A stretch of 64,000 bases of DNA, taken from assembly GCF_900172325.1 (NCBI RefSeq), contig NZ_FWFR01000001.1:1752335-1816334 (forward strand). The letters are read 5' to 3'. The notes under the pieces were generated by a model. The model searched no databases. It saw nothing but the letters and a program-made list of their open reading frames with translations, and was not told where the DNA came from. Of this stretch, positions 1 to 64,000 are shown piece after piece (position 1 is the stretch's first letter; each line of letters opens with the position of its first letter). Source of the stretch: Oceanibacterium hippocampi (GTDB lineage Bacteria > Pseudomonadota > Alphaproteobacteria > Sneathiellales > Sneathiellaceae). The translations under genes were made by a program, and so were the position numbers.

Positions 1-435
1 CCAGCCGAAGCCGAAGGCGAGCCCGGCGACATAGGCGCCGACCGGGCCGGCCGGCCGCTTGCCGCCCTGGAAGCGCGCTTCCCTGTTGAGCAGCGGGATC
101 CGGAAGAGGCCCATGAAATGCAGGCCGAAGATCACGATCAGCGCACCGGCGATCTTCGAGATCACGTCGAGATGCTGGTAGAGCAGCCGGCTGACCGCCG
201 AGGCGGAGGCGCCGAGCAGGACGAACACGGTCGAGAAGCCGATCACGAAGACCAGCGACATCGCCACCACCCGCCAGTCGATCCGCGGCCGGTCCTCTCT
301 CTCGCCGACCATTTCCTCCAGCGAGGTCCCGGCGACGAAGCAGAGATAGGCCGGCACCAGCGGCAGAACGCAGGGGCTGAGAAAACTGACCAGCCCGCCA
401 ACGGCGGCGACGGTGTAGGTAATTTCGACGGCCAT
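1..435 (-). CDS. ccdA: CcdA-like membrane thiol-disulfide carrier, N-terminal part (runs off the window)
   Basis: The 145 visible residues look like the first half of a CcdA/DsbD-type inner-membrane protein. This family passes electrons from cytoplasmic thioredoxin to periplasmic thiols, for example for cytochrome c maturation. Hydrophobic segments lie at about residues 9-30, 56-77 and 92-112, and a fourth starts at the window edge. The first carries the S-P-C-V-L-P motif with the presumed redox cysteine at residue 22. The partner cysteine, expected in the second half, is outside the window. The ATG at 435 is the natural start because the hydrophobic first segment follows at once. It is divergent from the quinone oxidoreductase across 146 bases. 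A broader CcdA-family thiol carrier unrelated to cytochromes is possible. Confidence 0.85.
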   Translation of the reverse strand, partial: MAVEITYTVAAVGGLVSFLSPCVLPLVPAYLCFVAGTSLEEMVGEREDRPRIDWRVVAMSLVFVIGFSTVFVLLGASASAVSRLLYQHLDVISKIAGALIVIFGLHFMGLFRIPLLNREARFQGGKRPAGPVGAYVAGLAFGFGW

Positions 436-581
436 GGAACCCTGAACCCGTGCTTGGCGGAAACTGTCGCCTGATGACCTATCCCCTGACACAACCGGCG
501 ACCAGTAACAACTGCGTCAATTCCGCGCTATACCCGTCATCAATATAGTGTGTTCGGACAGTACGGGGATGCGGCAGCGAC

Positions 582-1556
582 ATGAAGGGGATGATCTGCG
601 AACGCCTGGACGGGCCCCGGGCGCTTCGCCTCGCGGACTGGCCGGCGGTGCCGCCCGGGCCGGGCGAGGTCCGGGTCGCACTGCAGGCCGCCGGCGTCAA
701 TTATCCGGACCTCCTGATGACCCGTGGCGGCTACCAGCACAAGCCGGCCCTGCCCTTCGCGCCGGGCATGGAAGGGGCGGGCGTCGTGGCCGAGATCGGT
801 CCCGGCGTCGAGGGTTTCGCGGTCGGCCAGCCGGTCGCGGTGACGGCGCGCAGCGGCACCTTTGCCGATACCATCACCGTGCCGGCCGACGCATTGCTGG
901 CACTCGCGCCCGGGACCGACCCGGCTGTCGCCGCGGCGCTGCCGGTGGCGATCAAGACGGCGCATGTCTCGCTCGTCCGGCGCGCGCGGCTGCGCGCGGG
1001 CGAATGGCTGCTGGTACACGGCGCGGCGGGCGGGGTCGGCGCCGCGACCGTGGTTCTCGGCAAGCGCCTGGGGGCCCGGGTCATCGCCGCCGGCTCGACC
1101 GCCGCGAAACGCGACTTCCTGCGCGAACTCGGCGCCGACCGGGTGATCGATGCCGAGCCCGGCTTCGCCGCCCGGGTCAACGAAATTACCGACGGGCAGG
1201 GTGCGGACGTGGTGTTCGACCCGGTCGGCGGCGCGGTGTTCGAGGAAAGCGTGCAGTGCCTGGCGCAGCGCGGCCGGCTGCTGATCGTCGGTTTCGCGGG
1301 CGGCACCTTCGGCGTGCCGGACCTGCAGAGGCTGCAACGCGGGGAGGGGCAATTGATCGGTGTGAGGGCCGGCGAGATCGGCCGCCGCGACCCGGCGGTC
1401 GGTGCCGCGAGCCGGGCGGCGATGCGCGAACTGCTGGTCGCGCCGGAGTTTGCCCCGATCGTCCGGGAAAGCCTGCCGCTCGACGACGCTGCGATGGCGC
1501 TGGAACGGCTCGACGGACGCCGGGCGATCGGCAAGATCGTGCTCCGGACCGCTTGA
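582..1556 (+). CDS. NADPH:quinone oxidoreductase family protein (zinc-free medium-chain dehydrogenase)
   Basis: This 324-residue protein has a GroES-like N-terminal half and a Rossmann domain with the nucleotide-binding run HGAAGGVGAA at about 147-156. The zinc-ligand cysteine cluster of alcohol dehydrogenases is absent, which places it with quinone oxidoreductase/zeta-crystallin enzymes that reduce quinones or enals with NADPH in the cytoplasm. Length is normal for the family. The ATG at 582 is preceded by GCAGCGAC, a weak ribosome site. A TATAGT hexamer at 544-549 could be its -10 element, but the -35 region is poor. The gene stands alone, so the physiological substrate cannot be inferred. 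Confidence 0.9.
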   Translation: MKGMICERLDGPRALRLADWPAVPPGPGEVRVALQAAGVNYPDLLMTRGGYQHKPALPFAPGMEGAGVVAEIGPGVEGFAVGQPVAVTARSGTFADTITVPADALLALAPGTDPAVAAALPVAIKTAHVSLVRRARLRAGEWLLVHGAAGGVGAATVVLGKRLGARVIAAGSTAAKRDFLRELGADRVIDAEPGFAARVNEITDGQGADVVFDPVGGAVFEESVQCLAQRGRLLIVGFAGGTFGVPDLQRLQRGEGQLIGVRAGEIGRRDPAVGAASRAAMRELLVAPEFAPIVRESLPLDDAAMALERLDGRRAIGKIVLRTA

Positions 1557-1668
1557 GCGGATCGCTCGACATTGCCGGCCGCCGCGTGCGTTGACGGGCA
1601 GCCTGGGCATAGAAAAAGCGCCGGGGGCGAACCGCGGCGCTTCTTCCGTTCGGCGGTGGCCAGTTCGG

Positions 1669-1995
1669 TCAGGCGACCTGGGCCAGTCCGTCCTTCTCTT
1701 CCTTTCCGAGGTAGATGTCGGAAAGCAGTTCGAGAACCTCGACGACCGACTCGCTGTTCAGCGAATAATAGATCGTCTGGGCTTCGCGCCGGGTCTTCAC
1801 CAGGTCCTCGCGGCGAAGCCGGGCGAGATGCTGGGACAGGGCCGACTGGCTGAGCCCGACAATGCGTTCCAGCTCCCCGACGGAGCGCTCGCAATCGACG
1901 AGATTGCAGAGCACCATGAGCCGGTGCTTGTTGCTCATTGCCTTGAGGAAGCGGCTCGCGTCCTGAGCCTTGTCTTGCAACGATTGAATGGACAT
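1669..1995 (-). CDS. ArsR-family winged-helix transcriptional repressor
   Basis: This 108-residue protein is a complete ArsR/SmtB winged helix; the recognition helix is SQSALSQHLARLR at 49-61, followed by the REAQTIYY wing at 70-77. The overall pattern resembles the NolR/BigR/SqrR branch. In that branch the sulfide-responsive members use one cysteine in helix 2 and one near the C-terminus. Here only C30 and C35 are present, and the C-terminal cysteine position (after DIY) is leucine, so the usual two-thiol switch is missing. The classical arsenic-binding C-x-C in helix 3 is also absent. The inducer is unknown. A 427-base intergenic region lies upstream and probably holds its promoter and operator. 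Confidence 0.9.
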   Translation of the reverse strand: MSIQSLQDKAQDASRFLKAMSNKHRLMVLCNLVDCERSVGELERIVGLSQSALSQHLARLRREDLVKTRREAQTIYYSLNSESVVEVLELLSDIYLGKEEKDGLAQVA

Positions 1996-2422
1996 TGGCG
2001 CCTCATACGAGAAATCTACGACTGATAACGACGCATTTTGATAAGCTGATATAGCCTTTCGTGAACAACATGCAAGCGAAAATCCTCGATATTATTGCAA
2101 CAAAGTGTAACCGGCGGAAAGAAACAGGGTTAGAGATCAAAGCCCTGACAGGGAGTGATGAAAAACACGAAAGATCATGCCTCGTCGTCTCTGAGTTATT
2201 GAAATAATCGTTCGGGACACTGCGTCATTTTGCCTCGGTCTGTTCACGAACCGGTGAATGACGACTTTCACCTTTCGGAATAGGCCGCGCGGCGTCTCTG
2301 TGCCGGGAAGCCTCGGTTCCGCTACGTCAGGTGGCGCGGCACATGTCCCGGGAGGCACTCTGGCTATTCGTCGGGCGGCCCGTCTATAGTGCGCGCGCTC
2401 AATCTTGACGTCCGACGCAAGA
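1996..2422. other. Intergenic region between the ArsR gene and the phosphodiesterase
   Basis: No gene is supported here; the open frames crossing it have no recognisable product. The first 120 bases, next to the ArsR start, are AT-rich for this genome and contain three TGATA-like repeats (2024-2052), a reasonable place for a self-regulatory operator. Near the right end, TATAGT at 2385-2390 could be the -10 box for the phosphodiesterase, although no good -35 is seen 17 bases upstream. Confidence 0.4.
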
Positions 2423-3250
2423 ATGGATCGCCATATGCTCATCGCCCAGATTTCCGACCTGCATGTCCTCGAGCCCGGCGAACTGCAGTTCGGCCAGTTC
2501 GATACGAACGCGGCCCTGGGCCGCGCGGTCGACACGATCCGCGCCCTTAACCCGCGCCCGGACATCGTGCTGGCGACCGGCGACCTGACCGACCACGGGA
2601 CGATTTCCGAATACGAGATGCTGGCCGAGATCCTGACGCCGCTGACGATGCCGTTCTATCTGCTGCCGGGCAATCACGACCTGGCGCCGTTCATCAAGTC
2701 GGCCTTCCCCGACCATGACTATCTGCCCGACCGGGGGCGACTGAATTACGTGATCGACGACCACCCGGTCCGGCTGGTCGGCCTCGACACCGCGGTGCCG
2801 GGCGAGATCGGCGGCAGCCTGGGCGAGGAGGGGCTCGCCTTTCTCGACGGGACGCTGGCCGCCGCGCCCGACCGGCCGACCGTCGTCTTCATGCATCACC
2901 CGCCCTTCCTGACCGGCATCGCTGGCATGGACCGCTACAACTGCGCCGACGGCGATGCGATGGCGGCCATCGTCGCCCGCAACCCGCAGGTCGAGCGCGT
3001 GCTCTGCGGCCATTGCCACCGTCCGATCCAGACCCGCTGGGCGGGAACCCTGGCCTCGGTCTGCCCGAGCGTCGCGCCGCCGATCGAATTCAACCTGGTT
3101 CCCGACAGCGGCGTGCGCCTGACCTTCGAGCCGGCGGCGATCCAGCTTCATCTTTGGCGGCCGGAAATCGGCGTCGTCAGCCACATGGTCTATGCCGAGG
3201 ATTTCGGTGAGCCGCTGATGGTCCTGCCGCCGTCGAACGGCGAAGCTTGA
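2423..3250 (+). CDS. Calcineurin-like phosphodiesterase (CpdA/GpdQ type)
   Basis: The protein (275 residues from this start) carries the full binuclear-metal phosphoesterase set in order: D-L-H near the N-terminus, GDLTDHG, GNHD, an H-H-P-P motif and GHCH. These define the class III cyclic-nucleotide phosphodiesterase/glycerophosphodiesterase group (CpdA, GpdQ, Rv0805), which acts in the cytoplasm on cAMP or glycerophosphodiesters. Three starts are possible: TTG 2405, ATG 2423 and ATG 2435. The family usually begins just before L-I-A-Q-I-S-D-L-H, so 2423 or 2435 is preferred; 2435 has a GGA seven bases upstream. It appears monocistronic. The true substrate cannot be told from sequence. Confidence 0.9.
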   Translation: MDRHMLIAQISDLHVLEPGELQFGQFDTNAALGRAVDTIRALNPRPDIVLATGDLTDHGTISEYEMLAEILTPLTMPFYLLPGNHDLAPFIKSAFPDHDYLPDRGRLNYVIDDHPVRLVGLDTAVPGEIGGSLGEEGLAFLDGTLAAAPDRPTVVFMHHPPFLTGIAGMDRYNCADGDAMAAIVARNPQVERVLCGHCHRPIQTRWAGTLASVCPSVAPPIEFNLVPDSGVRLTFEPAAIQLHLWRPEIGVVSHMVYAEDFGEPLMVLPPSNGEA

Positions 3251-3303
3251 CCGCACGCCGTGCTGCGCAAGAGTGTCAGGATACTTGACAAATCGCGCAT
3301 TTT

Positions 3304-3415
3304 CGGGAATTTCCTCGTTGAATCAAGAGATTGGTGGGATTCGCGGAGGCATTCCGGCCGGATGATTACCGGAAATTCTGACAACACTCCGGCGTCTGAT
3401 CTATCGGGAATTCTG
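3304..3415 (+). promoter_or_regulatory. Candidate upstream activator sites for the sigma-54 promoter (repeated CGGRAATTYY motif)
   Basis: Three same-strand copies of a ten-base motif are visible: CGGGAATTTC at 3304, CGGAAATTCT at 3370 and CGGGAATTCT at 3405. An inverted partial copy (ATTCCGG) sits at 3351-3357. They lie about 40-145 bases upstream of the -24/-12 element at 3448, the range where sigma-54 enhancer-binding proteins bind. Function is inferred from spacing and repetition only. Confidence 0.45.
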
Positions 3416-3447
3416 TAAGCGATTGAAATTATTCAGAAAATGAAAAA

Positions 3448-3463
3448 TGGCACGCGGTTTGCG
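3448..3463 (+). promoter_or_regulatory. Sigma-54 (RpoN) -24/-12 promoter of the PEP-CTERM gene
   Basis: TGGCACGCGGTTTGCG matches the RpoN consensus TGGCAC-N5-TTGCW at every position except the last. The invariant GG (3449-3450) and GC (3461-3462) are separated by exactly ten bases. Transcription would start near 3474 and give a leader of about 74 bases before the PEP-CTERM ATG at 3548. Confidence 0.7.
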
Positions 3464-3547
3464 TGTGTGACTACCGAAATTAGCTTTATTGGTGTAAACC
3501 GGCCGAATGAACGTGCCGGAACCCAGTGAGTGACAGGAGAATAAATA

Positions 3548-4165
3548 ATGTTTCGTCTCTCGTTCCTTTCGCTTTCCGCCGCCGTCGTGATGGTTGCCTC
3601 GGCCGCGGGATTCAGCGCTGCCGAGGCATCGCCGGTGCTGTTCTGCAAGGACGGCCCGGGCATCGATCTGGCGGCGACCGGGTGCATTTCCGGCACCTCC
3701 CGGCATTACCCGAACGGCGGCGACGGCATCTACAGCAATGCCGGCGGCGGCGATGACGAGGCTGCGGTCGAGGCGGCGATCCTCGCGGCGACCGGCAGCG
3801 CGGTCGATCTCAGCCTCTATGGCAAGAGCGACTCGAATGCGGCCCTGTTCTCGTTCACGCCGCTTGGCGGCGGTTTGCTGACCGGGTCACAGTCGGGCGG
3901 CTGGTCGGTGCTCGACGGGACGCTGATCGCCTACATCACGATCAAGGCGGCGAATTCCTTCGCGCTGTACGAGATCGACCCGATGTCCGCGACCGGCTCC
4001 TACACGACCGCCGGCATCCTGAACAACGGCGGCCAGCAGCCGTCGGTCTCGCATATCAGCTTCTGGCTTGCCAGCGGCGGCGATACGCAGATCCCGGAGC
4101 CCGCGGCCCTGCTGATCTTCGGCGCGGCGCTGGCCGGTCTCGGCCTGGCGCGTCGCAAGGCCTGA
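3548..4165 (+). CDS. PEP-CTERM sorting-domain surface/exported protein
   Basis: This 205-residue protein has an N-terminal signal peptide (hydrophobic to about residue 25, A-x-A-type cleavage region). Its C-terminus is a PEP-CTERM signal: I-P-E-P at about 182-185, a hydrophobic helix, and a final R-R-K-A. In other Gram-negative bacteria such signals are processed by exosortase (EpsH/XrtA), and the proteins are tied to exopolysaccharide and floc or biofilm matrix. The middle region is Gly/Ser/Asn-rich and has no domain I recognise. The start is supported by AGGAG at 3536-3540. The gene is alone, with its own sigma-54-type promoter and terminator; no exosortase is in the window. Confidence 0.88.
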   Translation: MFRLSFLSLSAAVVMVASAAGFSAAEASPVLFCKDGPGIDLAATGCISGTSRHYPNGGDGIYSNAGGGDDEAAVEAAILAATGSAVDLSLYGKSDSNAALFSFTPLGGGLLTGSQSGGWSVLDGTLIAYITIKAANSFALYEIDPMSATGSYTTAGILNNGGQQPSVSHISFWLASGGDTQIPEPAALLIFGAALAGLGLARRKA

Positions 4166-4225
4166 TGCGGCGAGGAGCGCCGGAACCCGGCGCTCCAACC
4201 CGACGATCGACGGAACAATGAGGAT

Positions 4226-4257
4226 AAGGCGGCCCGCCGGGGCCGCCTTTTCTTTTT
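4226..4257 (+). terminator. Rho-independent terminator after the PEP-CTERM gene
   Basis: A perfect 8-bp stem (GGCGGCCC at 4228-4235 with GGGCCGCC at 4240-4247), a four-base loop and a T-rich tail to 4257. It closes the PEP-CTERM transcript 60 bases after its stop codon. Confidence 0.9.
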
Positions 4258-4286
4258 GCGTCATCGCAGAGTGGGGTGGGGGATGA

Positions 4287-4362
4287 TGGTGCCGGCAGCA
4301 GGACTTGAACCCGCAACCTACCGCTTACAAGGCGGTTGCTCTACCAGTTGAGCTATGCCGGC
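4287..4362 (-). tRNA. tRNA-Thr (anticodon TGT)
   Basis: Read on the minus strand, acceptor GCCGGCA pairs with TGCCGGC. The anticodon stem ACCGC/GCGGT encloses loop CTTGTAA with anticodon TGT, and the T arm is intact. The CCA end is encoded (4287-4289). It lies downstream of rlmB on the same strand and may be read with it. In E. coli a tRNA-Thr sits within the Tyr/Gly/tuf array; here it is on the opposite strand beyond rlmB. Confidence 0.97.
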
Positions 4363-4437
4363 ACCGGGCGCCGCGGGCGACGCGCCGCCAAACTAGTCGC
4401 GCCGGCCGCCGCGGACAAGTCTCAAGCGTCGCGTCGT

Positions 4438-5409
4438 TCAGTCCCGCCGGACCCGGGTCAGCTCGTAGAGCGCGACCGCGGCGGCGTTGGAAACGTTCAG
4501 GCTTTCCATGCCCGCCTCGATCGGCAGGCGGGCGAGGATGTCGCAATTCTCCCGGGTCAGCCGGCGCAGGCCCTTTTCCTCGGCGCCGAGCACCAGCGCC
4601 ACCGGCTGGCGGTCGCGCGGCCGGGCCGCCGAAAGATCGTGGCTGGCCTCGCCGTCCAGGCCGATCCGCCAGTATCCGCAGTCGGCCAGCTTGTCGAGCG
4701 CGCGCGCGAGGTTGACCTCGCGCAGCAGTGGCACGATCTCGAGCGCGCCGGAGGCGGCCTTGGCGAGGCTGCCGAGCGGCGGAGGCGCGTTGCGGTCGGT
4801 CATGATCACGGCGAGCGCGCCGAAGGCGGCGGCGGAGCGCAGGATCGCGCCGACATTCTGCGGGTCGAGCACCTGGTCGAGGACGAGCGCGACGGCGCCG
4901 TCGCGGCGGGCGCAGACCTGTTCCAGCGATGGCCAGTCGAGCGGCTCGGCATCGAGCGCGATGCCCTGGTGCACGGCGCCGGGGCCGAGTTCGCGGTCGA
5001 GCCGTTCGCGTTCGACGATCGTCGGTGCCTCGAGCCCGGCGGGGAGCGCCGCGCCGTCGGCCTCGAGCCGCCGCCAGGCCTCGCGCGTGACCAGCAGGCG
5101 CCGGCAGCGCCGGGCCGGGTTCGCGAGCGCCGCGGCGACCGCGTGCGGCCCGTAGAGCCAGGGACGATCGGCGAACTTCCTGTGTTTTCCGCGGCGCTCG
5201 TCCGGTTTCGCCTTGCGGCCCCCTTCGCTGCCCGGATTACCGTCGTCGACGCGACCTTCGCCGGCCTTGCCGCGCCGGGAATCGCCGTGGCCGCCGGGGC
5301 GGGGCGACGGGCGCGGGGCGCCGGACCTGTCGCCGGCGCTGCCGCCCGACCTGTTGCCACCGGTGGTGGCGCCGCGACCGGAGCCGGCCTGCCTGTTGCG
5401 TGATGTCAT
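4438..5409 (-). CDS. rlmB: TrmH-family 23S rRNA 2'-O-ribose methyltransferase (RlmB-like)
   Basis: The protein (323 residues) is a SPOUT-fold methyltransferase that methylates a guanosine ribose in 23S rRNA using S-adenosylmethionine. The three TrmH motifs are visible: D-P-Q-N-V-G-A-I-L-R, L-V-L-G-A-E-E-K-G, and E-S-L-N-V-S-N-A-A near the C-terminus. A small substrate-binding domain (P-W-L-Y-G-P-H-A-V onward) precedes them. Unusually, the first 75-80 residues are a low-complexity stretch rich in Gly, Arg, Ser, Asp and Lys, absent from E. coli RlmB. I chose the ATG at 5409. The frame stays open upstream to 5541, but that extension would run through the hairpins and the tRNA-Tyr promoter. Confidence 0.88.
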   Translation of the reverse strand: MTSRNRQAGSGRGATTGGNRSGGSAGDRSGAPRPSPRPGGHGDSRRGKAGEGRVDDGNPGSEGGRKAKPDERRGKHRKFADRPWLYGPHAVAAALANPARRCRRLLVTREAWRRLEADGAALPAGLEAPTIVERERLDRELGPGAVHQGIALDAEPLDWPSLEQVCARRDGAVALVLDQVLDPQNVGAILRSAAAFGALAVIMTDRNAPPPLGSLAKAASGALEIVPLLREVNLARALDKLADCGYWRIGLDGEASHDLSAARPRDRQPVALVLGAEEKGLRRLTRENCDILARLPIEAGMESLNVSNAAAVALYELTRVRRD

Positions 5410-5469
5410 GCCGCGGCTTATATTGATATGGTTCAAGGAGAACAAGCTTGTTCGGGCGGCCCTTTCGAA

Positions 5470-5503
5470 AGGGCCGAACGGGCGGCCTCGTTCGCCCTTT
5501 TTG
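5470..5503 (+). terminator. Terminator-like hairpin between rlmB and tRNA-Tyr
   Basis: AAGGGCCGAAC (5470-5480) pairs with GTTCGCCCTT (5491-5500), with one bulged C, followed by five T residues (5499-5503). The form is that of a plus-strand rho-independent terminator, but no plus-strand gene lies upstream. It may shield the tRNA promoter from antisense transcription. The overlapping palindrome CCCTTTCGAAAGGG (5461-5474) adds a second hairpin in the rlmB leader. Confidence 0.5.
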
Positions 5504-5507
5504 CGGT

Positions 5508-5536
5508 TGACAATCGACGTTAAACGTCGATATTGC
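5508..5536 (+). promoter_or_regulatory. Promoter of the tRNA-Tyr/tRNA-Gly/tuf unit with an internal 19-bp palindrome
   Basis: TTGACA (5508-5513) is a perfect -35 box. A 17-base spacer leads to TATTGC (5531-5536), a weaker -10 box. The spacer is almost wholly taken up by a perfect palindrome, ATCGACGTTAAACGTCGAT (5514-5532, nine-base arms around one A). tRNA-Tyr begins 33 bases further on. A bound protein there would block polymerase, but the regulator is unknown. Confidence 0.65.
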
Positions 5537-5568
5537 CGCACACCTTCGGGCCGTGGCGAAAACCGTCA

Positions 5569-5653
5569 GGAGGGGTGCCAGAGCGGTTAAATGGGACGGG
5601 CTGTAAACCCGTTGGCTTAGCCTACGTTGGTTCGAATCCAACCCCCTCCACCA
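5569..5653 (+). tRNA. tRNA-Tyr (anticodon GTA)
   Basis: A class II tRNA with a long variable arm. Acceptor GGAGGGG pairs with CCCCTCC, the anticodon loop within GGGCTGTAAACCC gives GTA, and CCA is encoded at 5651-5653. It is probably the first product of a transcript that continues through tRNA-Gly to tuf. Confidence 0.97.
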
Positions 5654-5750
5654 TCGCCACCGGTTTCGGGTCGGCGGTGACTGGCCGGATCGCCAGGGTC
5701 CGGAATGCCGGGGGGCGGTTCGCATCGGCGACAGTGAAGCCTGATACAGG

Positions 5751-5824
5751 GCGGGCGTAGCTCAATGGTAGAGCAACAGCCTTCCAAGCTGATGACGGGG
5801 GTTCGATTCCCCTCGCCCGCTCCA
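5751..5824 (+). tRNA. tRNA-Gly (anticodon TCC)
   Basis: Acceptor GCGGGCG pairs with CGCCCGC. The anticodon stem CAGC/GCTG surrounds CTTCCAA, giving anticodon TCC. CCA is encoded at 5822-5824. It lies 97 bases after tRNA-Tyr and 146 bases before tuf, the same relative order as in the E. coli tufB operon. Confidence 0.97.
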
Positions 5825-5970
5825 CGATCCCCGCGCGGACGGGGCGGTCGGGGAGTTTCCTTCGGAGCCCTAATTCCGCAGGATTTGGACTATTCGCCGA
5901 CGGCCGATCGTTACGGTCGTCATTCGGTTGGATTGGAAGTTGGTTCGGACGGTTCAGGAACGCTGATAAC

Positions 5971-7161
<1,191 letters not shown>

Positions 7162-7175
7162 ACGGTTTGCGGGGC

Positions 7176-7199
7176 GGGCCGGCGGCTTGCCGTCGGCCC
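7176..7199 (+). other. RNA hairpin between tuf copy 1 and tRNA-Trp
   Basis: GGGCCGGCGG (7176-7185) pairs with CCGTCGGCCC (7190-7199) over ten pairs including one G-U, with loop CTTG. There is no T tract, so it is more likely a 3' protective or processing hairpin for the tuf message than a strong terminator. tRNA-Trp follows about 100 bases later. Confidence 0.5.
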
Positions 7200-7306
7200 C
7201 TCGCGACGAGGAAGGACAAGGCGAATACGGTCGCGTCGGCCGGTTGGCCGGAAGCGGCAAAGGCCAGAAGCGGGAACCGGGCATTCCGGGACCGTTCGGT
7301 GCCCCT

Positions 7307-7382
7307 AGGAGTGTAGCTCAACTGGTAGAGCACCGGTCTCCAAAACCGGGGGTTGGGGGTTCGAGCCCCTCCACTCCTGCCA
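7307..7382 (+). tRNA. tRNA-Trp (anticodon CCA)
   Basis: Acceptor AGGAGTG pairs with CACTCCT. The anticodon stem flanks CTCCAAA, giving CCA for tryptophan. The 3' CCA is encoded at 7380-7382. It lies just ahead of secE, the order seen in many alphaproteobacteria. Confidence 0.97.
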
Positions 7383-7500
7383 GGGCGGCGGGGCCGACAA
7401 GAGAACGTGGTGACAGGACGCCAGGGCCGAACGTTTGGTGCGAACCGGACGACGCGGACTGGCGTGATGGCCGTTTCGGACTAAGGACAGATTGACAGCG

Positions 7501-7698
7501 ATGGCTAAGGTTTCCCCAGGCGAGTTCATCAGGCAGGTCCGTCAGGAAACCTCCAAGGTGACATGGCCGACCCGCAAGGAGACGCTCGTGACCACCGGGA
7601 TGGTGTTCGCGATGGTTTTCGCATCGGCGATCTTCTTCTTCCTGGTTGACCTGGTTCTCAGCGAGGCAATCAAGCTTATTCTTCAGGTCGGGGGCTGA
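7501..7698 (+). CDS. secE: Preprotein translocase subunit SecE
   Basis: This 65-residue, single-membrane-span protein is the short form of SecE that clamps SecY in the translocon. The cytoplasmic amphipathic segment carries the family motif V-T-W-P-T-R-K-E at about 20-27, followed by one hydrophobic helix (about 33-58). I use the ATG at 7501; an in-frame TTG at 7492 would add three residues but is less likely. nusG starts five bases after the stop, so the two are surely co-transcribed. Its partner secY is in this window at 33456. Confidence 0.96.
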   Translation: MAKVSPGEFIRQVRQETSKVTWPTRKETLVTTGMVFAMVFASAIFFFLVDLVLSEAIKLILQVGG

Positions 7699-7702
7699 GA
7701 CG

Positions 7703-8233
7703 ATGGCCGCACGCTGGTATATCGTTCACGTCTACTCCGGCTTCGAGAAGAAGGTGGCGCAGTCGATCCGCGAACAGTCGGTGTCGAAGGGCATGGCGTC
7801 GCTGTTCGAGGAGGTCCTGGTCCCGGTCGAGGAAGTCGTCGAGATGCGCCGCGGCCAGAAGGTCAATGCCGAGCGCAAGTTCTTCCCGGGCTACGTGATG
7901 GTCAAGATGGACCTGACCGACGAGAGCTATCACCTGGTCAAGAACACGGCGAAGGTGACCGGCTTCCTTGGAACCGGCAACAAGCCGATGGCGATTTCCG
8001 AGAAGGAAGCCGCCCAGGTCGTGCGCCAGGTGCAGGAGGGCATCGAGCGCCCGAAGCCGTCCGTCACCTTCGAGGTCGGCGAGCAGGTCCGGGTCAGCGA
8101 CGGTCCCTTCACCTCCTTCAACGGTTACGTCGAGGAGGTCGACGAGGAACGGGCGCGGCTCAAGGTCTCGGTGTCGATCTTCGGCCGGGCGACCCCGGTC
8201 GAACTGGAATATTCGCAGGTCGAGAAGACCTGA
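7703..8233 (+). CDS. nusG: Transcription termination/antitermination factor NusG
   Basis: This 176-residue protein has the NGN domain (begins A-A-R-W-Y-I-V-H-V-Y-S-G) and a C-terminal KOW domain (about residues 125-176). It binds RNA polymerase and links it to Rho or to ribosomal protein S10. The length is typical. The ATG at 7703 is five bases after the secE stop; the open frame extends upstream into secE, but that part overlaps SecE coding sequence. The order secE-nusG-rplK is the standard bacterial arrangement. Confidence 0.98.
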   Translation: MAARWYIVHVYSGFEKKVAQSIREQSVSKGMASLFEEVLVPVEEVVEMRRGQKVNAERKFFPGYVMVKMDLTDESYHLVKNTAKVTGFLGTGNKPMAISEKEAAQVVRQVQEGIERPKPSVTFEVGEQVRVSDGPFTSFNGYVEEVDEERARLKVSVSIFGRATPVELEYSQVEKT

Positions 8234-8342
8234 GAGACTGAATACGCCGCCGGTGGCGGTGTCGCGCGTGGGAGGCTCGCCATGGCCGCACCACGCATTC
8301 TTCGACAGGGCCGGATGATCCGGCGGGCAAGAGGAAGCAGGA

Positions 8343-8771
8343 ATGGCAAAGAAGATTTCCGGCTATATCAAGCTGCAAGTGCCGGCAGGCAAGGCGAACC
8401 CGTCGCCGCCGATCGGCCCGGCGCTCGGCCAGAACGGCGTCAACATCATGGAGTTCTGCAAGGCGTTCAACGCCCAGACGCAGAACATGGAGCCCGGCAT
8501 CCCGCTGCCGACGGTGATCACCGTCTACGGCGACCGCTCGTTCTCGTTCGTCACCAAGACCCCGCCGGCGACCTACTTCCTGAAGAAGGCGGCGAACCTG
8601 CCCAAGGGCGGGGCGACGCCGGGTCGCGCGGAAGCCGGTTCGGTCACGATCGACCAGGTGCGCGAGATCGCCGAGGCGAAGATGGCCGATCTGAACGCGT
8701 TCGACATCGACGCGGCGATCGAGATCATCAAGGGCTCGGCCCGTTCCATGGGCCTGAAGGTGGTGGGTTAA
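8343..8771 (+). CDS. rplK: 50S ribosomal protein L11
   Basis: This 142-residue protein is the standard-length L11, part of the GTPase-associated centre and the thiostrepton site on 23S rRNA. The N-terminal domain shows the conserved [20 protein letters not shown] run. The C-terminal rRNA-binding domain ends with A-R-S-M-G-L-K. AGGAAGCAGGA precedes the start. It follows nusG by 109 bases and is four bases from rplA. In many bacteria L1 represses this pair by binding their message. Confidence 0.98.
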
Positions 8772-8775
8772 GATC

Positions 8776-9474
8776 ATGGCAAAGCTAGCGAAGCGCATTA
8801 AGGCCAACCGCGACCTGGTCGACCCCGACAAGCATTACGGGCTCGACGAGGCGATCAAGCTGGTCAAGCAGGCAGCCCCCGCCCGGTTCGACGAGACCGT
8901 CGAGCTGGCGCTGAATCTCGGTGTCGATCCGCGCCACGCCGACCAGATGGTGCGCGGTGTGATCCGCCTGCCGAAGGGCACGGGCAAGTCGGTTCGCGTC
9001 GCCGTGTTTGCCCGTGGCGACAAGGCGGCCGAGGCCGAGGCGGCCGGTGCCGACCTGGTCGGCGCCGAGGATCTGGCGGAGAAGGTGCAGAACGGCGAGA
9101 TCGATTTCGACCGCTGCATCGCGACCCCGGACATGATGGCCGTCGTCGGCCGGCTCGGCAAGGTGCTCGGCCCGCGCGGCCTGATGCCGAACCCGAAGCT
9201 CGGCACGGTGACCCCGAACGTCAAGCAGGCGATCGAGGATGCCAAGGGCGGCCAGATCGAGTTCCGCGTCGAGAAGGCCGGCATCATCCATGCCGGCGTC
9301 GGCAAGGTCAGCTTCAGCGAGGCCGACCTGACGGAGAACGTCCGCGCCTTCGTGGACGCGGTCGTCCGGGCCCGCCCGAGCGGCGCCAAGGGTACCTATC
9401 TGAACAAGGTCGCCATCTCCTCGACGATGGGACCGGGAATCAGGATCGCGGTCGCCAGCCTTTCGGCCGGCTGA
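8776..9474 (+). CDS. rplA: 50S ribosomal protein L1
   Basis: This 232-residue protein is a full-length L1, the two-domain protein of the ribosomal E-site stalk and the known repressor of the rplK-rplA message. The conserved P-R-G-L-M-P-N-P-K-x-G-T-V-T run is present in the second half, as is the C-terminal T-M-G-P-G-I-R-I. It starts four bases after the rplK stop. A 287-base gap follows before rplJ, consistent with a separate leader for the rplJL-rpoBC part. Confidence 0.98.
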
Positions 9475-9761
9475 TCGTCAAGAGTTGCCGGTGCCGTTCG
9501 CGGCGCCGGTTGGAGGACCGGTTTCGGCCGGTCGTCCGTCCTGTCCGAGACTGCAGGTGCCGCCGGTGCAGGCCGGTGGCTTAATGGGGGCTTCGGCCGC
9601 TGCCTGGATAGACGGGGTCACAAGGATATTCTGTCGGGTCCGCCGACAGGGTTCCGCATTGGGCCCGTGGACAGGTTTCGCCGGTCCGGATTCGTCCGGG
9701 CCATTGTCAACGGGCTGCAAGGGGCTTCCCGCCCCGAGCGGACCAAGTGTGGAGACGAGCA
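9475..9761 (+). promoter_or_regulatory. Leader region of rplJL (probable L10-(L12)4 autoregulatory leader)
   Basis: This 287-base stretch between rplA and rplJ contains no gene. It is rich in short hairpins, such as GACCGG (9516-9521) with CCGGTC (9528-9533). In most bacteria the message region just before rplJ folds into a leader bound by the L10-L12 complex, which represses translation. Position and length fit. I cannot confirm the specific kink-turn structure by eye. Confidence 0.5.
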
Positions 9762-10280
9762 GTGAACCGAGATCAGAAAGCGGATTGGGTCCGTTCGCTG
9801 AACGCGGTCTTCGAGCAGACTGCCGCCGTCGTGGTTACCCACTACAGCGGCATGACCGTGGCGGAGGTCAATGACCTCCGGCGCGAAATGCGGAAGGCCG
9901 GCGCCCAGTTCAAAGTTACCAAGAATCGGCTCACCCGGCTCGCTCTCGACGGCACGCCCTATCAAGGCATGGAAGATCTCTTCAAGGGTCCGACCGCGAT
10001 CGCCTATTCGGACGATCCCGTGTCGGCCTCCAAGGTGGCGGTCGCCTATGCCAAGAAGAACGAAAGGCTCGTCATTCTCGGCGGTGCCATGGGGGCAACG
10101 AAGCTCGACGCCGAAGGCGTCAAGCAGCTTGCCACCATGCCCTCGCTGGACGAGCTCCGCGGCAAGATTGTCGGCCTCCTGCAGGCGCCGGCGACCAAGC
10201 TCGCCGGTGTCATCCAGGCGCCGGCCAGCCAGCTTGCCCGGGTTATCGACGCGCGTGCCAAACAGAGCGAGGCGGCCTGA
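9762..10280 (+). CDS. rplJ: 50S ribosomal protein L10
   Basis: This 172-residue protein anchors the L7/L12 dimers on the ribosomal stalk. It begins at GTG 9762 (V/M-N-R-D-Q-K-A-D-W-V), supported by GGAGA at 9751-9755; the frame continues 15 bases upstream but without a better ribosome site. The globular rRNA-binding N-terminal domain is conserved (V-V-V-T-H-Y-S-G-M-T). The C-terminal helix that holds L12 dimers is present (after L-L-Q-A-P-A-T-K). It is followed by rplL 43 bases later. Confidence 0.97.
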   Translation: MNRDQKADWVRSLNAVFEQTAAVVVTHYSGMTVAEVNDLRREMRKAGAQFKVTKNRLTRLALDGTPYQGMEDLFKGPTAIAYSDDPVSASKVAVAYAKKNERLVILGGAMGATKLDAEGVKQLATMPSLDELRGKIVGLLQAPATKLAGVIQAPASQLARVIDARAKQSEAA

Positions 10281-10323
10281 AGCCGTCCTCGTCAACGACC
10301 TACCGATTTAGGAGACCTGAAAA

Positions 10324-10707
10324 ATGGCGGATCTGGAAAAAATTGCAGAGGATCTTTCCTCTCTGACGGTTCTCGAGGCGGCCGAGCTGGCCAAGATCCT
10401 CGAGGAGAAGTGGGGCGTTTCCGCAGCGGCGCCGGTCGCCGTGGCGGCGGCGCCGGGCGCGGCCGCCGGTGGCGAAGCCGCGGCTGCCGAGGAGCAGACG
10501 GAATTCAACGTCATCCTCGCCTCCGTTGGTGACAAGAAGATCAACGTGATCAAGGAAGTCCGGGCGATCACCGGGCTTGGCCTCAAGGAGGCCAAGGATC
10601 TCGTCGAGGCCGCGCCGAAGGAAGTCAAGGAAGGCGTGAGCAAGGACGAGGCCGCCAAGATCAAGGCGCAACTGGAAGAAGCTGGCGCGACCGTCGAAGT
10701 GAAGTAG
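10324..10707 (+). CDS. rplL: 50S ribosomal protein L7/L12
   Basis: This 127-residue acidic stalk protein recruits translational GTPases. It has the N-terminal dimerisation helices, an Ala/Gly-rich hinge at about residues 36-58, and the conserved C-terminal domain (E-F-N-V-I-L through V-E-V-K). A strong site, AGGAGA, lies upstream. Four copies per ribosome are needed, so translation is expected to exceed that of its neighbours. A stable hairpin 43 bases after the stop separates it from rpoB. Confidence 0.98.
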
Positions 10708-10750
10708 TGACGGCCTGTGCGGGACTTCAATCCAGTCTCGAATGGTATCC

Positions 10751-10778
10751 GGGGAGAGCGGTTTCGGCCGCTTTCCCC
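10751..10778 (+). promoter_or_regulatory. Hairpin in the rplL-rpoB spacer (processing or attenuation site)
   Basis: GGGGAGAGCGG (10751-10761) pairs with CCGCTTTCCCC (10768-10778) over 11 pairs with one G-U, with loop TTTCGG. No T run follows. In E. coli the equivalent spacer contains an attenuator and an RNase III site that lower rpoBC expression relative to rplL. This hairpin is a good candidate for that role. Confidence 0.55.
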
Positions 10779-10973
10779 GATGCTGCCTTGCGATGGGGCT
10801 CCATCGCGACGTTCGCCGGGACGCAATCCGGGGTCGCGCCACGACCTTAAGCGCGGGCAAGAGATTTTCGGGCGCCGGGGCTTGTTCCCGGGCGCTCGCG
10901 ACGGCGTTAACTTGTCGGGGGTTCCGCTGCGCATCGGCGCGCGGGACCACGCCGTACCGACTGTAGGACGGGG

Positions 10974-15080
<4,107 letters not shown>

Positions 15081-15155
15081 GCGATCCGGCGCGGGCAGCG
15101 ACTGCCCGCGCCGTCGTCGCGACGTTTCTTTTCTCGTGCTCCCGGCGGCAACTGA

Positions 15156-19385
<4,230 letters not shown>

Positions 19386-19434
19386 TACCCGGTCGGCCCG
19401 TCGTATCGGCGGGCCGGGCGGAGGAATCGGGGAA

Positions 19435-19465
19435 GGCGGCTGCGCGCGAGCGTGGCCGCCTTTTT
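19435..19465 (+). terminator. Rho-independent terminator of the rpoBC operon
   Basis: GGCGGC (19435-19440) pairs with GCCGCC (19455-19460), with a further CGC/GCG pairing inside, followed by TTTTT (19461-19465). It lies 50 bases after the rpoC stop codon. Confidence 0.8.
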
Positions 19466-19642
19466 CCGTTTCCGGGCGGAAAGGGGCACGGAAACCCTCC
19501 ATCGTTGCCTGGCGACGGCTCCAGGGCCTCGTGTGCAGCGCAACATCCGCTCTCCGGCTGGCCCTTCGGGTTGCCGGAAATTGCTTGGAAACCGGGCCCT
19601 GGGGCGGCCTGGAGGGGCGCGGAAAAAGGCCCCCTTTTCCTC

Positions 19643-19671
19643 TTGACGGTCCCGGGGTGCGGTCATAGTAT
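19643..19671 (+). promoter_or_regulatory. Sigma-70-type promoter of the str/S10 ribosomal operon
   Basis: TTGACG (19643-19648), a 17-base spacer and TAGTAT (19666-19671) form a good housekeeping promoter. It would start transcription near 19678, about 180 bases before rpsL. It probably drives much of the rpsL-to-adk run. Confidence 0.75.
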
Positions 19672-19777
19672 GCGCGCCTCGTAACGGCGCTGGCGGTAGA
19701 CGTTCGTTCTAGACGCGGTGCCCTGAGACGTAAGGACAAATTGACACCTTAGGCCTTTCGAGTGGGCGCAAAGCACT

Positions 19778-19811
19778 CGACAGCGAGCAGGTTCGCCCAT
19801 GCTCGCTGTCG
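19778..19811 (+). promoter_or_regulatory. Perfect 12-bp hairpin in the rpsL leader
   Basis: CGACAGCGAGCA (19778-19789) is followed by ten loop bases and its exact complement TGCTCGCTGTCG (19800-19811). There is no T tract, so it is not a simple terminator. It ends 46 bases before the rpsL start. Leader structures before rpsL are known in some bacterial groups as candidate ribosomal-protein binding sites; whether this belongs to one of them I cannot say. Confidence 0.6.
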
Positions 19812-19857
19812 TCGTATTTGTAGCTCCGACGGTCTTTGGATTGGACAGGACGCACGA

Positions 19858-20229
19858 ATGCCGACGATCAACCAGCTGATCCGCAAGCCGCGTAAGAAGC
19901 CCGTGGCGCGTAACAAGGTGCCGGCCATGGAGGCCTGCCCGCAGAAGCGCGGTGTTTGCACGCGCGTCTACACGACCACCCCGAAGAAGCCGAACTCGGC
20001 GCTGCGTAAGGTTGCGCGTATCCGCCTGACCAACGGTTTCGAGGTGACGAGCTACATTCCCGGCGAAGGCCACAATCTGCAGGAGCACTCGGTGGTCCTG
20101 ATCCGCGGCGGTCGCGTCAAGGATCTTCCCGGCGTGCGTTATCACATTATCCGCGGCGTTCTCGACACCCAGGGTGTCGGCGATCGTCGCCAGCGTCGTT
20201 CGAAATACGGCGCCAAGCGGCCGAAGTAA
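19858..20229 (+). CDS. rpsL: 30S ribosomal protein S12
   Basis: This 123-residue decoding-centre protein has the conserved [12 protein letters not shown] at about 40-51 and [10 protein letters not shown] near 88. The lysines linked to streptomycin resistance are wild type. The ATG at 19858 gives the canonical P-T-I-N-Q-L-I-R-K beginning; the longer open frame upstream runs through the leader hairpin and is not coding. rpsG follows in 12 bases. Confidence 0.98.
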
Positions 20230-20241
20230 GGAGATAACGGT

Positions 20242-20712
20242 ATGTCCCGCCGACACGCAGCTGAGAAGCGCGACGTCCTGCCCGACGCCAAGTTTCACGA
20301 CATCATCGTGACCAAGTTCATGAACTCGCTGATGTACGCCGGCCGCAAGGCGACGGCGGAGACGATCGTCTATGGCGCGTTCGACCGCATCCAGGAGAAG
20401 ACCGGGCAGACCCCGCTCGACGTCTTCCACGAGGCGCTGACCAATGTCACGCCCGACATCGAGGTGCGGTCCCGCCGGGTCGGCGGCGCCACCTACCAGG
20501 TGCCGGTCGAGGTGCGCACGGTGCGCGGTCAGGCCCTGGCGATTCGCTGGCTGATTTCCTGCGCCCGTTCGCGGTCCGAGCGGACCATGGTCGATCGTCT
20601 GAGCGGTGAGTTGCTCGATGCCGCAAACAAGCGCGGCGCGGCGGTCAAGAAGCGGGAAGACACGCACCGGATGGCTGAAGCCAACCGCGCCTTCTCGCAT
20701 TACCGCTGGTAG
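20242..20712 (+). CDS. rpsG: 30S ribosomal protein S7
   Basis: This 156-residue protein nucleates assembly of the 30S head and binds the 3' major domain of 16S rRNA. It starts S-R-R-H-A-A-E-K-R, shows the conserved [19 protein letters not shown] run, and ends with a helix typical of the longer S7 form (N-R-A-F-S-H-Y-R-W). AAGGAG lies before the start. In E. coli S7 represses the str operon; a comparable feedback site cannot be identified here. Confidence 0.98.
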
Positions 20713-20737
20713 GACGCAGGGCGGAAGGATTCAGGCA

Positions 20738-22813
<2,076 letters not shown>

Positions 22814-22852
22814 GGCGGCTGGCGCTCAATAGAGAAATACGGAGCAGGACAA

Positions 22853-24043
<1,191 letters not shown>

Positions 24044-24054
24044 GGAAGCAAACG

Positions 24055-24076
24055 GGGTCCGCCCTTCGGCGGGCCC
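24055..24076 (+). promoter_or_regulatory. Hairpin between tuf and rpsJ (S10 leader candidate)
   Basis: GGGTCCGCC (24055-24063) pairs with GGCGGGCCC (24068-24076) over nine pairs including one G-U, closed by loop CTTC. It ends 18 bases before rpsJ, so it could limit access to the rpsJ start or act as an RNA-processing signal. It is not followed by T residues. In E. coli, L4 regulates S10 through a leader, but this spacer is too short to hold that complete structure. Confidence 0.45.
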
Positions 24077-24094
24077 GTTCCGGAGTTACAGGTT

Positions 24095-24412
24095 ATGGAC
24101 AACCAAAACATCCGCATCCGGCTCAAGGCATACGATCATCGTGTCCTTGACCAGTCTGCGCGGGAGATCCTGAACACCGCGAAGCGCACGGGCGCTCAGG
24201 TGCGTGGGCCGATTCCGCTGCCGACGCGCATCGAGAAGTTCACTGTGCTCCGCGGCCCGCACATCGACAAGAAGTCACGTGAGCAGTTTGAAATCCGCAC
24301 CCACAAGCGTCTGCTCGACATCGTCGAGCCGACCCCGCAGACGGTAGACGCGCTGATGAAGCTCGATCTTGCCGCCGGTGTGGATGTGGCGATCAAACTC
24401 CTGGGAGATTGA
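24095..24412 (+). CDS. rpsJ: 30S ribosomal protein S10 (NusE)
   Basis: This 105-residue protein is an assembly component of the 30S head and, as NusE, the partner of NusG and NusB in antitermination. It has the family start [13 protein letters not shown] and the conserved G-P-I-P-L-P-T-R region. The rRNA-contacting loop reads [12 protein letters not shown]. It opens the S10 operon and is followed by rplC with only two bases between. Confidence 0.98.
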
Positions 24413-24414
24413 TC

Positions 24415-25173
24415 ATGCGTTGCGGTCTCATTGCACAGAAACGGGGCATGACGCGCGTCTTCGGTGAAGACGGGCAGCATATCCCGGTTACGGTCCTGCA
24501 GGTCGAGAACTGCCAGGTCGTCGCGCATCGCGTCGCCGACCGGCACGGCTACAATGCCATGCAGATCGGCGTCGGCACGGTCAAGGTGAAGAATCTGACC
24601 GCCGCGCAGCGCGGGCATTTCGCCGCGGCCAAGGTCGAGCCGAAGCGTCGGCTTGCCGAGTTCCGCGTCGCCGATGACGGTTTCGTCGATGTCGGCAGCG
24701 AGATCACGGTCGAGCATTTCGTGCCGGGACAACGGATCGACGTCGTCGGCACGAGCATCGGCAAGGGCTTCGCCGGTGCCATGAAGCGGCACAACTTCGG
24801 CGGTCTCCGTGCCTCGCACGGCGTTTCGATCTCGCACCGCAGCCACGGTTCGACCGGTCAGTGCCAGGACCCGGGCCGTGTCTTCAAGGGCAAGAAGATG
24901 GCGGGTCATCTCGGCGCGCGCCGGGTGACGATCCAGAATCTGGAAGTGGTCGGTACGGATCTTTCCCGCGGCCTGATCCTCGTCCGCGGCGCCGTTCCGG
25001 GCGCCGACGAGGGCTGGGTGCTGGTCTCCGATGCCGTCAAGCGTCCGGCGAAGATGGAGCTTCCCTATCCGGCCGCCATTCGCGCCGCCGCGAACGAGGC
25101 TCCGGCCGCCGCCGAGGCGACCGAGGCAGAAGCTGGCGCGGCCGGCGACGCCACCACCGGTGAGTCGGAGTAA
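24415..25173 (+). CDS. rplC: 50S ribosomal protein L3
   Basis: This 252-residue protein is longer than E. coli L3 (209). The body is complete, with the peptidyl-transferase-reaching loop ([21 protein letters not shown]). The extra residues form an Ala/Glu-rich C-terminal tail of about 30 residues after Y-P-A-A-I-R. Such disordered acidic tails occur on L3 of some alphaproteobacteria. The start at ATG 24415 is preferred over TTG 24409. rplD starts within six bases of its stop. Confidence 0.97.
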
Positions 25174-25178
25174 GCATG

Positions 25179-25799
25179 ATGCAGACAAACGTCATCACCC
25201 TTGAGAACAAGGCGGCGGGCACGCTCGACCTGGCGGACGAGATCTTCGGTCTCGATCCCCGGGCCGACATCCTGCACCGCATGGTGCAGTATCAGCTCGC
25301 CAAGCGACGCGCCGGCACGCACAAGGTCAAGAACGTCTCGGAGGTCGCCGGTTCCGGTGCCAAGCCTTTCCGCCAGAAGGGCACCGGCCGCGCCCGCCAG
25401 GGTCAGCGCCGCGCCCATATCCGCTACGGCGGCGCGACCATGCACGGCCCGACGCCGCGCTCGCACGCCATTGGTCTCAACAAGAAGGTCCGCAAGCTGG
25501 CGCTCAAGAACGCGCTGTCGGCCCGCCAGAAGGAAGGCAAGCTGATCGTTCTCGACAGCACCGACCTCGGCGATGCCAAGACGCGGAACCTTGCCGGCCG
25601 GTTCGCCGAACTCGGCTGGACCTCGGTGCTGATCATTGACGGCCAGGCGGTGAACGAGAATTTCGCCCAGGCCGCCCGCAACCTGCCGAGGGTCGACGTG
25701 CTGCCGCAGCAGGGTGCCAACGTGTACGACATCCTGCGCCATGAGACGCTGGTCCTCACCAAGGCCGCCGTCGAGGGACTGGAGGCCCGACTGAAATGA
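25179..25799 (+). CDS. rplD: 50S ribosomal protein L4
   Basis: This protein of about 206 residues has an extended loop reaching the exit tunnel ([15 protein letters not shown]). In E. coli L4 also represses the S10 operon. Two adjacent ATGs (25176 and 25179) are possible starts; I give the second, and the choice changes one residue. Its stop overlaps the rplW start by three bases (ATGA), so translation is coupled. Confidence 0.97.
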
Positions 25800-26089
25800 A
25801 GCCGGAATCGATTTACGACGTCATTCTGGGCCCGGTGATCACCGAAAAGGCGACACTCGGTTCCGAGCATAGCCAGGTTACCTTCCGGGTCGCTCTCGAC
25901 GCCAGCAAGCCGCAGATCAAGAACGCCGTCGAGAAGCTCTTCGACGTCAAGGTCACCGGTGTCAACACGCTGCGCGTGAAGGGCAAGACCAAGCGCTTCC
26001 GCGGCCATCCGGGCCGTCGTTCCGACTGGAAGAAGGCCATGGTCACGCTCGCCGACGGGCAGAACATCGACGTTGCGACGGGGATCTGA
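25796..26089 (+). CDS. rplW: 50S ribosomal protein L23
   Basis: This 97-residue protein sits at the tunnel exit and docks trigger factor and SRP. It has the conserved P-V-I-T-E-K-A-T start region, the V-E-K-L-F-D-V-K-V helix and the basic loop [20 protein letters not shown]. The start codon overlaps the rplD stop in an ATGA. rplB begins two bases after its own stop. Confidence 0.98.
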
Positions 26090-26091
26090 TC

Positions 26092-26925
26092 ATGGCACTC
26101 AAGACATTCCGCCCGACGACGCCGTCCCAGCGCAACCTGGTGCTGGTCGACCGCTCGGGCCTCTTCAAGGGCAAGCCCGTCAAGTCGCTGACGGAAGGGC
26201 TGAGCAAGAACGGCGGCCGCAACAACACCGGGCGGATCACCGCGCGGCGTCTTGGCGGCGGCCACAAGCGGGCCTATCGCCTGGTCGACTTCCGGCGTCG
26301 GAAATGGGACGTCGTTGGCACCGTCGAGCGGCTTGAATACGATCCGAACCGGTCCGCCTTCATCGCGCTGGTGCGCTATGAGGACGACGAGCTCGCCTAC
26401 ATCCTGGCGCCGCAGCGCCTGAATGTCGGCGATACCGTGATCGCCGGCGACAAGGTCGACATCAAGCCGGGCAACGCGATGCCGCTGAAGAACATCCCGG
26501 TCGGCACCGTGATCCACAATGTCGAGCTCAAGGCCGGCAAGGGCGGCCAGATGGCCCGCGCCGCCGGCACCTATGTGCAGCTGATCGGCAAGGACTCCGG
26601 TTATGCCCAGCTTCGCCTCTCCTCGGGCGAGCAGCGGATGGTGCGTGGCGAGTGCATGGCGACGATTGGCGCCGTGTCGAACCCGGACCAGCAGAACGTG
26701 AAGATCGGCAAGGCGGGCCGCAATCGCTGGCTCGGCAAGCGGCCGTCGGTTCGCGGCGTGGCGATGAACCCGGTCGATCACCCGCATGGCGGCGGCGAGG
26801 GCCGCACCTCGGGCGGTCGTCATCCGGTGACGCCGTGGGGCAAGCCGACGAAGGGTGCCCGGACGCGTGGCAAGAAGCCCTCGGACAAGCTCATCATGCG
26901 TCGCCGGACGCAGAAGCGGAAATAG
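26092..26925 (+). CDS. rplB: 50S ribosomal protein L2
   Basis: This 277-residue protein is one of the most conserved large-subunit proteins and supports the peptidyl transferase centre and subunit joining. Landmarks are [27 protein letters not shown], and the near-invariant [16 protein letters not shown] with the functional histidines. Length matches E. coli (273) closely. A standard ribosome-binding sequence precedes rpsS 15 bases downstream. Confidence 0.99.
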
Positions 26926-26940
26926 GTAAGGAGCGCGATC

Positions 26941-27219
26941 GTGGCTCGGTCAGTCTGGAAAGGCCCGTTCGTCGACGGGTACCTCTTGAAGAAGGCGGAT
27001 ACGGCGCGTTCGAGCGGCCGGAAGGAGGTCATCAAGACCTGGTCCCGGCGCTCGACGATCCTGCCGCAGTTCGTTGGCCTGACATTCGGTGTCTACAACG
27101 GCCAGAAGTTCATCCCGGTTCTCGTCAGCGAGGACATGGTGGGTCACAAGTTCGGTGAGTTCTCGCCGTCGCGGACCTATTACGGCCATGCCGCGGACAA
27201 GAAAGCGAGGAGGAAGTAA
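26941..27219 (+). CDS. rpsS: 30S ribosomal protein S19
   Basis: This 92-residue head protein forms a heterodimer with S13 near the A site. It starts at GTG 26941 ([11 protein letters not shown]), supported by AAGGAG upstream. The conserved run [14 protein letters not shown] and the tail [10 protein letters not shown] are intact. rplV begins two bases after the stop. Confidence 0.98.
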
Positions 27220-27221
27220 TC

Positions 27222-27596
27222 ATGGGCAAGACTTCCGCCGAACGCAGGCTCGCCGACAACGAGGCGATGGCCAGCGGCCAGAACATCCGCGTCAGCCCGC
27301 GCAAGCTCAATCTCGTCGCGTCCCTGATCCGGGGCATGCCGGCAGAGAAGGCGCTGGCCGAACTGACCTTCTCGAAGCGTCGGATTTCGGACGACGTCAA
27401 GCAGATCCTGCAGTCGGCGATCGCCAATGCGGAGAACAACCACCAGCTCGACGTCGACCAGCTCTATGTCGCCGAGGCCTGGGTTGGCAAATCGCTGGTC
27501 ATGAAGCGCATGCAGCCGCGGGCGCGCGGCCGGGTCGGCCGGCGGGTGAAACCGTTCGCCAAGCTGACCCTGATCGTCCGCGAGCGGCAGGAGTAG
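27222..27596 (+). CDS. rplV: 50S ribosomal protein L22
   Basis: This 124-residue protein lines the exit tunnel, where its beta-hairpin narrows the passage used by macrolides and stalling peptides. The hairpin region [11 protein letters not shown] is intact, as is the helical core (S-P-R-K-L-N-L-V-A). An N-terminal extension of about ten residues precedes the core compared with E. coli. It is separated from rpsC by three bases. Confidence 0.98.
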
Positions 27597-27599
27597 AAG

Positions 27600-28286
27600 A
27601 TGGGACATAAAGTCAATCCGATCGGCCTTCGGGTCGGGATCAACCGGACCTGGGATTCGCGCTGGTACGCCAACAAGCGCGAGTTCTCCCGGCTGCTGCA
27701 CGAGGATCTCCAGATCCGCTCCTTCCTCGAGAAGAAGCTGCAGCAGGCCGGCGTCAGCCGCATCGTCATCGAGCGGCCGGCGAAGAAGGCCCGGATCACG
27801 ATCCATTCCGCCCGCCCGGGCGTGGTGATCGGCAAGAAGGGTGCGGATATCGAGCGGTTGCGCCAGGAGATCGGCAAGCTGACCGATTCGGAGACCCACC
27901 TGAACATCGTCGAGATCCGCAAGCCCGAGATCGACGCGCGCCTGGTGGCCGAGAATATCGCCCAGCAGCTCAGCCGTCGTGTCGCCTTCCGGCGCGCGAT
28001 GAAGCGGGCCGTGCAGTCGGCGATGCGGCTTGGCGCCCAGGGGATCCGGATCAATTGCGGCGGTCGTCTCGGCGGCGCCGAGATCGCCCGGACCGAATGG
28101 TATCGCGAGGGCCGGGTGCCGCTGCACACGCTGCGCGCCGATATCGACTACGGCACCGCGACGGCCAAGACCGCCTATGGCGCCTGCGGCGTCAAGGTGT
28201 GGATCTTCAAGGGCGAGATTTTGGCGCATGACCCGATGGCGCACGAGAATCGCCTGACGGATCAGCAGAGCGGCCAGCGGAACTGA
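27600..28286 (+). CDS. rpsC: 30S ribosomal protein S3
   Basis: This 228-residue protein lies at the mRNA entry site and takes part in the helicase activity of the ribosome. It starts [13 protein letters not shown] and contains the KH RNA-binding motif V-I-G-K-K-G at about residues 77-82. The conserved [13 protein letters not shown] run is in the second half. The length fits the usual range (about 210-235). rplP follows in 20 bases. Confidence 0.98.
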
Positions 28287-28306
28287 CGGGGCCAGGGGAG
28301 TAGACG

Positions 28307-28717
28307 ATGCTACAGCCGAAGCGCACCAAATTCCGCAAGGCGCACAAGGGGCGGATCAAGGGGGTTGCGACCACCGGTGCAACGCTCAATTTCGGTTCCT
28401 GCGGCCTGAAGGCGATGGAACCGGGGCGGATCACCGCCCGGCAGATCGAGGCGACGCGGCGTGCCGTGACGCGTCATATCAAGCGCCAGGGCCGCGTGTT
28501 CATTCGCGTGTTCCCGGACGTGCCGGTGTCGAAGAAGCCGACTGAAGTGCGGATGGGCAAGGGTAAGGGCTCTCCGGAGTTCTGGATGGTCCGGATCAAG
28601 CCGGGTCGCATCATGTTCGAGATCGACGGCGTGCCGCTCGATCTGGCCAAGGAGGCATTCGAGCGCGGTGCGGCGAAGCTGCCGATCAAGACCCGGTTCG
28701 TCAGCCGCGCAGCGTGA
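28307..28717 (+). CDS. rplP: 50S ribosomal protein L16
   Basis: This 136-residue protein contacts tRNA near the A and P sites and completes the peptidyl transferase centre late in assembly. It starts [10 protein letters not shown]. The arginine-bearing loop that contacts tRNA, and the conserved [11 protein letters not shown] run (about residues 82-92), are present. The next gene, rpmC, begins 13 bases downstream. Confidence 0.98.
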
Positions 28718-28730
28718 GGATGGTAAGGCC

Positions 28731-28922
28731 ATGAAGGCAGAGAATATTCGCGGCAAGACCGCCGATGAACTGGCGGATGACTTGCAGAAGCTGAAGAAGG
28801 AGCAGTTCAACCTGCGCTTTCAGAAGGCGAGCGGCCAGCTGGAAAATACCGCCCGTGTCCGGCAGGTGCGGCGCGATATCGCCCGTATCAAGACCGTGAT
28901 GCGGCAACAGCCGGCATCGTAG
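28731..28922 (+). CDS. rpmC: 50S ribosomal protein L29
   Basis: This 63-residue, two-helix protein sits beside L23 at the tunnel exit. The motif [10 protein letters not shown] followed by R[11 protein letters not shown] is the family signature. The ATG at 28731 is correct; the same frame is open for 63 bases upstream but overlaps the end of rplP. rpsQ begins nine bases after the stop. Confidence 0.97.
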
Positions 28923-28931
28923 GAGAGAAAG

Positions 28932-29168
28932 ATGCCGAAACGAGTTTTGCAAGGAACCGTGGTGAGTGACAAGGCGCAGAAGACCGTCGTCGTGCGGGTC
29001 GAGCGCCGGGTCAATCATCCCGTCTATTCGAAGACCATTCGTCTCAGCAAGAAGTATCACGCTCATGACGAGCGTGATGCTGCCAAGCTCGGCGACCAGG
29101 TGCGCATTCGTGAATGCCGCCCGATGTCGAAGCTGAAGCGCTGGGAAGTGGTTTACGACAACGCCTGA
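28932..29168 (+). CDS. rpsQ: 30S ribosomal protein S17
   Basis: This 78-residue OB-fold protein helps 30S body assembly. It has the family pattern [18 protein letters not shown]-x-Y-x-K-T-I-R and [10 protein letters not shown] at the C-terminus. GGAGAGAAAG precedes the start. A 40-base gap follows before rplN. Confidence 0.98.
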
Positions 29169-29208
29169 GCGGCGGTCCGGCTCGCCGGGCAGACTTTAGG
29201 GTGCGGCT

Positions 29209-29577
29209 ATGATTCAGATGCAAACCAACCTAGAGGTGGCGGATAACTCCGGCGCCCGTCGGGTGCAGTGCATCAAGGTGCTTGGCGGGTCCAAGCGGAA
29301 GACCGCCTCGGTCGGCGACATCATTGTCGTTTCGGTCAAGGAGGCCATTCCGCGCGGTCGCGTGAAGAAGGGTGACGTCTACCGGGCGGTCATCGTGCGG
29401 ACCAAGAAGGAAATCCGTCGTGATGACGGCAGTGCCATTCGTTTCGACACGAATGCCGCCGTCCTCATCAACAAGCAGAACGAGCCGATCGGCACCCGAA
29501 TTTTCGGCCCGGTCACTCGCGAGCTGAGAAGTCGCGCGCACATGAAGATCGTGTCGCTGGCGCCGGAGGTCCTCTGA
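29209..29577 (+). CDS. rplN: 50S ribosomal protein L14
   Basis: This 122-residue protein lies at the subunit interface and is the docking site of the silencing factor RsfS. It starts M-I-Q-M-Q-T-N-L with the conserved V-A-D-N-S-G-A-R, and ends [11 protein letters not shown]. The stop codon overlaps the rplX start by one base (TGATG), giving translational coupling. Confidence 0.98.
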
Positions 29578-29900
29578 TGGCCGAGAAGTTCAAGATCAAG
29601 AAGGGCGACAAGGTCGTCGTTCTCACGGGCAAGGACAAGGGTCGGAGCGGTGAAGTGCTGCGCATGCTGCGCGCCGAGCACCGCGCGCTCGTCCAGGGTG
29701 TCAACATGGTCAAGCGCCATACCCGTCCGAGTTCCGGTAACCAGGGCGGCATCATCGAGAAAGAGGCGCCGATCCACATCTCCAATCTCGCCCTTGCCGA
29801 TCCGAAGGACGGCAAGCCGAGCCGGGTCGGCTTCCGGACGCTGGAGGATGGCCGCAAGGTCCGCTTCGCCAAGCGTTCGGGCGAAGTGATCGACCTGTGA
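29577..29900 (+). CDS. rplX: 50S ribosomal protein L24
   Basis: This 107-residue assembly-initiating protein has a KOW motif at the N-terminus ([15 protein letters not shown]). The run [11 protein letters not shown] follows. It shares one base with rplN. rplE begins ten bases after its stop. Confidence 0.98.
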
Positions 29901-29910
29901 GGAAGCAGTC

Positions 29911-30459
29911 ATGAGCAAGGCACGTTTGCAGGACGAATACGAGAGCCGGATCCGCGGCGTTCTGAAGGAAAAGTTCGGGTATTCGAACGACCTGCAGATC
30001 CCGCGTCTGGAGAAGATCGTCATCAACATGGGTGTCGGCGAAGCCGTCGCCGATTCCAAGAAGGTCACCAAGGCGGCTTCCGAGCTCGCCCTGATCGCCG
30101 GCCAGAAGCCGGTGGTCACCCGCGCCAAGAAGTCGATCGCCGGCTTCAAGCTGCGCGAGGGCATGCCGGTCGGCTGCAAGGTGACGCTTCGGCGGAAGCA
30201 GATGTACGAATTCCTTGATCGCCTGGTCAATGTCGCGCTGCCGCGCGTCCGCGACTTCCGCGGGGTTTCGGCGAAGAGCTTCGACGGTCGCGGCAATTAC
30301 GCCCTCGGCCTGAAGGAGCAGATCGTGTTCCCCGAGATCAACTACGATCAGATCGAGGATGTCCGCGGCATGGACATCATCATTTGCACGACGGCCGAGA
30401 CGAACGACGAGGCGCGCGCGCTGCTCGCCGAGTTCGCCATGCCGTTTCAGAAGAATTGA
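29911..30459 (+). CDS. rplE: 50S ribosomal protein L5
   Basis: This 182-residue protein binds 5S rRNA and contacts the P-site tRNA. It carries the conserved [11 protein letters not shown] motif at about residues 37-47, K-S-I-A-G-F-K-L-R near 84, and the F-P-E-I-N-Y-D motif in the second half. Length matches the family. The rpsN start follows after 20 bases with a strong ribosome site. Confidence 0.98.
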
Positions 30460-30479
30460 GCAGGTAGGAGGACGGAACA

Positions 30480-30785
30480 TTGGCTAAGAAGAGTGCCGTC
30501 GAACGGGATCTCAAGCGCCGTCGTCTCGCCGCTCGCTACGCGGGAAAGCGCGCTGCGCTGAAGGCGATCGCGAAAGACGACAGCTTGTCCCAGGAAGAAC
30601 GTTTTCAGGCGCGGCTGAAGCTTGCCGCCGTGCCGCGCAACGCGGCCCCGTCGCGGATCCGCAATCGCTGCGGCGTGACCGGTCGGCCGCGCGGGACGTA
30701 CCGCAAATTCAAGCTGTCCCGTATCGCGCTGCGCGATCTGGCCTCGAATGGCCAGATCCCGGGCGTGGTCAAGTCGAGCTGGTAG
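30480..30785 (+). CDS. rpsN: 30S ribosomal protein S14 (zinc-free type, TTG start)
   Basis: This 101-residue protein is the long, zinc-independent form of S14: there is no C-x-x-C pair. It ends with the family run [18 protein letters not shown]. The start is TTG at 30480 (T-T-G-G-C-T reads M-A-K-K-S-A-V-E-R), with AGGAGG eight bases upstream; no in-frame ATG fits. A TTG start on a ribosomal-protein gene is uncommon and may tune its level. Confidence 0.96.
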
Positions 30786-30795
30786 GAGGAACGGG

Positions 30796-31194
30796 ATGTC
30801 TCTGAGCGATCCTCTTGGCGATATGCTGACCCGCATTCGCAATGGACAACGGGCGCGGAAGGATGCGGTCAATTCCCCCGCATCGCGTCTGCGTCGCAAT
30901 GTGCTGGAAGTGCTGAAGCGGGAAGGCTATATCCGTGGCTACGAGGAGACCGTGGGTGATCGCGGTTTCCCGGAGCTCAATATCCAGCTCAAGTATTATC
31001 AGGGCGATCCGGTGATCTCGACGATCAGCCGGATATCCACCCCGGGTCGGCGAATCTATTCGTCGGTCAAGGATTTGCCGCGGGTGCGCAACGGTCTCGG
31101 GATCTCGATCCTCTCGACTCCGCGTGGTGTGCTCTCCGACAGCGAGGCGCGAGACGCCAATGTCGGCGGCGAAATCCTCTGCAAGGTGTTCTGA
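30796..31194 (+). CDS. rpsH: 30S ribosomal protein S8
   Basis: This 132-residue protein binds helix 21 of 16S rRNA; in E. coli it also represses the spc operon. It begins [15 protein letters not shown] and ends with the family run [11 protein letters not shown]-x-E-A. The ATG at 30796 has AGGAGG upstream. The frame upstream of it overlaps rpsN and is not coding. Confidence 0.98.
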
Positions 31195-31202
31195 GGTCAG
31201 CT

Positions 31203-31736
31203 ATGTCGCGAATTGGCAAACATCCGGTGACTGTTCCTTCGGGGGTCGATGTCCGGCTTTCCGGCCAGGATCTCACCGTCAAGGGCAGCAAGGGTCAGCT
31301 CTCGCTGCGCCTGGTCGACGACATCGTGGTCCGTCACGAGGACGGCAAGATCGATGTCAAGCCGCGTGACACCTCGATCCGCGGGCGGATGATGTGGGGC
31401 ATGCAGCGTACCCTGGTCAGCAACATGGTCGTCGGCGTCTCGGAGGGCTTCTCGAAGGCCCTCGAGATCAACGGCGTCGGCTATCGCGCGGCGGTCCAGG
31501 GCAACGTGCTCAACCTGCAGCTCGGCTTCAGTCACGACGTCAAGTATCCGATTCCGGAGGGCATCTCGATTGCCGCGGAATCCCCGACCCGCCTGGTTGT
31601 CAGCGGTATCGACAAGCAGAAGGTGGGTCAGGTTGCGGCCGAGATCCGCGGCTATCGACCGCCCGAGCCCTATAAGGGCAAGGGTGTGAAGTATGCCGAC
31701 GAGACGATCGTCCGCAAGGAAGGCAAGAAGAAGTAG
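31203..31736 (+). CDS. rplF: 50S ribosomal protein L6
   Basis: This 177-residue protein near the factor-binding site consists of two similar halves. It starts S-R-I-G-K-H-P-V and includes G-V-G-Y-R-A at about 89-94. The C-terminal [12 protein letters not shown] is the family signature. It is eight bases after rpsH, and rplR follows ten bases after its stop. Confidence 0.98.
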
Positions 31737-31746
31737 GAGGGCGGCC

Positions 31747-32109
31747 ATGAACACGTCAAAGCAGCTTCACGATCGCCGCGCACAGCGCAGCCGGACCCGC
31801 CTCCGCAAGGTCGGAAACGGGCGTCCGCGTCTCTCTGTCTATCGTTCGCTCAAGAACATCTATGTTCAGGTGATCGACGATGTGAGCGGCCGGACCCTGG
31901 TCTCTGCGTCGACCATGGAGAAGGATCTCCGTGCTTCGCTTCGCACCGGCGGCGACATCGGCGCGGCGACCGAGATCGGCAAGCTGATCGCCGAGCGGGC
32001 GATCGCGGCCGGCGTCAAGGAAGTCGCCTTCGATCGCGGTGGCTATCGATATCACGGCCGCGTCAAGGCGCTGGCCGACGCGGCCCGCGAAGCCGGGCTG
32101 GCGTTCTAA
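31747..32109 (+). CDS. rplR: 50S ribosomal protein L18
   Basis: This 120-residue protein binds 5S rRNA in the central protuberance. The basic N-terminus is followed by R-P-R-L-S-V-Y-R-S and I-Y-V-Q-V-I-D-D. The family C-terminus [20 protein letters not shown] is intact. The ATG at 31747 is selected; the frame continues upstream into rplF without meaning. Confidence 0.98.
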
Positions 32110-32127
32110 GGGAAGGGCTAGAGCAAC

Positions 32128-32679
32128 ATGCGTTCCGACCAATACGATCGCGGCGACGGCGAGTTCGTCGACAAGCTGGTCCACATCAACCGCGTTGCCA
32201 AGGTGGTGAAGGGCGGCCGGCGCTTCGGCTTCGCTGCCCTCGTGGTTGCGGGTGACCAGAAAGGCCGCGTCGGTTACGGCCACGGCAAGGCACGCGAGGT
32301 GCCGGAGGCGATTCGCAAGGCCACCGAGCAGGCCAAGCGCAATCTGATCCGGGTTCCGCTGCGCGAGGGCCGGACGCTGCATCACGATATCGAGGGCCGC
32401 CATGGTGCGGGCCGCGTCGTGCTGCGCTTCGCCCCTGCCGGTACCGGCATCATCGCCGGCGGTCCGATGCGCTCGGTGTTCGAGGCGCTCGGGGTGCAGG
32501 ACGTGGTGACCAAGTCGACCGGGACCTCCAACCCCTACAACATGGTCAAGGCGACGTTCGACGCGCTGGCCAACATCAACTCGCCGCGGTCGATTGCCGC
32601 CAAGCGGGGCAAGAAGGTCAGCGAGATCGTCGGGCGCCGCGGCGGCGAGGTTTCGGCGAAGGAGCAGGCTGATGGCTGA
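32128..32679 (+). CDS. rpsE: 30S ribosomal protein S5
   Basis: This 183-residue protein is involved in decoding accuracy and is the spectinomycin-resistance protein. It has the spectinomycin loop region [14 protein letters not shown], the conserved [13 protein letters not shown] and the G-G-P-M-R-S-V-F-E motif. Its last eight bases overlap the rpmD start, so the two are translationally coupled. Confidence 0.98.
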
Positions 32680-32878
32680 CGCCGGCAAGAAGAGCAAGGC
32701 GACGGTACGGCTGACCCAGACCGGCAGCCCGATCGGCCGTCCCCAGGATCAGCGCCAGACCCTGATCGGTCTCGGCCTGAACAAGATGCACCGCAGCGTC
32801 GAGCTGGAAGACAGCCCGGCCGTTCGCGGCATGATCCGCAAGGTCCGGCATCTCGTCCGGGTCGACAACGCGGGCTGA
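32672..32878 (+). CDS. rpmD: 50S ribosomal protein L30
   Basis: This 68-residue protein is absent from some bacteria but present here. The core [13 protein letters not shown] and the signature [14 protein letters not shown] are visible. A short basic N-terminal extension of about ten residues precedes the core. The start at 32672 overlaps rpsE by eight bases; 35 bases separate its stop from rplO. Confidence 0.97.
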
Positions 32879-32913
32879 GCGCGCGCCAGGCACGCAAGCT
32901 AAGGACGAATGTT

Positions 32914-33414
32914 ATGCGTCTCAATGAACTGAACGACAATCCCGGTGCCCGCAAGGGTCGGATCCGCGTCGGTCGCGGCATCGGCTCCGGCAAGGGCAAG
33001 ACCGCCGGCAAGGGTCACAAGGGCCAGAAGGCGCGCTCCGGCGTCGCCATCAAGGGCTTCGAGGGTGGCCAGATGCCGCTGCATCGGCGTCTGCCGAAGC
33101 GCGGCTTCAACAACATCTTCGCGAAGCAGTTCGCGCTGCTGAACCTCGGCAAGCTGCAGGCGGCGATCGAGTCCGGCAAGCTGGATTCGAAAAAGCCGAT
33201 CACCGTCACCATGTTGCAGGAAGCCGGCGTCGTTCGGCGGACCCGCGACGGTGTGCGGCTGCTTGCCAAGGGCGAGCTGAGTGCCAAGGTCACCGTCGCC
33301 GTCAACGGCGCCTCCAAGGCCGCGGTCGCGGCGGTGGAGAAGGCCGGCGGCTCGGTCGAGATCGTGGCTGCCCGTCCGGCTGCCGCCGAGGAAGCAACCG
33401 GCGGCGAGGCCTGA
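32914..33414 (+). CDS. rplO: 50S ribosomal protein L15
   Basis: This 166-residue protein has the glycine-rich, basic N-terminus ([20 protein letters not shown]) that threads into rRNA. A globular C-terminal domain follows, ending with an Ala-rich tail about 15-20 residues longer than in E. coli. It precedes secY by 41 bases with GGGAGACC as the ribosome site of the latter. Confidence 0.98.
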
Positions 33415-33455
33415 GGCCGGGATTGTTCCCGGCTCCTGAACGGGAGACCTGAGGT

Positions 33456-34798
<1,343 letters not shown>

Positions 34799-34802
<4 letters not shown>

Positions 34803-35449
34803 TTCTGATTTTGCTCGGTCCGCCGGGTGCCGGAAAAGGGACCCAGGCGAAGCGTTTGATGGACAGTCACGGCCTGGTCCAGCTGTCGACCGGTGACATG
34901 CTGCGGGCCGCGGTCGCCGCCGACAGCGAGGTCGGCAAGAAGGCGAAGGCGGTGATGGAACGGGGCGAGCTTGTCTCCGACGACATCATGGTCGGGATCA
35001 TTTCCGACCGCATCGACGAGCCGGACGTGGCCGGTGGCTTTCTTCTCGACGGCTTTCCGCGTACCGCGCAGCAGGCCGTCGCGCTGGACAGCCTGCTCGC
35101 GGAAAAGGGGCGCAAGCTCGATGCGGTGATCGAGATGCGCGTCGACGACGCGGTCCTGACCGAACGGATCACCGGCCGCTATACTTGCGCCAAATGTGGC
35201 GCGGGTTATCACGACCGGTTCCAGAAGCCCGCGAAGGCGGGTGTCTGCGACAAGTGCGGCGGGACCGAGTTCACCCGGCGCGCCGACGACAACGCGGAAA
35301 CGGTCGGGGCCCGGCTCCAGGCCTATCACGCGCAGACGGCCCCGTTGCTGCCCTACTATCGGGACAAGGGGCTGCTTCGGTCGGTGGACGGGATGGCCGG
35401 GATCGACGAAGTGACGCGGCAGATAGAGAAAGTCTTGACGGCCGCCTGA
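34799..35449 (+). CDS. adk: Adenylate kinase, zinc-LID type (TTG start)
   Basis: This 216-residue cytoplasmic enzyme converts AMP and ATP to two ADP. The P-loop is G-P-P-G-A-G-K-G-T at 8-16, and D-G-F-P-R-T is at 84-89. The LID domain contains four cysteines (C130, C133, C150, C153), the pattern of zinc-binding adenylate kinases common in Gram-positive bacteria and found in some proteobacteria; E. coli Adk lacks it. The start is TTG 34799, overlapping the secY stop; no in-frame ATG precedes the P-loop. Confidence 0.97.
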
Positions 35450-35453
35450 GCGT

Positions 35454-35481
35454 TTGACTTAGCAAGTCAAGTTTCTATAAT
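35454..35481 (+). promoter_or_regulatory. Strong promoter before rpsM with a palindrome over the -35 box
   Basis: TTGACT (35454-35459), a 16-base spacer and a perfect TATAAT (35476-35481) form a strong housekeeping promoter. The palindrome TTGACTTAGCAAGTCAA (35454-35470, seven-base arms) covers the -35 element and half the spacer. It lies five bases after the adk stop and should give the rpsM-rpsK-rpoA-rplQ genes independent transcription. Confidence 0.8.
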
Positions 35482-35547
35482 CGCGCGCTTGCCAAAGCGC
35501 GTGAATGAGTGCAACACAGCCCGTCCGGGCATGAAGGAGTTGGAAGC

Positions 35548-35916
<369 letters not shown>

Positions 35917-35925
35917 GAGGCAGCT

Positions 35926-36318
35926 ATGGCTCGGGACAAGACCACTCGCGTTCGCAAACGCGAACGGAAGAACATCACGGCCGGCATCGCCCATGTGAGC
36001 GCCAGCTTCAACAACACCATGATCACGATCGCGGATGCCCAGGGCAACGCGATTTCCTGGTCGTCGGCCGGCGCGCAGGGCTTCAAGGGCTCGCGCAAGT
36101 CGACGCCCTACGCGGCCCAGATGGCTGCCGAGGACGCCGGTCGCAAGGCCCAGGAACATGGCATGAAGACCCTCGAGGTCGAGGTGAAAGGGCCCGGCTC
36201 GGGCCGGGAATCGGCACTGCGGGCGCTGCAGTCGATCGGTTTCACCATCACCTCGATTCGCGACGTCACGCCGATCCCGCACAACGGGTGCCGGCCGCCG
36301 AAGCGCCGGCGCGTCTGA
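35926..36318 (+). CDS. rpsK: 30S ribosomal protein S11
   Basis: This 130-residue platform protein binds near the mRNA exit. It contains [28 protein letters not shown], and the C-terminal [18 protein letters not shown], all hallmarks of the family. Nine bases separate it from rpsM. A 106-base spacer with two hairpins follows before rpoA. Confidence 0.98.
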
Positions 36319-36339
36319 GACGCGGATCGGACGGGCGCC

Positions 36340-36358
36340 GGCGGTCCTCTGGACCGCC
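36340..36358 (+). other. Perfect 8-bp hairpin after rpsK
   Basis: GGCGGTCC (36340-36347), loop TCT, GGACCGCC (36351-36358). A pyrimidine-rich but not pure-T stretch follows. It could act as partial attenuation or RNA processing between the ribosomal genes and rpoA. Confidence 0.5.
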
Positions 36359-36389
36359 TTCGTCGTTGTCGTAGTTGGGGTTCGGACCA

Positions 36390-36410
36390 AGCGGCGGTAT
36401 GCCCGCCGCT
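36390..36410 (+). other. Perfect 8-bp hairpin just before rpoA
   Basis: AGCGGCGG (36390-36397), loop TATGC, CCGCCGCT (36403-36410). It ends 14 bases before the rpoA ATG and just ahead of the GAAGGACAGAGG ribosome site. It could influence how well ribosomes load on rpoA. Confidence 0.5.
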
Positions 36411-36424
36411 GAAGGACAGAGGTT

Positions 36425-37447
36425 ATGGCTGTGATTCAAAAGAACTGGACCGAGCTGATAAAGCCGAACAAGCTGGTTGTCGAAGCGGGTGACGATACCG
36501 CCCGGCAGGCGACGATCGTCGCCGAGCCGCTCGAGGCGGGGTTCGGCCTGACGCTCGGCAACGCGCTGCGGCGCGTGCTGCTGTCGAGCCTGCAGGGCGC
36601 GGCGGTCACGTCGATTCAGATCGACGGTGTGCTGCATGAATTCTCGTCCGTTCCGGGCGCCCGTGAAGACGTCACCGACATCGTCTTGAACATCAAGTCG
36701 ATGTCCGTTCGTCTCCATGCCGAGGGCCCGAAGCGGATGACGCTGAAGGCGAAGGGGCCGTGCGAAGTGACGGCCGGCATGATCACGACCGGTGCGGATA
36801 TCGAGATCCTGAACCCGGAACTCGTGCTCATGACGCTCGACGACGGCGCCGAGATCCACATGGAAATGACCGTCCAGAGCGGCAAGGGCTATGTTCCGGC
36901 CTCGGCCAACCAGCCGGAAGACGCGCCGATCGGGATGATCCCGGTGGACGCGCTCTACAGCCCGGTTCGCAAGGTCGCCTACAAGGTCGAGAATTCCCGT
37001 TCCGGCCAGGTGCTCGATTACGACAAGCTCACCATGGCGATCGAGACCGACGGCACGCTGACGCCGGATGACGCGGTCGCCTACGCGGCGCGGGTCCTGC
37101 AGGACCAGCTCCAGCTCTTCATCAATTTCGAGGAGCCGCGCGAGGAGAAGCTGACCGAATCGACCAGCGAGCCGGAGTTCAATCGCAATCTGCTCCGCAA
37201 GGTCGACGAGCTTGAGCTCTCGGTGCGGTCGGCGAATTGCCTGAAGAACGACAATATCGTCTATATCGGCGACCTGATTCAGAAGACGGAGGCGGAGATG
37301 CTCCGCACTCCGAACTTCGGTCGCAAGAGCCTCAACGAGATCAAGGAGGTTCTGACGCAGATGGGCCTGCATCTCGGGATGGAGGTTGCCAACTGGCCGC
37401 CGGAGAATATCGAGGATTTGGCCAAGCGACTCGAGGAACCGTACTGA
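36425..37447 (+). CDS. rpoA: DNA-directed RNA polymerase subunit alpha
   Basis: This 340-residue protein has an N-terminal dimerisation domain ([19 protein letters not shown] at about 38-56) and a C-terminal domain for UP elements and activators ([11 protein letters not shown] near 267, then [10 protein letters not shown]). The linker at about 240-255 is normal. It is flanked by rpsK and rplQ as in most bacteria. Confidence 0.99.
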
Positions 37448-37487
37448 ACAGTCGGATCCCGTCGAGAAGGTTTCAGGAGTAGGCACT

Positions 37488-37913
37488 ATGCGGCATCGCA
37501 ATTCCGGGCGGAAGCTCGGGCGGACCAGCACCCATCGCAAGGCCATGCTGGCCAATATGGCGGCGGCGCTGATCAAGCACGAACAGATCAAGACCACCTT
37601 GCCGAAGGCGAAGGAGCTCAAGCCGGTGATCGACAAGATGATCACCCTCGGCAAGCGGGGCGACCTGCATGCCCGGCGGCAGGCACTGGCCTATCTGCCG
37701 GAGAAGGCGGCGGTGGACAAGCTGTTCGCCGTTCTCGGTGATCGCTACAAGGAGCGTCCGGGCGGCTATTCGCGCGTCATGAAGGCGGGCTTCCGCTATG
37801 GCGACGCGGCGCCGATGGCCGTGATCGAACTGGTCGACCGGGATCCGGAGGCCAAGGGCCTCGATTCGGGTCCGCTGCCGTCCGCCGATGACGACGAGGC
37901 CGAGGCCGCCTGA
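37488..37913 (+). CDS. rplQ: 50S ribosomal protein L17
   Basis: This 141-residue protein starts [16 protein letters not shown] and lies near the tunnel exit. The core ends M-A-V-I-E-L-V-D-R and is followed by an acidic tail ([10 protein letters not shown]) absent from shorter L17 proteins. The ATG at 37488 is preceded by CAGGAG. It is the last gene of the ribosomal run and is followed by a strong terminator. Confidence 0.98.
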
Positions 37914-37945
37914 ACCGGCGTTCGCCACGGTCCGTATCACGACAT

Positions 37946-37980
37946 GCGGGGCAGCCGGTTGGCTGCCCCGCTTGCGTTTT
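37946..37980 (+). terminator. Rho-independent terminator ending the ribosomal protein run
   Basis: A perfect 11-bp stem: GCGGGGCAGCC (37946-37956), loop GGTT, GGCTGCCCCGC (37961-37971), followed by TTGCGTTTT. It lies 33 bases after the rplQ stop and cleanly separates the ribosomal genes from the protease operon. Confidence 0.9.
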
Positions 37981-38051
37981 CGGGCCTCGGTTTCCGGGGC
38001 GACCGTCCCTACATTATGCTTGCCGCCGTCTTGAGTTGAGGGAACCGAACA

Positions 38052-39461
38052 ATGCCGCGTCACGCTCTCATGCTTGCGCTCCTGGCCATGCTGGCCAGCG
38101 GCAATGTCCTCGCCGCCTCGGAGGACCGGGCGGTGCCGGAGACGCGTGAGCAGATCCAGCTTTCCTTCGCGCCGCTGGTTGCCGAGGTCGCGCCCGCGGT
38201 GGTCAATATCTACACCCGCCGGGTGCAGACGCGGAAGGTTTCGCCGCTGTTCGAGGATCCGTTCTTCCGGCGCTTCTTCGGCAACATGGTGCCGGGCGGG
38301 CGCGAGCGGAAGGAAACCCAGAACGCGCTTGGCTCGGGCGTCGTCGTGCGTCCCGAGGGCATCATCGTCACCAACAACCATGTCATCGATGGCGCCGACC
38401 AGATCAATGTCGTGCTGTCCGACAGGCGCGAGTTCCCGGCGACGGTGCTGGTTGCCGACGAGAAGACCGACCTCGCGGTGCTCCGGATCGACACCGGCGG
38501 CGAGGAGCTGCCGGCGCTCACCCTCGGCGAATCGGATGACTTGGAAGTGGGCGACCTGGTTCTGGCGATCGGCAATCCGTTCGGGGTCGGGCAGACCGTG
38601 ACGAGCGGCATCATTTCCGCGCTCGACCGCTCGAGCATCGGGCCGTCGGACTATCGCAATTTCATCCAGACCGACGCCGCCATCAATCCGGGCAATTCCG
38701 GCGGCGCGCTGGTCACCATGGACGGCAAGCTTGCCGGTATCAACACGGCGATCTTCTCGCGTTCGGGGGGCAGCGTCGGCATCGGTTTCGCGATCCCATC
38801 CGACCTGGTGCAGTCGATCGTCATCAGTGCGTTGCAGGGCGGCAAGATCATCCGGCCCTGGCTTGGCGCCGCCGGGCAGCCGGTGACCGCCGACCTGGCC
38901 GCGGGCCTCGGCCTCGACCGGCCGGGCGGGGTGCTCGTCAACGCGATCCATCCGAAGGGGCCGGCGGCCAAGGCAGGCCTGAGGGTCGGCGACGTGATCG
39001 TCGGCATCGACGGCCATCCGGTCGGCGACCAGAATGCGCTCCGCTTCCGGATCGCGACCCACCAGGTCGGCGAGACCTCGACGCTCGAGGTGCTGCGTCA
39101 GGGGCGCCGGATCACGCTCACTATGCCGCTCGAGGCGGCGCCCGAGCTGCCGCCCCGCGACCTGACCGAACTGACCGGGCGGCATCCGCTGCAGGGCGCC
39201 AGCGTCGCCAACCTGTCACCGGCCTTCGCGGCCGAGATCAATGTCTCGCCGATGCTGTCGGGCGTGATCGTCGTCGCCGTCGAGCCGCAGAGCATCGCCC
39301 GTCGGGTGCGGATCCGTCCCGGCGACATCCTGCTCCGGGTCAACGACGTCACCATCGACAGCGTCGAGACGCTCGGCAAGGCGCTCGCCGAGGCCACCGA
39401 CGGCTGGACGATCGAGCTCGCCCGGCGCGGCAAGACGCTGAAGCTGGTGATACCGGCGTGA
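38052..39461 (+). CDS. DegP/HtrA-family periplasmic serine protease
   Basis: This 469-residue protein has a signal peptide (cleavage near A-L-A/A-S, residues 19-24) and a trypsin-like domain with the catalytic triad H110 (T-N-N-H-V-I), D140 (K-T-D-L-A-V-L) and S216 (P-G-N-S-G-G-A-L). Two PDZ domains follow (about 265-355 and 370-465). This is the DegP/DegQ layout for removing misfolded envelope proteins. GAGGGAACC precedes the start. It is first in a run of six overlapping genes; rarA starts on its last four bases (GTGA). The usual sigma-E-type promoter is not obvious, so stress control is not shown. Confidence 0.94.
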   Translation: MPRHALMLALLAMLASGNVLAASEDRAVPETREQIQLSFAPLVAEVAPAVVNIYTRRVQTRKVSPLFEDPFFRRFFGNMVPGGRERKETQNALGSGVVVRPEGIIVTNNHVIDGADQINVVLSDRREFPATVLVADEKTDLAVLRIDTGGEELPALTLGESDDLEVGDLVLAIGNPFGVGQTVTSGIISALDRSSIGPSDYRNFIQTDAAINPGNSGGALVTMDGKLAGINTAIFSRSGGSVGIGFAIPSDLVQSIVISALQGGKIIRPWLGAAGQPVTADLAAGLGLDRPGGVLVNAIHPKGPAAKAGLRVGDVIVGIDGHPVGDQNALRFRIATHQVGETSTLEVLRQGRRITLTMPLEAAPELPPRDLTELTGRHPLQGASVANLSPAFAAEINVSPMLSGVIVVAVEPQSIARRVRIRPGDILLRVNDVTIDSVETLGKALAEATDGWTIELARRGKTLKLVIPA

Positions 39462-40762
39462 GCGACCTGTTCGCCGCCAGCGAAGCCCCGGACGAGCGGC
39501 GGCCGCTCGCCGATCGGCTGCGCCCGGGCCGGCTCGAGGCGGTGGTCGGCCAGGATCACCTGCTCGGGCCCGACGGGCCGCTCGGGCGGATGCTCGCGGC
39601 CGGGCGGCTATCGTCGCTGATCCTCTGGGGGCCGCCGGGCACAGGCAAGACGACCACGGCGCGCCTGCTGGCCAACGCGGTCGGACTGCATTTCGAGCAG
39701 ATCTCGGCGGTCTTCTCCGGTGTCGCCGACCTGCGCAAGGTTTTCGAGGCGGCCCGCAAGCGCCGCGCCGACGGGCTCCGCACGCTCCTGTTCGTCGACG
39801 AGATACACCGCTTCAACCGTGCCCAGCAGGACGGTTTCCTGCCCTATGTCGAGGACGGCACGGTCACGCTGGTCGGCGCGACGACCGAGAACCCGTCCTT
39901 CGAGCTCAATGCCGCGCTGCTGTCGCGCGCCCAGGTGCTGGTCCTCAACCGCCTGTCGGACGAGGCGATCGAGGAACTGCTGACCCGGGCGGAGGAAGTG
40001 ACCGGGCGGTCCCTGCCGCTCGACCCGGGCGCGCGGATCACCCTGCGCGCGATGGCGGACGGTGACGGACGCTACGCGCTCAACCTGGCCGAGGATGTCT
40101 TCGCCTCCGGCGACGCCCCGCTCGACAACGCCGGCCTGTCGCGGCTGCTGCAGAAGCGGGCACCGCTCTACGACAAGTCGCAGGAAGGCCACTACAACCT
40201 GATCAGCGCCCTGCACAAGTCGCTCCGGGGCTCGGACGTCGACGCGGCGCTCTACTGGTTCGGCCGGATGCTCGATGGCGGCGAGGGGCCGCGCTACATC
40301 GTCCGCCGCCTGGTCCGTTTCGCCGTCGAGGATATCGGGCTCGCCGATCCGCAGGCGCTGACGCAGGCGATCGCGGCGCGCGATGCCTATGAATTCCTGG
40401 GCTCGCCGGAAGGCGAACTGGCGATCGCGCAATGCGTCGTCTACCTGGCCACGGCGCCGAAATCGAATGCCGTCTACGGCGCCTACAAGCGGGCCATGAA
40501 AAGCGCGCGCGAGCATGGCTCGCTGATGCCGCCCAAGCATATCCTGAACGCGCCGACGAAGCTGATGAGCGAACTCGGCTACGGCAAGGACTACGCCTAC
40601 GACCACGATCAGCCGGACGGCTTCTCGGGGCAGAACTATTTCCCGGAAGACATGGCGCGCGAGGCCTACTATCAACCGGTCGAGCGCGGCTTCGAGCGCG
40701 AGGTCCGCAAGCGGCTGGATTACTGGGCGAAGCTCAGGGAACGGCGGGGCGACGAAGAATGA
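39458..40762 (+). CDS. rarA: Replication-associated recombination protein A (RarA/MgsA AAA+ ATPase)
   Basis: This 434-residue AAA+ protein acts at stalled replication forks and is related to clamp loaders and Werner-interacting protein. Walker A is G-P-P-G-T-G-K-T at 58-65, Walker B L-F-V-D-E-I-H at 111-117, and sensor 1 is in A-T-T-E-N-P-S-F. The C-terminal tetramerisation domain (H-K-S-L-R-G-S-D-V-D-A-A-L-Y-W) is complete. It starts at GTG, overlapping the protease stop, and its own stop overlaps the crcB start. Confidence 0.95.
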   Translation: MSDLFAASEAPDERRPLADRLRPGRLEAVVGQDHLLGPDGPLGRMLAAGRLSSLILWGPPGTGKTTTARLLANAVGLHFEQISAVFSGVADLRKVFEAARKRRADGLRTLLFVDEIHRFNRAQQDGFLPYVEDGTVTLVGATTENPSFELNAALLSRAQVLVLNRLSDEAIEELLTRAEEVTGRSLPLDPGARITLRAMADGDGRYALNLAEDVFASGDAPLDNAGLSRLLQKRAPLYDKSQEGHYNLISALHKSLRGSDVDAALYWFGRMLDGGEGPRYIVRRLVRFAVEDIGLADPQALTQAIAARDAYEFLGSPEGELAIAQCVVYLATAPKSNAVYGAYKRAMKSAREHGSLMPPKHILNAPTKLMSELGYGKDYAYDHDQPDGFSGQNYFPEDMAREAYYQPVERGFEREVRKRLDYWAKLRERRGDEE

Positions 40763-41139
40763 AGATGCTGCTGTTCGTGGCGCTCGGCGGGGCGCTGGGC
40801 GCCTCTGCCCGTTACCTGCTGGCCGGCCAGATCCTGCGCCTGGCCGGGCCGGCCTTTCCGCTCGGCACGCTGGTGGTCAATATCGCCGGCTCCTTCGTCA
40901 TGGGCGTGCTGGTCGAGGCGATGGCGCTTCGCTGGTCGCCGTCTCCGGAACTGCGGCTTTTTCTCACCGTTGGCCTGCTCGGCGCCTTCACCACCTTCTC
41001 GACCTTCTCGCTCGACGTCGCGGTGATGATCGAGCGCGGTGACCATCTGCCGGCGGCCGGCTATATCCTGCTTTCCCTGATCGGCTGCGTCGGCGGTCTC
41101 TTCGCCGCCCTCTGGCTGATGCGACAGGTGCTTTCCTGA
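40759..41139 (+). CDS. crcB: Fluoride channel protein CrcB (Fluc)
   Basis: This 126-residue protein has four hydrophobic spans. The family motifs are G-G-x-L-G-A-S-A-R-Y, N-x-x-G-S-F (V-N-I-A-G-S-F), and the central T-T-F-S-T-F-S. Fluc channels form antiparallel dimers that export fluoride from the cytoplasm. The ATG overlaps the rarA stop by four bases (ATGA). Because the gene begins inside rarA there is no room for a fluoride riboswitch directly ahead of it. Confidence 0.95.
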   Translation: MKMLLFVALGGALGASARYLLAGQILRLAGPAFPLGTLVVNIAGSFVMGVLVEAMALRWSPSPELRLFLTVGLLGAFTTFSTFSLDVAVMIERGDHLPAAGYILLSLIGCVGGLFAALWLMRQVLS

Positions 41140-42140
41140 TGCGTGTACAAACCCTTCTCGTGCAGCCCGACGAGGCCGAACTGCGCCTCGACCGCTGGTT
41201 CAGCGTCCGCTTTCCCGGGCTGACCCACAGCCGGCTGGCCAAGCTCATCCGCAAGGGCGAGGTCCGGATTGACGGACGGAGGGCCAAGCCGGGCGACAGG
41301 CTCGCTGCCGGACAGACGGTGCGGGTGCCGCCGCTTCCCGACGAGGTGCTGGAAAAGACCGTCCGCAGCGAGGCCGGCGCGCGCGCGCCGATGCGGACCT
41401 CGCCCGAGGACGCGGCTATGCTGCGCGACGCGATCCTGCATTTCGACGACCGGGTGATCGTCCTCAACAAGCCGCCCGGGCTGCCGGTCCAGGGCGGCAG
41501 CGGCCTCGACCGCCATCTCGACGGGATGCTCGATGCGCTCATGTTCGAGGCGCACGAGCGGCCGCGCCTTGTCCACCGGCTCGACAAGGACACCTCCGGC
41601 GTCCTGCTGCTCGCCCGCGACCGCAAGGCGGCGCAGGTCCTGGCCGCCGCCTTCAAGTCGAAGGACGCGATCAAGACCTACTGGGCGCTGGTCGTCGGCG
41701 TGCCGAAGCCGCGCCAGGGGCGGATCGACCTGCCGCTCTCGAAGCATCTCGCCGGCCGGTCGGAGAAGGTCGAGGTCGACCGCGAGGAGGGCCAGCGGGC
41801 GATCACCGATTTCGCCGTCGTCGACGCGGCGTCGAACAAGGCGGCGTGGCTCGCCATGCGGCCGCTCACCGGACGCACGCACCAGCTCCGCGTCCACAGC
41901 GCGGCGATCGGCACGCCGATCGTTGGCGACGGCAAGTACGGCGGGCCGGAGGCCTACCTGTCGGGCGGCGTCAGCAAGAAGCTGCATCTCCACGCGCGGG
42001 CGATCTCGATCCCGCACCCGGACGGCGGCCTGCTGGAGGTGGAGGCGCCGTTGCCGACGCATCTGGTGCAGAGCTTCGCCTTTTTCGGCTGGAGCGAGCA
42101 GGAATACGATGACCCCTTCGCCGAGGAGGAAGAGTTTTGA
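41139..42140 (+). CDS. RluC/RluD-family 23S rRNA pseudouridine synthase
   Basis: This 333-residue enzyme has an N-terminal S4 RNA-binding domain (about 15-65) and the RluA-family catalytic domain. The signature H-R-L-D-K-D-T-S-G carries the catalytic Asp at 149; G-R-T-H-Q-L-R-V-H lies further on. These enzymes convert specific uridines in 23S rRNA helices to pseudouridine. RluC is the closest guess by layout, but RluD cannot be excluded. It shares one base with crcB (TGATG), and its stop overlaps the next gene's TTG start. Confidence 0.92.
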   Translation: MRVQTLLVQPDEAELRLDRWFSVRFPGLTHSRLAKLIRKGEVRIDGRRAKPGDRLAAGQTVRVPPLPDEVLEKTVRSEAGARAPMRTSPEDAAMLRDAILHFDDRVIVLNKPPGLPVQGGSGLDRHLDGMLDALMFEAHERPRLVHRLDKDTSGVLLLARDRKAAQVLAAAFKSKDAIKTYWALVVGVPKPRQGRIDLPLSKHLAGRSEKVEVDREEGQRAITDFAVVDAASNKAAWLAMRPLTGRTHQLRVHSAAIGTPIVGDGKYGGPEAYLSGGVSKKLHLHARAISIPHPDGGLLEVEAPLPTHLVQSFAFFGWSEQEYDDPFAEEEEF

Positions 42141-42814
42141 ACGGGCCGATCCGCTTCGTCGTCTTCGATTGTGACGGCACCCTGGTCGACAGCCAGCACG
42201 GCATCGTTGCCTGCATGACGCTGGCCTTCAACGATATCGGCAAGGGCGCGCCGGACGCCGCGGCGATCCGCGGCATCGTCGGGCTGTCGCTCGACCACGC
42301 GGTGGCGGAACTCGCGCCGTCGCTCAGCCTGGCCGAGCAGGGCGCGGTGGTCGCCGGCTACAAGGCGGCGTTCCGTCGCTCGCGCGAGACCGGCAGCCAT
42401 GGCGAGGCGCTCTATCCCGGTGCGCGCGAGGCGATCGAGGCACTGGAGGAGGCGGGCTACCTGCTCGGCGTGGCGACCGGCAAGTCGATGCGCGGTCTGA
42501 AGGCGGTGCTTGACCAGCACGGGCTGGCGAGGGCCTTCGTGACCCTGCAGACCGCCGACAACGCACCCAGCAAGCCGCATCCCGCGATGCTTCGCCAGGC
42601 GATGCAGGAGGCCGGCGCCGAGGCGGCAGAGACCCTGATGATCGGCGATACCAGTTTCGACATGGCGATGGCGGTTGCCGCCGGCGCCCACCCGCTCGGG
42701 GTCGCCTGGGGCTATCATCCGGTCGAGGCGCTGCGCCAGACCGGCGCCAGCGACGTGCTCGGCCATTTCGACGAGCTGATGCCCTGGCTCGCCGGGCGCG
42801 AGGTCGCGGCATGA
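42137..42814 (+). CDS. HAD-superfamily phosphatase (phosphoglycolate phosphatase-like)
   Basis: This 225-residue cytoplasmic protein has the HAD motifs: F-D-C-D-G-T-L-V-D (nucleophile D11, acid D13), a helical cap domain, a Lys after S-K-P-H, and G-D-T-S-F-D-M-A-M for magnesium. It resembles the Gph/PpaX subgroup with a C1 cap. The start is TTG 42137, within the preceding stop codon (TTGA). The ATGA at its end starts the ATP12 gene. The substrate is not predictable. Confidence 0.92.
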   Translation: MNGPIRFVVFDCDGTLVDSQHGIVACMTLAFNDIGKGAPDAAAIRGIVGLSLDHAVAELAPSLSLAEQGAVVAGYKAAFRRSRETGSHGEALYPGAREAIEALEEAGYLLGVATGKSMRGLKAVLDQHGLARAFVTLQTADNAPSKPHPAMLRQAMQEAGAEAAETLMIGDTSFDMAMAVAAGAHPLGVAWGYHPVEALRQTGASDVLGHFDELMPWLAGREVAA

Positions 42815-43536
42815 GCGCGGCGGCGGCAAAGCGCTTCTATCGTGAGGTCGCGGTGGTCGAGGCGACGGCAGAGGAGGGCGCCGACGGACACGGCGTGGCG
42901 CTCGACGGGCGGCCGTTGCGGACGCCGGCGCGGCGGCCGCTCATCCTGCCGACCCGTGCCCTTGCCGAGGCGGTGGCATCCGAATGGGCCGGGCAGCAGG
43001 ACCGCATCGATCCGCACAGCATGCCGATGATGCGGCTGGCCGCCACGGCGCTCGACCGGGTGGTCGATGAACGGCGCCGCGTGCTGGCCGAAATGGCCGC
43101 CTATGGCGAGAACGATCTGCTCTGCTACCGGGTCGAGAGCCCGGTCGAGCTGGTCGCGAAGCAGGCCGAGGCCTGGGACCCGCTGCTCGCCTGGCTCCGG
43201 CGCCGCTACGACATCGGCCTGCGGGTGACGAGCGCGCTTGTCCATGTGCCGCAGGAGACCGCGGCGCGGGCCGCTTTCGAGCGTATCGTCGACGCCTTCG
43301 ACCCGATGCGGATCAGCGCCCTACACAACGTCACGACGATCACCGGCTCGCTAGTCCTGGCGCTGGCGCTCGCGGCCCGGGAAATAGACGCGGAGCAGAC
43401 TTTCGAACTCGGCGAGATCGAGGAAAGCTACCAGATTGGCCTGTGGGGCGAGGATGCCGAGGCGATGGCGCGGCGCGGCGCGCGGCGCGAAACGCTTGCC
43501 GATTGCGCCCGTTTCCTCGACCTGCTCGATTCCTGA
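42811..43536 (+). CDS. ATP12-family F1-ATPase assembly chaperone
   Basis: This 241-residue protein matches the ATP12 family. In mitochondria it holds free alpha subunits of F1-ATPase during assembly; bacterial members are almost confined to Alphaproteobacteria. Features are the N-terminal R-F-Y-R-E-V, L-D-G-R-P-L-R-T-P, L-A-E-A-V-A-S-E-W-A, the Y-G-E-N-D-L-L-C-Y-R run, and a C-terminal helical region with E-S-Y-Q-I-G-L-W-G. It closes the overlapping operon by ATGA coupling. No ATP synthase genes are in the window. Confidence 0.93.
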   Translation: MSAAAAKRFYREVAVVEATAEEGADGHGVALDGRPLRTPARRPLILPTRALAEAVASEWAGQQDRIDPHSMPMMRLAATALDRVVDERRRVLAEMAAYGENDLLCYRVESPVELVAKQAEAWDPLLAWLRRRYDIGLRVTSALVHVPQETAARAAFERIVDAFDPMRISALHNVTTITGSLVLALALAAREIDAEQTFELGEIEESYQIGLWGEDAEAMARRGARRETLADCARFLDLLDS

Positions 43537-43669
43537 CCACGCCGGCCGGTGTGTGGCGCCCCATGGCACAACGCCGCGCCGCTTACTGGTCAGCGGCCGC
43601 AATTGGTGCTAATTGGAGGCCGCTTCGATTTGTAACATTACGACTGGCCAAGGGGGCGAAAGGGGCGGA

Positions 43670-45202
<1,533 letters not shown>

Positions 45203-45234
45203 CAGCGCGCCCGATACGGACAACGGAAACAGTC

Positions 45235-47214
45235 ATGTTCGAGAAAATCCTGATTGCGAATCGTGGCGAGATCGCCTGCCGCGTCATCAAGAGCGCGCAG
45301 AAGATGGGGATCAAGACCGTCGCGGTCTATTCCGAGGCCGATGACGGCGCCCGTCACATGCGGCTTGCCGACGAGGCGATCCCGATCGGCCCGCCGCCGG
45401 CATCCGAGAGCTACCTGCAGATCGACCGCATCGTCGAGGCCTGCAAGGCGACCGGCGCCCAGGCGGTCCATCCGGGTTACGGATTCCTGTCGGAGAACGG
45501 CCGCTTCGCCGAGGCGCTGAAAGCCGCCGGGATCGCCTTCATCGGACCCGATGTCCGGGCGATCGGGGCGATGGGCGACAAGATCGAATCGAAAAAGCTG
45601 GCCGCCGCGGCCGGCGTCTCGACGGTGCCGGGCCATATCGGCGTGATCGCCGACGACAAGGAAGCGATCGAGATCGCCCGGGGCATCGGCTACCCGGTGA
45701 TGATCAAGGCCTCGGCCGGCGGTGGCGGCAAGGGCATGCGCGTCGCCTATGACGACGACGAGGTCCGCGAAGGCTTTTCCTCGGCCAAGAACGAGGCCCG
45801 CTCAAGCTTCGGCGACGACCGCATCTTCATCGAGAAATATATCGAGGAGCCGCGCCATATCGAGATCCAGGTGCTCGCCGACCGGCACGGCACCTGCCTT
45901 TATCTCGGCGAGCGCGAATGCTCGATCCAGCGCCGCCACCAGAAGGTGATCGAGGAGGCGCCGAGCCCCTTCGTCGATGCCGAGACGCGCCGCGCCATGG
46001 GCGAGCAGGCGGTGGCGCTGTCCCGCGCCGTCGATTACGTCAGCGCCGGCACGGTCGAATTCATCGTCGACAAGGAGCGCAACTTCTACTTCCTGGAGAT
46101 GAACACCCGGCTCCAGGTCGAGCATCCGGTGACCGAACTGGTGACCGGGATCGACCTGGTCGAGCAGATGATCCGGGTCGCCGCCGGCGAGAAGCTGCCG
46201 TGGAGCCAGGACGACATCAAGCTGAGCGGCTGGGCGGTCGAGAGCCGGCTCTATGCCGAGGACCCCTATCGCGGCTTCCTGCCCTCGATCGGCCGGCTGT
46301 CGCGTTTCCGGCCGCTTCCGGAAAGCCCGACCATGCGGATCGACACCGGCGTCGCCGAGGGCTCGGAGATCACCCTGTTCTACGACCCGATGATCGCCAA
46401 GCTGATCACCTACGGTCCGGACCGCGACGGGGCGATCGCCGAGATGCGCGCCGCGCTCGACGGCTTCGACATCGGCGGGATCTCGCACAATGTCGATTTC
46501 CTGAACGCGGTCATGGCCCACCCGCGCTTCCGCGAGGGCCGGCTGACGACCAACTTCATCGCCGAGGAGTTCCCCGACGGGTTCCAGGGCGCGGCCCTTT
46601 CCGACGACGACTACCAGGCGCTGGTCGCGGTCGCGGCGCTTGTTCATGCCCGCCGCCTCAGGCGCGAGCGGTCGCCGCTGGGTGTCGCCGGGGTGTTTGT
46701 CGAACGCGACTGGATCGTCATGGAGGGCAAGGAACGCGAGACCGCGATCCGCCTTGCCGACGCGGTCGGCGGCATCGATGTCGGGCTCGGCGACGATACC
46801 GTCGAGCTGCGCAGCGAGTGGCGTCCGGGGCAGCGGCTGTTCGAAGGCGAGATCGACGGCCGGGAATACCGCGTGCTGGTCGATCCGGAAGCCTCGGGCT
46901 ACCGGCTGACCTATGGCGGCGCCCAGGTGACGCTGTCGGTACTGCGCCCGAAGGTCGCCGCGCTGGCCCGCCTGATGCCGGAGAAGGCGGTTGCCGATAC
47001 CGCCAAGTTCCTGCTCTGCCCGATGCCGGGCCTGCTGGTCTCGGTCGCCGTCGAGGTCGGGCAGGAGGTCAAGACAGGCCAGCCGCTGGCCGTCGTCGAG
47101 GCGATGAAGATGGAGAATGTTCTCAGGGCCGAGCGCGACGGCGTGGTCGGCACGGTCGAGGCCAAGGCCGGCGACACGCTGGCCGTCGATCAGGTGATTC
47201 TGACATTCGAGTAG
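45235..47214 (+). CDS. pccA: Propionyl-CoA carboxylase alpha subunit (biotin carboxylase and carrier)
   Basis: This 659-residue protein combines biotin carboxylase (about 1-450, with the ATP-grasp glycine loop [10 protein letters not shown] near 159-168), a BT domain and a C-terminal biotin carrier. The carrier motif is E-A-M-K-M-E-N with the biotinylated lysine at 625. It partners the beta subunit just upstream. The chain ends normally (V-I-L-T-F-E) at TAG 47212-47214. An acylphosphatase reading frame overlaps that stop. Confidence 0.96.
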
Positions 47215-47492
47215 CACGGGTCATCATCCGCGGCCGCGTCCAGGGCGTCTGGTTCCGGGCCTGGACACGGGAGCGCGCGCAGGCACTCCGCCTCGCCGGC
47301 TGGGTCAGGAACCGCCGGGACGGCGCCGTGGAGGCGCTGTTCGCCGGCCCGGAGCCCGCCGTCGACGAGATGCTCGAAGCCTGCTGGGAAGGGCCGGAGG
47401 CGGCCGTGGTGAAGGCCGTCGAGCCGCTTGATGCCGACGTCGACGACGAGGGCCTACCGGACGGCGGTTTCGAGATCCGCCCGTCGGACTGA
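47205..47492 (+). CDS. Acylphosphatase (no canonical start codon)
   Basis: The frame encodes about 95 residues of a complete acylphosphatase, which hydrolyses acyl-phosphates. The binding loop G-R-V-Q-G-V-W-F-R contains the catalytic Arg, and G-W-V-R-N supplies the catalytic Asn. No ATG, GTG or TTG opens it. The in-frame codons before the domain are ATT (47205), CGA, then GTA (47211). A single G-to-A change from GTG to GTA, which also fits the pccA TAG stop, would explain the loss. ATT initiation is possible but rare; otherwise the gene is silent. The start given is therefore nominal. It overlaps lipB convergently by 39 bases. Confidence 0.7.
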
Positions 47493-48134
47493 GCCGAAGA
47501 TCTCCTCGAAGCTCGCCTGGAGCGCCACATCGAGGTCGCCCATCACTGCCGGAATGCCGAGATCGACCAGCGAGGTGACGCCGTGGCGGGCGATGCCGCA
47601 GGGCACGATGCCGCTGAAATGGTCGAGCTCGGGCTCGACATTGATCGAGATCCCGTGGAACGAGACCCAGCGGCGGACGCGGATGCCGATCGCGGCGATC
47701 TTGTCCTCGCGCCCGCCGTCGCGCGCCACCCAGACCCCGACCCGGCCCTCGCGGCGCTCGCCGACGACGTTGAAGGTCGCCAGGGTGGCGATCACCCAGT
47801 TTTCCAGGTCGTGCACGAAGCGGCGGATGTCGCGGCCGCGCCGGTCGAGGTCCAGCATCACGTAGGCGACCCGCTGGCCGGGCCCATGGTAGGTGTACTG
47901 GCCGCCGCGGCCGCTGCGGTGGACAGGGAAGCGGTCGGGCTGCAGCAGGTCCGCCGGGTCGGCGCTGGTGCCGGCGGTATAGAGCGGCGGATGTTCCAGC
48001 AGCCAGACCAGTTCGCCGGCGGTGCCGGCGCGGATGGCGGCGACCCGGGCCTCCATGGCAGCGACCGCGGCGTCGTAGCCGACGGGGGCCTCGGCGATCC
48101 GCCATTCGACGGCTTCATTCCCGATCATCGTCAT
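47454..48134 (-). CDS. lipB: Lipoyl(octanoyl) transferase LipB
   Basis: This 226-residue enzyme moves octanoyl groups from acyl carrier protein to lipoyl domains. It has the conserved [12 protein letters not shown] region, the lysine in D-K-I-A-A-I-G-I-R (K145) and the cysteine in P-C-G-I-A-R-H-G (C179), which form the catalytic pair. The ATG at 48134 is chosen over 48128. The frame stays open upstream, but that part overlaps fliN. The gene is convergent with the acylphosphatase frame and divergent from fliN. Confidence 0.94.
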
Positions 48135-48227
48135 GACCGACGATATAGCGCCCCGGGCGCGGCATTTACACTTCGATAACGCTGTTGGGCCATAGTCGTC
48201 GCCAGTCATGAACGGTGGTTGGTGAGA

Positions 48228-48479
48228 ATGAACTCCAAGGCGATCCACGATGTCGAGGTGGAAATCTCGGTCGTCCTCGGCAAGGCGACGATGCCGATCC
48301 ATCAGCTCCTGAAGATGGGGCGGGGCGCGGTCATCGAGCTCGACACCTTCGTCGAGGACCCGGCAATGGTGCTTGCCAACAACAGGATCATCGCCAAGGG
48401 CGAGATCGTCATCGTCGACGATCACGTCGCGGTATCGATCCTGGAAACGGTCGATGTCAACAATGGCCCCGAGGGATGA
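48228..48479 (+). CDS. fliN: FliN-type flagellar motor switch (SpoA) protein, stand-alone
   Basis: This 83-residue protein is little more than a SpoA/FliN domain: [11 protein letters not shown] near the start, [13 protein letters not shown] in the middle, and [18 protein letters not shown] at the end. FliN forms the lower part of the flagellar C-ring with FliM and controls rotation direction. I choose ATG 48228, preceded by GGTGAGA. It is isolated from other flagellar genes, lying between lipB and tRNA-Leu. A type III secretion homologue is possible but less likely. Confidence 0.85.
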
Positions 48480-48507
48480 AAAAAGCCCGGCGAGAATGCT
48501 TGCGGGC
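48478..48507 (-). terminator. Possible minus-strand terminator after the XRE/GNAT genes
   Basis: On the minus strand a GC-rich hairpin (GCCCG arms at 48485-48489 and 48503-48507, with additional inner pairing around a four-base loop) is followed by six T residues (48479-48484 on the plus strand as A). It overlaps the fliN stop. It could stop transcription from the minus-strand pair downstream. Confidence 0.4.
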
Positions 48508-48540
48508 AGGTCGAGGATTTGCTATCTCCCCAACTCCCGC

Positions 48541-48627
48541 GCGGTCGTGGCGGAATTGGTAGACGCGCAGCGTTGAGGTCGCTGTGGGCGAGAGCCCGTG
48601 GAAGTTCGAGTCTTCTCGACCGCACCA
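48541..48627 (+). tRNA. tRNA-Leu (anticodon GAG)
   Basis: A class II tRNA with a long variable arm. Acceptor GCGGTCG pairs with CGACCGC. The anticodon stem CAGCG/CGCTG encloses TTGAGGT, giving GAG. CCA is encoded at 48625-48627. A terminator follows at 48690. Confidence 0.97.
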
Positions 48628-48689
48628 GATTTGAGAGACATGTGGCAGGGGCGGCGTCCGATCGGATGTCGCCGCGGCCACGGGATCGG

Positions 48690-48720
48690 AAGGGCCCGGC
48701 ATCGCCGCGGCCCTTTTTTC
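48690..48720 (+). terminator. Terminator after tRNA-Leu
   Basis: AAGGGCC (48690-48696) pairs with GGCCCTT (48709-48715), with further GGC/GCC pairing inside, followed by a run of T residues to 48719. Its right arm and T run are part of a 21-base sequence repeated at 49910. Confidence 0.75.
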
Positions 48721-48723
48721 CTG
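48703..48723. repeat. 21-bp direct repeat, copy 1 (beside tRNA-Leu)
   Basis: The 21 bases from 48703 to 48723 (starting CGCCGCGGCCC and ending CCTG) recur exactly at 49910-49930. This copy is the right arm and tail of the tRNA-Leu terminator. The two copies bracket the XRE and GNAT genes. Confidence 0.85.
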
Positions 48724-48735
48724 TCCGCCGTCGGC

Positions 48736-49263
48736 TCAGAGCCGCTTGAACATGCAGGTTGTCGCGTGACGGGCGGCGCCATCCGGGTCGAGCGCATAGT
48801 CCGGGATGATGCCGGCCCGCTCGAATCCCATGCTTGCGTAAAGCGCCTCGGCGCTGTCGCCCGTCCGCGTATCGAGCGTCACCAGCGTCCTGCCCAGCGC
48901 CCGCGCCTGTCGCTCGGCGGCCGCCAGCAGCGCCCTCGCGATGCCCTGTCGCCGCGCCGCCGGACGCACCGCCATCTTGGCGATCTCGCAGCGGTGGGGC
49001 TGGTTGGGCGGCATCCCGACGACAAGCTGCACCGTGCCGACGATCGGTCCGTTCCGCGCCGCCGCGAACAGGATGCGCTGCCCGGAGGCAATTTCCGGGC
49101 GGATCGTCCGCCGCCAGAAGCGATCCGCGTCGTCGGCGGTAAACGGCTGCAGGAAGCCGATGGCGCCGCCACCGCCGACGCTTTCCCGGATGATCGCAGC
49201 GAGATCGTCGAAATGCGTCTCGATCCGGTCGGCCGCGACCTGAAACACCGTCACGCTGTCCAT
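48736..49263 (-). CDS. GNAT-family N-acetyltransferase
   Basis: This 175-residue protein has the GNAT fold. Motif A, with R-R-Q-G-I-A-R-A-L-L at about 108-117, binds the acetyl-CoA pyrophosphate, and motif B follows with Y-A-S-M-G-F. The substrate is not predictable. It is the second gene of a minus-strand pair, ten bases after the XRE/cupin regulator stop. The pair is bracketed by 21-bp repeats. It is not the GNAT/DUF1778 toxin-antitoxin arrangement, since the partner is a helix-turn-helix protein with a cupin domain. Confidence 0.88.
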   Translation of the reverse strand: MDSVTVFQVAADRIETHFDDLAAIIRESVGGGGAIGFLQPFTADDADRFWRRTIRPEIASGQRILFAAARNGPIVGTVQLVVGMPPNQPHRCEIAKMAVRPAARRQGIARALLAAAERQARALGRTLVTLDTRTGDSAEALYASMGFERAGIIPDYALDPDGAARHATTCMFKRL

Positions 49264-49273
49264 TCTGGCCCCC

Positions 49274-49834
49274 CTAGTGAAGCGCGATGAGATACTCGGC
49301 GACCTCGTCCCCGGTCTCGAAGCGGGAGGCGCCGAACAGCAAATAGCGAAGGCAGTCGCCCGTCCGCAGTTCGTGGGTCTCGCCCTCTATCGTCACGGTC
49401 AGCGCGCCGGACACGAGCAGGAGGTGATGTTCCAGTCCGGGCACCGGCGGCAGCCGGTATTCGATCCGCTGGTTGGCGGCGATGGTGCAGCGGATCAGTT
49501 CGACGGCGAGGCTTGCGGACGGGGGCGAGACGCTCCGCCGGACGAAACCGTGCCGGCCATCCTCCCATTTCGCCTGCTCCGCACGGCGGATCAGCGGCTG
49601 GAAGCGCTTTTCCAGCGGCTCCAGTATCTGCGAGATCGTCATCGAGAAGACCGCGGCCAGGGCGCCAAGCGTATCGGCGGTCGGGCTCACCTCGGCATTC
49701 TCGATCCGCGAAAGGGAGGCCCGGCTGACGCCGCTCCGATCGGCGAGCTGCTGCAGGGAAAGGCCCCTGGCCTGCCGAAGCCGTTTCAGCCGTTCGGCAA
49801 GTCGGGTGGTCTCGCGCGTGTCCGGTTCATTCAT
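49274..49834 (-). CDS. XRE-type regulator with C-terminal cupin sensor domain
   Basis: This 186-residue protein has an N-terminal helix-turn-helix (L-A-E-R-L-K-R-L-R through L-S-R-I-E-N, about 12-45) and a C-terminal cupin barrel (about 115-185, G-L-E-H-H-L-L-L-V-S-G). Proteins of this layout usually repress an adjacent operon and sense a small ligand; the GNAT gene just downstream is the obvious target. The ATG at 49834 is preferred; a TTG at 49870 would add 12 residues. A small palindrome lies right at the start codon, consistent with autoregulation. Confidence 0.88.
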   Translation of the reverse strand: MNEPDTRETTRLAERLKRLRQARGLSLQQLADRSGVSRASLSRIENAEVSPTADTLGALAAVFSMTISQILEPLEKRFQPLIRRAEQAKWEDGRHGFVRRSVSPPSASLAVELIRCTIAANQRIEYRLPPVPGLEHHLLLVSGALTVTIEGETHELRTGDCLRYLLFGASRFETGDEVAEYLIALH

Positions 49835-49837
49835 AAA

Positions 49838-49852
49838 CGGGAAATTGTCCCG
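49838..49852. promoter_or_regulatory. Possible operator palindrome at the XRE gene start
   Basis: CGGGAAATTGTCCCG has five-base arms (CGGGA and TCCCG) around five bases and ends four bases from the XRE start codon. A self-binding site is a reasonable guess. The arms are short, so chance is not excluded. Confidence 0.4.
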
Positions 49853-49909
49853 AATATGGGATTTCGTCAAGGGCGACGGAATATCGGCGCGGGTTTCGAT
49901 GCCTGCCGC

Positions 49910-49930
49910 CGCCGCGGCCCTTTTTTCCTG
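49910..49930. repeat. 21-bp direct repeat, copy 2 (right border of the XRE/GNAT pair)
   Basis: An exact copy of 48703-48723. Here the left half of the terminator hairpin is missing, so this copy looks like a transplanted fragment rather than a working terminator. Together the copies enclose a 1.2-kb segment that contains only the XRE and GNAT genes. Confidence 0.85.
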
Positions 49931-50032
49931 CCTGTGCCGCCCCGGCGCTTCCCCCCCCGTCCAATGCCCGGTAGTCTGTGAATCAGGACTTTCTGATCAT
50001 AGTGACAAGAAACCACGGGGACGGGGGGCATC

Positions 50033-52345
50033 ATGGCTGACGATCTTACGGAAATGGCGCTGCGCTATCATCGCCTGCCACAGCCGGGCAAGCTCGCCAT
50101 CGTGGCGACCAAGCCGATGGAAACGCAGCGCGATCTCTCGCTTGCCTATTCGCCGGGCGTTGCCAAGGCCTGCGAACTGATCGCCGAGGATCCGTCCGAG
50201 GCGGCGAACATGACGTCGCGCGGCAACCTGGTCGCGGTTATCTCGAACGGTACCGCCGTGCTCGGCCTCGGCAACATCGGGCCGCTCGCCTCGAAGCCGG
50301 TGATGGAGGGCAAGGCGGTGCTCTTCAAGAAATTCGCCGGCATCGACGTCTTCGACATAGAGGTCGCGGAAACCGATCCGCACAAGCTGGTCGATATCGT
50401 CTGCGCGCTGGAGCCGACCTTCGGCGGCGTCAATCTCGAGGATATCAAGGCGCCGGAATGCTTCATCGTCGAGAAGCTGTGCCGCGAGCGGATGAAGATC
50501 CCCGTCTTCCATGACGATCAGCACGGCACGGCGATCTGCGTCGGCGCGGCGGTCTACAACGCCCTGCGCCTGGTCGAGAAGGACATCGCCAAGGCCCGTG
50601 TCGTCTGTTCCGGTGCCGGCGCGGCGGCGCAGGCCTGCCTCGACCTGCTGATCTCGATGGGCGTCGACCGCCAGAACATCCTGATGTGCGACCGCAAGGG
50701 CGTGGTCTACGAGGGTCGCGACGAGAAGATGGATCCCTACAAGGGGCGCTTCGCGGTCAAGACCGACAAGCGCGACCTGATGGGCGCGATCGAGGGTGCC
50801 GACGTCTTCCTGGGCGTTTCCGGCCCGGGCACGCTGACCGGCGAGATGGTCGCCAAGATGGCCGAAAACCCGATCATCCTGGCGCTCGCCAATCCGACCC
50901 CGGAAATCATGCCGGAAGAGGCCAAGGCGGCCCGCCCGGACGCGATCATCGCCACCGGCCGGTCGGACTATCCGAACCAGGTCAACAACGTGCTCTGCTT
51001 CCCCTTCCTGTTCCGCGGCGCGCTGGACACCGGGGCGACGGTCATCAACGAGGCCATGAAGGTCGCCGCCGTCAAGGCGATCGCCGACCTGGCGATGGCC
51101 GAGGCCTCCGACGTGGTGGCTCGCGCCTATGGCGGCGAGGCGCTCTCCTTCGGGCCGGAATACCTGATCCCGAAGCCGTTCGATCCGCGCCTGATCACCG
51201 AGGTTTCGTCCGCCGTCGCCCAGGCGGCGATGGATTCGGGCGTCGCCACCCGGCCGATCGAGGACATGGCGGCCTATCGCCGCAAGCTGACCGAGTATGT
51301 CTACCGCTCGAGCTTCGTCATGAAGCCGCTGTTCGACCGGGCCCGCGAGAAGCCGGCCCGGGTCGCCTATGCCGAGGGCGAGGACGAGCGGACGCTCCGC
51401 GCCCTGCAGATCGTCGTCGACGAGGGGCTGGCCGAGCCCTGGATCGTCGGCCGTCGCCGCGTGGTGGAGACCCGTATCGAACGCATGGGGCTCCGCATCC
51501 GTCTCGGCAAGGACGTGCATCTGGTCGACCCGGAGGATGACGAGCGCTACCGCGAATATTCCGCCGCCTATCACGAGATCGCCGCGCGCCGCGGCGTCAG
51601 CCCGGCGAAGGCGCGCATGGCGATGCGCACCGACACGACGGTGATCGGCTCGATGATGGTGCATATGGGGCTGGTGGACGCGATGATCTGCGGCCTCGCC
51701 GGCGAGGCGGCGGGCCATATCCGCACCGTTCGCGACATCGTCGGCGCCGAGGAGGGCGTGCGCGACCTGTCCGGCCTGCAGCTGCTGGTGCTGCCGAACA
51801 AGGCGCTGTTCGTCGCCGATACGCTGGTCTCGATCGACCCCTCGGCGGAAGAACTGGCCGAGATGGCGATCCTGGCCGCCGAGACGGTGCGCCGCTTCGG
51901 GATCGAGCCGAAGGTCGCGCTGGTCTCGCACTCCAACTTCGGCACTTCGCGGGCGCCCTCGGCCGACAAGGTCCGGCGGGCGACCGAGATCCTCGACAGC
52001 CTGAGCCCGAATTTCCAGTACGAGGGCGAGATGCAGGCCGACGCGGCGCTGTCCGCGGCGATCCGCGAGCAGGCCTTCCCGGCTTCCCGGCTGGAAGGGG
52101 CGGCCAACGTGCTGATCATGCCGACGCTGGATGCGGCGAACATCGCCTTCAACATGGTCAAGGCGCTCGGCGACGGCGTCTCGGTCGGGCCGATCATGGT
52201 TGGCATGGCAAAGCCCGCCCATGTCGTCGCGCCGTCGATCACGGTTCGGGGCCTCGTCAACATGACCGCGGTGGCGGTGGTCGACGCCCAGGACCGCGTT
52301 GCATCGGGCAACGTCCTGGCGCCGCTGTCGAGCGCGGCCGAGTAA
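50033..52345 (+). CDS. maeB: NADP-dependent malic enzyme with phosphotransacetylase-like domain (MaeB)
   Basis: This 770-residue cytoplasmic enzyme decarboxylates malate to pyruvate. The N-terminal 430 residues are the malic enzyme (Y-S-P-G-V near 40, L-G-L-G-N-I-G, and the dinucleotide-binding run [10 protein letters not shown]). The C-terminal 330 residues are related to phosphotransacetylase and normally act in regulation by acetyl-CoA. It is monocistronic. An inverted repeat ATCAG-N6-CTGAT (49982-49997) sits in its upstream region. Confidence 0.96.
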
Positions 52346-52355
52346 CACCGCGCAG

Positions 52356-52386
52356 GCCGGCGCCGCCTCTTCCGGGGGGCGCCGGC
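52356..52386 (+). terminator. GC hairpin after maeB (weak terminator)
   Basis: GCCGGCGCC (52356-52364) pairs exactly with GGCGCCGGC (52378-52386). No T run follows, so it may be a Rho-assisted or processing structure rather than an intrinsic terminator. Confidence 0.4.
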
Positions 52387-52586
52387 GGCGGTTGCTGGCG
52401 GCGGCGGATCGCGCCGTCCCGAAGTCGGCCGTGAAATTGCCGGCCGATACGGAAGTGTCATTTCCAACATGCGGTGAAATCGGCTAGGTTTCGCCGGCAC
52501 TGGCCGTGCGCGGCCCGTATAGTGCATCATCCTGGACAACCGGGGCGCCCCCGCGCGTGCCCGCCCGACGACTGAGGACGCTGGCC

Positions 52587-53978
52587 ATGAGCGAGACGCC
52601 GACCGTCGACGCCGAAGTGCGCCCGGAAGCCGAAGACCAGAGCGAAACCTTCGACCGCATGATGCGGGAGGTTTCCGACCTGCTCGAACGGCACGACATG
52701 GCCGGCCTCGTCGACTATGTCCAGGAACTCCATTCCGCCGACATCGCCGACCTGATCGAGCAGCTGCATTCGGACGAGCGGGCGACCTTCATCGCCGCGA
52801 CCCGGGGCATCCTGGACGCCGAGGTGTTCATCCATCTCGATGAGATCGTCCGCGACGAGGTCCTGGAATATCTCCGGCCGGAGGAACTTGCCGCCGTCGT
52901 CAGCGAACTCGATACCGACGACGCGGTCTATCTGATCGAGGACATGGACGAGGCCGACCAGCGCGAGGTGCTGGCGGCGGTCACCCCGGAAGACCGGGCG
53001 GCATTGGAGGAAGGTCTCGGTTACGGCGAGGACACCGCCGGCCGACTGATGCAGCGCGACCTGATCTCGGTGCCGGAATTCTGGACCATCGGCCAGACGA
53101 TCGACTATCTGCGAGAAACCGACGACCTGCCGGACGAGTTCTACGAGATCTTCGTCGTCGATCCGCGCCACCGGCCGATCGGCAGCGTGCCGCTGAACCG
53201 GGCGATGCGCTCGAAGCGGCCGGTCCGGATCAGCGAGATCATGGAGGCGGAGCCGCGCATCATCCCGGTCGACATGGACCAGGAAGAGGTCGCCTACATC
53301 TTCAAGCAGTATCGCCTGACCTCGGCCCCGGTGGTCGACGCGACCGGGCGGCTGATCGGCGTGATCACCGTCGACGACGTGGTCGAGATCATCGAGGAGG
53401 AGGCCGGCGAGGACATCCTCAGGCTGGCCGGTGTCGCCGACGACGACCTGTTCGATACCGTGCTCTCGACGACCCGGACGCGCTTCACCTGGCTGCTCGT
53501 CAATCTCGGCACGGCGGTGCTCGCCTCGATCGTGATCGGCCTGTTCGACGCGACCATGGAACAGGTGATCGCGCTCGCCGTGCTGATGCCGATCGTCGCC
53601 TCGATGGGCGGCAATGCCGGCACCCAGACGCTCACCGTGACGGTCCGCGCCATCGCGACCCGCGACCTGACCAGCGCCAACGCGCTTCGCCTGCTCAACA
53701 AGGAATTCCTGATCAGCCTGATCAACGGCGTCCTGTTCGCGGTGCTTGTCGGCCTCGTCGCCTGGGCCTGGTTCGGCGTGCCGCTGCTCGGCGGGGTGAT
53801 CGCGCTGGCGATGATCATCAACATGGTGATCGCGGGGATCTCCGGGATGCTGGTGCCGATGGCGCTCGACCGGCTGAACATCGACCCGGCGATCGCCTCC
53901 AGCGTCTTCGTCACCACGATCACCGATATCGTCGGCTTCTTCGCCTTCCTCGGCCTCGCGGCGCTCGTCCTGCTTTAG
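52587..53978 (+). CDS. mgtE: Magnesium transporter MgtE
   Basis: This 463-residue protein has the MgtE architecture: an acidic N-domain (about 20-150), two CBS domains (about 155-275, with G-V-I-T-V-D-D-V-V-E-I) that sense cytoplasmic magnesium, and a C-terminal membrane part of five helices (about 300-463, including P-I-V-A-S-M-G-G-N-A-G-T-Q-T). It conducts Mg2+ into the cell as a dimer. The ATG at 52587 follows GAGGACGC; the frame is open upstream but runs into a TATAGT sequence at 52518 that could be the promoter. No known magnesium riboswitch is recognisable. Confidence 0.95.
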   Translation: MSETPTVDAEVRPEAEDQSETFDRMMREVSDLLERHDMAGLVDYVQELHSADIADLIEQLHSDERATFIAATRGILDAEVFIHLDEIVRDEVLEYLRPEELAAVVSELDTDDAVYLIEDMDEADQREVLAAVTPEDRAALEEGLGYGEDTAGRLMQRDLISVPEFWTIGQTIDYLRETDDLPDEFYEIFVVDPRHRPIGSVPLNRAMRSKRPVRISEIMEAEPRIIPVDMDQEEVAYIFKQYRLTSAPVVDATGRLIGVITVDDVVEIIEEEAGEDILRLAGVADDDLFDTVLSTTRTRFTWLLVNLGTAVLASIVIGLFDATMEQVIALAVLMPIVASMGGNAGTQTLTVTVRAIATRDLTSANALRLLNKEFLISLINGVLFAVLVGLVAWAWFGVPLLGGVIALAMIINMVIAGISGMLVPMALDRLNIDPAIASSVFVTTITDIVGFFAFLGLAALVLL

Positions 53979-53989
53979 GTTTGCGCGCG

Positions 53990-54883
53990 CTACCGTGCCC
54001 AGCCGAGCCGGGCCGAGGCACCGTCGCCGTCGGCGGTCCAGTCGTGGCTGGTGGCGAACAGCCGGAAGCTTTCCAGCACCGGCGTTGGCCGGCCGTGCCA
54101 TCGCAGGCTGACCGTGCGCCCGAAACTGGGCTCGGCAAGCGCGACGAGCCGGACCCCCGGGTGGCGATACAGGTCGGGAACGAGGACGACGCCGAGGCCG
54201 GCCGCGACATGGCGGAGGGCCTTCTCGTCTGAATCCGTGCGGCAGACGATGCGCGGGCGGATGCCGCGCCTGATCAGTTCCCGCGTGACCTCGCCCAGGC
54301 AGTCGCAGTGGCTCCGGACGATGCTCGCCACATGGTCGAGGTCCTCGAGGGTGATCGCGCTCCGGCCGGCGTAGGGCCCGTCCGCGGCCGTCGCCAGCAT
54401 CAGCCGCCAGCGGAACAGCGCGACGCCCTGGCCGTCCGGGGCTGGGCCGGTGCCGATCGCCGCGTCGATGCGCCCCTGCGCCAGCCAGCCGGCGAGGTCG
54501 TCCTCGCTGCCATCGCGGATCACCAGCTCGTCCTTGGGCTCGGCCTCGCGATAGTCCCGGAGCAGGGGGGCGAGACGCTCGGCCGGCAGCGAGCGGCCGA
54601 TCCCGAGCCGGAGCCGGCGGCGCGGTGCCTCGGGCAGCATGTCGGCCTTGGCGGCGTTGCATTCGGCGATGATGGTGCGCGCCCGGGGTAACAACGCGCG
54701 GCCCGCGTCGGTCAGCGCGATCCCCTTGCGGCCGCGCAGGAACAGCACCTGGTCGAGCGCATGCTCGAGCTTCTTGATCCCGGCCGACAGCGTCGGCTGG
54801 GTGACGAAGACCCGCTCGGCGGCCTTGGAGAAGGAGCCGGTCTCGACCACGGCGAGAAAGTAGCGAAGCTGATAGAGATCCAT
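53990..54883 (-). CDS. LysR-family transcriptional regulator
   Basis: This 297-residue protein has the N-terminal winged helix-turn-helix (D-L-Y-Q-L-R-Y-F-L-A-V-V-E-T-G-S-F-S-K-A-A at 2-22, T-Q-P-T-L-S-A-G-I-K-K-L-E) and a C-terminal periplasmic-binding-like effector domain. It is divergent from two thioesterase genes across 110 bases, a typical arrangement for control of the neighbouring operon. The effector is unknown; an acyl-CoA or acid related to the adjacent catabolic genes is possible. Confidence 0.93.
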   Translation of the reverse strand: MDLYQLRYFLAVVETGSFSKAAERVFVTQPTLSAGIKKLEHALDQVLFLRGRKGIALTDAGRALLPRARTIIAECNAAKADMLPEAPRRRLRLGIGRSLPAERLAPLLRDYREAEPKDELVIRDGSEDDLAGWLAQGRIDAAIGTGPAPDGQGVALFRWRLMLATAADGPYAGRSAITLEDLDHVASIVRSHCDCLGEVTRELIRRGIRPRIVCRTDSDEKALRHVAAGLGVVLVPDLYRHPGVRLVALAEPSFGRTVSLRWHGRPTPVLESFRLFATSHDWTADGDGASARLGWAR

Positions 54884-54885
54884 TC

Positions 54886-54900
54886 ATAGAAGATATCTAT
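54886..54900. promoter_or_regulatory. Candidate LysR binding dyad
   Basis: ATAGAAGATATCTAT contains inverted arms ATAGA and TCTAT with five bases between, in an AT-rich patch just ahead of the LysR start. LysR proteins commonly bind such dyads in the shared divergent promoter region. The site is short and function is inferred. Confidence 0.4.
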
Positions 54901-54993
54901 TTCGCATATTGAAAGAAACGATTATGTCTATGGATACGGGGCGCATACTATCCGCCGGTTCGCGACTGCGCGGACGGGGGAGAGGAGACGGCC

Positions 54994-55479
54994 ATGACCG
55001 CGAGCGCCCACGAGCCAGCTGAACCGGACTACGCCGAGCGGGTCCGGGCGAGCTTCGGCCGCCAGGCCTTCATGACCCTGATCGGGGCCGAGATCGCGAC
55101 GGTCGAGCCGGGTTTCGTCGAGATCCGCCTGCCGTTTTCCGAGCGCGTGACCCAGCAGCATCTCTATTTCCACGGCGGCGTCACCGGCGCGATCGCCGAT
55201 TCCGCCGCCGGCTACGCGGCGTTCAGCCTGTTCGCCGCGGACGAGGCGCCGCTCACCTCCGAGTACAAGATCAACCTGCTGGCGCCGGGCGACGGCGAGG
55301 CGCTGGTGGCGCGCGCCCGCGTGCTCAAGCCCGGTGCCTTCCTGAATGTCTGCCGCGCCGATGTCTTCGCGGAACGGCAAGGCGGGGAGGTCCACGTGGC
55401 GACGGCGCTGATCACCATCGTCCGGATGAAGGGGCGGCGCGACGAGACCGTCCTTGGCGGCCAGGAGCGCGCCGCATGA
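54994..55479 (+). CDS. PaaI-family hotdog thioesterase, first of a tandem pair
   Basis: This 161-residue protein has the PaaI-type hotdog motif H-G-G-V-T-G-A-I-A-D (about residues 65-74), where the conserved acidic residue and helix form the acyl-CoA thioesterase site. The strand pattern L-L-A-P-G-D-G-E follows. GAGGAGACGG gives a strong ribosome site. Its stop overlaps the next gene's ATG by four bases (ATGA). The neighbour is a clear paralogue, so the pair probably arose by tandem duplication. Confidence 0.92.
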   Translation: MTASAHEPAEPDYAERVRASFGRQAFMTLIGAEIATVEPGFVEIRLPFSERVTQQHLYFHGGVTGAIADSAAGYAAFSLFAADEAPLTSEYKINLLAPGDGEALVARARVLKPGAFLNVCRADVFAERQGGEVHVATALITIVRMKGRRDETVLGGQERAA

Positions 55480-55940
55480 GCGCCGCCGGCACCGCGAGCG
55501 CGGCGATGACGCCACGCAACCCGGACTACGCGGCGGATGTGCGCGCGGTCTTCGCGAGCCAGGCTTTCCTGCAGCACCTGGGCGCCGAGATCGTCGCATT
55601 GGCCCCCGGCAGTTGCGAGCTTCACCTGCCCTACCGGGAAAGCTGGTCGCAGCAGCACGGCTTCTTCCATGGTGGTATCATCACCACGCTGGCCGACAAC
55701 GCGGCCGGGGCGGCAGCCTTCACGATGATGGAGAAGGGCGCCTACGGCGTTACCGCCGACATCAAGATGAGTTTCCTGGCCCCGGCAAAAGGCGAGCTGT
55801 TGATCGCCCGCGCCCGGGTGGTGAAGCCCGGCCGCAGCCTGACGGTGGCCGAGGCCGACGTCTATGTCCGGGCGGCCGATGGCGCGGAGCGGCATGCGGC
55901 GACCGCCCTGGTGTCGCTGGTCGGCTCGCGCCTCGGCTAG
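55476..55940 (+). CDS. PaaI-family hotdog thioesterase, second of a tandem pair
   Basis: This 154-residue protein has H-G-G-I-I-T-T-L-A-D-N-A-A-G at about 70-83 and F-L-A-P-A-K-G-E, matching its upstream neighbour at the same spacing. The rest of the two sequences has diverged considerably, suggesting different substrates or a heteromeric complex. The two are translationally coupled, and isovaleryl-CoA dehydrogenase begins 60 bases later. A role in clearing acyl-CoA intermediates of the leucine pathway is inference. Confidence 0.92.
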   Translation: MSAAGTASAAMTPRNPDYAADVRAVFASQAFLQHLGAEIVALAPGSCELHLPYRESWSQQHGFFHGGIITTLADNAAGAAAFTMMEKGAYGVTADIKMSFLAPAKGELLIARARVVKPGRSLTVAEADVYVRAADGAERHAATALVSLVGSRLG

Positions 55941-56000
55941 GCAGGGGCGGCCTGTTGCGCTAAATCAGATATCCCGGAAGCGGGCGGAAGGACCGAAGAC

Positions 56001-57173
56001 ATGATCCCCAATCAGTATCCCGGCCTCAATTTCGATCTCGGCGAGACCGCCGACATGCTGCGCGACACGGTGCGGAGCTTCTCCGACGACGAGATCGCGC
56101 CGCGTGCCGCCCAGATCGACGAGAGCAACGATTTCCCCGCCGACCTCTGGGAGAAGATGGGCGCGCTCGGCATTCTCGGCGTCACCGTCGAGGAGGAGTA
56201 CGGCGGCGCCGCGATGGGTTACCTGGAGCATTGCGTCGCCATGGAGGAGGTCAGCCGGGCCTCCGCCTCGGTCGGGCTTTCCTACGGCGCCCATTCCAAT
56301 CTCTGCGTCAACCAGATCCGCCGCAACGGCCGGGACGAGCACAAGCGCCGCTACCTGCCGAAGCTGATTTCCGGCGAGCATGTCGGCGCGCTGGCGATGA
56401 GCGAGCCCGGCGCCGGTTCCGACGTCGTCTCGATGCGCCTCAAGGCGGAGAAGAAGGGCGACCGCTATATCCTCAACGGCAACAAGATGTGGATCACCAA
56501 CGGCCCCGATGCCGACGTCCTGGTGGTCTACGCCAAGACCAAGCCCGATGCCGGTCCGCGCGGGATCACCGCTTTCCTGATCGAGAAGGGTTTCAAGGGC
56601 TTTTCCACGGCGCAGAAGCTGAACAAGCTCGGCATGCGCGGCTCCAACACCTGCGAGCTGGTGTTCCAGGATTGCGAGGTTCCGGCCGAGAATATCCTCG
56701 GCCAGGAGCACGAGGGCGTGCGGGTCCTGATGAGCGGCCTCGATTACGAGCGCGCCGTGCTCGCGGCCGGCCCGATCGGCATCATGCAGGCCTGCATGGA
56801 TGTCGTCGTGCCCTACATCCACGAGCGCCAGCAGTTCGGCAAGCCGATCGGCACCTTCCAGCTGATGCAGGGCAAGATCGCCGACATGTACACCACGATG
56901 AACGCCGCCAAGGCCTACGTCTACGCGGTCGCCAAGGCCTGCGACCGCGGCGAGACGACCCGCAAGGACGCCGCCGGGGCCATTCTCTATGCCGCCGAGA
57001 AGGCGACCTGGATGGCGCTGGAGGCGATCCAGGCGCTCGGCGGCAACGGCTACATCAACGATTATCCGACCGGGCGCCTTCTGCGCGACGCCAAGCTCTA
57101 CGAGATCGGCGCCGGCACCTCGGAGATCCGCCGCATGCTGATCGGCCGCGAGCTGTTCGAGGAATCGGTCTGA
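56001..57173 (+). CDS. ivd: Isovaleryl-CoA dehydrogenase
   Basis: This 390-residue flavoprotein oxidises isovaleryl-CoA to 3-methylcrotonyl-CoA and passes electrons to ETF. The catalytic glutamate is at E250 within G-L-D-Y-E-R, the position special to isovaleryl-CoA dehydrogenase; most other acyl-CoA dehydrogenases have it near the C-terminus. FAD-binding runs M-S-E-P-G-A-G-S-D and W-I-T-N-G-P are present. It heads the leucine cluster (also called liuA). The start follows GGAAGGACC. Confidence 0.95.
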
Positions 57174-57222
57174 GGCGCACCCATATCCTTTCATGCCGGG
57201 GCACGGCAGCAGGAGAAGACAG

Positions 57223-58410
57223 ATGGACAAGGATTCAATCGTAATCGTCGGCATGGCGCGCACGCCCATGGGCGGCTTCCAGGGCGACCTGGCGCCGCTC
57301 ACCGCGTCGGAGCTCGGATCCGCCGCGATCCGCGCCGCGCTCGGCCGGGCCGGGGTCGCGGCCGAGGATGTCGGCGAGGTCGTCATGGGCTGCGTTCTGC
57401 CGGCCGGCCAGGGCCAGGCGCCGGCCCGCCAGGCCGGTTTCGGTGCCGGGCTGCCCGAGGCGGTCGGCGCGACCACGATCAACAAGATGTGCGGCTCGGG
57501 CATGAAGGCGGCCATGTTCGGCCACGACCTGCTGCGCGCCGGCAGCGCCGACATCGTCGTCGCCGGCGGCATGGAGAGCATGACCAACGCTCCCTACCTG
57601 TTGCCGAAGGTGCGCGGCGGGCTGCGCCTCGGCCATGGCGAGGTCAAGGACCACATGTTCCTCGACGGTCTCGAGGACGCCTATGACAAGGGCCGGCTGA
57701 TGGGGACCTTCGCCGAGGAAACGGCGACCCATTACCAGTTCACCCGCGACGCCCAGGACGCCTACGCGATCGAGTCGCTGCGGCGCGCCAGGACCGCCAC
57801 CGAGGACGGCAGCTTCGCCGGCGAGATCGTCGGCGTCACGGTGCAGACCCGGAAGGGCGAGGTCACCGTCGACAAGGACGAGCAGCCGCTGAAGGCGAGC
57901 CCGGAGAAGATCCCGACGCTGAAGCCGGCCTTCGCGAAGGACGGCTCGGTGACGGCGGCCAATTCGTCGTCGATCTCCGACGGCGGCGCGGCGCTTGTGA
58001 TGATGCGCCAGTCCGAGGCGGAGCGTCGCGGCCTGACGCCGATCGCCCGCATCGTCGGCCATGCCGGCCATGCCCAGGCGCCGGCCTGGTTCACGACCGC
58101 GCCGATCGGCGCGATCGGCAAGCTGATGGAGAAGACCGGCTGGTCGAAGGACGACGTCGATCTCTACGAGGTCAACGAGGCGTTCGCCGTGGTCGCCATG
58201 GCGGCGATGAAGGATCTCGGGCTCGATCATGATCGCGTCAACGTCCATGGCGGGGCCTGCGCGCTCGGCCATCCGATCGGCGCATCCGGGGCCCGCATCC
58301 TGGTCACGCTGATCGCGGCGCTGCAGAAGAACGGCCTGAAGCGTGGCGTCGCCAGCCTGTGCATCGGTGGCGGCGAGGCAACGGCGATGGGCGTCGAACT
58401 GATCCACTGA
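57223..58410 (+). CDS. Acetyl-CoA C-acetyltransferase (thiolase)
   Basis: This 395-residue thiolase has the acyl-binding cysteine C90 in N-K-M-C-G-S-G, N-E-A-F-A-V, the [15 protein letters not shown] histidine loop, and the second cysteine near 380 (L-C-I-G-G-G-E). It condenses or cleaves acetoacetyl-CoA to acetyl-CoA, the last step of leucine and ketone-body breakdown. The ATG at 57223 has AGGAGA upstream; the frame upstream is open but non-coding. It may also serve polyhydroxybutyrate synthesis. Confidence 0.93.
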
Positions 58411-58446
58411 TCGGCGCGATCCGCCGCACGGCAAAGGGGGACGGGA

Positions 58447-59583
58447 ATGATTCTCAGCGAGGAACAGCGCATGGTCCAGGCGATGGCGCGGTCCTTTGCC
58501 GTCGATCGTCTCGTCCCCGGCGCCGCGGAATGGGACCGGGCGGGAGTCGTCCCGCCCGAGGTCCTGAAGGAAATGGGCGGCCTCGGCCTGATGGGCATGT
58601 GCGTGCCCGAGGAATGGGGCGGCGCCGGCGCCGATCTGCTGACCTACACGGTGGCGCTCGAGGAGATCGCGGCCGGCGATGGCGGCGTCTCGACGATCAT
58701 GAGCGTCAATAATTCGCCGGTCGCGGCGGCACTGATGAAGGCGGGCTCGAGCGAGCAGAAGGATCGCTTCCTCCGCCCGCTGGTCGCCGGTGAATGGCCG
58801 GGCGCCTTCTGCCTGACCGAGCCGCAGGCCGGTTCCGACGCCGGCGCGCTGCGCACCCGGGCGAAGAAGGCCGGCAACCGCTATGTCCTGAACGGCACCA
58901 AGCAGTTCATCACTTCCGGCTCGACGGCCGGCGTCGCGCTGGTCTTCGCGGTCACCGATCCGGAGGCCGGCAAGCGCGGCATCAGCGCCTTCGCGGTGCC
59001 GACCGACCAGCCGGGCTATATCGTCGCCGGCACCGAGAAGAAGCTCGGCCAGCGCTGTTCCGACACCTGCCAGATCGTCTTCGAGGATTACGAGGCGACG
59101 CCGGACATGCTGCTCGGCGAGGAGGGCGAGGGCTATCGCATCGCGCTTGCCAACCTCGAGACCGGGCGGATCGGCATCGCCGCCCAGAGCGTCGGCATGG
59201 CGCGCGCAGCGTTCGACCATGCGCTCGCCTATGCCGGCGAGCGGCAGAGCTTCGGGACGGCGATCATCAATCACCAGGCGGTCAATTTCCGGCTCGCCGA
59301 GATGGCGACGGAAATCGAGGTCGGGCGCCAGATGCTGCGCCATGCGGCGAGCCTCAAGGATGCCGGCGAGCCCTGCCTGAAAGAGGCGTCGATGGCCAAG
59401 CTCTATTGTTCGGAAATGGCCGAGCGGGTCTGCTCGAAGGCGCTGCAGACCTTCGGCGGATACGGCTATGTCGCCGATTTCCCGGTCGAGAAGATCTATC
59501 GCGATGTCCGGGTCTGCCAGATCTACGAGGGCACGTCCGACATCCAGAAGCTGGTGATCGGCCGCGCCATCGTCGCGGCCTGA
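58447..59583 (+). CDS. Acyl-CoA dehydrogenase family protein
   Basis: This 378-residue flavoprotein has the ordinary acyl-CoA dehydrogenase layout. L-T-E-P-Q-A-G-S-D and the catalytic Glu at about 361 in I-Y-E-G-T-S-D mark a short-chain or branched-chain type, unlike the isovaleryl-CoA enzyme upstream. F-G-G-Y-G-Y is the C-terminal FAD contact. Substrate candidates are butyryl-CoA, isobutyryl-CoA or 2-methylbutyryl-CoA. It follows thiolase by 36 bases and converges with the SDR gene. Confidence 0.93.
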
Positions 59584-59620
59584 CCCGGCGGCGACGATGG
59601 CAGACCGGACAGAGCGCGCC

Positions 59621-60406
59621 CTAGAACAGGAAGTAGCCGCCGTCGATGAGGAAGGTGTCGCCGGTATGGTAGCTCGACGCCGTGCTCATGATGTAGACGG
59701 CGATGGCGCCGAAATCCTCGGGCTGGCCCCAGCGCCGGGCCGGGATGCGCGGCTTGACGGCGGCGGCGAACTTGTCCCAGCCGAAGGAGCGCTCGGTCAT
59801 CTCGGTCTCGATCCAGCCGGGCAGGATCGCGTTGGCGGTGATCTGGTGGCGCGCCAGTTCGACGGAGAGCGCCCGGATCATCGAGATCAGGCCGCCCTTG
59901 GTGGCCGCGTAATGCTCGTTCCTGGCGGCCCCGGAAATCGCCGCGAGCGAGGCGGTGCCGACCAGCCGGCCGAAGGCGTCGCCGTTCGCGGCGCGCTCGG
60001 TCATGTGGCGGGCGGCGGCGCGCAGCGTGTAGAAGGCGCCGTCCATGTTGATCGACATGACACGTCGCCATTCCTCGGTCGTCATCTCGGTGAAGCCGGC
60101 GTTCTTGCCGGAGCTGACGCCGGCATTGGCGAAACAGCCGTCGACCCGGCCGAAGCGTTCCACGGTCTCGGCGAAGGTGCGGTCGACCGCCGCCTCGTCG
60201 GAAACGTCGCAGCGCATCGCCGCGGTCTTCGTGCCATGGGCGGCGAGTTTCTCGAGCGCCGCGGCGTTCTTCGCCTCGCTGGTGCCCCAGATGCAGATGT
60301 CGGCACCGGCCTCCGCCATCGCCTCCGCCATCGCCAGCCCGATGCCGCCGTTGCCGCCGGTGACGAGCGCGACCCGCCCGCTCAGATCGAACGCCTTGTA
60401 GGCCAT
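59621..60406 (-). CDS. Short-chain dehydrogenase/reductase (SDR)
   Basis: This 261-residue NAD(P)-dependent oxidoreductase has the cofactor motif T-G-G-N-G-G-I-G at about 16-23, A-N-A-G near 90, and the catalytic Tyr-Lys pair in H-Y-A-A-T-K with a serine upstream (G-T-A-S-L-A). It lies on the opposite strand between the second acyl-CoA dehydrogenase and the methylcrotonyl-CoA carboxylase beta gene. A hydroxyacyl-CoA or sugar substrate is possible; the sequence does not decide. Confidence 0.93.
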   Translation of the reverse strand: MAYKAFDLSGRVALVTGGNGGIGLAMAEAMAEAGADICIWGTSEAKNAAALEKLAAHGTKTAAMRCDVSDEAAVDRTFAETVERFGRVDGCFANAGVSSGKNAGFTEMTTEEWRRVMSINMDGAFYTLRAAARHMTERAANGDAFGRLVGTASLAAISGAARNEHYAATKGGLISMIRALSVELARHQITANAILPGWIETEMTERSFGWDKFAAAVKPRIPARRWGQPEDFGAIAVYIMSTASSYHTGDTFLIDGGYFLF

Positions 60407-60499
60407 GTCTTCCGTTTCCCTCGAAGTTACGATTGCCTCTCCGCTTTTCGGCGGCGGGCCGTATCATAGCCGCTCGAACGGTCTTAGAAAGAGTCCCCG

Positions 60500-62107
60500 A
60501 TGACGATCCTGAAATCCGCGCTCAACAGCCGCGCCCCCGCCTTCCGCGAGAACGAGAAGTCGATGCGTGCCCTGGTCGCCGATCTTCGCGAGGCGGTCGC
60601 CGAGGCCAAGCAGGGCGGCGGCGAACGCAGCCGCGCCCGCCATCTGAGCCGCGGCAAGCTGCTGCCGCGCGACCGGGTCAAGACGCTGCTCGATCCGGGT
60701 TCGCCGTTCCTCGAACTCAGCCAGCTCGCCGCCAGGGGCCTCTACGGCGGCGACATCCATTCGGCCGGTGTGATCACCGGCATCGGCCGGGTCTCGGGCC
60801 GCGAATGCGTGATCGTCTGCAATGACGCCACGGTGAAGGGCGGCACCTATTACCCGATGACCGTGAAGAAGCATCTCCGGGCCCAGGAAGTGGCGCGCGA
60901 GAACAAGCTGCCCTGTCTCTACCTGGTCGATTCCGGCGGCGCCAACCTGCCGAACCAGCAGGACGTCTTTCCCGACCGCGAGCATTTCGGGCGGATCTTC
61001 TTCAACCAGGCCAACATGTCGTCGGAAGGGATCGCCCAGATCGCCGTGGTCATGGGCTCCTGCACCGCCGGCGGCGCCTATGTCCCGGCGATGTCGGACG
61101 AGAGCATCATCGTCCGCCGCCAGGGCACGATCTTTCTCGGCGGCCCGCCGCTGGTGAAGGCGGCGACCGGCGAGGAAGTCTCGGCCGAGGATCTGGGCGG
61201 GGCCGACGTGCATTCCCGGACCTCCGGCGTGACCGACCATTACGCCCAGGACGACGCCCATGCGCTGGCGCTGGCCCGCCGCATCGTCGGCAACCTGAAC
61301 CGGCCGAAGCGGCTCGACGTCGAGGTCCGCGCGCCGAAGCCGCCGCGCTACGACCCGGAAGAGATCTACGGGCTGATCCCGACCGACGTGCGCCAGCCCT
61401 ACGACGTGCGCGAGGTGATCGCCCGGCTGGTCGACGATTCCGAGTTCGACGAGTTCAAGAAGCTCTACGGCACCACGCTGGTCACCGGCTTCGCCCATAT
61501 CCACGGCTATCCGGTCGGCATCATCGCCAACAACGGCATCCTGTTCTCGGAAAGCTCGCTCAAGGGGGCGCATTTCATCGAGCTCTGCTGCCAGCGCCGG
61601 ATCCCGCTGGTCTTCCTGCAGAACATCACCGGCTTTATGGTCGGCCGGAAATACGAATCCGGCGGCATCGCCAAGGACGGCGCCAAGCTGGTCACCGCGG
61701 TCGCGACCGCGAAGGTGCCGAAATTCACCCTCATCATCGGCGGCTCCTTCGGGGCCGGGAACTACGGCATGTGCGGCCGCGCCTACAGCCCGCGTTTCCT
61801 CTGGACCTGGCCGAACAGCCGGGTCTCGGTGATGGGCGGCGAACAGGCGGCGAGCGTGCTGGCCACCGTCCACGGCGACGCGCAGAAGGCCCAGGGCAAG
61901 CCCTGGAGCGATGCCGACCGCGACGGCTTCATGGCGCCGATCCGCGCGCAGTTCGAGGTCGAGAGTCACCCCTATTTCGCGACCGCCCGGCTATGGGACG
62001 ACGGCATCGTCGACCCGGCCGACAGCCGCGATGTGCTCGGGCTCGGCCTTTCGGCCGCCCTCAACGCGCCGATACCGGAGACCCGGTTCGGCGTCTTCCG
62101 GATGTAA
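60500..62107 (+). CDS. mccB: Methylcrotonyl-CoA carboxylase beta subunit (carboxyltransferase)
   Basis: This 535-residue protein transfers CO2 from biotin to 3-methylcrotonyl-CoA, giving 3-methylglutaconyl-CoA. It starts with the family N-terminus (residues about 1-60, basic) and has [23 protein letters not shown], and the C-terminal Q-N-I-T-G-F-M-V-G motif special to the MCC branch rather than propionyl-CoA carboxylase. It is divergent from the SDR gene and is followed by the hydratase after 25 bases. Also known as liuB. Confidence 0.95.
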
Positions 62108-62132
62108 AGAAGAGACCAGGGAGTAAGCGATC

Positions 62133-62936
62133 ATGTCAGGTGAACCGGTCATCCTGCACTGCACACCGGAAGGCGTCGCCACGGTGACGCTCAATCGTCC
62201 GGAGGTGCACAACGCCTTCAACGACGAGGTGATCGAGAAGCTGACGGAGATCTTCGAGGATCTCGCCAACCAGAGCGGCATCCGTGTCGTCATCCTGGCG
62301 TCCGGCGGCAAGAGCTTCTCGGCCGGTGCCGACCTGAAATGGATGCAGCGCGCGGCGGAGTACCTGGACGAGGACAACCTGGAGGACGCGCGCGGCCTTG
62401 GCCGCCTGCTGAAGTCGCTCTACACGATGGACAAGCCGACCATCGCGCTGGTCCAGGGCAGTGCCTATGGCGGCGGGCTCGGTCTCGTCGCCGCCTGCGA
62501 CATCGCCGTGGCGGTGCGAAGCGCCAGTTTCGCCCTGACCGAGGTCCGCCTCGGCCTGATCCCGGCGGTGATCTCGCCCTATGTGGTGCAGGCGATCGGC
62601 GCCCGTGCGGCGCGGCGCTATTTCCTGACCGCCGAGCCGATCGCCGCGGATCGCGCCTACGAGCTCGGGCTGGTCAGCGAACTGGTCGACGACGTGCACC
62701 AGCTCGCCGAGGTCCGCGACCGCCTGGTGGCGCGGATCTTCCAGGCCTCGCCGGCGGCCATCGCCTCCTCGAAGGAGCTGATCTTCGCGGTCGCCGAGAA
62801 GCCGATCGACGACCATGTCATCGACGATACCGCCCATCGCATCGCCGAGGCCCGTTCGCTCCCCGATGGCAAGGAGGGCGTCTCGGCCTTCCTCGGCAAG
62901 CGGCGGCCGAACTGGTGGGTCGAGATGGAAAGCTGA
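62133..62936 (+). CDS. liuC: Enoyl-CoA hydratase, probable methylglutaconyl-CoA hydratase
   Basis: This 267-residue crotonase-fold protein has the oxyanion and active-site runs [11 protein letters not shown] (about 61-71) and [14 protein letters not shown]. Placement between the carboxylase beta and alpha genes makes methylglutaconyl-CoA hydratase (product HMG-CoA) the likely activity, as in liu clusters. Sequence alone only gives the enoyl-CoA hydratase family. HMG-CoA lyase, the next step, is expected beyond the window. Confidence 0.88.
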
Positions 62937-62947
62937 CGGAGCAAAAC

Positions 62948-64000
<1,053 letters not shown>

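Follow-up and report, generated by a model that had tools for sequence, protein, structure and literature searches.

The window analysed here (the whole stretch of 64 kb, located on contig C16 of a genome of 4.83 Mb) contains a PEP-CTERM surface protein gene preceded by a perfect sigma-54 motif and by repeated upstream sequences. The question raised by this locus is which activator controls the gene, and through which DNA elements.

The PEP-CTERM gene and its upstream elements

The product of the gene at 3548-4165 matched PF07589 with 24.8 bits (cut-off 20.7) and TIGR02595 with 18.4 (cut-off 16), which places it among the PEP-CTERM proteins. Its assignment to the PepA flocculation family (NF033554) was rejected, given that the match of 29.9 bits was under the curated cut-off of 80 and disappeared once the C-terminal tail was removed. 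A search for plasmid relatives of the protein found none, and a comparison of the leader of the gene with Rfam gave no match to a structured RNA. The upstream sites in the window were scored with a matrix derived from nine PEP-CTERM genes elsewhere in the genome, the target gene being left out (the own-genome matrix), and one site is also given with a matrix from a genome of another family (G026). The features of the locus are as follows.

3274..3290, no strand assigned: candidate distal PrsR box TGTCAGGATACTTGACA, a near-perfect 17-bp palindrome, 20.5 bits (own-genome matrix)
3301..3317, no strand assigned: in-register first copy TTTCGGGAATTTCCTCG, core without arms, 5.5 bits, near background
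3367..3383, no strand assigned: candidate proximal PrsR box TACCGGAAATTCTGACA, core identical to the second CGGRAATTYY copy, 13.6 bits
3402..3418, no strand assigned: degenerate PrsR box TATCGGGAATTCTGTAA, third CGGRAATTYY copy, 9.4 bits (own-genome matrix) or 7.3 bits (G026 matrix)
3416..3428, minus strand: IHF-like site TAAGCGATTGAAA, 8/9 positions, 32 bp before TGGC
3448..3462, plus strand: sigma-54 -24/-12 promoter TGGCACGCGGTTTGC, exact consensus match (single RpoN in the genome)
3535..3539, plus strand: ribosome-binding site AGGAG, within CAGGAGAATAAATAATG at 3534-3550
3548..4165, plus strand: PEP-CTERM surface protein gene, 205 amino acid residues, with a signal peptide and the sorting tail IPEPAALLIFGAALAGLGLARRKA

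A sigma-54 motif 85 bases 5' of the start codon had been claimed by a sequence-only reading of the window, and it was present at 3448-3462. TGGCACGCGGTTTGC has 0 mismatches to TGGCACGN4TTGC and is the sole exact match within the 64-kb window, and 85 bases separate its end from the ATG at 3548. The string alone was rejected as evidence, given that its genome-wide count was not above chance (95 matches with at most one mismatch, compared with 113 for the reversed control); the evidence is therefore carried by its position and by the neighbouring elements. With these included, the sigma-54 promoter before the PEP-CTERM gene is real. Nine other exact sigma-54 motifs were found in the genome, mostly without a correctly placed box, and two of the nine lie 5' of flagellin genes. 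The loci L011 and L012 (G000:C9:47259 and 48409, minus strand) combine exact sigma-54 motifs and flagellin-like genes with no PrsR box, and these promoters are presumably served by a different enhancer-binding protein.

The three claimed copies of CGGRAATTYY were found at 3304, 3370 and 3405, and one further exact copy was present in the window (36990-36999, minus strand). The pattern was rejected as the regulon motif, since only 1 occurrence was found among 19 other PEP-CTERM upstream regions. Motif sampling of the PEP-CTERM upstream regions yielded not CGGRAATTYY but a 17-bp palindrome with the consensus TGTCRGAAWWTYYGACA, of which CGGRAATTYY forms the core (positions 4-13), and the three copies lie in register with this palindrome at 3301-3317, 3367-3383 and 3402-3418. 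As a binding motif, the shorter string therefore captured the core of the palindrome but was too specific, being itself rare in the regulon. As a site, the copy at 3367-3383 held (13.6 bits), whereas that at 3402-3418, which shares 3 bp with the IHF-like site, was marginal (9.4 bits), and that at 3301-3317 was unsupported (5.5 bits) and is probably not a functional site. The inverted partial copy claimed near 3352 received a score from no matrix.

The best copy, TGTCAGGATACTTGACA at 3274-3290, falls outside the interval that had been described. It is the top match in the 64-kb window and starts 174 bp before TGGC; it also scored 20.0 bits with a matrix from G026 only, whose boxes had first been located with the own-genome matrix, so that the training was independent of the target gene and not wholly of the genome. 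The proximal box at 3367-3383 starts 81 bp before TGGC, inside the -76 to -82 range of the other genes, and is weaker than the boxes at most of them, its left arm being TAC and not TGT. When the boxes of the target gene were examined for helical phasing, the spacings (27, 66 and 35 bp) followed no simple pattern. Elsewhere in the window, the second-best box-like sequence (TGTAGGTAATTTCGACG, at 414-430) is located ∼150 bp 5' of a quinone-oxidoreductase-like ORF at 582, where a near-consensus sigma-54 motif is absent.

The IHF-like site and the spacing of the elements

In IHF-assisted sigma-54 promoters of the NtrC/NifA type, an IHF site lies between the enhancer sites and the -24/-12 motif. The target promoter has the same layout, with a regulator and a box that are PrsR-specific. 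When 23 promoters were aligned on TGGC, a conserved AAnnnnTTGA was observed between the box and the promoter. With YAANNNNTTGAWW used as the IHF consensus (WATCAANNNNTTR on the minus strand), 17 of the 23 promoters had a site at -29 to -32 that agreed with the minus-strand consensus YAANNNNTTGATW at 7 or more of its 9 positions. The mean best score was 7.48, compared with 5.65 ± 0.15 in shuffles (z = 11.8), and the reversed letters gave z = 2.3. At the target gene the IHF consensus lies between the boxes and the promoter, at 3416-3428, in this conserved register; ihfA and ihfB are expected in Alphaproteobacteria.

The distance from box to IHF-like site, start to start, was 49 bp at the target and 48.5 ± 0.8 bp (47-50) in 16 other promoters, a small spread that is partly built in because this subset was chosen by IHF score near the usual register. 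Measured from the promoter, the positions of the box and of the IHF-like site vary jointly (r = 0.94). Two PEP-CTERM promoters on a prsK-prsR-carrying plasmid of Vibrio alfacsensis have a box-to-IHF distance of 48 bp, at -79/-31 and -89/-41, so that in the second the pair as a whole lies about one helical turn farther from the promoter. The background rate of an IHF-like match in a four-position slot is 2%; two more box-plus-promoter sites in the same scan were without such a match at 48 bp. It is probable that PrsR promoters are three-part assemblies of a box, an IHF site rigidly placed ∼48.5 bp downstream and a sigma-54 promoter, in which PrsR and IHF would act as one unit, and in which an additional distal box, ∼93-134 bp upstream of the first, recurs at some genes, the target included.

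The stretch at 3416-3428 could also be DNA that has an intrinsic bend or melts readily, or a site for HU or another nucleoid protein, and the PrsR/sigma-54 reading would be unaffected. The shortness of the consensus and the 6 of 23 promoters without a good match are compatible with this, but we consider it unlikely, as the signal is that of a strand-specific IHF consensus (z = 11.8, compared with 2.3 when reversed) and the rigid spacing is also seen in gammaproteobacteria. As for the literature, open-access sources, where absence is not proof, yielded no paper that deals with IHF at the promoters of PEP-CTERM genes; no mention of IHF was found in Haft et al. 2006 (PMC1569441) or in the Aquincola paper (PMC9850573), and the paper on sigma-54 in D. 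vulgaris refers to it in general background only. In Geobacter ihf mutants, the exosortase substrate GSU1943 was up about threefold (PMC7962754). This result ties IHF to such genes in the opposite direction, and IHF is accordingly read as not a simple activator everywhere.

Regulators and the distribution of the box

The lack of rpoN or of a PrsR homologue had been named beforehand as a result that would speak against PrsR control. Both are encoded: a PrsR equivalog is located at C7:26479-27804 (TIGR02915, 659 bits, cut-off 502.6), a PrsK equivalog (TIGR02916, 670 bits, cut-off 300) directly precedes it, and the one RpoN in the genome scored 436 bits. Around prsK-prsR, genes for PrsT, a PEP-CTERM protein, the XrtA amidotransferase, exosortase A and XrtA-type exopolysaccharide functions were found, and PrsR, PrsK, PrsT, EpsH/XrtA and RpoN were all over their curated cut-offs.

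The genome gave 17 PEP-CTERM matches, 15 of them over the cut-off and 14 apparently true genes, and a sigma-54-like motif was present in front of 10 of these 14, the target gene included. Random scatter of the motif copies had likewise been proposed as a check; nine PEP-CTERM genes besides the target have the 17-bp box 76-79 bp 5' of their sigma-54 motif. The sequence-only reading of sigma-54 and PrsR control is thus well supported by the regulators and by this recurrence.

The genome was searched for the regulon with a degenerate pattern, and several individual loci are of note. Two closely similar tandem PEP-CTERM genes (L043/L042, G000:C16:2024000-2025700) are each preceded by a separate box, an IHF-like site and an exact sigma-54 promoter. 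At L074 (G000:C6:395361-395452, plus strand; TGGCAAGGAACTTGC), a PrsR box, a perfect IHF consensus and a sigma-54 motif precede a gene whose small secreted product lacks a PEP-CTERM tail; this gene is a candidate for a PrsR regulon member outside the PEP-CTERM group. At L081 (G000:C16:1404820-1404915, plus strand), a box, a perfect IHF consensus and a sigma-54-like motif lie ∼480 bp 5' of an ORF resembling ATP synthase subunit c, and no PEP-CTERM gene is evident there.

In other genomes, the box was found together with PrsR. PrsR is encoded in G026, a genome from a different family of this class, and 10 of its 22 PEP-CTERM genes carry a box 79-82 bp before the sigma-54 motif, 6 of the 10 with a second box at -174 to -215. 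In a third family (G290), PrsR scored 667 bits, and the promoter of a homologue 44% identical to the target protein has TGTCGATTTTTTTTACA exactly 81 bp before TGGT...TTGC, as with the proximal box of the target. A genus of the same family as the target contains weak homologues with a VPLPA-like tail and enhancer-binding proteins, and neither a PrsR equivalog nor a box plus promoter at these homologues was found; it was therefore used as a negative control, in place of footprinting with close relatives. The closest homologues found (L110, L111 and L112, 59-68% identity) are in MAGs labelled bacterium, Acidobacteria and Terriglobia, and their relationship to the target suggests that the gene was transferred between phyla. 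At these homologues there was no box plus promoter, and no PrsR above the cut-off was found. The motif was thus absent where PrsR is absent, both in the same-family genus and at the acidobacterial-type homologues. Because box and promoter are missing at the 59-68% homologues and present at the PrsR-bearing 44% one, the promoter, on this comparison of sequences, follows the presence of PrsR and not the ancestry of the protein.

The observed elements, their spacing, their recurrence at PEP-CTERM genes, the regulators and the absence from PrsR-less homologues are best joined by a PrsR-controlled, IHF-assisted sigma-54 promoter that would drive the gene at 3548-4165, a reading to which we give a probability of about 0.9. 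It is highly improbable that the sigma-54 promoter is real but that a different enhancer-binding protein drives transcription. Several other such proteins are encoded in the genome (300-350 bits to the PrsR model), and D. vulgaris DVU0110 has a predicted motif in common with PrsR (PMC4641369). However, the box is common to PEP-CTERM genes across PrsR-bearing genomes, is lacking at the PEP-CTERM-like homologues in the same-family genus, which does have enhancer-binding proteins, and is mostly not in the correct place at the nine other exact sigma-54 motifs. Least credible of all is that the upstream repeats are AT-rich chance matches, with only the sigma-54 core mattering or a sigma-70 promoter in use: the literal CGGRAATTYY is not common to the regulon and the intergenic region is AT-rich relative to the genome, but 0 of 500 dinucleotide shuffles of this same region reached the best (3274) or second-best (3367) box score, box positions are conserved across families, and the box, IHF-like site and promoter (at most one mismatch) occur together at only two places in 123 kb of the genome, both 5' of PEP-CTERM genes.

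Proposed mechanism and comparison with known systems

Under PrsR control with the assistance of IHF, PrsK would phosphorylate PrsR, an NtrC-type enhancer-binding protein, and PrsR dimers are predicted to bind the proximal box (3367-3383) and the stronger distal box (3274-3290) and to oligomerise. Bending of the DNA by IHF at 3416-3428 would bring PrsR into contact with the RNA polymerase-sigma-54 at 3448-3462, and the waiting polymerase would be remodelled by PrsR through ATP hydrolysis, giving a transcript with a predicted start near 3474. The secreted PEP-CTERM product, with a putative function at the surface, may be a substrate of exosortase A and may be expressed together with the exopolysaccharide locus. 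According to the summary in PMC9012009, flocs were lost in prsK and prsR mutants of Zoogloea, and by analogy with other species a role of the protein in matrix or flocs is plausible.

By its sequence, the target promoter is of the kind described by Haft et al. 2006 (PMC1569441), who reported a 17-nt motif, a spacer of roughly 63 nt, a sigma-54 motif, occasional repetition and a link to PrsR. The two have in common the 17-nt motif 1, the ∼63-nt spacer, the sigma-54 motif, the PEP-CTERM gene and PrsK/PrsR/PrsT, the box being equated with motif 1 by length, the described 3' end, spacing and the PrsR link. The spacer is 64 nt from the target box at 3367-3383 (62.8 ± 10.6 nt in Haft et al.), and the sigma-54 motif is 85 nt from the start codon (mean 71 nt). 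Motif 1 repeats in R. rubrum, as it does at the target with the stronger repeat at 3274-3290. The 3' end was described as TTTACA, whereas that of the proximal target copy is CTGACA; of the two target copies the distal one is the stronger, and the target spacer adds an IHF-like element that is unmentioned in Haft et al. The target promoter thus extends that description modestly, by an IHF-like element and a distal box.

The DVUA0057 regulon of Desulfovibrio vulgaris (PMC3333781, PMC4641369) likewise has a PrsR-type regulator, PEP-CTERM targets and sigma-54 promoters, and in a DAP-chip assay each of the five PEP-CTERM targets predicted for this regulator was bound by it (PMC3333781). The DP4 plasmid of D. 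vulgaris has the same box 5' of PEP-CTERM genes, but the only promoter with a clear sigma-54 motif has its box 94 bp away, and an IHF-like site was not found 48 bp from the box. A further PrsR box on this plasmid (TGTCGGAGAACCTTACA, L120) lies ∼97 bp before a PEP-CTERM start at 28248, too near the start codon for the usual layout and with no good sigma-54 motif in between. Transcription of the pepA gene of Aquincola tertiaricarbonis depends on RpoN1; its -24/-12 promoter (TGGCAC...CTGCTT) has been mapped, and an enhancer-like sequence lies upstream of it (PMC9850573). This gene resembles the target in having an RpoN-type PEP-CTERM promoter, but the target protein is under the PepA cut-off (29.9 vs 80 bits).

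The PrsR/sigma-54 prediction made in 2006 is confirmed in this genome, and an exact, testable predicted binding site is provided together with a regulon rule. With the IHF-like element at its fixed spacing, control of exosortase substrates by IHF can be tested directly. Moreover, the promoter goes with PrsR and not with protein ancestry: it is missing at the 59-68% homologues in acidobacterial-type MAGs and present at the 44% homologue of a PrsR-bearing alphaproteobacterium.
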